Shown here one piece after another: positions 1-64,000 of a stretch of DNA of 64,000 nt. The stretch comes from Cristatella mucedo (lineage: Eukaryota > Bryozoa > Phylactolaemata > Cristatellidae): positions 4,753,501-4,817,500 of the forward strand of contig WPIO01000019.1 in NCBI GenBank assembly GCA_009760855.2. The letters are read 5' to 3'. The notes under the pieces were generated by a model. It was not told where the DNA came from. It did not search any database and saw only the letters and a list, made by a program, of their open reading frames with translations. The position numbers and the translations under genes are program-made. Position 1 is the stretch's first letter. Each line of letters opens with the position of its first letter.

Positions 1-690
1 CGATCTTAATAGAAACCGCCTTCTCAAGGTTTAAAGTGCTGCATTTAAAAGCTTCTGCTCAATTAATCGATCCCTACCGGATACTTTCAGACCAACAACT
101 GAATTGCGGTTAAGTTAAATAGACGTGAAGACTCGAGTGGGGAGTTTTGTCAACAGCAGAAGTTTCTGTTACCGAACTGTGCAATCAAGGACCCAGTAGC
201 TAAGACTGCATTTGAATTTCCGTTATGCTAATTAGCTAGGCAATACTTGCTAATAGCAATAGCTTTAGCGATTGAACTTTTTTCAAGCATTCGGTCGTCT
301 ATAGGCGAAAAGGACAATGTTCATTTCTGGAATGCAAATTATCAGGGTCCTAGTTTTGTTCAGACAGTTCCTGTGATTTCCAGCTCCTTGCCCAATATTG
401 ATAGGATCCTGCTTTAGGAATGTCTTCTAGCATTACTCTGCAGATCAGACCGGATTTCTGGAAGGTTCAAGTAAGCCACCGATGCGGTCGCGTGTCAGCG
501 TGCAATAGCCATGCTTCACTCAGTCGCAAAAATCCTCGAAGCACGCCCCCCCTGCTGTGGCTATAAATCAGTTCGGGTAATAAGAGGATTTTCTATAATG
601 CAGTGAAAACTCGCGTTATGGATAGCATGTGAAAATATTTATTGAAAGCCCAAAAACAAGCTCAGATACTGTTGGCATGTACGCGGTTAG
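1..690. other. Left edge, nothing recognised
   Basis: No coding signature, tRNA-like sequence, known repeat tail or microsatellite was seen here. The missing 3' exons of the minus-strand MED30 gene should lie in this direction, but no stretch here or further right up to exon 2 reads like the conserved MED30 C-terminus on the minus strand. The most likely place for them is beyond the left edge. Confidence 0.5.
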
Positions 691-844
691 TGCTATTTCG
701 TAGCACCAGTTCTTCGTTACACCGATTCTGTGTGACCTCCCTCGTGTGGCCACATATAGAGGATACCAACTTCTGCATTCTCTTCTGCTGCAGCGAATTT
801 CAGAGTCTCGAGCTTTACTTAAAAGGTCGGCTAATGGTGTAGAC

Positions 845-1040
845 CGAATAACCGGCCTCAGGCGCGTCTGTCGATATCGCTCCATAATCATTCGACAGAT
901 TTCAAATCGGGCGACTGGCTGGGTCTCCGCATCACCACCAAACAAGGATTCATCAAAAAGTACTTCACTGGCCTGGCGGCATGCTGGCAGCCTCTATGCC
1001 TGGCCAGATAGGGGAGGTCGTACATAATCGTAGTGGGACG
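845..1040 (-). pseudogene. Decayed Tc1/mariner transposase fragment
   Basis: On the minus strand a reading frame gives ARPVKYFL, about twelve less conserved residues, then PSQSPDLKSVE, an in-frame TGA and LWSDIDRR. This matches the C-terminal block of Tc1-like DD34E transposases, where the pattern (W)P(A/S)(R/Q)SPDLxPIExLW carries the last catalytic acidic residue (the E before LW). The TGA stands where the family has Trp or another residue, and neighbouring frames are also broken, so this is a dead remnant. No terminal inverted repeats were found. The family call rests on this one motif block. Confidence 0.6.
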
Positions 1041-2490
1041 ACGTCGAACTAAAAGCATACGTAAATATTTTTGGGATGCCAATAAATATTTCCACATGCT
1101 GAGCATAACTTTAGCACGCATAGAATTGTGGAAAACCCTCATATTACTAAAGCGAATTTACAGACGCATCAGAGGCGCCGTACTGCGAATATTTTTTGCA
1201 CCTGATTGTGTATACCATGCTTGCTGCAGCTGGGTCTTTACTGTTTGCACTGCATTCAGAGATTGCACAATTCTCGCTCCCTCCATCTCCGCCTCCTCTT
1301 CCGCTTTCTCCTCCTCCCTCTTGAAAAAAGTACAATAGCAGTGAAATTTGGGGCGAGCAAAATGCGCAGGTTCTACTGGACACTGTTACAATGATGGTTA
1401 CGTAACGTCAGCAGCGAATGGCCTCCTCCAGATCACCATCTGAAGAAGGAAAGCTGCATTCACATAAAAATGGGCACTTCTAGGAAGAATTCAAGCATGC
1501 CACAACGGCTAAGCCGGTAACGAAAAGAAGCTTGAGTTTCGTGCTCTTAGACATGGCTGGAAAACATACAATTCCAATAAATATAGTTTATAATTGAAAT
1601 TATAAGGAGGAGTTCAATCAACACTTATAGTCGGCTCTTTTACACAAAACCATATACAAGTACTTTCAGTACGTGGCTTAGAAAAAGTTGCTTGCACAGG
1701 TCCTTATCTGAAGCATTAAAGAGCTCAAGTTTGCAAAATATCCTAGCACTAATCTGCATGCGACAGCAGATGTATTCACGCTATTTGGCAGCTAAGTGCA
1801 ACAAGTTCCTGAAAATAAGAGGTGATATTCAAATGAAACTTGGCATGTCTTTTATTTGCCGACGCTTCATTTCAAGATTGATAGTAGGCTAGTTGAAATC
1901 CTCCCGGATTTTGTTAATAAAAAATCTTAAATTTTTTTAAAGACTACGACCGAGTTGCTTAGCTAACGACGAAAAGGAATCAAAATATTCCTGCATCGCA
2001 CTTTACAAGCACTCGGGAGCTGGCTTTGGGTGTCGCTTAACAAAGCCCACCCACAAAGCATGAATCACTTACTGTCATCCAGCTTGAGGATTGCACATTG
2101 TTCCAAGTGTCACTGTCGACCACCATGCTACTTTTCTAGTTCACTAGTTACGGCGTACAATTGACATGACTGAATAAAGCTTTTCTCTCTGCTCTGCAGG
2201 CATTTCAAGTTCTGAGGCATTTCTTAACACACCTTATGAGGTAATGGTGGTAATAGCTCCGTGTCTGTCATATCGCCACGAAACCTGGTATTATGTACAC
2301 ATGACCTGGTGTCAAAGCTACATATATTGGTTGTGAATGCTGTCATGGTCATCAAGCGAACTTCTTTTCAGATTGTTTCCACCATTATCAAAATTTGATA
2401 TATTCTGCATAACCATGTATCAAGAATACCATCAAAATGAAATTACAAATCATACCCTAAGAATGTGAGGCACCAGACGACTTGCTGACG
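1041..2490. other. Unassigned intergenic DNA
   Basis: Short open frames occur by chance, but none has recognisable motifs. The only LINE-related sequence begins near the right end of the interval. Nothing else is supported. Confidence 0.4.
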
Positions 2491-2494
2491 ATGT

Positions 2495-2785
2495 ATGCAC
2501 CCAAAGCCTGGAACTCTCTCCCGACTTGCTTCAGAACATCCCCTGACTTGACCACATTTAAAAAGAACTTTAGTGGGTCCCTGTGATTCGTCCTTCATGT
2601 GCTTATGCATGCTGACCCTGTGCATGTCACCACTAACCATGTTATTCATGTTGTTTGCTTATCAGCCATAATATTACTCACTATCCAATTGCATTTCCCT
2701 TTGCAGTAAATGGGAGCACCTAGAAAGAGATTGAGTTCTCTGAGGGCGCTTTATCAAGTGCATTGTTATCATTATTATTATTTTC
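2495..2785 (+). mobile_element. L2-like LINE, 3' end only
   Basis: The copy starts in the last codons of the LINE ORF2, at a degenerate APKAWNSLPTC-type motif. It continues through the 3' UTR that recurs throughout the window and ends with the terminal stem-loop AGAGATTGAGTTCTCT, then GAGGGCGCTTTATCAAGTG and an imperfect ATT-rich tail. It is a severely 5'-truncated, non-coding copy. Confidence 0.8.
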
Positions 2786-3244
2786 AGTATTACATGAAAT
2801 TGCCTCGTTAGCTCACTTGAATTGATACAAACACCTTAACGTTCTTCACAGTAGCCTCTGTTGGCCAAACGCAGTATAGCCAGAATCATAGACGGCAAAC
2901 ACATTAGGTAGAAGATTGGTAATCTCGATTTACATTTGCCTTGAATGAAGTCGCACGAAATGTTTTGGCATTTGGGAGCATTGTTAAAAATACATGGGAG
3001 CCGATTTAACTCCAGTCTGTAAGAGAGGAGGATTTTCAGCGACTCTTAAGTTTGAAAACATACCAAGCAAGTCAAATGAATTGAGCCCGGGTTAAAGTTT
3101 CTAGAACACATGTTTAAAATGAAAACAGTGCTGCGAAATTCTGTACACCTAAATGCCAGTGTACAAGATACTCCTTAAGCCAGGTTATTACGACTACTCT
3201 GTTCACATGACAGCTGCCCTCCGGGTTTTAGTCAGGGCTATAGC
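2786..3244. other. Unassigned spacer
   Basis: AT-rich sequence between two retroelements. No coding or repeat signature was recognised. Confidence 0.4.
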
Positions 3245-3425
3245 AGCTAGAGCCGTAATGGCACACTAGGTAAGGCAGTTGCTTTCACGACCTCGGTCCC
3301 GAGGTCGTGGGTTCGATTCCTGTGGTGGGCGATCCTTTATTGCCACTGCAAGCGGTGGTGATAGCCGTAAAGGCTCTCCTGTCGCTATACAAAAAGAGGC
3401 TGTTTAAGCAGCTAGGATTTTTTTT
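3245..3425 (+). mobile_element. tRNA-derived SINE, family B
   Basis: The head contains a Pol III B-box-like GTGGGTTCGATTCC. The body reads GCAAGCGGTGGTGATAGCCG and the tail CTCTCCTGTCGCTATACAAA. The same body and tail recur at 14.4, 40.3, 59.2 and 63.9 kb. Just before the B box, 3286-3309 forms an 11-bp inverted repeat with a 2-nt spacer (CACGACCTCGG, TC, CCGAGGTCGTG). The tRNA origin is inferred from the box spacing; the parent tRNA is not identified. Confidence 0.7.
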
Positions 3426-3794
3426 TAGTTGCTGAGCAAGCAGGAAGCAAACACCTGTCTACAGAGTTTTCTTAGAAAATTTGTGTGCGATCAGCCAAAG
3501 AGCAAAATATGAATGCAAAATCCCCCTGGTTTAAATCCAAAAGGAGTCTATTTTCTGTAAGTGAAAATTGTGTGGTACTGCTGGTGCCGTCTGGCAATAC
3601 TTACCAGGCTTCTTAGAAACAGACAAGACGAGCCATCGGAAGATTACATTCAAATTTTATTAATTTTCATAGCCAGCATTGCATTAATCTCCCAAAGAAG
3701 ATTGCGAAGCTGATCGGTGATCTCTTTCACTTGAAGATTTCTTGCCTGCAACTGCTACAGTAAACAAGTTGTCGATTTGTCAGCTGCAAGGCAC

Positions 3795-3900
3795 AGGATG
3801 ATTATGCAACGCAATGCAATGTATATCCGTCTGAACTCCATAAAGCCACAAGGACTACACGGGTGTTACATAGGAGAGTTTTCTATAGAACACTTCGAGT
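3795..3900 (-). mobile_element. L2-like subfamily 2, 3' tail
   Basis: The reverse complement carries the tail motif of the second LINE subfamily: TAACACCCGTGTAGTCC, then GTGGCTTTATGGAGTT, then CAGACGGATATACATTGCAT. Copies of the same tail lie at 10.6, 15.4, 15.9 and 60.7 kb. Only about 100 bp is left and no coding part is present. Confidence 0.65.
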
Positions 3901-3917
3901 AATTAAGTAAGTAAGTA

Positions 3918-5205
3918 ATAGTAGTAATGAAACTATTAAATTTGTATAACATCATAAGAGAACCAAATCTCTTTCTAAGAATGTTCATAAGCTGGAAAGA
4001 AAACACGTCAGTTGGTTAGTGATAACAAGCACAGTGTCTGCATTCATAAGCAAGTAAATGACCAAATGGAGTGAGGAATAGACGGGTTTATAGCTTCTTT
4101 TTATATGCCAAGTCACGACATATCGTGACGTAATCCGGTAGAGAGTTCCAGGTTTTGGAAGCACAATAACTGAAGTAACGGTCTACACACGATTTGAGGT
4201 TGGTTAGTGGCACAGCTAAATGATTTAAATAGGGAGAGCTGGTGATAAAATCATTAGCCTGATAAGGAACTATTTCCTATAGGTAGGCCGGAACAAGAGA
4301 ATTAGGATATTTACAAGTGAGTGACTGAACGCTGACACCATTACGCTGCTTGACGGGCGGCAGTGCAGGTAGGTGAAAGGTGGAGCAATATGGTAGTTGC
4401 GACGTTCACGACAAACAAGCCTAGATACAGAGTTTTGCACCAACTGCAAGCTTCCTATTCCAAATGTATAAAAGTCAAGACGGGATGATACAAATAGATG
4501 ACCAAGCTTGTCCTTATCTAAGCATTCTACATTTTTGCAATGCTACGAAGTAGAAAGTATGCTGATGTGGTTTCCAGCTGACGTGGTCATTTAGTGAAAG
4601 GTCACTTTAGAACAGGACATCCAGATTCTGTGCAAAGGGTAAGAGGAGATATGCAGGCCAAGCTCATTTTGAGAGCTTTGGTTTCTAACGGTAGACTAAA
4701 ACTAGGTTTGCTCATAGCTACAAAGTTTGATCAATCTTTATTCAATTTAAGAGTGCTTGCTGCCGTCCAAGTGAAACTCACTAGCACATACGCTGCAAGG
4801 AAGTTGTTAGGGGTTGACGTCAGCCAGGAAGGATCAAAACAAGTAAAGCTGCACGTCATCTGCATACAAATGAAATGCTAGATTGTGAAAAGAAGAGGAA
4901 CTATAACAGATTGATCCCTAGGGTACCCTATACTTTGAAGGCTCGCCAAAAGACCGTTTGCTATCAACATATAAGCTTAAAATCTCTCAATGAGATAGGA
5001 CCTAAACAATTGCAGTATAGTGCCAGAGATGCTCACTCGAGACAATAACGACTCAAGAATGACTCGGTAATAAATAGCATCAAACGCTGCCAAAAGGTCA
5101 AGTAGAACTAAAACAGACTACCTAAGTCAGCATTCCTGAAAAGGCCGTTATACAATTGCAACAGGCTCCGAGGAGTTATAGGCTCTCAAATCTGACTACA
5201 CCTTG
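3918..5205 (-). pseudogene. L2-like LINE ORF2 remnant with 3' UTR
   Basis: Read on the minus strand this is a decayed copy running from the reverse transcriptase core to the 3' end, with the tail at the low-coordinate side (terminal box near 3955-3985). It aligns by eye with the better copies at 16.2-17.3 and 50.2-51.4 kb, including the conserved NSAARLVC-type segment near 4420-4450. Stops and frameshifts are frequent. The upstream part of the same copy continues at 5440-5640 beyond a GA microsatellite. Confidence 0.75.
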
Positions 5206-5296
5206 TTAGGGTTGATGTTCACTGCACAATTTTAGCAGTAACTACGCTTGCAACTACGCCTTTTAGCTTCTTCGGTACGAATTGCAAGAGAGATTA

Positions 5297-5310
5297 GAGA
5301 GAGAGAGAGA

Positions 5311-5400
<90 letters not shown>

Positions 5401-5413
5401 AAGACAGACAGAC
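5297..5413. repeat. (GA)n microsatellite with CAGA end
   Basis: Nearly pure GA dinucleotides from about 5297 to 5390, followed by a few CAGA units. It sits between two parts of one decayed LINE copy, so it grew within or beside that copy. The long reading frames across it on both strands (Arg-Glu or Leu-Ser repeats) are artefacts of the repeat. Confidence 0.95.
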
Positions 5414-5439
5414 TAGGCACAGTTGCTTGGTACCTTGGT

Positions 5440-5640
5440 CTAGTGTTGTTTTCTTAATGAGTGGCCAAACAACAGCATCTTTAAAGGATGCGAGGACAAG
5501 ACCTGAAGCTAAGGCCCTACTTTAGTAATGTGGGGCAGCAGCACATCTGAGCATCTCGTATGGGGTCTAGAAGGCTAGTAGCCTCCTTGGACAGTGAGAT
5601 GAACTTTTGGTCACTCTCGAATGCAAGGTTTATGTAGTAA
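5440..5640 (-). pseudogene. L2-like LINE, upstream RT fragment
   Basis: On the minus strand the sequence reads like the region N-terminal to the reverse transcriptase core of L2/CR1 elements (the segment around SLSxGxFPxxFKxAxVxPLLKK), with stops and shifts. It is colinear with the fragment at 3918-5205 and most likely belongs to the same insertion, now split by the GA microsatellite. Confidence 0.5.
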
Positions 5641-6464
5641 GGTTTAGGTTTATAGTAGGTTTATATTATCGAAGTGCAAAAGACCACAACCCAATGTCAG
5701 TGAGACCACACGGAAAGCAAAGGAAGCTTGCTTGATCCTCGGCCAGTACTCCACAAAATAATCGTGATACGATCAGCAGTTCACTTAGGTGCAGGTTCAC
5801 AGCTACATTCAGCAATCGTAAAGCAGCAAATGGACAACCCACTGCAGTTCATATCGCTGTCAGTGAAATGGAAAGTCGCTTATGCAGCTGCATACCTCTG
5901 TACACCATCTGCGCTCGGCAGCGACTAAAGGTAGAACGTCTGATCGCGACTCGACATTACCATCTCCAGTACTTTTACCAACAATAGGCACTAAATTCTA
6001 TAAAATGTAAGAAAAGATCATTTTTGCAAGATAAATATACACCATACATACACCGGTGCACATATTATGGGTGCATCCATAAAACATGCAAACGCCCATT
6101 AAGTACGGCAGCCAAAAGGCCTCAGAGAGCCAACATATAGACTTAACACTGGAATGAAAATCATGTATTTGTACGATGGCAGGTCTACCAGGTACAAGCA
6201 GGAACTTAGCATCGCAGCTAACGTATTACACATTATATGGCTACCTAAGCTACCATTAAGGCTGAGGGAGTTCGAGTATGCAAACAGAGAGGCAACGCGC
6301 TAGTTTACCTGGAAGCTCAAGGTACCCAGTGGTATGGACCCTCGAAGCAGCTCTGTGTGAGGATCAGCTTTCACCGATTTTGTAATGTAAATAGTTTAGC
6401 ATCTTCATCTTCAGAGAGGATAACAAAAAGTAACTGACATGAAAAGCTTCTTTCTGCCAAGGGC
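5641..6464. other. Unassigned spacer
   Basis: No recognisable gene or element. Part could be the endonuclease end of the neighbouring LINE copy, but no motif supports that. Confidence 0.35.
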
Positions 6465-7240
6465 ACAACTTACTAGTTATGGGCAAACCAAGTGTGATTC
6501 AGAAATTGGAAAACCTGATGCTCAAAATCAGCTCCATCAGCATATCTCCTGTTGAATCTGCATGTAATCTAGGTGTCCTGTTTCAAAGTGACCTTTCATT
6601 AGACGACCGTATCAGCTCCATAGTCAAATCTGCCTACTTTCAGCTATATAAAATTGCTCAAATCTGGGATTGATTAAACAGAGATACCACATCTAAATTG
6701 GTTCATGCATTTGTGACATCCTGTCTTGACTTCAGTAACTCACTGCTTGCAGGCCTTCCGGCCTGTGCAATCAGGCGCTTACAGCTGGTGCAAAACTCTG
6801 CAGCTAGGCTCATCTGCAGTAAGCGCTGCAATTGCCACATCATATCATTTCTCACCGACCTGCACTGGCTCCCAATCAAGCAGCACATCGACTTCAAGGT
6901 TCTGTCACTTACTTTTAGGTCCCTCCATTCCCCTGCTCCAGCCTACCTATCAGAACTACTCCCAGACCAGGCGAAGAATCGTACAAGCCGCTGTTCTGTC
7001 TCGAATCGTTTAGCCATACCTCGCATGAACCTCAAAAGCGTTGGAGACCACGCCTAGAGTTTCTATGCTCCCAAAGCTTGGAACTCACTACCAACGTACG
7101 TCAATACGTCCCTGCCATGACATTTAAAAAGAAGCTTAAAACGCACCTTTTTATTACAGCACTTGGTGGGTCTTTGCGATTTGTCCTTCGTGTGCATGTA
7201 CTTGCTTAGCTGCTTATGCTGCACATTACCGACCTTCTAA
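6465..7240 (+). pseudogene. L2-like LINE ORF2 C-terminus and 3' UTR
   Basis: The copy begins at MGKPSVIQKLE and passes through HAFVTS, NSAARLIC and the APAYLSELL segment, all typical of the region C-terminal to the RT in L2/CR1 ORF2. An in-frame stop follows QIWD, and a second stop lies after VGDHA near 7055, so the frame is broken. The 3' UTR continues to about 7240 but the terminal stem-loop is lacking. The 5' end is truncated. Confidence 0.8.
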
Positions 7241-7346
7241 AATGAACTGCGCAGACGAAGCCGAGAAGAACATTAGTTAATGCCATTCGTGGGTCAACCG
7301 AAGCCATATACACTATTAGCTTACTCGTGGCATCGATATAGAAATC

Positions 7347-7350
7347 GCAC

Positions 7351-7406
<56 letters not shown>
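7347..7406. repeat. (CA)n microsatellite
   Basis: About 30 CA units with one early G interruption, located just downstream of a truncated LINE copy. Confidence 0.95.
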
Positions 7407-7408
<2 letters not shown>

Positions 7409-7539
7409 ACATCTATTCACTAGCTACCCATCAAGCATCGAATTTCAAGATCCTCTCTCTGCCATACATGTCGCTTCTGTCGTTTGTACTTAGCCAGTTT
7501 GTATTTAGCCAACCTCCTGCGCTTCTCTTGTGTGTTCTC

Positions 7540-7680
7540 CTGCCACCCCGGCTTCCAGGCGTCCAGCAGTATCTTGAATTTTTTTTATGGTGGAGCCTTC
7601 ACTTCGTTTGCACGGAAAGTCTGGAACTTGGTTCTGGCTTCGGTCACTACCAGCAATAAATTTACATTATATAAGTCTTA
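7540..7680 (+). pseudogene. L2-like subfamily 3, ORF2 end
   Basis: One frame reads FFYGGAFTSFARKVWNLV, then LASVTTSNKFTLYKS. This is the end of L2/CR1 ORF2, where YGxRAFSxxAPKxWNSLP is conserved, but it differs from the main subfamily in this window. It is therefore a separate LINE lineage. A related fragment lies at 24178-24545. Confidence 0.5.
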
Positions 7681-7771
7681 GCTAATGATACGGCTGTTCA
7701 GGGCAGTTTTCCCTTTGCACCGGAAAACTTATGTCCTATTTTGTTTTTGTACGCTCTGTCTGCTTCCTTGT

Positions 7772-7920
7772 GCCGAGCTGGTTTGGTCCAGCGGTTAAGG
7801 TGCTTGCCCCCGACTAAGGTCTGGCTGAGGTCGTGGGCTCGAGTCCCGAGGCATATGTGAAGCGCCTGGATAGAGACTAAGTTCTCTTGGAGCGCTATAC
7901 AAATGAATTATATATTTATA
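7772..7920 (+). mobile_element. tRNA-derived SINE, family A
   Basis: The element starts GCCGAGCTGGTTTGGTCCAG, has an A-box-like GGTCCAGCGGTTAAGG and a B-box-like GTGGGCTCGAGTCCC, then TGTGAAGCGCCTGGATAGAGA. It ends in the stem-loop and CGCTATACAAATGAATTA shared with the L2-like LINE tail. This is the most complete copy of the family, which recurs at 11.1, 14.1, 24.1, 44.7, 51.4, 60.2 and 63.6-63.9 kb. Confidence 0.85.
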
Positions 7921-8077
7921 TATACATGATTCGTGCATGTTACTAGCCAAATGTCCAATGTACTGGTGGCGCTGAGCGTCTTCTTGAATGTTTTAGCATG
8001 CTGGCCTAAGCATGAGACTAATGTGCTTTTGCAGGCTCTTCTAAGCTTGATGGCAAGCACATCATTAATCCTTAGAA

Positions 8078-9545
8078 TAATAGTGATTCAATTGTATAGC
8101 CCCCTCAGAGAACTTATTCTCTTTCTATGCACTTTAGATATGCTGTACAGGAAGCATGTCATAATGGTTAGTGATACTATGCACAGCGCCAGTATGCACA
8201 AGCATACAAAGTAAAATTCACAAGGACCCAGAGAATGCTATGAGAAACAGGTGCATTTTTAGCTTCTGTCTAAATATCATAAAGATAGAGGATGTCGTGA
8301 CGTCAGTCGAGAGCATTCCAGGCTTTGAATGCATACCAACTAAAGGCACAGTCTCCATAGGATTTGAGGTTGGTTCAAGGCACAGCTAAACGACTCTAGT
8401 CAGAAGAGCAGGTGGTACGATGCTTAGTGGTTAGTGGAGAAATAGTTCTGATAGATAGGCTGGAGCCAGAGAATGAAGGAACCTAAAAGTGAGGGACAAA
8501 ACCTTAAAGTTGACAAGCTGTTTGATTGGGAACCAGTACAGCTCGGCAAGAAGTAATATAATTTGGTAACTGCCCGGCTCACGACAGACAAGCCTAGCTG
8601 CAGAGTTTTGCACCGATTTCAGGTGCCTTATTGCATAGGCTGGAAGACCCGCAAGCAGTGAATAACAGAAGTCGAGGCGGGATGCAACAAATGCATTGAC
8701 CAATTAGAATGCAGTATCCCTGTCTAGCAAGCCCGAATTTAAGCAATGTTATGTAGCTGAAAGTAGGCAAACTTGACTGCAGAGCTGATGTGGTCGTCTA
8801 GTCAAAGGTCATTTTGGACTAAGACACCCAGATTTCATCCAGACATAATATTAATAATACATTTGTTATAGCACCTTTAGAGAACCTAATCTCTTTTTAG
8901 GCACTTTACATTTGCTTCAAAGGAATGCCATAAGAATGCTGGCAGAGCCCATTTTGAGGGATAAGTTTCCAATTTATGAGTCACACTAGGTTTGCCCATA
9001 GCTAGTAAGTTAGTTTTACCATAGTTCAATTTGAAAAAACTTGATCCCATCCAAGTGCAAATGCCAGCAGCAATACATGCAGCAAGGGAGTTGAGAGAGC
9101 TTGACATGCTCGAAGGCTGGGAGGGATCAAAGCACACAAGTACAGCTGTCTGTCATCTCGAAGTGAAAGTCTAGATTGTGCTTGGCAATCAGATTGGGGA
9201 AAAGGGATGGAGCATAAACCGTGAAAAGAACCGGACCTAGCAAGGAGCCCTGGGATGCCCTGTACATTGGAGGCTCATCGAATGACTCAATGGCCGGCTG
9301 ACATCAATGCCCTGAAGTATCCCAATGGGATAATATGTAAACTAGTGCAGTGCAATGCCAGTGACGACAGGGTGAGATGAGAGACGCTCGAGAAGGAATC
9401 AACAGAATCAAACGCTACCGAGAGATCCAGCAAAACTAGCAGAGGGACTCTATCTAAGTCTAAATTCCTGAGAAAGTCGTTATACACCCTAAGCAGTGCT
9501 GACTCTGTGGATTGATTAGGTCTAAAAGCTGACAAACTTACTTGC
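8078..9545 (-). pseudogene. L2-like LINE, RT domain to 3' end
   Basis: On the minus strand the copy runs from the RT N-terminal part at 9287-9535 (AFRPNQSTESALLRVYNDF, then LLVLLDLSVAFDSVDS) through MGKPSVTHKLE near 8990 and NSAARLVC near 8590-8600 to the terminal box near 8095. LDLSxAFDxVD holds the first catalytic Asp of the polymerase. Several stops break the frame. A second, separate LINE tail is nested inside it at 8845-8935. Confidence 0.8.
8845..8935 (-). mobile_element. Nested L2-like 3' tail
   Basis: An ATT-type tail and a terminal box (TTTAGAGAACCTAATCTCTT on the plus strand) with some adjacent 3' UTR interrupt the coding part of the surrounding LINE copy of the same orientation. 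The host copy resumes at about 8938. A very short late insertion of the same family explains this best. Confidence 0.65.
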
Positions 9546-9880
9546 TAGATTTGAAGTGTCATGTTTGGCCGATAAGAGCACTACAAATCTAGTGAGAACT
9601 GTAAGAGCGCTCCGAGAACCGGCCGAAGCCAATACGACTGCTCTTGAGCAGCAGCAGTCGTACAGCATTGGGCGCCAAGGTGATCGGCCTCTGGCTGCAA
9701 TGCAATGCCTGTCATGAGTGGCAAAAGAGGAAAAACTACACCAACTGACTTAGGGAGAGAATACGGCGGTGAAAGTCGAGGGACAATACAGGCAGCCAAG
9801 CTGTAATGCGATGGCCTGCCCCCTATTTGCAATATGATTAGTAAACCGAAATGGACGGCTTCAAGGTTCAGCACACGTAC
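9546..9880. other. MED30 intron 2, start
   Basis: Sequence between the LINE copy and MED30 exon 2. The exon 2 frame stays open into it for about 100 codons, but the strong donor at 9880 and the loss of family similarity mark it as intron. Confidence 0.5.
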
Positions 9881-10009
9881 CTCGGCCGCTTCGACGTCCA
9901 AGCCGTCCGTGGTCTCCATAACTTTCACATACACCCCTCGAAGCTGCTTGAAGTACACCTGCACCGCCTTCTTGGTCTCCTCTAACTTGGCCTTTCGCTC
10001 GTTATAATT
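9881..10009 (-). CDS. MED30: Mediator subunit 30, exon 2
   Basis: This exon supplies 43 codons of MED30, a metazoan subunit of the Mediator complex, which links transcription factors to RNA polymerase II in the nucleus. It reads NYNERKAKLEETKK, then VYFKQLRGVYVKV and the acidic ETTDGLDVEAAE. This corresponds to the central helix of the family (YQDRLxKL, then LFRKLRLVYDKC, then a short acidic segment in human MED30). The start follows CAG at 10010-10012. That is the only nearby acceptor that joins exon 1 in phase 0 without meeting a stop. The end is GAG followed by the donor GTACGT. The remaining C-terminal exons, which should end in a QLRxxIWxINxML motif, were not found in the window. Confidence 0.82.
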
Positions 10010-10574
10010 CTGACTGCTTACGGTCACAGCGTTCGGCAGCTACAGAGCGACGTATCGAGGATGCTGGAGGGGCAGCGAGCTACACAGTCGCAGCGAGCAG
10101 TGCAGCCGCTGACAACGGACACATGATGAGCAAGTCGCAGCGCCACTGTCAATTTCTATGGAACGAAAGTGCTTCAGGAAGAGTGCACACGAACGAATAC
10201 GTGTCATTAAAGAAGAACATTATATGAACAACAGTGAGTGCGTTCAAAATTTCACGCTATCACCGTACAATGCGGGTTCACAAGCTGTTGTCCTGTCGTG
10301 GGTAAAAAAAACTGGAAAATGAGCTTGTATGGCAACATCGAATTCACCGGGGATGCGTAAGCAAGTGCTTAAGCACATGCTTAAAAAAAAGCGTCCGTCA
10401 AACGTTAACGATTAGTAGCGAAATTCCGGGTAAAACAGCCTGCTCATGGTGACAGAAGAATGATGTTGCATGCTAATACGCAACGGGACTTCCTGGTTGC
10501 TAAAAAATGACTCGTTTTTTCTTCAAAATGCACATGCCAATAGGCCTGAATGTACTTACACACACATCTGTGAC

Positions 10575-10965
10575 AGGAATGTCGGCAAACAATGTAATGC
10601 ATCTCCGTCTGTAACTCCACAAAACCGTCAAGACTAAGTGGGTGTTACACTGGAGAGTTCTCTATGGTGCACTCAAAGCATAAAAGGCTTTTGGTATGCA
10701 TGTGGTACCCAACGTACCCCATCTCATGCAATAAAATGATAAAGTAAGAAGCATAGCTGAGTCAGGAGGGCAGTTGAGGTAGAGAGTAGTACGGAAGTAG
10801 CAACTCAGGCCTACTGGAGAGGAAGTGCCATAGTCGGCAGCAGGAGAGTAGTTGTCGTTGCATAAGAAACAAGCACATACAATTACACAAAACAAAAGAG
10901 CAAAGCAAAGTTGGGTACCAAACACCTGATGATCTATACCGACTTTACTTAACAACTGCTTTGGC
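10575..10965 (-). mobile_element. L2-like subfamily 2, 3' UTR
   Basis: The reverse complement aligns with 15700-15995 over most of its length (TGCAACGACAACTACTCTCC near the start, GAGATGGGGTACGTTGGGTA, then the tail TAACACCCACTTAGTC and GGAGTTACAGACGGAGATGC). A third copy lies at 60690-60965. It lies in MED30 intron 1 and is non-coding. Confidence 0.7.
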
Positions 10966-11084
10966 CACGTTCTTCGTCTGCCCAGCTGTAAAACAAGATC
11001 CTAAAGAGCACATGCAAGGTAGAAAGTAGAAAAATGGCAGCATCTCAAACCTAATCTGCAGAATAAGCCCGAAGAGGCACGGGT

Positions 11085-11232
11085 CTGGTTAGGCCCAGTG
11101 GCTAAGGTGCTTGTCCCGACCAAGGTCAAGGCGAATGTATACGATGAACAATGTCTTGGGCTCAAGCACCGTGATATATATGAAGCACTTGAATAGAGAT
11201 TAAGTTCTCTCAGTTCTATACAAATGAATTAT
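11085..11232 (+). mobile_element. tRNA-derived SINE, family A
   Basis: The copy has a degraded head (TCTGGTTAGGCCCAGTGGCT), an inserted or duplicated piece around 11124-11150, and a recognisable tail (TGAAGCACTTGAATAGAGATTAAGTTCTCT, given here as the boxes TGAAGCACTTGAATAGAGA and TTAAGTTCTCT) ending CTATACAAATGAATTA. It sits in MED30 intron 1. Confidence 0.75.
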
Positions 11233-12144
11233 ATTTTATTAACAACCAACACATTATTTTACTAAACGACCAGACGAATGCTGCACACACATATTGTAAG
11301 GCCGCCTCCTAATGCTCCAAGCAGACACTCCTAAGATCGAAGCCGTACACACCCAACTATGAAATCCCGGGGACAAAAATAAAAGGGGGAAATAAAAAAG
11401 TAAAATCGAATGCAGAATCAAACGCCCGATCATTTCTTGAGCACTCACACACAACGTCAGCTGAAAAGTCAAGCTGCTATTCATAACACCACACTCGGTT
11501 AGACTAAGACGACAGCTTGATGCAAACTAGCAACTATTGGCTGTACTCGGTAAGACACGTTTGCACACGTCTGGCCATATAATTGTCACCGTCAAACTTG
11601 GACTTGATTAGATATCCATTCTACCACAGGCACCACCCAAGCAGAGGGAATAACAAGTCTGTAAACAAGCTCGGTATACAACAAGCTTTCAGCCACCTTC
11701 TACGTATTGCACAGCAGAGCAGCTAGCACTTAAAGCATGCAGCTGCATCGTCAGCAACATTGAAAAACATCGATGACACGGCATCGTTGCAGCACCAAGC
11801 GTTCTGACGTAGCTACGTACAGTCTGCCATATTGCCCATCGACGGTCCACCGACAAACTCTTTGGTCGGGCCTCGTGGCAATGACAGCAACATATATACT
11901 AAGGAGGAGGGGGCCGCCCTTGCCAGGCCGTGACCTCGCCGGGGAAAATCCTATAGGGGGAGGGCTCCCCCACCCTGAGCAGTGGATGCTTGACACTGAC
12001 TGGCATACCCCTTTTCTGTTCAGAGCAAGCCGGCTCTGCTGCAGGCATGCTGCACCCACAGTACGTACAGACACTCTGCACCCCAGTGGTCTAGGTTTAG
12101 CCGCATAAAGCTCAGCAGTGGAGCACTAGAGGCACAGAGCTCAC
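11233..12144. other. MED30 intron 1, proximal part
   Basis: Intronic sequence between the SINE and exon 1. Open frames cross 11750-12110 on both strands, but none resembles a known protein. No repeat of the window's main families is present. Confidence 0.45.
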
Positions 12145-12309
12145 CTGGATGGCCCTCAGCATCTGAAAGAGGTCTGTTGCCTTTTGGACTATCTCGTGAA
12201 CGAGTTCCTGACCGAAGCGACAGAGTATGATTTCTTTTGCAGGCGACGTCAGCATGGTTGCGCTGCTCGAAGGTGCACTGTCAGCCATCGTGGGCTCACC
12301 CTGGTTCAT
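12145..12309 (-). CDS. MED30: Mediator subunit 30, exon 1
   Basis: First coding exon of MED30. It encodes a Ser/Ala-rich N-terminus followed by LCRFGQELVHEIVQKA and DLFQMLRAIQ. This is the hallmark N-terminal helix of the family; human MED30 has LCRIGQETVQDIV and IFQLLRNMQ at the same place. Two ATGs are possible. The upstream one at 12309 has a weak context. The next at 12288 (MADSAPSSS) has A at -3 and G at +4 and may be the true start. The exon ends CAG before the donor GTGAGC at 12144, phase 0, matching exon 2 about 2.1 kb downstream on the minus strand. The frame extends upstream of 12309 without an ATG for a few codons. The 5' UTR was not delimited. Confidence 0.85.
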
Positions 12310-12364
12310 CGGCCCTGGATTCAACAGTGATATGATCTAAGACTGATTGCCTACAAGACCACGT

Positions 12365-12403
12365 GCGAGATTATTGAATGTCGCGCGAGATTATTGAATG
12401 TCG
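12365..12403. repeat. Two-copy 20-bp direct repeat
   Basis: GCGAGATTATTGAATGTCG occurs twice in a row with a 20-bp period, about 60 bp upstream of the likely MED30 start. It may lie in the 5' UTR or promoter of that gene. No known factor site was recognised. Confidence 0.8.
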
Positions 12404-12621
12404 TGGACCACAAAGCCTCCAAAAACGCCAAAAAGTGGGAGCATCATTTGGTAAAAAAATTAAATCCAGCAAAATGCTGAAAATACAACATGACACACAC
12501 AGTATATTGCTGATCTCTACGGCTCGTTAAATAAAATTTGAAGCATAGCTGATTCACCAGCCTCATGCATAGAGAAGCTGAACAGACCTAGCCATATTCA
12601 CGTGTTGCAACTACAAACAAT

Positions 12622-12702
12622 TGCCTGCTGCAGGACTCAAAATCACGACCAGGGTCGCGAAGTGTAAGCACCTTATCGCTGAGCTAATTATAACCAGACT
12701 CG
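12622..12702 (-). mobile_element. SINE family B, head fragment
   Basis: The reverse complement contains an A-box-like TTAGCTCAGCGATAAGGTGC and a degenerate B box ending GAGTCCTGCAGCAGGCA. The GTCCTGCAGCAGGCAA string also marks the copies at 14.5 and 40.3 kb. The 3' body and tail are missing. Confidence 0.5.
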
Positions 12703-13429
12703 GACGGCACAAGCCATTTTTCCAATACAGTTTCAAACTTCTAGCCTAGCTAATCGCACAACGACAAATGTGCACAAATCACTCCGTTTGACTGGGAAGG
12801 TTGAGATCTAGTCGATCGCACATCCAAAGCAGAAAATCGGCAGCCAAGAAAGTAAAATGCACATAACTGATTTTAAACGAGTCTCGGAAACTTCTGCATG
12901 CTACTGGATGCCTTTAGAGGTCCATAGCTGAGCTGCATTCATTAAGTGCACCAAATACAATGCAGTGCAAAAGGCAGCACGACATACTAACTTCATATGG
13001 TGGTCACTACTGAGCTGCAATTTACCACTATCTGCTCCACCAAATGCGATTAAGAGTGCAATAAAACGATCTACTTTGCTTTCATACTTTGCTTTCATGT
13101 GTATTTGGGTGACAATATTTGCTTCAAACTGAACATGATAGTGCACACAGGAGGCTCATTTGAAGTACACAAGAAAATGAGAATTTCCAACCCAAGGCTA
13201 GAACCTGATCAACCTGCTGCATCCTTCAGGCAGCAGCATCTAGATAAATGGTAAGGTTAGGGAGGACATCTTGAGGGGATCTTGAGCATGTAATTCATTT
13301 ACTTTAATGGAGCAAACTGTGTGATCTGTTCCAAAGTGACCACTTACTACGTGACAATACCCGAGTTATCACTTACTATACGACCAATCAGCTAGACAGA
13401 CAAGCATATCTACTTTCTTCTACATACCG
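12703..13429. other. Unassigned spacer upstream of MED30
   Basis: No gene or repeat was recognised, apart from AT-rich sequence and a possible diverged LINE start near its right end. Confidence 0.4.
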
Positions 13430-14080
13430 TTACCAAAATTCGGGCTTGCTTAAATAAGGATACCACAGGCAAGCAGATCCATGCATGTGTGACATCCCGA
13501 TTAGACATCTATAACTTGCTACTCAACCGTCTTCCTGCCTGTGGTGCACTAGAATGCTTACAATTGATGAATAACTGTGCAGCTAGGCTTGTCTGTCGTG
13601 AACGTGGCAACTGCCACACTGCATTAATTCTCACCGACCTGCAATGGCTATCCATAAATCAGCGCATCGACTTCAAAGTTCTGCCACTCACTTTTAGGTT
13701 CAGTCTCTTTCTCCACCCTACCCATTGGGAAGGGTAAGGCTTTGCATCGTACCACTGACGCTCTACTGACTCGAATCACTTAGCTATGCCTCTAAACAAC
13801 ATCAAATCCTTTGGATACCATACCTTCAGTTTATTCGGTCCCAAAAACCTAGAGCTCACTACTGACTTCAGTCACGACATCCCATGACTTGCTGTCATTT
13901 AAAAAGAAAAGCTAAAAACACACCTGATCCTCGAAGCCTTAGCAATGGCACGTGCGAATTGTCTTTGCGTGCCTATGCGGGCCGAAACTGTACATGCTAT
14001 CACTAACCAATTGACATGATTTCTTTCCATCACATGTAGAGTACCTAGAAATAGAGTTGGCTTTCTTATGATGCAATGCA
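13430..14080 (+). pseudogene. L2-like LINE ORF2 C-terminus and 3' UTR
   Basis: A degenerate copy containing CAARLVCRERGNCH and DLQWLSINQRIDFKVLPLTF, which corresponds to the conserved DLHWLPVKQRIDFKVL segment. It is followed by the broken C-terminus, the 3' UTR and a weak terminal box near 14045-14075. A SINE of family A begins directly after its end. Confidence 0.75.
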
Positions 14081-14092
14081 AATTTCTTCTTC

Positions 14093-14236
14093 TTGCCGAG
14101 CTGGTTTGGCCCAGTGGTTAATGTGCTCGCCCCGACCAAGGTCGGAACGAGGTCTCGGGGTCGAGCCATGAGGCACATGTGAAGCACCTGAATAGAGATC
14201 AAGTTCTCTTAGGGCGCTATATAAATGAATTATACA
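14093..14236 (+). mobile_element. tRNA-derived SINE, family A
   Basis: A nearly full copy: GCCGAGCTGGTTTGGCCCAG at the start, the ACCAAGGTCGG segment, a B-box-like GGGGTCGAGCC, and the tail AGAGATCAAGTTCTCTTAGG with CGCTATATAAATGAATTA. Confidence 0.85.
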
Positions 14237-14384
14237 GCCTTATCGCTCAGATAGACCTAATTAGCGGTTTCAGGGTTTATAGGAAGCGCGTCATTACAGG
14301 CCTAGAGTTGTGTAAACGGGCACAAAGGAGCTAGTATGATGCTAGGCAAACCCACAAACTCGGAGCGCATGGGCCAATAATCCA

Positions 14385-14565
14385 CCTACGGCAGGGTCAC
14401 TTGCTCGCAGGCTCGCCGCCGCGAGTTAGCGTAAGGTACTGCACAACGCTGCACGACCGCGGTCCTGGCTAGAGCCCTGCAGCAGGCAATTCTTCATTGC
14501 AGGTCGGCGAACGAGGTGACTAACGCCGCTAAGGCTCTTCAGCTGCTATACGAATGAAGATGCTG
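14385..14565 (+). mobile_element. SINE family B copy
   Basis: The middle carries CCCTGCAGCAGGCAATTC and the 3' part GCCGCTAAGGCTCTTCAGCT with GCTATACGAATGA, matching the family B body and tail at 3.3 and 40.3 kb. The head is strongly diverged. Confidence 0.55.
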
Positions 14566-15329
14566 AACTTTACGGATGCAAGAGAACGGTAGCATATTTG
14601 CCGAGTCATCGGCGATTACGTTAGCTTTAGATCACGCACATGCATATCAGCGTTCGGAAGTCCTGGAGTAAATAAGATGAAATTCTCAAAGCGAACTGAT
14701 ACGGTGGACTACGCGGAAGCTAAGTTTGCTACCGCAGGCGCCGGACGAGCGCATTCTTACAGGAGAAATTCAGCAAGCGTTACCACATTACCGATTAAAA
14801 ATAGGCCAAAGGTCTTGAACGCTAGAGGCTCATCTGTGGAAAATACTCCTGCCAAACTGACGGTCGAGGTGCTCGCCGCAGCAAGTCAAAAAACGCGCCA
14901 GCGACAAGACCCGAGTACGCACGTTGGCGCCGGGCGATTCCAAACCGGAACTTCCGGAAATAGTCGGATGCCCCGCCCCTCAGGCTGCAGCGTGATGACC
15001 GTTCGTATCCTTGTATATGTATTTTCATGTTGGCATGTATGCAGTGGTTAAGAAGCCACGCTATTTGGATTGTCCTCCGCCTTGGGATCGGTGGTGGCTT
15101 ACCGAGCGACGGCAAGGTCACTCTCTCGCATCGCTGGCGCAGAGCTTCCGGAAAAGCCTCCGGTCGCTCCAGCACACCGTGAGCCCGGAGGCAGTGTTCA
15201 CTCAGTGGGTGCCGGAATCCGAGCACACCGCAGTAGAAGACAGCGCGGCTGCCGTTTTCTGCCATTGGATCGGACAGTCGTCCGCGATGCCTGCGTACAT
15301 AGGGATCTTGCGGTCTGGAGCCTTCTGAA
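14566..15329. other. Unassigned GC-richer segment
   Basis: Overlapping open frames exist on both strands because stops are scarce in this GC-rich stretch. None shows a protein motif. It is not claimed as coding. Confidence 0.4.
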
Positions 15330-15455
15330 GTGCACCGAATGCGCACCGAAAGCCACTGAGGCTGTGAGTGGGCAATGCAAAACCCTCCGGCGTAACACCC
15401 ACGTAGCCGCTGTGGCTTTGTGGATTTACAGACGGAGATACATTAAATTGCATCT
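15330..15455 (+). mobile_element. L2-like subfamily 2, 3' tail
   Basis: Contains CACCGAAAGCCACTGAGG, then CTCCGGCGTAACACCCACG and GTGGATTTACAGACGGAGAT. This is the 3' terminal segment of the subfamily, about 200 bp before another copy in the same orientation. Confidence 0.65.
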
Positions 15456-15539
15456 TTCGGTGCTCATTGCATCTTTCGGTGCTTCTGGAAGCGCCGCACG
15501 AGGACAGGGTCGTGGCGGAGATGTAGCTGACCCTCAAGG

Positions 15540-15995
15540 CCCGCCACGTCTTGGCTCCGGTGTACCTAGCTGAGCTGCTGCACCAGTTTCAGCCTCCTCG
15601 TGCCCTCAGGTCCTGCATCGACAATAAATTAGCTGTTTTAATTCCTCCGCTTAAAGAGCATTGGCGACATAAGCTTTAGCTCTGCAGGTCCTAGACTGTG
15701 GAACTCGCTTCTACTATTCTTACGCAACGACAACTACTCTCCTGCTGCCGACTATGACTCATCCTTTTCAGCGGTCCCGAGCTGCTACTTCCATGCTACT
15801 CACTACATCAACTGCTCTCCTGACTCGGCTATGCTTCCCACTTTTTATTTGCTGCGTGAGATGAAGTCCGTTGGCTACCGAATGCGTACCGAAAGCCGCT
15901 TAGGGTGTGAGCGCGCTATACAAATTCTCCTGCGTAACACTCACATAGTCTTTGTGGCTTTGTGGAGTTACAGACTGAGCTACATCCCATAGTCG
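15540..15995 (+). pseudogene. L2-like subfamily 2, ORF2 end and 3' UTR
   Basis: The first part translates to PVYLAELLHQFQPPRALRSC, the LINE motif APAYLSELLxxYQPxRxLRS of L2/CR1 ORF2. A shifted end and a roughly 250-bp 3' UTR follow, shared with 10.6 and 60.7 kb, closing at GGAGTTACAGACTGAGCTAC. This is the copy that identifies the 3' UTR family as part of an L2-like LINE. Confidence 0.65.
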
Positions 15996-16227
15996 ACGTC
16001 GCCGTCGAGGATGAGAATAGCTAGCCGGAGTGAGGCACCCGACCGTCGTCAAGCGCCATAAGTGACGGGAGAGCGGAGGCTGAGCGTTTTGCATGCCAGT
16101 TGAACGGTGTCGCATATATCTGCGCGGTATTGTCCTCCCAGAGCCACTATCGAACAACCAGTGGATGGACCAGAACCCAGCTGTGGCTTGGACACTGGCC
16201 GGCATGGTCCACGGCTAACCCACGCCG

Positions 16228-17338
16228 ATAATAATAATAATAATAGTTCACTTGATAAAGCGCCCTCAGAGAACTTAATCTCTCTCTCTCTCTCTAGGCG
16301 CTTTACATTTGCTGTAAAGTGAAATGCAATTGAATGGTAAGTAAAATCATGCTTGAAAAACAAACAAAATGAATAATATGGTTAGGGTGACATGCACAGG
16401 GTCAGCATGCAAATGTGGTTAGTGGCAGCATGCACAGTGTCAGCACGCATAAGCACATCAAGGACGAATCACAGGGACCCACTAAATGCTGTCCTAAATA
16501 GGTGTGTTTTTAGGTTCCTTTTAAATGTGGTCAGGTCAGGGGATGTTCTGACGCAGGTCGGGAGGGAGTTCCAGGCTTTGGGAGCATACGAACTAAATGC
16601 ACGGTTTCCAAAGGATTTAAGGTTTGTATGAGGTGTTTCTAGACTGTTGGATTCCGAAAAGCGGGTGGTACGATGCTTGGCCTGATGGGGTAGTATATCT
16701 GAGAGATAGGCTGGAGCCAAAGAATAAAGGGACCTAAAAGTGAGCGACAAAACCTTGAAGTCAATCCGTTGCTTGACTGGTAGCCAGTGCAGGTCGGCGA
16801 GAAGTGGTGTGACATGGCAACTGCGACGCTCACGACAGACAAGCCTAGCTGCAGAGTTTTGCACCAGCTGCAATCGCCTGATCGCACATGTTGGTAGGTC
16901 AGTAAGCAGTGAGTTGCAGAAGTCGAGACGGGATGTCACGAATGCATGGACCAACTTGGACGTGGTATCCTTATCTAAACAAGCCCGAATTTTAGCAATG
17001 TTATGAAGCTGAAAATAGGCGGATTTGACTGTGGAGCTGATATGGTCGTCTAACGAGAGGTCGCTTTGGAATATGACACCTAGATTTCGAGCTGATTCAA
17101 CTGGAGATATGCTGGCAGAGCCAATTTTGAGAGTCAGCCTTTCCAATCTCTGGATCACACTGGGTTTGCCCATAACTAGTAAGTTAGTTTTATCATCGTT
17201 AAGTTTTAGAAAATTTGCTGCCATCCATGTGCGGATGTCATCAATGCATGCAGCTAGTGAGTTTAGAGAATTTGAGGTGCTCGAAGGCTGGGAGGGATCA
17301 AAGCAAAGATACAACTGAGTGTCATCCGCATAGAAGTG
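16228..17338 (-). mobile_element. L2-like LINE, well-preserved 3' half
   Basis: A minus-strand copy with an uninterrupted frame from just upstream of the RT catalytic FYADDTQ motif (near 17320-17332) to the ORF2 stop near 16469. It passes through NDDKTNLLVMGKPSVIQ, HAFVTSRLDFCNSLL, NSAARLVC and FSSYAPKAWNSLP. The 3' UTR ends in a tail of ATT units (AAT on the plus strand) at 16229-16244. Within the terminal box a CT run has expanded (16279-16298). The copy is 5'-truncated just before the YADD motif. It encodes only the C-terminal half of a polymerase protein, so it is not autonomous, but its intact frame suggests a recent insertion. Confidence 0.88.
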
Positions 17339-17934
17339 AAAAAAGGTACTTCAGATGATCTTTGTCCATTCACGTCAATACTTGATGAGCTGTGACTGAG
17401 GGGGAGGCAGGCAGTTCGAATTCCGATGTATGGTAGACCGACTGTGTTCTGGAGCGCTGTTGGCGCCTGCGAGAACGCGCTCCTTTGCAAGCCAGCTTCG
17501 GTGTTCTGCGTGCAGTCGTGCGCGTGCTGTTTGGAGAGCTTAAACTGCAATCTGCCGCTATAAGGGCGAGCCGCGTAAAGGCAACCCGCTCTCCGAAAAG
17601 TCACCCACTCCACAAAGGAGCAGGAGGTCACCTTAGCAAAGAGGCACACCGCGTGAGTTAAGTGTCCGCTCGCTCTGGGCTGAGGCGGAACTCGGCTGAA
17701 CAAAGCTTTGATTCAATAGCAACGGCTCCGTACAAAGTTCGCGGGCAGCTAGCTCAATCGCCCTCTATGGACAAAACTTGGAAAGTCATGCCGAGTCCGT
17801 TTCGGAAGAAATGGCTGCGTGCGTTAACGTGGTCGGTTCGAAAGCACTACAACACGTTAACCCAATCATCGTCTAGTCAGGGCCAGGTCTCGCCCACCGC
17901 AGACCTTGACAGGCTTGGGTTCGACGAATTACCG
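17339..17934. other. Unassigned spacer
   Basis: No gene was recognised. GC content is higher around 17450-17700, and open frames there have no motif support. Confidence 0.4.
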
Positions 17935-19930
17935 CAATCCACCACAACCCACAGCAATCCACTGCAATCCGCTGCAATTCACCCCAATCCATTCTAATTA
18001 GGCTAACAACGACCGGATGTAAGCTCCATTATGCACACGCGTTCTCATGCAATGAATTGCAATCGACTGCAACGACCAGGTCCCACACAGCAATCCCCAT
18101 CAATCCGCCGAAATCCGCTGCAATCCGCCACACAGCAACCAGAACGCGTACACTAGAAGCTGAAGCTATAATTATGATTGCACGCTGCTGTACTCTTCGG
18201 TTATTGTGTACTTGCATAACTTCACTGTAATTGCCTCGGCCATTCTGCAGCAATGCATTGCAATCGACTGCAACTGCCCGGGCCAGTACGTCAATCTACT
18301 GCAACCCGCCGAAAAACAACCAGAATACGTACACTTTAAGCTCTAATAGTGATTGCACGTTGCTCTAATTTTTGGTTATTGTGTAATCCCTAAATCTCGC
18401 TACAATCGCCTCGATAATTCGGCAGCAATGCACTGCAATTGACTGCAATGGCCCGGACCAATAACTCAATTTACAGCAATCTGATGCAAAATGCCCTTAA
18501 ATCGGTTTCGCAATGGTCCATTTTTTAACGCAAGTTACAAAGTACTCTAGTTAAAGTCAACCACATCTTTTTAAGCAATTGCGCTCGTACAATCTCGGGT
18601 AATGCATGGCAATCTACGGCAACGGCTCGGCCCGAAGCAGCAATCCACTACAATCCGTGGCAAGTTGACACTAAATTGGCTGCACGAAGTGCTGATTGTC
18701 ATCGCATTTCACATTTCTTTGTACTAAAAGTGAAATCGTAGGACTTTCAAGCTATTTTGCACGTTAATTGTCAACAATGCACGGCAATCGACAGCAATGG
18801 CAGAGACCATTACCGAAATCCGTGGCAAATCGACGACAAATCGGCTGCACCAAGCTAACCACAAGATGGTAATGTCTAATTTCAAAGCGCACCCACAAAA
18901 TGCTGCGCCTTTGCGCATGCACGTTCTCGTGCAATGCACTGCAATCAATTGCAATGGCGCCGTTCCAAACCGCAATCTGCCGAAAAAACGACCAGAACTC
19001 GTACTCTAGAAGCTCCAATTATGACTGCACATTGCTTTAACCTTCGGTTGTTGTGCACTCGAACAATTTCACTGCAATTGCCGTGACCATTCTGAAGCAA
19101 TGCACTACAATCGACTGCAATGACCCGGGCCAATACCGCAATCGACCGCACTCCGCTACAAAATGCCCCGAAATCGGTTTCTCAATGCTCAATATTTGAA
19201 TGCATATTACAACGTCTTCTGTTTAAAGTGCAACCGTACCATTCTAACAAATTGTGATCGTACAATCTCAGGCAATGCATGGCAGTCTATGGCAATGCCT
19301 CGGCTTGAAGCAGCGATCCACTACAATCCGTGGCAAATCGACGAGAAATTATCATCGCCAAGTTCCAATAGTCATTGCATTTAACATTTCTCTGCGTTCA
19401 AAGTGAAATAATGGCATTCTAAAGCAGATTTTCTCATTAGCTGTCGGCAAGCAATGTACGGGAATTGACAGCAATGGTCGGGGCCAATACTGAAATCCGT
19501 GGCAAATCAACAAAACTGGCTTCGCAAAACTGCAATCCTTATTCCAAGTAACATCTCATTTTGCGCATGCATCATTTGCACTCATTGTACGCGTTCAATT
19601 GACGGCATCGCATAGCAATCGATGGCAGTGGCCCGGGGAAATACACCGATCCATAACGGTTCGTTACAAATAGACCAACAACCGTTGGGAGAAGCTCTAA
19701 CTTATCTTGCGTATTAAGTGCACAGTAATAAAATTGCAACAGCATCCTTTCAAACAACCACGAACGTACAATTGAGGGAATTGCTCGGCAATCAACGGCT
19801 ATGGCCCAGCTTCTACCGAAATCCGTTTCAAATTGACCAGAAAGTGGCGGTTCGAAGCTCCAGTTATCATGCCACATAACGTTCACTGTGCGAACACATA
19901 GTTTCAACCCGTGAAGAAGTCTATGTAAGA
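17935..19930. repeat. Satellite of ~170-bp monomers in a 4-mer higher-order repeat
   Basis: An anchor like GCAATGCACTGCAATCGACT recurs at about 18049, 18250, 18425, 18599, 18774, 18931, 19097, 19272, 19451, 19605 and 19777, a spacing of 154-201 bp. Anchors four apart are 672-681 bp away. Monomers four apart share private sequence: AAATCGGTTTC in the ones at 18425 and 19097, ATCCACTACAATCCGTGGCA at 18599 and 19272, GAAATCCGTGGCAAATC at 18774 and 19451, GCCGAAAAA with CCAGAA at 18250 and 18931. The last two monomers look like the 18425/18599 types, so one monomer seems lost near 19.6 kb. GCAAT also repeats every 10-11 bp inside the anchor. No coding function is proposed. Confidence 0.85.
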
Positions 19931-20329
19931 CTTCATTTAACTAGAAGCTACTGTAATTCGGTCAAGATTGCCGTATAGTCTATGCAGTCGAGAGTACGCT
20001 TACTTGAGGTCGACGGCGCGGGACTGTTGTGCTGGCGTATGACTGTCAACTCATGCAACGACATATGGTGTGATCAACAAATTGATCGTTCGTCTTATTC
20101 CCTTTATTGCAGCCGTGGAGCCGGTAACTTTTGTAGCTTGCTGCTGAAGCGTTCGCATGCTAAATCGCTCAGATTCATATACAGCTTACGATTGTTAGTG
20201 GTTCCTGAATTATAATGATCAGCAGCCGAACCTTTCATAACGTGTGCTATAACTGTAAGGAAAAGCCCATTTCAAGCGACCAGTCGTACTTCGGGCTAGG
20301 AACCAGTGCGTCGTACGCAATGGCTGTTG

Positions 20330-21763
20330 CTATACAGATGCGATCCTCTGTCACTACGAAATGGACTAATCTCCCTCTTGCCGATGTGATTGCCAAGCAC
20401 AATCTAGGCTTTCACTTCTATGTGGATGACACTCAGTCGTACCTTTGCTTTGATCCCTCCCAGCCTTCGAGAGCACCGAATTCTTTCAACTCCCTTGCTG
20501 CATGTATTGATGACATCCGCACATGGATGTCATCAAATTTTCTTAAATTAAATGATACAACTAACTTACTAGTTATTTTAAAACCAAGCGTGATTCAGAA
20601 ATTGGAAAGGCTAACGCTCAAAATTGGCTCTGCCAGCATATCTCCTCTGGAATCTGCACGAAACCTGGGTGTCATGTTCCAAAGTGACCTTTTGTTAGAC
20701 GACCACATCAGCTTTGCAGTCAAGTCTGCCCACTTTCAGCAACAAATCATAGTTAGAATTTGTGCTTTTTTAGATAAGGATATCACATCTAAGTTGGTCC
20801 ATGCATTTGTGACATCCCGTCTTGACTTCTGTAACTCACTGCTTGCTGGCCTACCGGCATGTGCGATCAGGCGCTTACAGCTGGTGCAAAACTCTGCAGC
20901 TAGGCTTGTCTGTCGTGAGCGTTGCAGTTGCCACACCACACTACTTCTCACCGACCTGCACTGGGTACCAGTCAAGCAATGGATTGACTTCAAGGTTTTG
21001 TCGCTCACTTTTAGGTCACTTCATTCTTTGGCTCCGGCCTATCTCTCAGATCTACTCCTCTACCAGGCCAAGCATCGTACCACCCGCTTTTCGGAATCTA
21101 ACAGTTTACCAACATCCGTGCAAACCTCAAATCCTTTGGAGATCGTGCATTTAGTTTGTATGCTCCCAAAGCCTGGAGCTCACCCGACATGCGTCACAAC
21201 ATCCCCTGACTTGACCACATTTAAATATAACTTAAAAACTCACCTACTTAGGATAGCATTTAGTGGGTCCATGTGATTCGTCCCTGTGCTTATGCGTGCT
21301 GACACTGTGCATGCTGCCACTAACGACATTTGCATGCTGACCCTGTGCATGTCACCCTTAACCATATTATTCATGTTTTTTTATCAAGCATGATGCCACT
21401 CACCATTCAATTGTGTTTCCTTTGCAGCAAATGTAAAGCACCCAAAGCATCAAATTGTTTATTCTCAAGTAACACTTCGCACTCCCAGCGAGAGAGCCCG
21501 TACTGCTCCGCCGTGCGTTTACTTCCCCACAGCCCTTCTCCTCCCTATCCGTCGCAACTCTCCGCACCCAAGGTCCGGCAGCTATAATTACTCGACGCGC
21601 AGCAGCTCCTCTTTTGTACACCCAACTGGCAAGCCGCAGAGGAGAGCCGGTCGTTGCAACAGCCACAACAACCAAGCCGGCAGCCGCTAATTATAACTAT
21701 AGCGCCTAGAAAGAGATTTGAGTTCTCCGATGGCGCTTTATCAAGTGTATTATTATTATTATG
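20330..21763 (+). pseudogene. L2-like LINE, long ORF2 3' half
   Basis: The frame runs from the RT motif FHFYVDDTQSYLCF, where YADD has become YVDD, through NLLVILKPSVIQKLE, HAFVTSRLDFCNSLLAG and NSAARLVCRER to a disturbed C-terminus near 21270. The 3' UTR follows and ends with AGAGATTTGAGTTCTC and an ATT tail at 21735-21763. A roughly 250-bp foreign piece interrupts the 3' UTR at 21445-21697. The YVDD change and the disturbed end indicate an older copy than those at 16.2 and 50.2 kb. Confidence 0.85.
21445..21697. mobile_element. Unidentified insertion in a LINE 3' UTR
   Basis: The LINE 3' UTR reads GCAGCAAATGTAAAGC at 21425-21440, then departs from the family sequence and resumes at 21699 with AGCGCCTAGAAAGAGATT. 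The intervening 250 bp is GC-richer and matches none of the window's repeat families. An AGC at both junctions could be a short target duplication. The element class is unknown. Confidence 0.45.
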
Positions 21764-23009
21764 GTCTAAATTACCAACTCTGATTTAACTCTTGACTTAT
21801 TGTGTCAATGTATGGGCGCTCTTTTGATTGCTGCCGTGCTTTGGTACCGGCGGCATACATACGGGCGACGAGGCAGCGTCTGCCAACCGTTAGCCGTGTT
21901 TCGATGAGCCAGGCTTCACCGAGACATCTATCACGCATCGGCAAGAACTAGGATCCTTTACGCGCTGCGCTTGTGGTAAGTTCAGAAGCCACTACAGCGA
22001 AATCCTAATACTTGGTATTAAAATTCGGGAAAATTGTGGCGGACCTTAGCAGTCATCTTTCGCTGGTCTCTCTGCTTGTGACTAAATTGGTGAGCATCTT
22101 GTCTGAAGCATGCCTTTTTGTCTATCTGAAAAGGTGCACAACTTTCGCTCCTCGTGAAATTGGGTGCCTCACAGCTGAACTGGTTCCTTACTCTGCCAAA
22201 ATTTGAGATTCACAACACCTGCTGAACTTCGAGGAATGAAAGAACAGTGGTTGATAAAAACATAACCGGATAGCCTTGATAGCACTCAAGTACGGGTAAT
22301 GCTGAGATGACTAAGAAGCAGGGCTAAGGCGCGCCAATGACGGTAACACTGCAATGAACCTACTGCAGTTGCTTTCCGATACGGCGACCAATGTAGCACT
22401 GGCGAACTCTTTCGTTGACGCTCCGTGCAGTGAAATCGGGAAACTCGATACTCAACTTGGGAAGTAGAATTAATAGTTTTACTCGAAAGCATGGAAATGG
22501 CTGCTGGTATCTTGCAGGTAGGTATCTGCTAACCTAGCCTCAATTGGAGACGTGAGGAACGAAGTGGCCATTCCTCCTGAGCCGATCGTCGCCGCTACGG
22601 AAACTGTGGCTCTTGTAAATTGCTCCGAGATTGCTACTGTACAAAGTTCCGATTTAAATGGCTACTGCTCTACTGCTGGTCAGCCTGCGTTACTACTTTC
22701 TGATCGTGTTTCTGATGATTTGTGCACAATAATTCGTGTGAAATCCATTACCCATCATTACCTGCCAGATGAGGAAGCGTGTTTTGGCAGTGTTCAGTGT
22801 GGTAGCACTATTTTATTGCATATGCCTATGTTTTATGGTGACGTAGAAGACTGATTGCCTATCTCGCGAGTGCAAAGTTTTGATGGTTACTATTCACATT
22901 TTCGTCGAATTAGGGGATACATTTTTTCGATGACTGCTATATTTACCTGCCCACTTCTATGGCGATTCAACGAATATTTGAAGTTGGTAATGCAATTCCG
23001 ATATCTTCA
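21764..23009. other. Unassigned, with a 100-codon open frame
   Basis: The plus strand has an open frame at 22552-22854 with an ordinary mixed amino-acid composition (for example DEEACFGSVQCGSTILLHMP near its end, then a stop). A possible acceptor TTGCAG lies upstream at 22512-22517. I do not recognise the protein. It could be an exon or chance. The rest shows nothing. Confidence 0.25.
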
Positions 23010-23545
23010 TGCCTTCTCGCCTAGCTGCACTGGCTCACAGTCAAGCATCGCATTGACTTCAAGGTTATGTCAATTACCTTTAGGTCTCTTCATTCTTTGG
23101 CTCCAGCCTACCTATCAGATCTACCCCCTCACCTGGCTAAGCATCACACCAGTCGCTTTTCGGAATCTAATTGTTTACATTTGGAGACCGTGCCTTTAGT
23201 TTGTATGCTCCCAAATCCTGGAACTCACTTCCGACTTGCTTCACGACATCTTCTGACTTGTCCACATTTAAAAGCAAACTAGCGCATCTATTAATTAGAA
23301 TGTTTAGTGGATCCATGTAATTCGTCCTTAACGTGCTCCTTCTCGCCGACACTGCATGCTGCGACTAACAAAATTTGCATGCTGACCCTGTGCATGTCAC
23401 CCCTAACCATGCTATGTTTGTTGTCATCGAGCATGCTACTACTAACCATTCGATCTTGTTTCATTTGTAGCAAATTTAAAGTACCTAGTAAGAAATTGAG
23501 TTCTTTGAGGGCACTATACCAAATGTTTTATTATTACCATTCATG
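23010..23545 (+). pseudogene. L2-like LINE, ORF2 end and 3' UTR
   Basis: The copy starts within DLHWLPVKQ, here decayed, and keeps FRSLHSLAPAYLSDLPP and NPGTHF in place of the WNSLP motif. The 3' UTR runs to the terminal box AGAAATTGAGTTCTTTGAGG and ATTATTACC. It is 5'-truncated and frameshifted. Confidence 0.75.
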
Positions 23546-24021
23546 CACCTGCACGTCAACTAACTTAGTATGGCTAAGACCATTCTACAATAGCGGAGTC
23601 GATTTTTTAAAATAGCACATGATTTGAACGTCCTGTTCATATTCACAGTAACTTAAATGTCCAGTCCCTTTCAAAATTCTCAGTGGGTGTATGCTCTGCT
23701 AAGAGGTCTACTGAATGCAGCCTGGCATACCCTTTAGACTGCTGAATTGAATGCGAGGCATCTCAGACTCGATTGCTGAGTCGATGCATGAGTTGAACCT
23801 GATAACTCGCCGTCGAAATCGCTTTTTCAAAAGCGCGTAGAGGTTTGTTCATCATTATTTCGTGTGCAATAATCACGATCGAGTTGTGAGATGTTTTCAA
23901 ATATCTATTGAGATAAGGCTGAAGCCAAAGGGGTTCAAAGCCTGTATCCATCCCAAAGAAATTATGCTGAAGGCCAGGAAAGCCAAGGGTTTAAGGGATA
24001 CATAACAGAAATAATTAGAAT

Positions 24022-24170
24022 ATAATGTAATTCATTTGCATAGTGCCCCAAGAGAACACAATCTCTATTCAGGCGCTTCACAAATGCCTCGGGACTTGAG
24101 CCCACGACCTCAGTCCGACCTTGATCGGGGCGAGCGCCTTAAGCGCGGGACCAACGCAGCTCGGCAATAA
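24022..24170 (-). mobile_element. tRNA-derived SINE, family A
   Basis: On the plus strand the tail comes first (AATTCATTTGCATAGTGCCC, then AGAGAACACAATCTCT), followed by CTCGGGACTTGAGCCCACGA (B box) and the head ending CAGCTCGGCAA. All landmarks of the family are present with moderate divergence. Confidence 0.85.
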
Positions 24171-24177
24171 CGAGTCT

Positions 24178-24545
24178 TATGTATAGCGCCCTATAAGAAT
24201 TAAATCTCTTTAAAGACAGGTTGCAAGAGAAGCAATAGCCAAGAATTACAAGTTATCATTCAGACAAGCAAGCAAAAGCACATTGATATTATGCTAAGAC
24301 GATAATGCGAATGCATACCCAGTAAGAAACACTCAGGGCCGCTGCTTATTTGGACACGTGGTTAGTGGCGTCGGCTGAATGACAGGTAAGTATTCAAAGC
24401 ACAAACAAGCAAACAAAAATTCACTGCAGCACAGGAAAATCTCAGTGAAGCAGATGCGTCTTTAGCTGCGAGTTAAATGGCGCACATGTCAATTCCGTCG
24501 TTGACAGCAGCCAGAAGCGTGATCCAGACTTTCGGTGAGTACGAG
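24178..24545 (-). pseudogene. L2-like subfamily 3, 3' end
   Basis: The terminal box TAGCGCCCTATAAGAATTAA lies at the low-coordinate end. On the minus strand the far end translates to a string resembling APKVWITLLAAVNDGIDM, the end of L2-like ORF2. It resembles 7540-7680 more than the main subfamily. The frame is broken. Confidence 0.5.
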
Positions 24546-27114
24546 GTGACTATCAAAAATGGACTTCAATTTTCTGCGGAACGGCGAGACGACTGGAAGA
24601 AGAGGAGCGGGTGTGGAGAGAGTACACTAGAGGAGCAGGGAGGTCGGACAGGTAGGTAGATTGGTGCAAGAGAAGCTGCTAGAGAAATCCTGAATCAGGG
24701 ACACAAGCATTAGCTACAGTCGTCAGTCGATCGTTGCCATCGCTGTGCTGCTTCCTTCGCTTACCGCCTGTTTGACCTCTTTCAAATATTGAGACTGTGT
24801 CGTTGCTAGAGATCTTCCTTGATAGACTGTGAAATTTTTATGCACCGAGAAAGTAGCCGACGACGCTTATAATGCATGTATATTTAAATTCCTAGAGGGT
24901 TTTCTTTTCAGGCAGCGACTAATCAGCGTTTCCCGATGAAATGTCACAAGTCGTCGAACGGAAATTAAGTCGTAATTTGTTACACCAAGCGTAAGTATGT
25001 TTCGATACCCAAGACTTGGTTCTTGAGCTTCTACCTTCTGTGTACCGGTGTTTCTGCACTAAGCAATTTAAAGCAACTCGTGCCCAGAACTCATTCATCA
25101 GAAATAAGTAAGGTGCAGTACTTGTTTGGGCACTAAAGTTTAAGATTGAAGCAATTTAATTGCTTCTAAATGCTTTGTGAAAATTCCAATGCAGTCAAAT
25201 AATTTTTAGCATGAAAATATCAGCTTATGTAAAATTCATTGTTCATCCGGTAAACACTTGTGGTTTCCGTCGAATGTTTCGAAGGACTACTCTAGTATTC
25301 GTAATGCTGGTGGAATATCTGCGGGTTGGTGGTAGACTTTAAAAATGACTACTGACTTTAAGGAGCTTGTGATTTTCCATTCAAACTAGGATGAGGGTTA
25401 TGACCCGGTAAGGCTTTTTAAAAGAATAATTATTTGACAGAGCAAGCAGGAGGGAGAGGGGGAGGGGAGCTGGCTTAATTTACTGAGAGGAGAAGTAGGA
25501 AGCCTATTGAAAGGTTAGTTTTTGCCTCAGCCTAATTTGGCGTGCGCGGTGCTCTGGTCTACTCTATAGTGAGTATTCCAGTTAGGCGGTTTCCAAAATC
25601 TGAAGGTGGACGATGTAGTCCAAAATTTATTCTCTCGATTGGTATTTCACTCTCTTTTTAAGAGCCAGCATACGTTAACATAACTATGGCAGCTCGAACT
25701 GCTGTGAACACCGTCCTGAAATTGCCAAAGAGAGCTTGATCTCTATACAAGGGGTAGCCGTATAATATCACAAAAAGGCCATTAAAGTAACGGAGCATTA
25801 CGAAGAAGTCAAAGTTTGCATATGCCGAGATATTTGCTGTAATGAACCTGCAAGTAGAGTCTTCAATGTAGCCTTGAAGCCTGAACTAATTTTTCCCCTA
25901 AAACATTGTGTCCAGTCAACCCCGAAGACACCTAGCCGAGCCGGTTTCTTAGCAGCACTCACGGGTTAGCCGTGTCTTTTGGGAGACCCAGGTTTTTTAG
26001 TGTCTGGATTTTGGGCCCTGAGAGCCCTGGTCCTGGTTGTAATCGTATGGACGGTAGAATTCCATTCTTAGTCGTAACGTAACCAGGATGCTCTGCATAC
26101 AGCTAACATGTGATACCTGGAGTCAATGGAGCACGGCGGTGCTCTAAATTTGCTGCAATCATGACAGTGTCGGTGCAATTCATGACCTGCTAATACGCTA
26201 CTAATAATAATCTTTCATCAAAAAGGAGCTTCATTTTTCTAATTATGCGCGTCCTGCAAAACAAAATTACTAGAAGTGAAACCGCTGCTCCGCTCGAAGT
26301 CAGTGAAGTTGCTTTAACAATGGCTGTCGGCGTCGAATTGTTTGCTTCTAATGTCCAGTCATGTTGCAAACTCAAAAAGAGATTGCAGCTATCTCTCTAA
26401 ATAGCCATCGATAACCGAGTAACTGGCCGTATAAGGGACTTTGAAATCACGAAACAGAAAAGTGAAATAAGCTTTTCATAAACCATGGTTTATTAAAGTT
26501 GCAATGTTTGAAAGGTTTTTTGAGTTTCTACAAAATTAATTTGTGTCAAAAGTATGGAAAATAAGCACAGAGAGTAACTTTTAGAAATGTTTGCTCGGCT
26601 TGCTTAAAAGTGAGCTACAATTTCTTACGAAAGCATTTGATTAAACTATCACAGAAAAACATGCCCACATATTACTATGCTTTTATTTTACGCAATATTA
26701 GCATTCGATACAAAGATTTAATTTTTTCAAAGCATATTAGACATCTCCTGTGCAGTACATGAAGAACAAATCTTAAGGGTGGTGCGGCTACCAAATTTGA
26801 CGAAGCAAAGGTCTTCTTTAAATATAAATAAGCTTGCGCTCATGTCGGATGTGTATTTCTACTTGTTTGCTGCTTATTCACAAAACTGCTTAGCTACGGT
26901 GCAGGAGAAAACTGTAAAATGTTTAGGTGAGTGGGATGTCAGACTGCATATAAAAATTTAAGAAATGTAGACAGACACAATGGAAAAATGATATCTTTAT
27001 CTACATTCGTTAAATCAATGACCCGTGTTTCTGCCTGTAGACCGTTAGCATCGACTTACAGAAACTGTGAAAAGTTAGTGAAAGATAAGAATAATTTAAC
27101 CCACTAAGCAGGCC
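24546..27114. other. Unassigned AT-rich DNA
   Basis: About 2.5 kb without recognisable genes or repeats. Short homopurine stretches occur near 25440-25500. Open frames are short and lack motifs. Confidence 0.4.
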
Positions 27115-27504
27115 CACTGCCCAGGATTTCTGCGAGTAGACCAAATCCTCACTAACGATGACCCTCAGCCGCACAGCAGCACCAAAATCACAGGTCACAC
27201 CTTCACCCATGCTCTTTTTTAAAATTGTACCGAACGCGAGCTACGTTGGTTTTTCTTTAGATTTCTGATATATTACTTGAAGCGATTATTTGAAAGTTGA
27301 GATCTTATACACTGCCCAGGATTTCTGCGAGTAGACCAAATCCTCACTAACGATGACCCTCAGCCGCACAGCAGCACCAAAATCACAGGTCACACCTTCA
27401 CCCATGCTCTTTTTTAAAATTGTACCGAACGCGAGCTACGTTGGTTTTTCTTTAGATTTCTGATATATTACTTGAAGCGATTATTTGAAAGTTGAGATCT
27501 TATA
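27115..27504. repeat. Perfect 195-bp tandem duplication
   Basis: 27115-27309 and 27310-27504 are identical over 195 bp, both starting CACTGCCCAGGATTTCTGCG and ending GTTGAGATCTTATA. No difference was seen in a base-by-base comparison. The unit has no relatives elsewhere in the window. Perfect identity means a very recent duplication or an assembly artefact. Confidence 0.95.
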
Positions 27505-29075
27505 AAGACCTGGTTGGCGTCGACCACGAAATGGAATGATCGTCAAATGAAAAACCAACAAAGTGGTAAAGCAAAAGGATGACACACATGTAAAGCTTTG
27601 ACAGGCGCCACGGGAGAGTAACCGACTGGCGCCACTAGCTCTGCAGCATACGGTGTTCGTATTGCGAAAAGCAAAGCGACGAGGGAGGAGCGGTACCTAC
27701 CCCTTGAGTGGGACGGTCAAGGTTGCGGATAGAACGCAGCGAAAGAGACGAGCGCGAGGAAAAGTGCCCGCATCAATAGCTTCAAGTATCTTCAAGCAGG
27801 ATGCGCGTGAAAGCAGGGCTGAAGTAGAATCTAGCGAGCGCGGAGCCGTCACGATCGCTGGCGGCTACCGTTGGCTAGCCATTACGGAGACGATGCGAGC
27901 TCGCTCACTTCTAAAGCATGCTGCCTTAGGCGCGCCATCAAAGGGGCACACAAGGTCGTCAAAATGCGCTACGCAGATCTGCCTGGCCACAGGCACTTCG
28001 GCGTCCTGCGAATGCATTTCCTTCGCGATTGAGAAGCAGGACTGAGGCTCGTTAGCATAGCATGGCGCGAGTGGCGGCGCCTGCACCGCTGCTCTGCATC
28101 CACAGCTGGAAGTGGACAGGTGGTCGTGGAATTACCAGCAGGTGCTCTGCATGGCCTGCCGGCGATCGTTCGTTTCATAGCCAGCCGCAGCTGGGAATGA
28201 GATCTCTCGTATGCTTCGTATGCCGCATATTCAAATCGGCCCTAAACTCTGGGCGCTTGCCGGGCTCCCTCCTCTCTTCCTTGCGCCATTGTGCGCCGTT
28301 TTCCCCGCCTCTTTACGTTGACCGTGGAGTACGGATGTGACCATGGAGTACGTGGAGTACGGAGGTGCGTGCAGAACAGTGAGGGAGCGGCAAGCGGCAT
28401 CCGAGTGAGCAAGAGGCAGCTCAGCGAAAGGAAATCGAACGAGGCCGAAGCTGACTGGAGTTTGCGAGACTGAAGCGGAAAGCGAGCTGTCTGCATCGGT
28501 CAAATACTGGAAATGTGGTCATGCGCCAGACGCCCGGGAAAGAGTACCGGTACTTGGAATGGGCTAAGCGAACGGCATCCGTCATCGACGTGATCTATTA
28601 GTACGAACCTTGACAAGTCACCAGCAAACTTTAGCGCTCAGACGTGCCGCCACAGGCAGCTCGAGCTCACCGGGGCAGTGCATGGAAAAGGTCGAATCTT
28701 TTCAGCGACGAAGCGTTTCTCTTCGAGGCAAATACGTTGTTGGCATCGCGACTGCTCAGAGCCCCAGGCCACAGGAGTTTCTCGACCACGGCTTGTTTGG
28801 AAGTATCCCAAAGAGGCTAAAAGCAACCCGCTATCTTATATGTGGACATATATACCTGCATTGGCTCTTTTTCTTTCAGTGAACTAGTCATACGGAAAAA
28901 CTTGCAAGGAGGTCGGCCATCCAAACGAAGATGATACAATTCCCCCACAGGTTTCGTGTACGGCCTTTTTATTTCTTTTAAATTTAAGATTTCTCAGGTT
29001 AAATGACGTGCAACCATCAAGTTCTATACACTACAATGCAGGGTTCGGTAGCGCAAAAAGACGAAGCCCATCACG
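27505..29075. other. Unassigned, GC-richer around 27.6-28.5 kb
   Basis: Overlapping open frames on both strands reflect few stops in GC-rich sequence. No protein motif or splice arrangement convinces. Nothing is claimed. Confidence 0.4.
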
Positions 29076-29160
29076 CAGCGATTACGTAACACCCCGCAAC
29101 TACGTAACACCCCACAATTACATAATGCCCCGTGATTACGTAATGTCCCCGCAATTGCGG
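29076..29160. promoter_or_regulatory. Short tandem array of TTACGTAA-like sites
   Basis: Four units of 17-19 bp follow each other: GATTACGTAACACCCC, AACTACGTAACACCCC, AATTACATAATGCCCC and GATTACGTAATGTCCCC. GATTACGTAAT matches the palindromic binding site of PAR-type bZIP and C/EBP factors (RTTACGTAAY). The repeat is directly visible; a regulatory role is inference, and no gene start was recognised nearby. Confidence 0.5.
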
Positions 29161-30104
29161 GATGACTATAACCCTTGAGGTAGGCTGACTGCTTTTGATT
29201 GTTGCGTGCTAGCTAGTATGCTGCGTCTCCTGTGCATATGACGATAAAACTTAGGACACCTTATGAATTGATTTGTGATTACTAAGTTATCTGATATTGC
29301 AACCTCATACAGTACATGACAGCAGAGCTCGAAGCTGAATCTAGATTACGAACTATGAGCTTTGCCGCTGAGTTGAAACTAAGCCATTTATGAAATAGCC
29401 ACGATAAGCTGAGGCTTGTGAACAGCGCCACGTTTGATTATGTACGAGGTTATTGCATGACTAATGATCCGGCCATCGTATAAGGCGTGGGCTACACAGC
29501 AGTCGCTCTGTTGAAGCAGCGGTCTGCCGGTCTGTGAGTCCTAGCGCTGAGCGTGAGTTGCTGTAAGACTGTTAGCGAGTCGTTCGGAAGTCACCTTTCG
29601 CATCAGCTGTAAGATAGAGGTTATTCTTGAGTTTTTTCTAATAAATCGTGCCGTTGTTATCGTTGTGTGCAGAATACCGAGCGCCGTGTTGTTACCGTCC
29701 GCGTATTTCGAGCTTCTGGTCTGTGCACATTGCACGCGTTGTAGCGTACCCGAACTGGTAAGGGTTTTGCGGTCTTAACCCATTAAAAGCGTGCAGTTGG
29801 AGTATCGACGGTTAAAGAAAAGCAAAAAAACCACTCCGGCAATCGTAAGCTCAGATATCTAATGTCGCAATGGAAAAGCGCAGGAAAACGCCTTCAGCAG
29901 CCATTTAGTCCTCATCGATTACATTGAGGAGCAAGGTCGCATGAGATCGAGTTAGTGAAACGGAGAATCTAGGCAGCACCTTTAAGGAAAAGTGTGGCAG
30001 AAATACGGAAGTTCTGCCCAATGTATACTCGGCATTAGCAGTAGCAATTTTAATAATAAAGAATTTAATTATAATAAGCACCTCACGAACTACCTGCACA
30101 GACA
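29161..30104. other. Unassigned spacer
   Basis: No gene or repeat was recognised between the bZIP-like array and the inverted-repeat element. Confidence 0.4.
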
Positions 30105-30140
30105 CAGCATATGAGCCCGATGGCGGTGACCCGGGTTACC
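30105..30140. repeat. Left 36-bp terminal inverted repeat
   Basis: It starts CAGCAT and contains AGCCCGATGGCGGTGACCC, GGGTTACC at its inner end. It is the inverted mate of 30912-30947, matching at about 31 of 36 positions. Confidence 0.75.
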
Positions 30141-30387
30141 GAATTTCCGCCAGTAAAATTGCAATTAATTATATATTTTGCGGATAGCTGCTCTAAAAAA
30201 CTACATTATTTTGAAGTCGAAAACGCCGTTGAACTGATTCAGGAGCAGCGCCGTCAGAATCAAGTCGAAGCAATCTGAAGAACTATGTGCGCAAGAGCTC
30301 AATGAAAAATGCACGCTATGGCTGGCTACAGTGGCGATATAAAAGATGTTAGCAATGATGTTCTTAACAATGCAATCAAACTGGTGA

Positions 30388-30702
30388 GCAAGTTCGTGGA
30401 AGCATTTCCCGGAAACTTCATTGCCACCCGCTGGTCTGAAAAGAATATGCAGGAGGTCCGGAATCGCGGCACCAGTGGTCGGCAGGGTAGTAGCGCTGAT
30501 AGTGAAGGCGAAGATCCTGACAAATATTGGCGCGCCATTGTCGGCGGCATCCGATATAGTGCAGACTCGTGGCAGAAAAAAAAGAGCATCGGCGCCGAAG
30601 GCTGCTCCGATCGTGCAGATACGCTCTGTGGGGCGCCCGAAGAAGGCACCAGCGGTTGTCCCAAATCAGCCATCAATCTTGAGCAATTTCTTTAATAAGT
30701 AG
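30388..30702 (+). CDS. Putative AT-hook protein inside the inverted-repeat element
   Basis: The frame opens after a stop at 30385-30387 and has no ATG at its start, so it may be the 3' part of a spliced or frameshifted gene. Near the C-terminus it has two AT-hook-like basic motifs, RGRKKR and VGRPKK, which in known proteins bind the minor groove of AT-rich DNA. It ends PNQPSILSNFFNK, loosely like a PCNA-interacting (PIP) box. The frame one base earlier is also open (30309-30695, ATG start, with an acidic SEGEDPDKYW stretch), and I cannot decide which is real. No catalytic transposase motif is visible in either. Confidence 0.35.
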   Translation, partial: ASSWKHFPETSLPPAGLKRICRRSGIAAPVVGRVVALIVKAKILTNIGAPLSAASDIVQTRGRKKRASAPKAAPIVQIRSVGRPKKAPAVVPNQPSILSNFFNK

Positions 30703-30911
30703 GCTCAATTTTCGTGATGCAGCCCAGGATCCTTGCTTTGGATCCGGTTAGCCCTTGCGAACTTGCGCAATAAAAATTATCGTTTTCGAAATCACTGTCT
30801 TTCTCTTGACGAATAGAACCTGACGAGCCCAACGTTTTTAGCCTATTTGCATATAGTTTGGACCAATATTCAGGTATTTATCGCAGTCCGCGCGCGCAGC
30901 CGGGTTACCGT

Positions 30912-30947
30912 GGTGACCCGGGTTACCACCATCGGGCTGAAATGCTG
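30912..30947. repeat. Right 36-bp terminal inverted repeat
   Basis: Inverted mate of 30105-30140, reading GGTGACCCGGGTTACCACC and then ATCGGGCTGAAATGCTG. The mismatches to the left copy are at the AT/TTC dinucleotide region and a few transitions. Confidence 0.75.
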
Positions 30948-33287
30948 GGAGTGTTTAGTTTCACTTTCAATGTAAGGTCAGGGTGTGCCTGGTGCCAATC
31001 GACAGAAAACGGCAGGCGTTGATGGCTTCGTCTCCGGAGGATTTAAGAGAGGATAGAGGCATCGTTAAGCGACAGCAGTCAGAGTTGGCTGTGCAAGAGA
31101 AAGCTCATGCAGCAAGTATTTCAAATAGGCAAGGCTGTTCGCAGCAGTCATTGTTGAAGTGTCCATGCGAGGTGCATGCTGAGAGTCCCTTATGCAGAAA
31201 TGCCAGGGAGCCATACCCAAGTTACCATTCTGAAGTTTTCCCAAGGAAAGAATTATTAGGGACATTTTATTGAATTTTCAGTGCCGTATGGATATCAAAA
31301 TTTGTTGTATCGAAGATCCCGCAGCGGACTTGTCATCGTAGGACCACTCCGACGCGAGATAGCAAATCTCCCTTTTCTGCTACTAGGGCAAGCAGGACGT
31401 TCCAGCGCTTGCATGGCACTGCAGCGTTGAACAGTTAGTCGGGTAGGTCGCGCAATTCCTGAGGCGTGCAATTTCGCGGCTAGGAAGACCGCTAGGAGTA
31501 ACTTTAAGCTTGAGATCGCATACGAACCCTAGAGAGTCGCGCAATAAATCCATCAGATCAATCTGGTCAGAGCGAGGGACGTGGGCTGGATTGCAGAAAC
31601 CACTAAGCTAAACAAAATCTTCAAGCACCTCAAGTCTCAAGAGTGGGCAGATTCGTCATTGCAACAGCGAGACGTCTTTACAGTGTCAGAACGGCAGGCT
31701 GCGGAAGCGGTGAGCAATGTATCACAACCAATTAGTCAAGCAAGAACGTTTGCGTGCTAATTGAAGCTCTACTGCGGCATTTAGTGAGGCTCGAGTCTCT
31801 AAGCGGCGAGAGCAAAAGACAACTCAGACGCACTTCAGGTTCCATCAAAATTTTGCGTTATCATTCTTCAGCGAAAATAAAACATTCTCCGTCAAAACTA
31901 ACTGTTTGAAATTCCAGTATTTCGCTAATTTTGTGTGTGAACCCATTAAAATGTTTCTCAAAGGAAACTCGATGATGATTAACACAAATGAAAAAGGTTG
32001 ATCGTCGCAGAATTAATTACGCGATGGTATTTTGTAGATGACGTAATATATGTACTGATGAGCAAGAACGGTGGTGATGCTGTGCCTAAGCAATAAGAAA
32101 AAGCGAAAAAAGTACTGATTAATTGGGCTATGGAAGTGTCTCACTGCCAAAATTTGACATTCAAAAGGGGAATAGTGGGATAAAAATGTTCGTATTTGCT
32201 GTGCAGAACCAAACCAGTATTAAAGCATTTTGCGTGAAAGCATCGTACCGAATTACTTGCGCGAACTTAGAATCAATGTTCATTCCACAGAGTTCGCGAG
32301 GGAGTTCTGGAAACTCAGCAGAAAACAGCAGCATTTGAAACTTATTAGCCTTTTGAGTGTGAATACTTGGAAGGAAGGCGGTGACTAGCGATTGCTGAAG
32401 CAAAATTTAGTGCCGTAATTATAAGAACATCGCTAATAATCGGTCTGCTGAGAGTAATGCTGATTGATATCTCTACGAGGCTGGGGCTTTAGTGAGGAGA
32501 ACCCACAGCAGATGCTGTAAACTTAGCAGATGTCGACTGATAAGGGCGATGAGCTAGGCTAATTAGGCAGTCCATTAGCTTTTCGCCGACATCGCGTTTA
32601 CGCAGAGTCCTTGGACCATAAACGATTATAAAGCTTGACAGGCTATAGGCTTATAAAGGGCTATGAGCATAAAAAAAGCTTATTCAAAGAGTGGCCTCAG
32701 CATTCCAGCAGCTTGAGCTAATTGCATTCCAGCAGTTTGAGCACTCCTCTCTGGAAGCCTGCGAGCCATTCGTCCGGCAGGGGCTACCCAGATTTTGGAG
32801 GGGGGAAGAGGCATGCTGGGTACGTGCACCAACGATGGCGCTCCTGCTAGCGGATTGCTTTGCGGATGAGAAGGGCTGAAACCCAGACGAGCCACCATCC
32901 CTTCGCCTAAGGGTCGCGTCTTCGTCTAGGAAACGAAGAGACCGATGGGTCCCGCGTGTGGATTCGTTAATAGCCTCGTTCTTGGCCCCGCTCTCAATTC
33001 TGTAATGAACTGGTGACTCTTCTGGATGTTAGCTAGCGAATGAATCCCCTGCCATCAGATACAAGGGAGTTTTAACGCATTCAGCTTAGTTTGAGGAGGA
33101 CCAGCCACGCCCCTTCAGCCAGACCAAAGGGGAGTCTAGGTCCCCTCCCTACATGCTAGCTGAAGACCGACCTGGCGGCGGCGCACAGCAGAACTCCAGC
33201 AGGCTGAAGCATCGCCCAGCACGGTCCTTAGCATCCTGTGAGCGCGACCATGACCACCGGATTTAGAGGAGGGCAATAAAGAAGGCC
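30948..33287. other. Unassigned DNA
   Basis: More than 2 kb without a recognised gene or repeat. A proline-poor open frame at 30983-31273 and others are short and motif-free. Confidence 0.4.
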
Positions 33288-33380
33288 AACTAATTAAAGC
33301 GAGGAATTCCGTCCGTCACGCGGCAAGATGGCACACTTCCGTCACTCGGCAAGATGGCGCTGCGTTGTATTACGTGACCA
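33288..33380. repeat. Dispersed repeat with CAAGATGGC sites, copy 1
   Basis: Contains two units of the form CCGTCACGCGGCAAGATGGC and CGTCACTCGGCAAGATGGC, then GCTGCGTTGT and ACGTGACC. The same arrangement recurs at 49870-49963. CAAGATGGC is the core site of the zinc-finger factor YY1, used for example in the L1 LINE promoter. The repeat is real; YY1 binding is inferred. Confidence 0.65.
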
Positions 33381-33394
33381 TACTATTCAGATAA

Positions 33395-33712
33395 TCATAC
33401 AGGCAGAGTCACGGTTATCATATGTTTATCATTAAATTTCAAGATGCTTGCAGTCCTTTCGAGGTAGCCTTTCGAATTTGCTGTTGTGAGTTTATCTGGC
33501 AACAAGCTACGTATTGTGGTGGTATCCCTCGTAAAGGCCATTTCCAGGGTGGCGGCATCCTCTTTAGGATCCTGTCTGCTTAATTTCATCCAGCTCCTCG
33601 ATGTATACATTTCAGGATGCCACAAGTGATTTTTTTCCCTGAAGTTTATATCCCTATCAAAAGAAGACCAGTGGCGTTGTAGACCATATTCCCATTGCAG
33701 TGATTCTACCAT
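33395..33712 (-). other. Unrecognised 105-codon open frame
   Basis: A minus-strand frame with ordinary mixed composition (segments such as RHWSSFDRDINFREKNHLWH and EMAFTRDTTTIRSLLPDKL) ending in a stop at 33395-33397. A possible acceptor, GGCCGCAG, lies just upstream, with its final G at 33731. The protein family is unknown to me. It could be an exon, part of a repeat, or chance. It lies between the CAAGATGGC repeat and a LINE fragment. Confidence 0.25.
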
Positions 33713-33769
33713 ACCCGTATCGCCTGCGGCCGTTATTAAAAAGCACCTTATTTATGTCATTAACCTCGG

Positions 33770-34440
33770 GTGAAGCTCCAGCACCTTCAAATTAGGCAGC
33801 CGTCAGGGTACAACTCAAGAAGGCAGCAGTAGACCAAGGAGACTTTCGTGTTTACGCTCGGTCGCCAGTAGACAGTTCCTTTCAAACCCACTTAAATGAG
33901 TCACTGGAGATCTGCGTACCTCATATTTAGAAAAACATAAATCTAGGCAGTGATATCCAGTCATTTAGTAGATCTAATCACTCCATAGCCTCAGCAATAC
34001 TTAGGCTGTATGGTGCCTTGATTTATAATGCGGAATTAGGTATCAGAACTTTTTTGCTCGATCTTTTTGGCAGCTTTAGATACTATCAATCATCACGTAC
34101 TTCTCGAGCCCCTCTCATCTTGCCTGTGCATCACTTGTACTGTACTGCAATGGTTAAGGTCCGATGTCACTGGTAGATACCTGAGTATTGATGTGAACTG
34201 ATACTGATCATCTGAGGAACCACTCAAGTATGGATTAACTCGGAGATCAGTGCCTGGATCGGTTCCTTTAGCGGTTTCTTCTTGCCTTCTTGCCGATGAG
34301 GTTGCCAGGCACAAACTAAAGCTTTCACTCATGCGTGGATGACACTAAGTTGTACCATTTTATTTGATCAGATCTAGATCTCCAGCAAGTTTAATTCTCT
34401 CAACTCGCTTGTTGCATTTATTGGTGGCATCCTCAGATGA
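33770..34440 (+). pseudogene. L2-like LINE, degenerate RT core
   Basis: With frameshifts, the plus strand follows the RT domain of the family: VQLKKAAVDQGDFRVYA (PLLKK segment), decayed palm sequence near 34040-34090, SLKYG-like and GSVLGP-like remnants near 34220-34260, and HSCVDDTKLYH, where YADD has decayed to CVDD, near 34330. It stops abruptly near 34440 without a 3' UTR. This is one of the few copies showing the upstream RT half. Confidence 0.65.
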
Positions 34441-34924
34441 ATGAGTGAGGGAACATGACTTCTCAGTCTGAGGTGACCCTGGGGCGGAAGTAATAACCGT
34501 ACGTCCGGTTTCGTCGTGCATAATGCAAACACTGAATCCGGAAAATATTATGTCAGATTTTGAGACAGCAAGTTCGAATGCCTGTTGATACACCTTTTCT
34601 AGAGGGCCACTGGCTGAATGCCTGTTTGATCTCGGACAGAATCTTTGGCTCAAGGTTCACGATTTCAGTCTTGCAAAGCAGAACTCCGTGACGACGAAAA
34701 TCTGCGAATGCACATCAAAATAGCTGTATCTTTGACCCCCAATCACGTAGCGGATCTGTTTGCTGCTTTCGGCGAATTGACCGATGACTACCCTCCTCTA
34801 ATGGCACCATTGATCAGCTACTAGGAAGATAGGAAGACATAAACATTACTAGAGCTAATAGGTTGACGTGCAAATCCAAGGTTTAATTGGCTGTGGAATA
34901 ACTGGAATTTTTGGGGTCCCACGA
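34441..34924. other. Unresolved coding-like segment
   Basis: On the minus strand, two frames hold protein-like strings (ILSEIKQAFSQWPSRK in one, KVYQQAFELAVSKSDIIFS in another) that overlap out of phase. The family is not recognised. It may be a shifted gene fragment. Confidence 0.2.
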
Positions 34925-35960
34925 ATAAGTGCGATACAGTTGCCATTTCCACAATAAACATAAAAATACATACTGCGGTTTTAATTCCAAATTATACAGA
35001 ATCGTGTTGCTAGTTCATTCACCGAATCTCATGCAATTGCGCTCGGGCGTGATCGTGCTATGGCTTCAAATGGCTAGGTCAGCCAGCCTATTTACGCAAG
35101 CGAATGGCGATGCGGCCGCCATTTCCACAATAAGCGTTTAGCAGCTACGATTTTGAGACTTATTTACAGAAAACCTTTTTCCGGGTTTACTAACCAAATT
35201 TCACGGCATAGCGGACGGGCTTTCTCATGCTATGGCCTAAATGGTCCGGACCAGTGAGCCTCCATGCATACTCCAACGGGCGATACAGCGGGCATTTCCC
35301 CAATAGGTACCCGTCGAATTTTATGCGTTTGCGCTAACGCATTATATTGCTACGGCCTCTGACGGCCCTGGCCATTGGAGGCCATAGCATTAGAATAGGC
35401 CCGCCCCAATGTAATAAAACTATGTGGATAAATCCGAAACACTTTTATCTATAAGTTGGCATCAAACAAACTGTTTTACAGCGAATCAGGGACGTTGTAT
35501 TCCATAGTAAGCAGCCTAAACGGCATTTCGACGGCACCTATTGCTGGAAAAATAGGTTTATCGCAGTTAAAGAAATGCAGTGCGGACCGAACCATTTAAG
35601 GCCATCGCGTTAAAATGCGGATGCGCAAGCACACGAAATTTTGAGGGCGAACCCGTACCACAATTTTGTACAGTGTGGTTAAGCCACAATTACACAATGC
35701 CTATTGTAGAAATGGCAGCTGTATCGCCGTTTGAATGTGTAAATACGCTGGCCGACAAAGGCGATTTCAGGCCGAAGCGCGAGAACAACCAAGCGCAATG
35801 CAGAAAATTTGGTGGGTGCACACATTACATATTCGGTAAAATTTGGAATCAAAACCGCAGCGTTCTGTACTATTGTGAAAATGGCAGCTGTATGGCAGTG
35901 TACCGCAATTATTTGTTGGGCCGGACTGTTTGCTCTCGAAACATCAACAGCCTACTTCGG
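34925..35960. repeat. ~172-bp satellite units in two opposite blocks
   Basis: In the left block the anchor GCCATTTCCACAATA (or GGCATTTCCCCAATA) recurs at about 34942, 35118 and 35291. In the right block its reverse complement recurs near 35890, 35720 and 35550. Both blocks share further landmarks: GCGGTTTTAATTCCAAAT near 34975 and the reverse complement of GCGGTTTTGATTCCAAAT near 35850. Spacing is 170-176 bp. The block junction lies near 35400. An open frame at 35580-36041 crosses the right block and is treated as spurious. A TGGTCCGGACCAGTGA string resembles the anchor of the 18-kb satellite. Confidence 0.75.
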
Positions 35961-36473
35961 AATAGTCTTCATTGGAGATTACCTACACGGGATCGCACAC
36001 AACCTGAACGTCTAATTAAAAAAATAGTTAAACAGTATTGAGCTATAGTAACTCTTTATAACTACACAGTTTCAAAATATATATGCTTAAAAGCTGGCAT
36101 AAACTATAATCTGAAGTGAAATATACTATATATGTATTTTCTCTAACAGAATACTCCAATATGAATATCTATTTAAGCCAGCATTTCTTTAAAATTGACT
36201 TTTGTCGGCGAGCTTTTGTCGGGTTACCAAAGCCGTCTGCCGCAGTTAGCATCAAGCTATTACAAGCTAGATACATACAAGCTAGATTTATCGAGCTCAC
36301 CATTTTATCTTCCTCGTCGCCATCAATACCTGCGCTCACTATATACTTTCCTTCTATTATCACGTACGTCCGTCCTATGCATTTTCGGATGCCCGCACTC
36401 TTGAGAGATTGGCGTGGCAATCTGTGATACCGTTCATTGCTACCACCAAACATTTGGTAATGCTTGTATGCAG

Positions 36474-36552
36474 CATCTGTAAAGTGCCTAGAGAGACTCA
36501 GTTCTCTGAGGGTGCTATGCAAATGTATGCTATTATTATTATATTGAAAGCA
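36474..36552 (+). mobile_element. L2-like 3' tail
   Basis: TGTAAAGTGCCTAGAGAGAC, then TCAGTTCTCTGAGGGTGCTA and GCTATTATTATTATATT: the terminal stem-loop and ATT tail of the LINE family. Some decayed 3' UTR may precede it. Confidence 0.7.
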
Positions 36553-37639
36553 GACGGCATGTGACATCTGTCGTAAGTAGTTTGTATAGTGCTCTAACAG
36601 AACTTAGTCTCAACCCTAGTGTTTTGCATATGTCGGCTGTGCGCTCTCGTCCACGACGTCGGTACTTAACTTAAGTCCTGGGTCCCTGGACCGCACCGCG
36701 CGGTGCAAAGCCTTAGCTGCGAACCGGCTGCTCCGATGCAGCCAGTGCGCAGCTTCGCAGCTCGCATCGCTCGAGCCGCAGGAAATCCCGCGTGCAGCGC
36801 TCTCGCGGAGCAGCGCTCGCGCGAGAGCAGCCCGTTTCCTCAGTTTAACCGCCATCAACGGATGAAGCCCGCGCCGGCGCGTGCGTCAGAAAAGCGTGAG
36901 TCGTGCAGGTGCCCCTCTATCGCACGCCTCCTTGGCCTGGCGATCAAAGCAACAGAGAGCGCGGCCGGCGGCGCCCGCCTCTCTCCGCTGCTGCTGCTGC
37001 TGCTGCAGTTGTCTGCCACGTGCAACGTGCCACCCCCCCTTCGGAGAGGCAGCGGTTGTCAAAACTGGCGCTAGGTGGTCCGTTTTTTCCGAGTGCCCGA
37101 TCGTCGTTCGCTCTCCCTGCGGATGGATGGTGCGCCGGCCTACTATGCTTCAAACAAGACCTGGGATAGGCTATCGCGGAGATCGCAATTCATTAGCGAT
37201 GTTTTTCTCGCTCACGTTTGCGGTTTGTTCACACCTACACCCCCCTCCCCGCGCCGCTGCTTGAAAAGCTTCTAGGGGGGGGGGCGGTCGTGCCGAGTTA
37301 CGGCATAATTGCCGTCGTAGAAGCGAGAGGCGCTAGCACCTGCTGCACTATAATGAATCCATCAACCTTGCTTACCACATTGCCGGAAGTGGCGAGCGAG
37401 CGCTGCACGTGGAAAAATCCAGCGACGCCGATTACCGCAATGTCCGCCGTCTTGTCGAAGTTAATTTCGCCCTAGCATTAAAAGTCATCCGCGCGAACGC
37501 CGCGCTCCTGCGCACAGAGTCTGTCGCGCGTTTGCACGAGTACGCACCCGACCGCGGCAGCTCCTGCACTGGCGACCGATGCCCCTCATGTCGCCGGCTT
37601 CCACCAACGAAAGCAAAGGCGGCAGCGCACCTGCGAGGA

Positions 37640-37720
37640 CTGAGTGGGTGTTACACTGCAAAGGTTTCTCTAGCGCAATCAAAGCCCGACTGGCTTTCGG
37701 TGCTGAGGCGCCAGCCAGCA
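37640..37720 (-). mobile_element. L2-like subfamily 2, tail fragment
   Basis: The plus strand reads TGAGTGGGTGTTACACTGCA, then TCTCTAGCGCAATCAAAGC, matching the reverse of the subfamily 2 tail at 10.6 kb (AGTGGGTGTTACACTGGAGA). It is short and embedded in the CpG-rich block. Confidence 0.5.
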
Positions 37721-37835
37721 GACGATCCCACGCCGCAAGGAGACCGTGTCGGGAGGAAAGCGGAGAGCGCGAGTATCGCGGCAGTATCCGCTCGGGACGG
37801 CGGGGGAGAATGCGCACCAGCCAGCCGGCGGCTGC

Positions 37836-37837
<2 letters not shown>

Positions 37838-37921
<84 letters not shown>
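37838..37921. repeat. (GA)n microsatellite
   Basis: About 41 uninterrupted GA units on the plus strand. It is opposed by the CT tract at 38821-38972. Confidence 0.97.
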
Positions 37922-37923
<2 letters not shown>

Positions 37924-38818
37924 TCGTTGCGTCAGAATGGTGGAAGCGAGTCCCACAGTCTATAGGACCTGCAGAGCGAAAGCTTCCGTCGCCCCAAGGC
38001 CAGTTCTTAGCGGTGGGGCGGCGCTAGCACGGCGGCAGCATCTCGTCGCCAAGCGTACCTCACAATTATTGGCTGGCAAAATGACTGACAGCTGTTTCGC
38101 AAGAGCGGCGGCGGCGGCGCGGAGTCCCGTACTGATGCTGACAGTTGGTTGCTGAAAGCTGCGACAGCTTCGACCGCTACTGGCTTCGCTTGGTTGTCGT
38201 CGCGAGGTAAGCCCCGAGCGCTAGCTGGCCGGTGCTGCTGCCGCGCAGCTGCGGATGCTATTCGGAGACCTGCGGTGGCCCGAGGGAACGTCGGCTACGG
38301 CGAATATCCGGCTAGTTTACTCTTCGCATTGTTGGACATCTGCGGCCAAAATGTCCGACGATTTGCTTAATAAGAGAGCCGCTCCAGGGGGCGCAGCTGG
38401 AAATAATTCGAGCGTCCTTTAGCGATTAAAAGGGTAACGAAAAATATCTGTTGCTCACGCTTGCTTCCACGACACTTTCTGTCCGGGGGGGGGGTTGTGG
38501 TTCTTCAGCAATCGGCGAAAACCCTCCGCGTCGCACTAGCCACGCCGAGTATCTGGTGGACGTGGAGCGGCTGCTCAGGCGAGCCAGCTGCTCCAAGACG
38601 CCGCGCAGGTGCGCGCAAGTGGCGGCCGCGCTGCTCGCATGTCGACTCGACGCGCCGGTACGATACGCGCGGGGCTACAGCTGCCACTGCTACAGCGGGC
38701 AGGTTTGCGTTTACGGACTTGGTCCACTCCCTTTCTACTTCGACGATTGCTCTGCGCGGCGACGCGCGCGCGCGCAGGGCGAAAAGCGGCACGCGAAGCT
38801 GCGGCAATTTGTTTCTCT

Positions 38819-38820
<2 letters not shown>

Positions 38821-38901
<81 letters not shown>

Positions 38902-38908
38902 GTCTCTG

Positions 38909-38972
<64 letters not shown>
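38821..38972. repeat. (CT)n microsatellite
   Basis: About 150 bp of CT units on the plus strand, interrupted by several CTGT units at 38892-38916. It is the reverse complement of the nearby GA tract. Confidence 0.97.
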
Positions 38973-38975
<3 letters not shown>

Positions 38976-39660
38976 GCCGGTTCGCTGGCTCGGCCGCCGC
39001 TGCGCGTAATTAGATCTTGCGACGGTTCGCCGAGGTGCCGAAAGAGAGATGAAAGTGGCGCACCTGTCGCCGCCGTCGCCTGCGCCTTAGCTCTAGGAGA
39101 CCGGCTCGCCGAGCACGCGCCCGGAGCGCGGCCGGTCGCGCTCCCGCTCTGCGTGTTTTGTCGGCTCGGACCTGTCGGCGGCGGCGCGAGCTCACTTCTA
39201 AGACAGTCGCGGTCGCCTGTCGAGCACAAGAGGGCTCTTTGTTCGTGCCGCCAACCTGAAAAGCGCCGTTTATTGGCTCGCATTTAAAGTCTCAACTGCC
39301 GGGAGCTCAACGCGCAGCAAGGCGCGAACGTCTCGCAGCGGCTGGCGCGCGCGCGCGCAAGCAAGGCTCTCAAGCCGCGGCCTCGCTTCCGTGCGAGTGG
39401 GCGCGGTGCAAATAACGTCTCAGAGCTTGCGGCCTCCGGGAGCTAGCTGGAGCAGGGGCCGAGCGTCTGGCGGAAGCCGTTCGCGCTGCGCGAGTAGAAT
39501 TGCAGGCGACTTTTCTGGCTATTCGCACGCGGGCTCATGTCGAGGGCGGTACTCAAAAGATCAGGATAACCCCTCCCCTCACGTGTCAGGGTCGTTTTGA
39601 AATTCAGTGGCGTCGGTCTCCGTTGCAATCGATCGCTGGCACTTGGACGGCTGCTACGTA

Positions 39661-40284
39661 GATGGTATTCGCCCTGCGAACATCTCGCCATCCGCTTCTC
39701 AGTTTGCCAGCCCGCGGAAGAGCTTCGTAACGTAAATCGACGAAATACCGGCAATATGTAGCACGACGAATTATTGTCCGCTGTTACGCGCGGTTATTGT
39801 TGATGGAAATTAAACAGGTTTCAGAAACTGGAATCTAGTCAGAACAGGGCTCGAAATCAGCTGCTTCTACTAAACTTAATTACCACAGCATTGTACTGGC
39901 TTCGAGCGTCTGCAGAGGCTACGGCTAACACAAAGAATGTGTAAGATAGCTTTCGCAGCAAGACGATCCGGGTTTTTCGCTCCTCTCAGGCTGAACTCTA
40001 TGAACCAGCGAGCATCAGTGTCTTGTGCCAGCTCCAATCTACTGCCTTCGATTATGAAATGCTGATAATCGGCGCACTCAGCTATCAGGGTCTGATTGCT
40101 CCGATTGCTGTATCGCTAGCGAGCCAGCAGAGTAACGCACAAGCTTCTGCATTAGCCAAGAAGAAGTGCTCTGCATTTGTTGCAGAAACACAGGAGATAC
40201 ACATTTCAACGCCAATTGATCATAGTAGGCAATTTTCGGAAAGAAAAGTGGCTCTTTTAGCAAACGCTAAACTGCATTAACATT
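39661..40284. other. Unassigned spacer
   Basis: No gene or repeat was recognised between the CpG-rich block and the SINE. Confidence 0.4.
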
Positions 40285-40445
40285 TTTAGAGCCCGCGTTT
40301 TAACCTAAGGGCTTGCACTATCACACCGACATCATGGGTTCGAGTCCTGCAGCAGGCAATCAAGTAATGCTGCCGCAAGCGGGCGAAAGCCAAAGGCTCT
40401 GCTGTCGTTAAAAAAATGAGGCCGTCGAATGAGATGACATTTACT
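40285..40445 (+). mobile_element. tRNA-derived SINE, family B
   Basis: B-box-like ATGGGTTCGAGTCCTGCAGC, then GCAGGCAATCAAGTAATGC, GCCGCAAGCGGGCGAAAGCC and AAAGGCTCTGCTGTCGTT with a T-rich/ACTTT end. Body and order match the 3.3-kb copy. Confidence 0.7.
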
Positions 40446-40570
40446 TTACTTTTTACTTTAAGTCTACTCCTCGCGTGATGCACTTAGTTTCTTTGGATAG
40501 CGTTACCGTTCAATGGACAGCATGTCAGGATGCCGGTCCCAAGGAGCGAAGAAAGAGATTTGGGTTGGGA

Positions 40571-40576
<6 letters not shown>

Positions 40577-40603
<27 letters not shown>

Positions 40604-40632
40604 GAGGGAAGCAAGAGAGGACGAGAGAGAGA

Positions 40633-40712
<80 letters not shown>

Positions 40713-40855
40713 GGGAGAGAGAGAGGGAGAGAGAGAGAGGGAGAGAGAGAGAGAGAGGGCGAGGAAGAGAGGGAGAGAGAGAGAGAGGGCGAGGAAGAGA
40801 GGCGAGGGAAGAGAAACGACAGGAGAGGGAAGAGGAAGGAGGAAGGGAGAGAGGG
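40577..40855. repeat. Imperfect (GA)n tract
   Basis: About 280 bp of GA with GGGA, GGCGAGGAAGA and GGAA variants on its right half, where it grades into a short minisatellite. The plus strand is almost purely purine. Open frames over it are artefacts. Confidence 0.95.
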
Positions 40856-43610
40856 ATGGCAAGCAGTGGGTGAGATAAATGTCATACACATAGAAAAGAG
40901 AACAAAGTAGAAGGAGTGTGGCCACATTTTGAACTGCCCCTATAAGTTCAGTCATATGAATTGTAGCATTTGAATATTCAGTTTTAACTATGAGAGAACA
41001 GGCGCAAGTTAGAAAGTCACTCCGTACTCCTTTTTTGACACTCGTCATTTCTCTACCGCCCAACACTATTATAAATATCTCACCAAGGAGTATGTAAATG
41101 TGGCGTCGCTGCGGACAACGGACTAGTAAGCGAGCTAACGAACAAACCTAGCTTAGTTTTGGGGTAGCTTATTATAGAGGGTCTTTGGACCAAATCCTTT
41201 ATCAGTTTGAGGCATCTAATTTACAGCTTTGAGTGAGTTTAATCTATGGGAATGAGAATTAGCTTCAAAAGAAACGTGTTTGCTTTTCGCGATGATCAAA
41301 AGTGAGATATAGCCATCTTTTAGGCTATACAATTTATAATGCTTTTTTCGCTCTATTAGTTGTGCTTGTATTGCTCAGATAGCAACGATACAAAGGAATA
41401 ACAGAGGGATCGTTCGCTTGAATAGTTGCGTATGCTACTTTAGTGTTCATTAGAGTGGTCCCCAGGTATGAGTTAGTCACCTGAACTTGCCTCAGAAGTC
41501 TTTTGAATCGCTGGTCTGAGATTTGAGATTGTGTGATTTGACGCTCCGACAGCAAGCAAGCAAGCGACGGTACGAAAACACCGAATGCCCAAAAACAACT
41601 GTGTATTCGGGCTCACAGAGCGACTGCTCGCGACCGTTCTCTCCTGTGCCTCGCGTTCCCACTGCCCCTTTCTCTGCAGGCTGTGACTCGACGGCAATAA
41701 ACCATTAACTCATAAAACCGCGGCGGCGTCGTAAGACCACACTCCCGTGATCTCAAGATCACAAATCCCAGAAGCGATGCGAGTGAAAGGAAAGCACCGC
41801 GTGGAATTGAGCACCCCGAGCCGCTACAAATGCGGCACAACACAACAAATCCGGGACGTCAACGAAAATATGACTGCAACAACAGAAAAAAACGAGGAAA
41901 GAGCACCGAAGGTAGAACAGAGCAGCTCATTCAGTGAGAAAACGAGACGGGGAAATACAAATGGAGCAGTAAGCCTACTATGGAAGGGAAAAGCACGTCA
42001 CAACATGACAGCCACCAGCCCCTTTGCACCGCTGGGGCATCGCTATTGGTCTTTCCCCCATGGCCAGGAGTTAGGTCCGCGCCTCCTTCCTCTGCCACAC
42101 GGATTTTTAGCGTCTCCTTATTGCCTGCAGTCGTCGCCGCACGACATCTCGCAGCCATCGTCTTCCAGACCGCGGCCGCTGTCGCATTGTGCGTCTCTTG
42201 TGCCGTGGGCGTCTCGTGCGTGTCCCCTGCCTCACGACGCTTGGCAGGCGTTTCACCAGCCTCCTTAGCGGGCAGAAAACTGTACATCCTGACTAAGGGC
42301 TAGAGCAATATACTGCCGCATAGCTCCCCAGCTTGTCTTATTTTACTGAGTGCTTTAAGTGCTAACCAGTGCATAATTCAGTTCATATTAATAACCGTCG
42401 GTCCAGACTGGCTTCTTGCGTGCCTTTGCATGCTTGCCTACGCACGATATTTGGGTCCTTGAGCATCCTTGTCTATGCACGATATCTTGCTTGTCATTAA
42501 CAATTGGCTATTGCCTCTCGTGGAGGGAGATATACACCTCCTGGATAGAGATTTGGCTTTGCTTCGATTCCTGGACAGTGACTGCAATTTCCTAATCGCT
42601 CACGTCTCAAAGGTATCGGCAAACGCCACTACTCTTCACGAATTTGCTTTGTGAACAGGTAAGTGATGCATTCCAAATTTACCCATTTCCACTCTGAGAA
42701 AGGACGAACTCGCATCACCTTGGTTCATATTTAGTCCAAAAGAGTGAAATCAAATAGACCAACATGTATGTGTTAAGTTAAGCAAGTGAACTTCAAATAT
42801 TGAGAATTAAATATTTCAAGATTTATAATGATACCGAATATTCTTTTCATGAGTCAGCCCCAAAACGCGGCTTCCAATTATTATCGCTGCACTATCCTTG
42901 GTGGTGGCGTTCAAAATTTAGTAAATCATGGTGGAAATGCTCTTCTTGGTCCTCGGATCAATCAAGCCTCAAGTTCTCATTGAGTTTATAAAGATCAATA
43001 TTAGTTATATGGACTGTAAAGGACATCTTGCATCTTGGTTTGGTGCCGTCTGGCGATGCTTGCCTGCAGACACGAGGCTTGAGAGGCATGTCTACCCACA
43101 TCCCTGTGCAGAGCAGGCTACCCAACTCGACCCTCATCAGAAAGCGCATGACAAAGGTGATAGTCAAATAAACATTATTTGAAACGCTGGCAGCATCTTC
43201 TTTTGCTTGTTCGTGCAAAAACGAGACCTTAAATCTGGGATTGATGAGCGTGACATTTTGCACCCAGGTTTGGACGATGCAGGTCATATTCTAATCGTAT
43301 GGATTTGTGGAGAACTGATGAGAATGTACTGAGACATGTGTGTTCCTTCAGGCTGGGGGACCAGAGAAAGCGGAGGGAAGGAAAGGGTGCACTTGGCTAT
43401 TCCTGGAGCCAATATTGCTGCAAAAACCAAACTATTCTCTGCAATATGTTCCTGTCTGTAAAATTGGACTCTCAACCACATTTCTTGTCCTAGAATATAT
43501 CCAAAGACTTGAGGTTAGAGCGCTGGATTAAGAGTCATAGGCTGCTAAGATGCACATGTACATGCACCTGCACCTTTGTTACCGAGTTCATTAGTGCGCC
43601 AACATACATA
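40856..43610. other. Unassigned DNA
   Basis: No recognised gene. Around 41640-41700 a CAATAAACC follows C-rich sequence, loosely like a polyadenylation region, but nothing else supports a gene end or an LTR. Open frames at 41747-42268 and 42928-43182 have no motif. Confidence 0.35.
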
Positions 43611-44381
43611 CGCACGCACGCACAGACACGCACGCACAGACACGCACGCACAGACACGCACGCACAGACACGCACGCACAGACACGCACGCACAGACACG
43701 CACGCACAGACACGCACGCACAGACACGCACGCACAGACACGCACGCACAGACACGCACGCACAGACACGCACGCACAGACACGCACGCACAGACACGCA
43801 CGCACAGACACGCACGCACAGACACGCACGCACAGACACGCACGCACAGACACGCACGCACAGACACGCACGCACAGACACGCACGCACAGACACGCACG
43901 CACAGACACGCACGCACAGACACGCACGCACAGACACGCACGCACAGACACGCACGCACAGACACGCACGCACACACACGCACAGACGCACGCACAGACA
44001 CGCACGCACAGACACAGACACGCACGCACAGACACGCACGCACAGACACGCACGCACCGACACGCACGCACAGACACGCACGCACGCACAGACACGCACG
44101 CACAGACACGCACGCACAGACACGCACGCACAGACACGCACGCACAGACACGCACGCACAGACACGCACGCACAGACACGCACGCACAGACACGCACGCA
44201 CAGACACGCACGCACAGACACGCACGCACAGACACGCACGCACGACACGCACGCACAGACACGCACGCACAGACACGCACGCACAGACACGCACGCACAG
44301 ACACGCACGCACAGACACGCACGCACAGACACGCACGCACAGACACGCACGCACAGACACGCACACACAGACACACACAAA
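43611..44381. repeat. Minisatellite, 14-bp unit, ~55 copies
   Basis: The unit GACACGCACGCACA is repeated with few variants (for example a shortened unit near 43972-43995, CCGACA near 44057, a missing base near 44244). The plus strand of the array carries no T, so stops cannot occur on either strand and every frame is open for about 290 codons; these frames are not genes. The alternating purine-pyrimidine pattern could adopt Z-DNA. Confidence 0.97.
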
Positions 44382-44629
44382 TGCATGGTTAGGTGTGAAC
44401 ACATGCATGGACTCATTTACATACATGCAGTTATACGCGTTCAAAGTTGCTTGGTGCCTTTGAAGCTATGATTAAAGGATCTAGACGACACCTGTTTTAG
44501 AGAGTTTGCTACCGGTGCTGACATCGACCAGGCAGTCGTGGCTTTATCTTGCCATGCTAAGGACATAGTTTGTAGGTGTTGGGTTCGATTGGCGACAATA
44601 CTAACACATAGCATTCACTCAGCTGAACC

Positions 44630-44766
44630 AATATAATTTATTTATATAGCGCCCCAAGAGAACTAAATCTCTATTCAGGCGCTTCACACATGCCTCGGGG
44701 CTCGAGCCCATGACCTCAGTCAGACCTTGGTCGGAGCAAGCACGCTAGACCAAACCAGCTCGGCGT
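44630..44766 (-). mobile_element. tRNA-derived SINE, family A
   Basis: The plus strand starts with the tail (ATTTATTTATATAGCGCCCC, AGAGAACTAAATCTCT), then GCTTCACACATGCCTCGGGG, CTCGAGCCCATGACCTCAG and the head ending CCAAACCAGCTCGGCG. A complete, well-preserved copy. Confidence 0.88.
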
Positions 44767-47560
44767 TTCTTTACCTCTGTTGTCCAGCTGTTATGGTTAT
44801 CCTTGAAAAAGCTAACGTTTAAAAAGTGATAGGTATGTCATCAATGTAATTTGGGCCGGCCCAGTTGTGGTTTAAAGAATGGCTTACAGAAAACAGGCTC
44901 AACGGTGCAACGTGCAAGCTAAGGTGAATTCGAAGCAATCGGAGTCCAGGGAAATTGGTCAATACTTCAAAATTGTTTACTCCGTATTGTAAGGCCAGCC
45001 TTCTTTAAAATAGAAAAGGGCAAAGCCTTCTGGGCTGCAATGACTGCCGCACCTCATAGAGTTTGGTATTCAGCGTGAGAGGAATCTTCAGAACACAGTT
45101 CCACAAGTAATTCTGCTATTACCAGCAACACTAGCTACCAGTTTGAGATGATCCAGCGAATGGTCGTCCCATATACGTTCGTATTGGGCAAGTTGGAAGA
45201 TATGAGCTCAAAGGTCATGCCTGCCCCTGATCACTCTCGATAGTTCCGCTACATTTTTATCGCTACTTTTTGTTAGCGAATGAGTGAGATCGATATGTAG
45301 CACACTCAGGTTACGCTGCAGCTGGACGAGAGGGGATCATCACTCGCCACAGAATAACTGATAAGTATTTCGCAGATAAAAACCCAGCGGCAGCATGATG
45401 CTTACGGTGCAACTGCAATTATTTGATGCTACCAACGACCTAAGTGAAATTTGCTACAATATTAATTTGCCAGTGCATCTATTTGCCACAATGGACGGTT
45501 GTCAGAATCCGGAAGTGAGAATAACTCCGGTTGTGGGGGCATTTCGAATTCCTTGTAGATTTGATGATTCTAGAGTGAATTGAATAGAGTTATAAAAAGC
45601 ATGACCTTGCAAGTACGCGATTCTCGTCAATTGGCGAACCAAAACCCGGCATCCAGTAGCAGTCCCACGACGAATGCAAATATCTCAAGAATCATGTCGC
45701 ACGTCATTGTGAGGGTTAATAGGCCCTGCGGCAAACGGGCGTTGTGGCAACTCTTCGCTTCACCAGCCAGTGTCATTCACTACGTGGAGCCGCCTCAGCG
45801 GATACCCGGCAGCCCAGCTCGTCCCTCTTGCACTATTTGGTCGGAAGGGTTTAAAGTTTAATTTTGATATCGCTAATCACTCGTTTGGGAATATTCCGTA
45901 GTATTCTTGGAAATAAATGACTAATTCGAGAAATAACCGTTGCTGACGCGGTCCAAAGGAAAGGCTCCACTTGGCGATGGCTTAGCAGACGAATTTTCGC
46001 AGTTCCATTTACTCTACTTTATTAGTTGGCAAAAGGGCCGTCTAAACTCGAAAGAACAGTCTCTCGACCTTTATTAATGCAAGTTACCTCTTCTGAATCA
46101 GTAACGAAGTGACCCGAATTAAGCGCAGCTCCGGTTTGGAAAGAAGCCAGCACAAGCCTTGGGTAATTCAAGATATCTAGCAGCTCGTCGCTAACAGGAG
46201 CCGGAAACAACTGAAGAGCGAGGGTGTAGAAACCAGCTAACTCTGAAGTCCGACCCGTGCATTTCTGAATATGGCTGATAACCGCTCTTAAATCGCCGTA
46301 AGTGAACGCTACGTGTCTCGGCTAAACGTCGTCTCGAGCGCTATTTCCGCGATGCCGGTCATGGCCTCCTTGACCTCTTGTCCAGCGATTGGGCTAAAGC
46401 ATCTTGTGCTAACGCCTGCGGGCCAGTCAGTGCCCATTCTGAAATGATAGTTTTGATTCTGAGACTTTTGTATGAACAGTGTGAGCTTTACTGAGGTACC
46501 CAGCTCTCGCTAATTATACAGCTTTTGGAACGCTATTTTGCTCTATAGGACAAACTCAAAGCGATGCAGGAAGCACAATGAAATCGCATGATAGTATTTG
46601 AAAGTTGGTAACCAGCTGAACAGAAGGTTGATTGTCTACGTTGTTGACTGGCGATGTTATACTAATTTCAACGGTTGGCCAGAGTAGCTCGAAGGGGGAA
46701 ATGGCTTGGCCGCGTCGAAGTGTAGGCCCAGAGAAGTGGGCTAGATCTTAAGTAGTCACGAGACTTTCGGAACCCCGTGCGAACAAGCACTGGTCACTTT
46801 ACCCAAAACCCAATGTAGCTAGTTGGTGCTACAATGGAATTGCTATTAGTTATCTTACTTGGTGCTACAATGGAATTGCTATTAGTTATCTTACGCTTGC
46901 AAGCATGGGTGTTAAATGCATACGATCAGACTAGACTTGATCGTCCTCTAGCAAGTTAAGTTTGTGCAGCCCATTGTGCGACCTGCCGTCGGAAACTGCC
47001 GTTGTCGTTTACATAGCCACGCCTGCTACTGACTGGGAAGCAGGCATTACCTACACGGGCTTAAGTGAGAGCTGAAAAGATGTCCCCTTTGAAAAGATCC
47101 TGCTGACATAGGTCCTGCTGAGTGCATTTGGCTATTTGGTGGTGTGCCTATTTGTGTGGAGGTGGTTTATCGAGTCTATTTACAATGAAACCTAGCTTTG
47201 TATTTGTGAGCTGTTCAATCTGACAGACAGACACTGAGTACCCTAGCACAGCTCAGCTGACCTAAATGCCTTAATGGCAAATAGATTGATTCGTTGATTC
47301 AAAAGGCGTCACCCGAGTATTGCTGGTTGGCTTAAACAATGCTGGGCATTAGTTCTTGTTGAAGTTGAACTATACAATGCAGTCTTCATGATCTAGGATT
47401 GTAATCCCAATAGATATTAGCCAGAGATTACCATGTTCCTTCACTAACCACAAGAGCCTGGAACAGAGTAGTACTAGTCCGTCAGTTATATCACTTGTTA
47501 GGTGGCTGATCTATGGTTTCGTACTTTTCCTTGTTACTATGCAGTTCTGTGAATTGTAGG
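44767..47560. other. Region upstream of the guanylate cyclase gene
   Basis: No gene was recognised. The promoter and 5' UTR of the downstream receptor gene should lie at its right end. A possible acceptor, TTGTAG, sits at 47554-47559, directly before the likely start codon, so the 5' UTR may be spliced. Confidence 0.4.
46823..46894. repeat. Perfect 36-bp tandem duplication
   Basis: Two identical 36-bp units (46823-46858 and 46859-46894), each beginning TTGGTGCTACAATGGAATTG. There are no further copies nearby. Confidence 0.95.
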
Positions 47561-48025
47561 ATGAGATTATTAAACCTGCTGATTGTTGCCGGAGGAATAG
47601 CCCTTTGCCTTGGTATGCAACCAAATTGGAAAGATTACGTTAGCAACGAGCCTTTTCCGAAATGGCCACCCGAAAGTGCTTTGCCTATTGGAAAACGAGT
47701 GCTGCACATTGGCTATGTGACCAGTGCTGGATCGGCTCTGACTCATTCAGGCAGCAGCATAGTTTCATTCGGCAACCAGTTAGGATACCTCATCAGCGGG
47801 GCAATATCGCTGGCCGTCAGTGAGATCAACAATCGAAGCGATCTGCTTCCTGATCACGCTCTTCAGTTTTCCTTTGCTGATGCATCTGGTTTTGAAGAAC
47901 TCAGCATACAGTACACAAGCCGTCTCCTTGAGGAAGAAAATGTTTCTGCAATAATTGGGCCACAGGACACTTGCCTTACTGAGGCTAGCATGGCTCACTC
48001 ATATAACAAGTTGATGATATCATAT
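47561..48025 (+). CDS. Gyc76C: Receptor guanylate cyclase (Gyc76C-like), exon 1
   Basis: First coding exon of a membrane receptor that should convert GTP to cGMP on ligand binding; only its extracellular part lies in the window. From the ATG at 47561 it encodes a signal peptide (LLNLLIVAGGIALCLG) and the start of the ANF-receptor-type ligand-binding domain: HIGYVTS, then GAISLAVSEINNRSDLLPDH, LQFSFADASG, and IIGPQDTCLTEASMAHSYN before LMISY. In family members the matching pattern is GAxxLAVEEIN, LLPxHxLxF, GPxxxCxxEA, PMISY. N-glycosylation sites are possible at NRS and NVS. The frame also allows an ATG at 47513; 47561 gives the more usual signal peptide. The exon ends before the donor GTGAGT, phase 0. 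The Gyc76C assignment rests on the later exons. Confidence 0.87.
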
Positions 48026-49272
48026 GTGAGTAGTGCAGTGAAATCAACTTGAAGTTCTATCTGACTTTTGTGTTACAGTGGCTTTGCCATGCACGTGCTA
48101 CTGTGCTCTTTTCTTTCTGCTGCTAATCAGCCCTCAAGAGGTTTGCAATACCAGAAGCTTGAGTACAAACGTGCAGTCTTTTATGTGTTGTGCATGATGT
48201 CGGACTTAAACTGGTTTGCTATTTTCTAATGCAGAGCTTCAGTGCCATTTGCTTGATCCGCTCGAACTACATCAGTTGTATGTATACTTATTTGGGATTT
48301 TTGCACTGTGCCGGTGGGGAGCTGGAAGTTTCTCCTAACGCTCTCTTGATCGAAAGGGTTGATTTGTATCAGCACTGCCACAAGGATTAGGTAAACTTAA
48401 TGTGTTCACGATCAATTTCTATGCAACAGCAAAACTTGACTAGTTTTGCTATAATTGTAAGGTAGGTACAAATGTGCTTTTGTGAATATTCTCAAAAGAC
48501 TTATGTGACAATGCAAAGGCTCATGCACGGCAACTACCTCATTTAATGTTGCTGTGTTTTTAGGAGTCGCCAAGAGGCCATCTGGCTTGATTGAGTAGGA
48601 CCTTCCAACTTCAGAATTTGTATCGGCCGCACGATCTGTCAAGATGAAATAGCCCACATGCAGTGTCAGTTTCGAATCGATGAAGGACACGTTAACAGGG
48701 AGCGATTGCATGCTCCAAGTTAGAAACTAGCCCGTTCTGCTACTAAACGCCTTTCACTTATTCCAGTAAAGGCTATTGAGACAGAATGCTAGGTAAACCC
48801 AGAAGGGAAATTGAGAATGCAGCTTGCTGAAATCAGGTGTGAGAGAGTACACATGGCATTTCCTCTCACGACTTTCCGACGAAGTCATTTCTCATGCGTT
48901 TTGACCGTTAATTGCTTGCTGGTCTACACTAAGCTTCCAAAAGGTAATACTTAACTTACCTGAATATTCTTGTGAATGCCTTTACACATTAATGTCTGTG
49001 TATATGCCTGACAGTGGCTGTCCTAGCAAGGCTTCCTCCTTGGGTTCATCTTGGTTTCGCAGCTTACATGTGGGTGAGAGCATGCTTGCATTTGCAAACA
49101 TGCACATGTGCACGCAAACATTTATACGTGCACACACAAACGCTTGTTGATATTACAGTCGTGCAGAGAAATCCAGCATTTCTGCTCTTGATGTCTCCAA
49201 TAAAGCTGATGTTCACACGTTGTTTGGTCAGCAGTCTGTAGAACATTTACCTGCCAGCCCTTGTGTTTGCAG
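48026..49272. other. Receptor gene intron 1
   Basis: A 1.25-kb intron with a GTGAGT donor and a TTTGCAG acceptor. No repeats of the main families were seen in it. Confidence 0.7.
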
Positions 49273-49473
49273 TATTGCGCCCAGCATGAAGTGTCAAGCA
49301 AGCCGAAGTACTCGACCTTTGTCCGGACGCGCAGCTCAGACAGCAGTGCGGCATATTCTGTGGTGGCACTTCTCAAGGCCTACGGCTGGAGCAAGGTGGC
49401 AGTTGTGCATAGCCGCAGTGAAATCGACCCCACCACTCAGCAGTACAGCAATGTTTACAAAGCAACGATGAAG
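49273..49473 (+). CDS. Gyc76C: Receptor guanylate cyclase (Gyc76C-like), exon 2
   Basis: 67 codons, phase 0 at both ends, between a TTTGCAG acceptor and a GTAAGA donor. It reads YCAQHEVSSKPKYSTFVRT, a short variable part, then VVALLKAYGWSKVAVVHS and a linker ending NVYKATMK. This follows exon 1's LMISY, as in family members: PMISYxC, then PTFART, VxxLLxxYGW, then a beta strand. It forms the middle of the first lobe of the ligand-binding domain. Confidence 0.88.
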
Positions 49474-49869
49474 GTAAGATTTGTCAGCGTGCGACTTGAA
49501 AGCTGTCCTTACGGTCAGTCTCATCTACTGCAGGTGCAGAGTATAGCACACCGGTGATATTTAAGCTCGCTCTGCTCCACATCTTATACGAGACCTAAAT
49601 TTGTAACATGTAGAAAGGTTTCAAATGGGCAGTGTCTGTGCATATAGGGCTGATGCCAAATTGCATCGACCCTATGTAGTGTACCCTCTGTCCCTACAAA
49701 GTTTGTGGAGATGCCCAAGACAGTAGCCACTCTGTGGACTATAGAGGATTGAGCTTCACCATAACCATTACGTGCTTTGCATATTGATACCTCACAACCA
49801 TGCACTCACGGTTGTATTATGAGCCGTGGATAATAGACAAGTTCCCAAGTAGATATCGAGGGATCTCTA

Positions 49870-49963
49870 CTAATTAAAGAGAAAAAGTAGGTCCATCATA
49901 CAGCAAGATGGTCCACTTTCCTTCACGCGACAAGATGGCACAGCGTTGTCTTTCGTGACAGAA
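49870..49963. repeat. Dispersed repeat with CAAGATGGC sites, copy 2
   Basis: Contains CATACAGCAAGATGGTCCAC and CACGCGACAAGATGGCACAG, then CGTTGTCTTTCGTGACA, in the same order and spacing as 33288-33380. It lies in intron 2 of the receptor gene, just upstream of LINE fragments. Confidence 0.65.
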
Positions 49964-50054
49964 CTACAATAAATCAGCAAAGTGAGTCCACAGGCAGTGA
50001 GCCGCTCGTATCGGGGTGATTGGTAATTCTGGGTATTTTTAAGGTAGCCATATT

Positions 50055-50221
50055 TTTCTGTCAAATCCCTTGAAGACCGTGCCTTTTCTTCAAATGCTTC
50101 CAAAGCCTGGAGCTATGTTCCAAATGATGTCACGACGTTTCTTAATCAGAAAATATTTTTAAAATGAGCTGAAAATCTCTTCTGTTTCTTCAAGCATTAG
50201 CTGGGTCTATATGAATTGAAC
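50055..50221 (+). mobile_element. L2-like LINE, small 3' fragment
   Basis: Short decayed copy of the ORF2 end (GACCGTGCCTTTTCTTCAAA, then CCAAAGCCTGGAGCTATGTT) directly before the next LINE copy in the same orientation. Confidence 0.55.
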
Positions 50222-51378
50222 AGGTTCTTTTCACGGTTTATACTCCCCCTCTTGCTGATGTGATTGCCACGCACAATCTAGGCTTTCACTTCTATGCGGA
50301 TGATACTCAGATGTGCCTTTGCTTTGATCCCTCCCAGCCTTCGAGCACCTCAAATTTGCCCAACTCCCTTGCTGCATGTATTGATGACATTCGCACATGG
50401 ACGGCAGCAAATTTTCTTATACTAAACGATGATAAAACTAACTTACTAGTTATGGGAAAACCCAGTGTGATCCAGAGATTGGAAAGGCTGACTCTCAAAA
50501 TTGGCTCTGCCAGCATATCTCCAGTTGAATCAGCTCGAAATCTAGGTGTCATATTCCAAAGCAACCTCTCGTTAGACGACCATATCAGCTCCACAGTCAA
50601 ATCCGCCTATTTTCAGCTTCATAACATTGCTAAAATTCGGGCTTGTTTAGATAAAGATACCACGTCCAAGTTGGTCCATGCATTCGTGACATCCCGTCTC
50701 GACTTCTGCAACTCACTGCTTACTGACCTACCAACATGTGCGATCAGGCGATTGCAGCTGGTGCAAAACTCTGCAGCTAGGCTTGTCTGTCGTGAGCGTC
50801 GCAGTTGCCATGTCACACCACTTCTCGCCGACCTGCACTGGCTACCAGTCAAGCAACGGATTGACTTCAAGGTTTTGTCGCTCACTTTTAGGTCCCTTCA
50901 TTCTATGGCTCCAGCCTATCTGTCAGATCTACTACCCCATCAGGCCAAGCATCGTACCACCCGCTTTTCGGAATCCAACAGTCTAGAAATACCTCATACA
51001 AACCTTAAATTCTTTGGAGACCGTGCATTTAGTTCGTATGCTCCCAAAGCCTGGAACTCCCTCCCGACCTGCGTCAGAATATCCCCTGACTTGACCACAT
51101 TTAAAAATAACTTAAAAACACCTATTTAGGACAGCATTTAGTGGGTCCCTGTGATTCATCCTTCATGTGCTTGTGTGTGATGACACTGTGCATGCTGCCA
51201 CTAACCACATTTGCAGGCTGACCCTATGCATGTCACCCTAACCATATTATTCATTTTGTTTATTATTCAAGCTTGAATTTACTTACCATTCAATTGCATT
51301 TCCCTTTGCAGCAAATGTAAAGCTCCTAGAAAGAGATTAAGTTCTCTGAGGGCGCTTTATCAAGTGCATTATTATTAT
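50222..51378 (+). mobile_element. L2-like LINE, well-preserved 3' half
   Basis: Open from the RT motif FHFYADDTQMCLCF (the catalytic YADD at 50293-50304) through NDDKTNLLVMGKPSVIQ, HAFVTSRLDFCNSLLTDL and NSAARLVCRERRSCH to FSSYAPKAWNSLP. A change near 51120 alters the last residues. The complete 3' UTR follows, with AGAGATTAAGTTCTCTGAGG and an ATT tail. It is truncated just upstream of YADD, like the 16.2-17.3-kb copy, to which it is almost identical. It sits in intron 2 of the receptor gene. Confidence 0.88.
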
Positions 51379-51379
51379 T

Positions 51380-51497
51380 ATAACTCGCCCAACCAAGGTC
51401 TGTTTTGAGGTCGTAGGGTTGAGCCCCAAAGCATATGTGAAGTACTTGAATAGTGATTAAGTTTCCCCTTAGGGCGTTATGCAAATGAATTAATTTT
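51380..51497 (+). mobile_element. SINE family A, 5'-truncated
   Basis: Starts within the tRNA part (CCCAACCAAGGTCTG), keeps GAGGTCGTAGGGTTGAGCCC and the tail GTTATGCAAATGAATTA with a T-rich end. It directly abuts the ATT tail of the LINE before it. Confidence 0.75.
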
Positions 51498-51519
51498 TTT
51501 TAAATTTTAATTTGCATGC

Positions 51520-52020
51520 ATATTTTTACTACCGAACTTAATGTTACAATAGCAATAATAATAATCTTTAGTGCTTAAGTAAGTGTGTCTGCCTGCTTTC
51601 AGCTGTGTAACATTGTAAAATTTCGGACTTGCTTCGATAAGGATACTGCAATTAAAATGGTCAATTCGTTTTAATTGTGGCATTACATCTAAATTTATGT
51701 GACTAGCTATTTTCAGGTTCTTGATGCCAATGCAATGAGATGCTTACCATTTTTGTTCAACTCTGCAGCAAGGCTTGTCTGTCGTGAACGTCTCGGCAGC
51801 ACGTTACATCACTTCTCATCGATCTGCACTGGCTTTCCATCTAGCAGCTTGTTGGCTTCACTGCTCTTTCATTTTTGGGTTCCTTCATTTTCTTGCTCTG
51901 GCCTACCAGTCTGAAATACTTCCTTATCAGGCTTTCTATAGTACCACCTGCCCATTTGTCTCTGATCATATGGCTGTTTCCATTACAAACCTCAAATCCT
52001 TTAGACACTATGCCTTCAGT
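51520..52020 (+). pseudogene. Older L2-like LINE, left part
   Basis: A decayed copy (AARLVC preserved near 51765-51782, the rest shifted) that is cut at 52020 within the CCTTCAGTT of its ORF2 end by a younger LINE in the opposite orientation. It resumes at 52860. Confidence 0.75.
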
Positions 52021-52859
52021 TATAATAATAATAATAATAATAATATTGCACTTGATAAAGCGCCCTCAGAGAACTTAATCTCTTTCTAGGCGCTTTACAT
52101 TTGCTGCAAAGTGATACGCAATAGAATAGTAAGTAAAATCATGCTTGAAAAACAAACAAAATGAATAACATGGTTAGGGGTTACATGCACTGGGTCAGCA
52201 TGCAAATGTGGTTAGTGGCAGCATGAACAGTGTCAGCACGCATAAGCACATCGAGGACGAATCACAAGGGCCCACTAAATGCTGTCCTAAATAGGTATGT
52301 TTTTAAGTTTCTTTTAAATGTGGTCAGGTCAGGGGATGTTCTGATGCAGGTCGGGAGGGAGTTCCAGGCTGTGGGAGCATACGAACTAAATGCACGGTCT
52401 CCAAAGGATTTAAGGTTTGTACGAGGTATTTCTAGACTGTTGGATTCCGAAAAGCGAGTGGTACGATGCTTTGCCTGATGGGGTAGTATCTCTGAAAGAT
52501 AGGCTGGAGCCATAGAATGAAGAGACCTAAAAGTGAGCGACAAAACCTTGAAGTCAATCCGTTGCTTGACTGGTAACCAGTGCAGGTCGGCGAGAAGTGG
52601 AGTAATGTGGCAACTGCGACGCTCACGGCAGACAAGCCTAGCTGCAGAGTTTTGCACCAGCTGCAATCGCCTGATCGCACATGCTGGTAGGCCAGTAAGC
52701 AGTGAGTTGCAGAAGTCGAGACGAGATGTCACGAATGCATGGACCAACTTGGACGTGGTATCCTTATCTAAACAAGCCCTAATTTTAGCAATGTTATGAA
52801 GCTGAAAATAGGCTGATTTGACTGTGGAGCTGATGTGGTCGTCTAACGAGAGGTCGCTT
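52021..52859 (-). mobile_element. Young L2-like LINE nested in the older copy
   Basis: Minus-strand copy with a 161-codon open C-terminal frame (HAFVTSRLDFCNSLLTGL, NSAARLVCRERRSCH, FSSYAPTAWNSLPTC), the full 3' UTR and a tail of nine ATT units at 52022-52045. It is very close in sequence to the 16.2 and 50.2-kb copies. It is 5'-truncated at AAGCGACCTCTCGTTAGACG. It splits the older plus-strand LINE. Confidence 0.88.
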
Positions 52860-53010
52860 CCAATGCTCCTAAAGCCTGAAGCTCACTCGCGATTGACATG
52901 GTGACATCCCCCCCCCCCCCGCTTGACGACATTTAAAAAAGCTTTAAAATCTACCTTTTTCTCAACGTTCTTGTTCTGTCCGTTTGTATTGTCGACTGTG
53001 TGCTAACATG
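52860..53010 (+). pseudogene. Older L2-like LINE, right part
   Basis: Continues the copy at 51520-52020: CAATGCTCCTAAAGCCTGAA corresponds to the family's ATGCTCCCAAAGCCTGG. It includes a run of 15 C at about 52906-52920 and then a decayed 3' UTR. Confidence 0.75.
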
Positions 53011-53254
53011 AGCGGAAACTGTGCATGTCATCCCTAACCAATCGACAAGCTCCTAATTGCTCCAATTATTCCTAACCAATTGCTGCCTTTTCAGCATATA
53101 CACCTTACATCTACCGGCGAAACCTAGCTCTGCCTAAGTTTCTAGCTATGTTCACAATTTCTTTTCAGGGCTTACAGTACTAGGAATGTATAACAATATA
53201 AATTATTATAAGGCACCTATGTAGCACCCTCAGACAAACTAAATCTCTGTCCAT

Positions 53255-53257
<3 letters not shown>

Positions 53258-53329
<72 letters not shown>

Positions 53330-53340
53330 GTATATATGTA
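53258..53340. repeat. (TA)n microsatellite
   Basis: About 80 bp of TA with a few TG interruptions at the right end. It is flanked by what look like two opposed LINE/SINE tail remnants (AAACTAAATCTCTGTCC on the left, GGGTGCTATATGGCTCTTAG on the right). Confidence 0.95.
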
Positions 53341-53399
53341 TTCATACAGTATATAGGGTGCTATATGGCTCTTAGGGTGCTACATAGATGATTTATTAT

Positions 53400-56348
53400 A
53401 ATTAATATCATCATTAGTACACATTCCAAGTACTCTAAGTGCTGAAGATAATTGTGGACAAAGGGAACAACTTATGCTAGGTTAGGTTTTGCTGGTAGAT
53501 GTAAGGTGCTGCAACGATTAGTTCTCGTGCATCGTTCCTTCCATCAAGCAGCATCCCTTCAGTAAGGGACAATTCTGGAAATGCGACCAGAATGCCTTGG
53601 ATTGGACATGCTGTCTTATGCAGCTCATCGGGGACAAGCATGAATGATGGTAAACTTCTAGTTTAAAGTATCTGGGCGATATCATCCTCGTACAGTTGAT
53701 AATCCAAAAACCTGCTTTAGAGCAAAGTGAGACCGTTGCCACTGTAGAGGCCAGCTATTTCCAGCCTAGCATGCACATCAGGTTTATACAAAAAGCAGCT
53801 GACTATACAAGGTGCAAGGGCCAAGCTACTGATTGCTGTCTCATTTCGGATAGGCTTCTGCCTGCCAAACATTTGGACCATGCCATTTAGATAGGTTGCA
53901 GATGGAAGTAGCCTTAAACCAGGACTTAGCGGCATCGTAACAGTCTGTTGTGGCGGTCTTCTTTGGGTGGTTTAGCACTGTGATGAAATCCACCAATAGT
54001 AGGCAACATGTTACATTTCAGCATGCTAATATAATCTTTGACAAAAACAGAGCCTTGTGTGGTCTTGAGATTAAACCTGCAGTGCTTAAGAAATGCTAAA
54101 ACAGCCGTCCTCTATGGTAGCATCTGATGCAAGTCGCTATCTTTCCAAATGCATTTTTTTTCAAGCGCTCCGGTGATGCAAAACTGAGCACAAGGTCCGT
54201 ACTTAAAGAGTTACTTGTTATTGAAGTTGGTCTCTTTAGTTGTCAGGGCCAGCAACTAAAAGTCTGAAATGGCAGTGCACATGCTGGAATACGGTCAATA
54301 GGCCTCGAGAAATTATTTAGTGGACAGCACCTTAATCCTTGTGCGTCTTTGGAAGATTTTGCATATCACTTGCTTTGATATGGATCAGGACGTCACTGGC
54401 GAAGATCAGTTCCAACCAAAGTGCTAGGGACTTGGTCACTTGCCACTTATTTCAAGAGTGGCATATCGAGAAGCATTATGAGGGACTAACCAAGCAGACA
54501 AAGGGAAGCAAAGCAGGAGGAAAGAAGTATATGTGATCATCCATTTCGTATAGTAATCGGCAGTAGCAGAGTGTCTTAGTGGTTTATCTGCAAAGCTAAA
54601 GAAACTGTTATAATGGCTGCTTTTATTTAGAGGCTGTCCTATCCCCGAAGAGGACTCATTTGCTTTAAGCAAGCCCGTCAAAACTTTTGAGATGATGCTG
54701 CACTGGTGCAAATCAACGTCCAACACCAAGAGCGAGATCTAAAGCTCGCTATAGATGTCTCGTGGCCACTGAAAGAAAAAACAGGATCATACCATCCCCC
54801 CACTATCGACCGGTGCAGATGAGGCTCTTATAGGGGAGTGTCTGCACATTGAAGCTGCACAGTTTTTCTGGATGCACAACGCGCCCTTTGCAAATGTTTT
54901 GATATAAGCCTACTGAAACTCAAGCTAGAAGCTCAAGCTAGCTTGAAGAACTGGCTCTCGGCGGTACAGAATAACTCAATTGCTCACGATGCATCCGGCT
55001 GGTCTAAAAGTGGCACCGGCAGCTCACAGATGGAACAGCTGAAAAAGCAGGCATTAACTCGGTGCTTGCCCAAGGGAAGGCTTCGAATTCAAGCACCGTT
55101 TGTGCCTCTATCACTGACATTGAGGCAAGCTTTGACCTGGCCGGCCCAGCCTTGGCACTGTGACTCGACTAAAATAGGGCGAAGTAGCCTCTTTTCCTCC
55201 CCCCCCCCCCCCCTGCCTGCACCCAGATCGCAAACCCTAGCACCCCCATTGAACAGCGATCGCATGTGCTGGATGCCTCGCGAAGCATGCTGCACAAACA
55301 AAGCCGTAAGAACCTGGTGGTTACCTGTTTTAGTATCGACAGGATCACAGCAGCAGAGGTACCATTCGTTCACAGCCAGTGCCTTAGTAGTTACCTGCCA
55401 AAGCAGGTTGTAGTGGTGTACTCCAAGAGTCTGCAAGCGTTTTGTCAGCCAACTTGGCAGATGCTAATAGCCAAACTTTTATTCAAGACGGTTTGGAGCT
55501 TTTATACAATGCACTGTTAGTATAGTTATGAAACAACTACTGATCCCTGCTTACCAACCAGCATACAGTTTATCAGGCACCAGCCATCGTCTATGCTCTG
55601 GCTGAGTGTAAAGCTCTAGTCCTGAGAAGTCACGACTTTGGACCAGTTCACTTGTTTAGAATCCAGGAAAGCATTGTGCACCTGTCTGTTTGACTTCACG
55701 GTGACAGTAGTCGCATGTTCTAGCAAGATGACAGAGTGCAATTTCTGCAGATAGCAGAGTGCCCAGAGTGCTGCAGCGGCTGTGAAGTTTTGATTAATAC
55801 CACCTTCGTAAATGTAGAATGATAGCAGAACACTTGTTTGACATACAATACTCATGCAAATTCGCTTCCGATGCTCTTCGTGCAGAGAAAAGAATATGCA
55901 TCAAGCTGCAGAGAATGTGGCCTAGCAAGAAAATGCACGGACTGTAGTAACGCTAGCACACTGGGCTCGAGCCAGTTAATGATCGCCCTCGAATAATCCT
56001 AAATAGTTAAATGAACGTAAGAAATGGACCTATATACAAATAAAAGAGATACAAGGACTCGGGTGTATACAACTGGCAGCCATTACTAAGAAGTCTCTGC
56101 CAACAATCGGCGAACCAGGTTCATAAAAGTGTTAACATACAATTGATAGTAACTGATATACAAACAATTGGTAGCAACTGACTTAATCATAGCCGATATG
56201 GTCTGATGGCAAGCGTTCTGGTGAGTGGCTGTCTTTATCAATCGCTGGACGTGCCAGATTCATCAAGGAGCGCTTTAGTTTTCTACCACTTTGGCTTGGC
56301 CATTTTTCATACAACGTTGAGGCATAGCACCTCCGTGTATATTTATAG
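53400..56348. other. Receptor gene intron 2, right part
   Basis: About 3 kb without recognised elements. It has a C run at 55199-55213 and a small palindrome near 54925-54945. The intron ends in a TATTTATAG acceptor. Confidence 0.5.
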
Positions 56349-56523
56349 GCGCTGGCTGAGTTTAATATATCGGTGACTGCCGACAAGAGCTTTGAAAACA
56401 CATTTTATGGTTTTCCTGACTCAAGCAATGTCTTCGAACGTCATGATAACGAGTTTGGACGTGATAATACTCTTCTGGGAGAATTCGATCGGATCGTCGG
56501 AGACACGTACCTGCTGACGAGAA
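56349..56523 (+). CDS. Gyc76C: Receptor guanylate cyclase (Gyc76C-like), exon 3
   Basis: Begins in phase 0 after TTTATAG with ALAEFNISVTADKSFENTF, has an acidic, low-similarity middle, and ends with FDRIVGDTYLLTR plus one base before the donor GTAAGT. Joined to exon 4 it gives TYLLTRIYIIIG, the family's TYxxTRIYVFLG at the start of the second lobe. That exact junction is the best proof that this isolated exon is real. An N-glycosylation site is possible at NIS. Confidence 0.88.
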
Positions 56524-58679
56524 GTAAGTGTTTTCAATGTCTCGTTAGTTGCATAGCCTAGCGTGTCATTTAACATCTGGGATAAGCCGAAAGGGCAGGA
56601 GGCTCAGAACGTCTGCATTAGTGCTACAAAACAGGCTAGCTATTATTTTTTAAATATATATATCAGTTCCATTCGTGCTGAAACGGCAGACGGGTATACA
56701 ACCAGAGCACAGATTCAATAAATATGCAATCAAGAATGGCTTTGCATTCCAAAAAATTCGGATACACCGATTGGATTATTGGCAATCATTTCCAGCTGCA
56801 ATAAATCTGTGCGACTTCTTTTCGTGCTAGGTCTCTTGCTCCTTAAACTGTGCAAGCTAGCGATCTTAGCTCAGCATGCGAACCATATATCTCAGTCATG
56901 TTCAAGATTCCAATTGTTTCGGAAAGATTAGCATCGTAACGAATCATTCGAATCCATCGTTATGCAGTCGCCGTCAGCCCTTTGGGTTGGGCATTATCCC
57001 TGCCTATGCTGGCCACTCACTGATAGTGACGTCTTGATTAAGCCATAACAATTGCGGTAACAAAGCCTATACAAATTTCTGAGTGAATGCGCTATTTATG
57101 CACTGGTTCGAAATACGAAACAGTAGCTTTTCTCCTGCAGGATGTTCTGGCACATCTAGCAAATGAATTATGCATCCTTAACCACCTGTCCTTTGCTGCT
57201 ACTTTCATGCTAGTCCCTTCTTTGACAGGCCTTTTGTCTTGTTTATCGCAACCAGCCTAGGCTTTGAGTGAGCTACAGAACCTCTCCAGCGAAACACCTG
57301 CTTGATCTTTGTGGCTTTGAATTACAGACACAGATACATGCATGGTGCGATACTGTGAGTGACCGATTGATTGCTCTGCTTTTAACTCCTTCCCCACCAC
57401 CCGTGGCTTACCGGTCTCTGGCTCCCCGAAGGTGTTTACAGCTCCGCCGACCTCAAGTTAGTTGCTGGTCCAATAGCTTGTAGTGCACGTCTACCCAGCA
57501 ATTGTTTTTTACTGAATCTGTGCTCACAAGGATAATTAAGGCTCTTTCTCACTTAGCAGTTCGTGACAGCGCAATTAGTGTATAGGTTAACCCAGTCTTG
57601 GTGTGGACGTAGCAGGATAGAGCTCGGCGTCGTTTTTGATTGTCAGCATGCAGTTGAGGTCTGCTGCCTAGCACTAGTACAAACAGTCGTAACGCGATTA
57701 ATTAGTGCAGCTGGCTGCACGGCTAACTTGCTTCAATTGCAGCACAGCCCCATTGTTTGTGCTGCAGCTGCGCCGACCTTCAGAAGAAGGTCGGCTGGTC
57801 GTGAGCACTTTTTATCCAGTTGCAGCTGTCTCTCGCGTCTTATCTTGCGGCTGCTGTCTTAGCACTGAGCCCTCGGCTGGCCGTCCCCTGCTCCATGGCC
57901 TCTGCTTCCTGCGGCATGCTGTGCCACGTTGAACCCACACTACTTTGCAGCTGAACGAGGCCCAACAGGGGGGGGGGGGAGAGGGGGATGCTGCGATAGC
58001 ACCGACGTGGCACATCGTTCACAATTACAGCATAGGCTACCACACTGGTGACCCCTCCTGCCTGCTGCCATGGCACTGTACGTCATGCGGTGGCTGCTGC
58101 TGAGTGCCCGCTTATCTGATTATCTGACAAACCAGCCCGAAGCTCGGCTGGCAGCGTTGCTCAGCAGCTGGTTGCAGCCAGGTGGCAACTTTTCGTGCGC
58201 CTGCACACGTGAAAGCAAGGAGCCTGTCGACGATGGCGAGTGGCTACTTCATTGACCTCGCTCGACTGGCCAAAGTTGCAGGCTCAAATTCCAAGACTGG
58301 CGAGACCGTTTTCTTCTACCTTGCAGGACCATGGTAGTTTACATCTGGCCATCGGTTCGGCAGCATTTGCAGTTTGACCTTTTTTGTGCGACCTGGTGGC
58401 AGGCTGGATAACCAAGCATGTCCCTTGGAGCAGTGCCGACCCACAGTGCAGGCTACGTATGGTCCCCGGAGCTGGCTCTGTGTGTTGCGATAACTATGTC
58501 ACACCATCTTGGGCAGATGAGTGTGGTAGAGATAACGACCAAGCTACGAGGCGCATGCAGCTTCATGGACAGAGGCGAGCAGCCAAATGCTCGCAAGCGA
58601 GAAAGAGTGGCAGACTGCCGATTCTTCCGAGCTTGTCTGGTTTGTGACTCGTGATGGAGCTACAAGTCAGTCAGTGTGA
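56524..58679. other. Receptor gene intron 3, left part
   Basis: Contains a run of G at 57967-57978 and GC-richer sequence around 57.7-58.6 kb with overlapping open frames that lack motifs. No exon was recognised. Confidence 0.45.
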
Positions 58680-58805
58680 GCTGTCATTGGTGTGCTTGCG
58701 AGTGGCAAAATTGTCTGTGTTATAGCTAACCAATGAGCACGATTCCTTTCCAGTAAATGGAAAGTGCCTAGAAAAAAATTTTATTCTCTAAAGGGGCAAC
58801 AAAGA
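58680..58805 (+). mobile_element. L2-like 3' end
   Basis: CTAACCAATGAGCACGATTC, then GTAAATGGAAAGTGCCTAGA and a decayed terminal box with an A-rich interior. Very short and old. Confidence 0.6.
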
Positions 58806-59164
58806 ACATTATGATACAAAAACTGTTATAACCCCGTACTTCTTCTATCCAGTATGCTCACCTGTCTCAGCACCTGGAGTGATACATTTCTAGCATTGGT
58901 TCAAAGCCAAACCTACCTGCTTGCTAGAATCTTGATCAGGCTCCTGAGCAGCCCCACCACATCCGAGAACAAGTCGGCAACTACAGCCCTCCGAAAATAA
59001 CCTAAATGCCATCACTGACCTGAATAGTGTACAGGTACAGTGGTTCTTCTGTTGCAATCCCATACATAATGCTAATTTACAGGAGCAAATATTTAGGTTT
59101 AAATGGCCAAACTCAATGTGCAGCGGCTGCGTAGTCATATCATAAATCCTAGCTGATTAAACAA

Positions 59165-59335
59165 CCTCTTTTTGTATAGCAACAGAAGAGCCTTTATGGC
59201 TATCACCACCGCTTGCAGTGGCGATAAAGAATTGCCGACCGCAGGAATTGAACCCACGACCTCGGTCCCGAGGTCGTGACCGAGGTCGTGAAAGCAAGCG
59301 CCTTACCTAGAGTGCCGTCACGGCTAACGCCCTAA
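59165..59335 (-). mobile_element. tRNA-derived SINE, family B
   Basis: The plus strand starts with the tail (TTTTTGTATAGCAACAGAAG, AGCCTTTATGGCTATCACCA), then the body, a B box as GAATTGAACCCACGACC, and the same palindrome as the 3.3-kb copy (59255-59278). An extra ACCGAGGTCGTG follows at 59279-59290, a duplication of half the palindrome. Confidence 0.8.
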
Positions 59336-60154
59336 GAATACATCCAGTCCACCGAGATACGCTGCTACTCTAACGTGAAAATACACAGTATTAGGTTGCC
59401 GAGGCAGCGATTCAAGTGAAGCATGTTAAAATTAATGTGTGCTGGTGTGTAAGCTGTACAATCACTAACAATAAGATTGGGAGTGCCAAAATCGGTACAA
59501 CATAACAAGTAAAAAATAAGATAAAAAGCATGAGCGACCTTGTAGCAAATAAGAGAAGTCGAAAGTCCATGATGGTTGAAGCCACTGATGTCCCAGTTCG
59601 TTTGCGTTGTCTTCTACGGAGTTAAGGTACGGAAAAAGCAGTCCTTTCCAGCCGTCAGATGCCGCCACGTGTCCTGCGAGGTACCGTGCGGTACTTGAGA
59701 GCTGCTGGAGCGGTCAGTTCATGAGAGGAATGATAAAGCTGGTAGTCCAAGTGCTCAGTTCAACGAGCGATCATTAAAAGCAGCCGCAGCCGAAAGTAAA
59801 TAGGTACAATTGGTGCGATCTCACACGATACTCCCTTGGCTCGAGTCTTCATACTCTTCATTTCTGTATTGTTGCCTTCCTCGTGCCCCACTCCATACAC
59901 TCGTACATATTGGTGCAATGTGTATCATTCGTGCGGGCTCAAATCTCGGAAGCAAGCCTGCTCCACCCGGTCGACATGGGTAACAGCCCAGCTTGCATTG
60001 CAGAGGTTTGCATCTCAGCTCTGTTGGGACTCCGATGCGACCACGTGAGGGTGCTATCTTGACGATAGCCTTCCCAATCTTCAGCTGGTAAAGCGAACCG
60101 CGTGAAAAGATTAAAATCAGCACCCTTCCGGTATTAGAAGAAGACTCTTTGGGC
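59336..60154. other. Receptor gene intron 3, unassigned part
   Basis: No repeat or exon was recognised. Confidence 0.4.
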
Positions 60155-60312
60155 TGATGCTTACTTGGGTAGCCGGTGGTTAAGGCACTCGATTTTAACG
60201 ATCGGGGTTAAGGTATTTGATGACCGAGATCGTGGGCTCGAGCACAGTGGCATATGGGAAGTGGGTGAATAGAGATTCAGTTCTCTTAGGGTGCTATACA
60301 AATAAATTATAT
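60155..60312 (+). mobile_element. tRNA-derived SINE, family A
   Basis: Degraded head (TTGGGTAGCCGGTGGTTAAG), a partly duplicated middle, B-box-like CGTGGGCTCGAGCACAG and the tail AGAGATTCAGTTCTCTTAGG with CTATACAAATAAATTA. Confidence 0.75.
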
Positions 60313-60689
60313 TTTTAGGGTAGCCCGCTGGGTGCCGGGTGCTAATGATCTCAACTCCACCCCACTAAAGTGCAAAGTGCTATCATCAATCATAATGAAG
60401 GGCCTCACAGGAAGCTTGCTCATTGGGTAGGATGTGGCACCGGCCCATCAAAACTGCCGGCAACAGACAGCAACAGATTGCCCCAAAGATCAGCTGGCCC
60501 GGGAAGTCTTCGTTATGGCTCCCTGGCTAAACCCGGTGTTTCTCCTTACAATACCAGCTCCGGTCCGGAGCCACCGTATGCAATCTACATATTTTGCTCT
60601 GTGATTTGGCATTCTTCTCGATTATGTTGGGTTTGCTTTCTTAGGGAGTAATAAGGCTGTCAAAAGCATGGATGGCAAGTTGTGAGTAA

Positions 60690-60965
60690 TGTAATTGATC
60701 TCTATCTGTAATGCCACAAAGCCTCAAAGACTAGTGGTTGTTACGCAGGAGATTACTTTATATCGCACTCACAGCGGCTTTCGGTACACATTCGGTAGCC
60801 AAAAGACTTCATCTCATGCAACAAAGAGAAAGTGGGAAGCAAAGCCGAGTCAGGAGAGCAACTGAGGTAGTGAGTAACATGGAAGTAGCAGCGCAGGACT
60901 GCTAGAAAGGATGAGCCATAGTCGGCATCAGCAGAGTAGTTTTCGTTGCATAAGAGTAGATAAGG
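60690..60965 (-). mobile_element. L2-like subfamily 2, 3' UTR
   Basis: Matches 15720-15995 in reverse: tail AATGCCACAAAGCCTCAAAG on the plus strand, then GTAGCCAAAAGACTTCATCT, AGCCGAGTCAGGAGAGCAAC and AGCATAGTTTTCGTTGCATA-like sequence at the far end. Confidence 0.7.
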
Positions 60966-61868
60966 ATTTGCATTAAGGTAGCTTTACGTTCGGTAAGATC
61001 AACTGTTCACATAAGAGCCAAATACGAAGTTAAATAACTTAATAATTTTGGCATTGTAGCCTAAAGTTGTAATTTTTTGAATATAACGTATTCAAAGTTA
61101 CACACAGATTCAATATAATTATATAATAAATTGCTTGAATAAAATTTTTTGCCCACACCGGCAATCAATAATTAGGCTCAAATATTTCAGCTGTTTATGG
61201 ATTGATGGCCAACCAAATTTCATCGTCATATGATTTTAATTATTTAGCAATATTTGGAACGAATTGTGTATGCTACTACTTTGGCTTTCTCGCAAGTTGC
61301 AACGCCATGCGAAATGACCCTGTGTTCTTACTCGCCAAAGCCATTTTTTGCTTCCGAGAGTCACCATTTTCGAAGAATGTTATTTTATAGTACCTTTGGA
61401 GCCCTTTGAAATAAGATTTTATTTTTATCGATTTAATTAATAGCCCCAACCAGGTCTAGCATTTGTCTGCACAAGCACAAAGCCGGATGTCTTATAGCTT
61501 GACTAATACCGATTATGTGTTCAACACAGTCGTCGATGAGATGCATTTCTCGAGAGGGGGATTCATGACGGGCTAAACAATTTTTACTTCTCCTTGCTCT
61601 GATAATGCTAGCACAAACCATCCTTCAAAATCCGCCACCATTTCTGATCTAACTAGATACTTCAAAATAAGTTGTTTTTGCTTGTTTTTCACACCGGTTA
61701 GGTGAATCAATGATGCAGCCTGCAGACTTTTAACAATTGTTGCTTAATCCCACCTTGATTTAGTCTTTTGGCTCTATAATTGTGTTAGCCGATATTTATA
61801 ACGGCCTGTCATTAGTACGGCTAACTGAGATGTGACTTGTTTAACGTGGACATGCATTTCAATTACAG
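60966..61868. other. Receptor gene intron 3, right end
   Basis: AT-rich, no element recognised. The intron ends in AATTACAG. Confidence 0.5.
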
Positions 61869-62018
61869 TTTACATCATTATCGGAAGATCATTAGATCTG
61901 GTCCCATTTATGATGATAATGGGCAAACGAGATCTGCTGTCGTCGGGGAGCTATTTTATTGTTGGAGTTGATCCGATTGACCCATATGATCCTTTAGACC
62001 CATATCTTTACATTCAAG
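61869..62018 (+). CDS. Gyc76C: Receptor guanylate cyclase (Gyc76C-like), exon 4
   Basis: 150 nt, phase 1 at both ends, between AATTACAG and GTAAAC. It reads YIIIGRSLDLVPFMMIMGKR, DLLSSGSYFIVGVD and DPYDPLDPYLYIQG. The family pattern is RIYVFLGxxxxLxxLM, then LLExGDYxVVGVD and YDPxxPxKYLxG, which is more typical of Gyc76C-type receptors than of vertebrate natriuretic peptide receptors. This exon is the main basis for the Gyc76C assignment. Confidence 0.9.
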
Positions 62019-62114
62019 GTAAACTTGCCTGATTATAGACTTTATTTCTGCTTGTCAGCCTTGTGGTGCAATGTTTTGGCTGTACAGAGCAATGCATGGT
62101 ACTTCTACTTTTAG

Positions 62115-62281
62115 GGTCTGTGTACAATAGCATACCACCTGAGCTTTACTCTTACTACCAGTCGGTAGCTCTCATATTGAGATCTTCTCCTAGTAACAAC
62201 AATTTTGAGGAATTTACTGAAGCTGTTATGAAGTACAACCAACTGGAACCTTTTCGATTTCGCGATATCCGCCCCAGGACG
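62115..62281 (+). CDS. Gyc76C: Receptor guanylate cyclase (Gyc76C-like), exon 5
   Basis: Starts in phase 1 after CTTTTAG and ends in phase 0 before GTAGGT. It reads SVYNSIPPELYSYYQSVALI, then NNFEEFTEAVMKYNQLEPF and RFRDIRPRT. It supplies the part of the second lobe that in the family carries FxxFTxEVxxYMxxPPF. The intron before it is only 96 bp. Confidence 0.87.
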
Positions 62282-62702
62282 GTAGGTTTACGATTGACTT
62301 CCGTGAGCAACTACAAAACTTGAGTCGTTGATTTGCTTTTAAGCCTCATTGTGACTCTCGATGAAATGTTGCTGTTAAAGCTTAATTTTTGTCAACATGA
62401 GAACAGTTAATTATAGTGGAGCTCAGCATTATGAAAGAGTATGCCAAAATTTCGATGTAATTCTTTTACTCTTGCAAGAGTTCTTGCAGATCTGCACGGA
62501 CCATGAAAATGTGGTAGTTTGTATAAAAGCTCTACAGCATCTTACCATTGATCTGTTTTTGCATGCCTATACCGAAAGCAGTTCATGCTGGTGAGACTGT
62601 GTGTGTGCAGCTTGTTAATCAGAAGTGATACAATCATCTTTTGTATCGGTATGTTGGATTAGATTTTTAAGTTGATGGCTGCTGCTTTCTTTTTTTATGC
62701 AG

Positions 62703-62850
62703 GTGGCTTCAAAGTTTTATGCTGCCACACTGTTGTATGATGCAGTATACGCATATGCCTATGCTGTCAACAGGACCCTTGCTGATGCCTCCGGTGACAT
62801 ACTTGATGGAGAGACACTAGCAAAGCAACTCATCAGTTCAACATACACAA
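62703..62850 (+). CDS. Gyc76C: Receptor guanylate cyclase (Gyc76C-like), exon 6
   Basis: Starts in phase 0 after a strong T-rich acceptor ending ATGCAG and ends in phase 1 before GTACGT. It reads VASKFYAATLLYDAVYAYAY, AVNRTLADASGDILDGETLA and KQLISSTYT. The family has AAYLYDAVYLYAxAL, then GxDPRNGxxI and IxxxTYxS. The rest of the extracellular domain, the membrane segment, the kinase-homology domain and the cyclase domain must lie right of the window. Over the six exons 435 complete codons join without a stop. Confidence 0.88.
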
Positions 62851-63616
62851 GTACGTTTCAAGTGCTACCCATTCTATCCGGCTTGTCGGGAAGAGCAAGG
62901 GTGGTATTTTGGATGCAAGTCAAGTGATTGATTGTACGGGCTCTTAAATAATGTCTATTCCAATAATGGTTTCTGTATGTATTTAATCAATGGCTGAAAC
63001 CATTGGAGAGTGTTAAGTAGAATTTTTCTTTATTTATTCTTTGATTTATCTTAAATGGGAACTGCTTGAAGTCTCACTTTAAATATTTTGTCTTCTCATT
63101 TAGATGATACATCGTGTCTGACTTGGCTGGCAAGCTAAGAACGTTTTCAGCTCACTTGTGCCACGTGGGTAAAAAAGATTCTGTTACTGTAGTACCCCTA
63201 CAACTTAGCATTTGACCTCAGAAGTTAGTCCTTAACAACAGCTCTTTTGGTTTTCAGATTAAGAAGTTAGCCCTGCGATTGCACGATCGCCTTTCACTTC
63301 AAAAATGGTTGTGAGCCGAATGTATTTTTTACTTTCCCTTTCAAAGTCTAACATGGTTTTTCCTCATAATTAAGCTATGACCATGCAGCAGCTGCTGCTA
63401 TTTCAATCGACCAGTGTCCTCGCGCTTCACCAGGTTTATCAAGGTGTCCATCAACTAGCAGTGGGTACGGCTTCTGGCTGCTCTACTGTCTGGCCAGCCA
63501 GCCTAGGCAGTGCATTCGGCTTCTCGGATTAAGTTTTTTGTTCACGAAGACTCTTCGTGGCGGTTTTGGCAGATATGGCAGTTTTCAATTCATGGAGCAT
63601 GCTTAAAATATAAGTA
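62851..63616. other. Receptor gene intron 6, unassigned
   Basis: No exon that continues TYT in phase 1 was found before the window ends, so this and the following repeats are taken as intron. Confidence 0.5.
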
Positions 63617-63652
63617 CATATAATTCATTTGCATAGCACTATAAGAGGACTA
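63617..63652 (-). mobile_element. SINE family A, tail fragment
   Basis: TATAATTCATTTGCATAGCA and the start of the terminal box, in reverse orientation, cut short by the next LINE tail. Confidence 0.5.
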
Positions 63653-63654
63653 CA

Positions 63655-63797
63655 CCAGTGCATGTCACCTCTAACTACATTATGCCTGTTGACACATCAA
63701 TTTTGCCATCAACCATATGATCATTCTTCTCTTGCAGCAATTGTAAATTGCCTATCTCTGGGGTGCTATACAAATGCATAACTATTGTGTATTATTA
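63655..63797 (+). mobile_element. L2-like 3' end
   Basis: GTGCATGTCACCTCTAACTA at the start, TTGCAGCAATTGTAAATTGC, a shortened terminal box and a TATTATTATT tail. Confidence 0.65.
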
Positions 63798-63880
63798 TTC
63801 TCTATCCAAGTGCTTCACATTTGCCACAGCGCTCAAGCCCACGACCTCGGTCATCAAATGTATTCACCTTGACCTTGATC
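63798..63880 (-). mobile_element. SINE family A, 3' half
   Basis: TCTCTATCCAAGTGCTTCAC, GCGCTCAAGCCCACGACCTC and GGTCATCAAATG, in reverse orientation. The tail beyond the box has been replaced by the preceding LINE tail. Confidence 0.6.
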
Positions 63881-63904
63881 ATCAAACGCAAGCACTTTAG
63901 AAAA

Positions 63905-64000
63905 AATCTTTGCTGATTTAATAGCCTCATTTGTATAGCAACAAAGGAGCCTTAACGGCTATCACCACAGCTTGCAGTTGGAAATATCCGATCGCCCACT
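63905..64000 (-). mobile_element. SINE family B, 3' part, cut by window edge
   Basis: CTCATTTGTATAGCAACAAA, GAGCCTTAACGGCTATCACC and GCTTGCAGTTGGAAATATCC match the reversed tail and body of family B. The head lies outside the window. Confidence 0.7.

Follow-up and report, generated by a model that had tools for sequence, protein, structure and literature searches.

A tandem array of 11 head-to-tail monomers lies on the forward strand between position 18050 and approximately position 19925 of the window (i.e., the whole 64-kb stretch of Cristatella mucedo DNA that was analyzed). The anchors of the monomers (m1 to m11, from left to right) start at 18050, 18251, 18426, 18600, 18775, 18932, 19098, 19273, 19452, 19606, and 19776, giving successive spacings of 201, 175, 174, 175, 157, 166, 175, 179, 154, and 170 bp. 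The monomers are 154 to 201 bp long, and 7 of the 11 measure 166 to 179 bp. A monomer profile matches all 11 units, which holds by construction, and also matches the left edge of the array (E = 0.0004). Without recourse to a profile, 48 of the 55 monomer pairs scored above 6.0, the top score among 300 dinucleotide-shuffled pairs (mean, -9; standard deviation, 4.8); the other seven pairs each include m9, m10, or m11. On the basis of these spacings and scores, the anchor period of about 170 bp proposed in the sequence-only reading is borne out. Two monomer profiles gave no match with an E value of <0.1 outside the array in the 64-kb window, and no second copy of the monomer family was seen there. 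A TRF run reported a 175-bp row inside the array (1.8 copies; 18163 to 18479) and 10-bp rows at 17931 to 17991 and 18102 to 18129; its longest period was 500, so a 672-bp period was beyond its reach.

Three monomer types are supported by the maximum-likelihood tree (support given as SH-aLRT/UFBoot). Type A (99.8/100) comprises m1 (18050 to 18250; 201 bp, of which about 20 are additional anchor bases in the alignment), m2 (18251 to 18425), and m6 (18932 to 19097); type B (94.6/94) comprises m3 (18426 to 18599) and m7 (19098 to 19272); and type C (99.3/99) comprises m4 (18600 to 18774) and m8 (19273 to 19451). The pairwise scores place m2, m6, m7, and m8 in the same types, and the best-partner scores are 74 for m1-m2, 68.5 for m1-m6, 67.5 for m2-m6, 95.5 for m3-m7, and 81.3 for m4-m8. 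Two further self-BLAST alignments (18120 to 18309 versus 18972 to 19156, 76%; 18112 to 18304 versus 18293 to 18479, 75%) also group m1, m2, and m6 together.

The remaining monomers are less clearly assigned. Monomers m5 (18775 to 18931) and m9 (19452 to 19605), both with an anchor about one 10-bp unit shorter, are provisionally designated type D, m9 on the basis of BLAST, the alignment, and the tail tests. They are reciprocal best partners (score, 40.8) and have their first ~60 bp in common, but the match between their tails hardly exceeds chance (P of ~0.025; 600 shuffles), being no better than that of m5-m3 (0.017), m5-m4 (0.012), or m9-m8 (0.005). They do not group in the tree, in which m5 stands beside type B (13.2/21) and m9 beside m11 (83.1/42). 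Some cross-type matches to the two-member D model score higher (up to 27.1) than D members do in leave-one-out scoring (10.8 and 8.3 bits), so D is not cleanly defined as a type. The diverged m10 (19606 to 19775) has a B-like tail (B profile, 18.3 bits, against a shuffle maximum of 1.8; D profile, -0.3; no A or C match reported), and pairwise tail tests place it nearest m3 and m7. The last monomer, m11 (19776 to 19925, the array end; nhmmer match at 19780 to 19913 with an envelope to 19925), is ambiguous between C (22.4 bits) and D (21.8 bits) and is nearest m9, followed by m6 and m8. The cuts of m10 and m11 lie at 19612 and 19782 in the multiple alignment and at 19606 and 19776 in the other analyses. 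Ahead of the first full monomer, a partial tail on the same strand (m0; 18000 to 18049) is perhaps D-like: its D tail profile score is weak (6.4 bits; shuffle maximum, 2.3), and its best pairwise partner is m5 (P of ~0.017), followed by m6 (0.027) and m11 (0.033).

The left edge of the array (17931 to 17999, forward strand) consists of 10-bp GCAATCC-type subrepeats (TRF period 10; 6.1 copies at 17931 to 17991). GCAAT occurs in 35 exact copies in positions 17901 to 19944, and the 34 gaps between them include nine of 10 bp, four of 20 bp, three of 31 bp, and two of 21 bp. The 10- to 11-bp GCAAT spacing that had been noticed within the anchor is therefore confirmed as a 10-bp subrepeat. At lag 10, identity falls from 0.73 in the left edge to 0.445 over the anchor (the first 65 bp of each monomer) and to 0.245 over the remainder. 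In the multiple alignment, the m1 anchor is longer by ~20 bp and those of m5, m6, m9, and m11 are shorter by ~9 to 11 bp; thus, anchors differ in length by roughly whole 10-bp steps. A 10-bp minisatellite is the most plausible precursor of the anchor. It had also been suggested that this spacing might favor nucleosomes. The power near 10.2 bp in the array was equaled by 5 of 95 background windows for WW dinucleotides, 15 of 95 for SS, and 29 of 95 for AA/TT (these windows overlap one another, and those touching the array or the microsatellites at 36.5 to 44.5 kb were left out). Given these background counts and the restriction of the 10-bp subrepeat to the anchor, the support for nucleosome positioning is marginal at best.

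One collinear self-BLAST alignment crosses the monomer borders, pairing positions 18250 to 18834 (i.e., A, B, C, and the start of D) with positions 18931 to 19511 on the same strand (74.45% over 591 columns; E = 1e-103). Within it, the lag-4 distances are 681 bp (m2-m6), 672 bp (m3-m7), and 673 bp (m4-m8), with 74 to 78% identity over aligned bases, and the alignment reaches just the first ~60 bp of m5 and m9. The seven lag-4 pairs thus include three strong ones, one partial one (m5-m9), and three that fail, namely, m1-m5, m6-m10, and m7-m11, which show no special likeness (scores, 9.9, 2.8, and 10.6). The mean pair scores for lags 1 to 7 are 30.4, 22.5, 23.4, 44.1, 28.7, 23.9, and 16.5. Compared with 50,000 permuted monomer orders, the lag-4 mean has a P value of 0.009 if the lag is named beforehand and of 0.058 if any lag from 1 to 6 is allowed. 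The sequence-only reading had held that monomers four apart (672 to 681 bp) are closer than neighbors; this is the case for the three pairs inside the block, in part for m5-m9, and not for the other three. The tree, which had been named beforehand as the test that could speak against this closeness, is favorable for three types of the four (A, B, and C; not D).

The four-monomer register is real but limited: it reflects one block duplication and not a repeating tetramer. Two copies of the unit are clear, and a third is hinted at by m0, m10, and m11 only. The block copies are 75.3% identical over 661 aligned bases and so fall short of the near-identity of units seen in alpha-satellite-like higher-order repeats. 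Because only one block duplication can be detected behind the register, "higher-order repeat" marks the strongest permissible reading; it is safe to state that a block of approximately 3.4 monomers or more (~585 bp) was duplicated once and that type A was doubled. The order D A A B C D A B C D B (C or D) would be compatible with a longer higher-order array that is short of at least one monomer near 19.6 kb. The earlier proposal that one monomer was lost there is possible in view of the B-like tail of m10, but the number lost is not fixed, given the C/D ambiguity of m11.

The large divergence and old age first ascribed to the array are upheld. The K2P distance between the block copies is 0.284 (575 aligned bases) or 0.303 (661 bases), while four comparisons of LINE copies in the window gave values of 0.045, 0.138, 0.127, and 0.068. 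If rates are equal, the block duplication would predate the divergence of these nearby LINE copies. The six within-type monomer pairs have similar K2P values (0.259 to 0.332), as one amplification episode would give. Eight neighboring pairs have values of 0.317 to 0.510, of which that of m4-m5 (0.317) overlaps the within-type range and that of m6-m7 (0.343) is near it; K2P separates the types poorly, since individual monomers are so easily aligned that even shuffled pairs reach 66% identity. The lag-4 block alignment contains 88 transitions and 75 transversions, while a lag-3 control (54 and 112) is near the random ratio of 1:2. The lag-5 blocks (95 and 110) are not random either, as expected if m1 and m6 are both of type A; the lag-2 control blocks (59 and 102) overlap each other, and we place no weight on them. 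The lag-1 blocks, which also overlap, aligned to themselves and were discarded. Anchors are more alike than tails, at 0.81 versus 0.73 for pooled within-type comparisons (with m1-m6 the other way round) and 0.71 versus 0.64 between types; this conservation could reflect constraint. The observed/expected CpG ratio in the array (18000 to 19925) is 1.13, higher than the 0.84 of the window as a whole, despite the array's old appearance.

A coding repeat was rejected. The monomer lengths vary, each of the six frames of positions 17900 to 19950 contains 22 to 36 stops, and the longest open frame in this interval (122 codons; reverse strand, 19572 to 19940) has no Pfam match. With 11 head-to-tail monomers on one strand and stops in all six frames, the array has the head-to-tail non-coding monomers of satellite DNA in the broad sense. 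Rfam gave no match at the gathering score in the whole window, and a permissive search of positions 17800 to 20050 gave one match below the cutoff (GA-cis; 19.3 bits versus 34.7 needed; E = 0.67); ARAGORN found no tRNA. We also counted the core pattern of the CENP-B box, as commonly given, with at most one mismatch. The window contains five sites (all with one mismatch; one in the array) versus 6.7 expected, so a CENP-B box in the array is not above chance.

The array lies between two 5'-truncated LINE copies that point away from it and start ~590 bp (left) and ~440 bp (right) from it. The left copy (16234 to 17341, reverse strand) is 94.8% identical to positions 50284 to 51381 and has a weak RVT_1 match (20.2 bits versus a cutoff of 29.6) that begins at profile position 148 of 205. 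The right copy (20367 to 21442, forward strand) is 86.2% identical to positions 50241 to 51326 and has no Pfam match; a separate 65-bp match to the 3' end of the same LINE lies at 21698 to 21762. We take both to be LINEs, partly from familiar reverse transcriptase motifs, besides the weak RVT_1 match and the repeated copies, and both would be truncated inside the reverse transcriptase. The LINE copies at 17341 (reverse), 20367 (forward), 9232 (reverse), and 34261 (forward) start within ~60 bp of the same point of the 50-kb copy (50223 to 50284). This common start may be a nonrandom truncation point, a shortened master copy, or the 50-kb copy's own start. Other features of the window include a likely coding exon at 47510 to 48049 (encoding the beginning of a ligand-binding domain, ANF_receptor; E = 2.2e-09), a perfect 195-bp tandem duplication at 27115 to 27504 (2.0 copies, 100% matches; very recent or an assembly artifact), a perfect tandem duplication of 36 bp at 46823 to 46894, and a 14-bp minisatellite, CACGCACGCACAGA, at 43613 to 44378 (54.5 copies, 95% matches). 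The ANF_receptor exon and the LINEs give the window the look of animal DNA.

An exact anchor pattern had no matches in viral_contigs and one in genome_contigs, on a contig of a Bacteroidales MAG. When this locus was compared with the window by BLAST, only a 26-bp match (92%) resulted, which we read as chance. Since the pattern was exact and the collections are viral and prokaryotic, the result says little about animals. A LINE protein had no confirmed relative in viral_contigs.

The neighborhood bears on two readings in which the array belongs to a mobile element. In one, a non-autonomous element (Helentron/HINE-like or similar) would have spread with the array as its central tandem-repeat module, flanks included. 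According to two reports, short satDNA-like arrays sit in euchromatin, often as parts of transposable elements (PMC10048060), and oyster Cg_HINE (Helentron) elements carry such arrays (PMC7492417); the window also holds many LINE copies. However, no second copy of the array or of its flanks (17342 to 17930 and 19926 to 20366) was detected in the window at the search thresholds applied, and no inverted repeat of at least 20 bp joins the two flanks. Inverted repeats of at least 10 bp within 60 bp are absent from positions 19900 to 20370, and three imperfect ones (71 to 92%) lie in positions 17342 to 17940; no ends of a larger element were recognized around the array. We consider this origin unlikely. 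In mouse L1, 5'-untranslated-region (5'-UTR) promoter repeats occur as monomers, and the LINE copies facing away on both sides could suggest that the present monomers are repeats of this kind. Yet the array abuts no native LINE 5' end, its neighbors being truncated and 440 to 590 bp away, and the left one begins so far into RVT_1 that its truncation would fall within the reverse transcriptase; a 5'-UTR origin is thus extremely improbable.

The register itself would fit an outlying remnant of a true higher-order satellite, centromeric or pericentromeric, whose unit was four monomers, and the B-like m10 and weakly D-like m0 would extend the order beyond the duplicated block. Homogenization is described as less efficient at array ends in a report that also presents a model in which arrays deteriorate once homogenization fails (PMC10048060). 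Against this reading stand the single clear block duplication, the failure of three of the seven lag-4 pairs, the P value of 0.058 with the lag not named beforehand, the absence of D from the tree, and the lack of CENP-B-box excess. Such a relic is quite unlikely, and we regard as very unlikely the fuller version in which the locus is a fossil, among LINEs, of an ancestral four-monomer centromeric higher-order satellite with three tiers (10 bp, ~170 bp, and ~675 bp).

We therefore favor, as the probable explanation, a short, decayed, non-coding, satellite-like array that most likely has no present function; the class would here be represented by one ~2-kb array in the 64-kb window. Judging from the subrepeats, a 10-bp GCAATCC-type minisatellite may have become the anchor third of a ~170-bp monomer, and unequal exchange or rolling-circle reinsertion would have turned this unit into a short array whose members diverged. 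The alignments show two later events, the tandem duplication of about four adjacent monomers and the doubling of a type A monomer; their mechanism we infer. Homogenization would then have stopped, leaving the array to decay by point mutation and by slippage in ~10-bp steps. As it stands, the array adds one more decayed repeat locus and is of small import. Should the genome also contain long arrays of this family, the locus would offer a view of a higher-order satellite after homogenization ended, dated against the surrounding LINE copies.

Comparable repeats are described in several reports. A survey of 171 species with Sanger data saw clear higher-order structure in 76 and termed it widespread (PMC4053949), and the satellites of Tribolium castaneum have a favored monomer length of 140 to 180 bp with dimeric higher-order repeats in some families (PMC10218199); as far as these accounts go, such organization is not peculiar to primates. 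The present array resembles the Tribolium satellites in monomer length, tandem order, and divergent subfamilies; it differs in being one ~2-kb array with 22 to 26% within-type divergence. The organization of primate alpha satellite, to which the locus had been likened, is shared as regards the ~170-bp monomers and a multimonomer register. However, alpha satellite higher-order units are reported to be up to 97 to 100% identical, with monomers at ~70% (PMC8122249), whereas the blocks here are 75 to 77% alike over aligned bases, with one clear duplication and no CENP-B-box excess. The Pacific oyster offers, by description, short, dispersed Cg_HINE arrays of similar monomer length and the Repbase entry SAT-2_CGi, which is of similar size (668 bp) and is made up of four ~168-bp monomers (PMC7492417); those monomers share 95.4% similarity, and around the present array no element ends or shared flanks appeared in the window. 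Since similar repeats are common in animal and plant genomes, the array is real but ordinary, and it fits the decayed end of the known satellite range.
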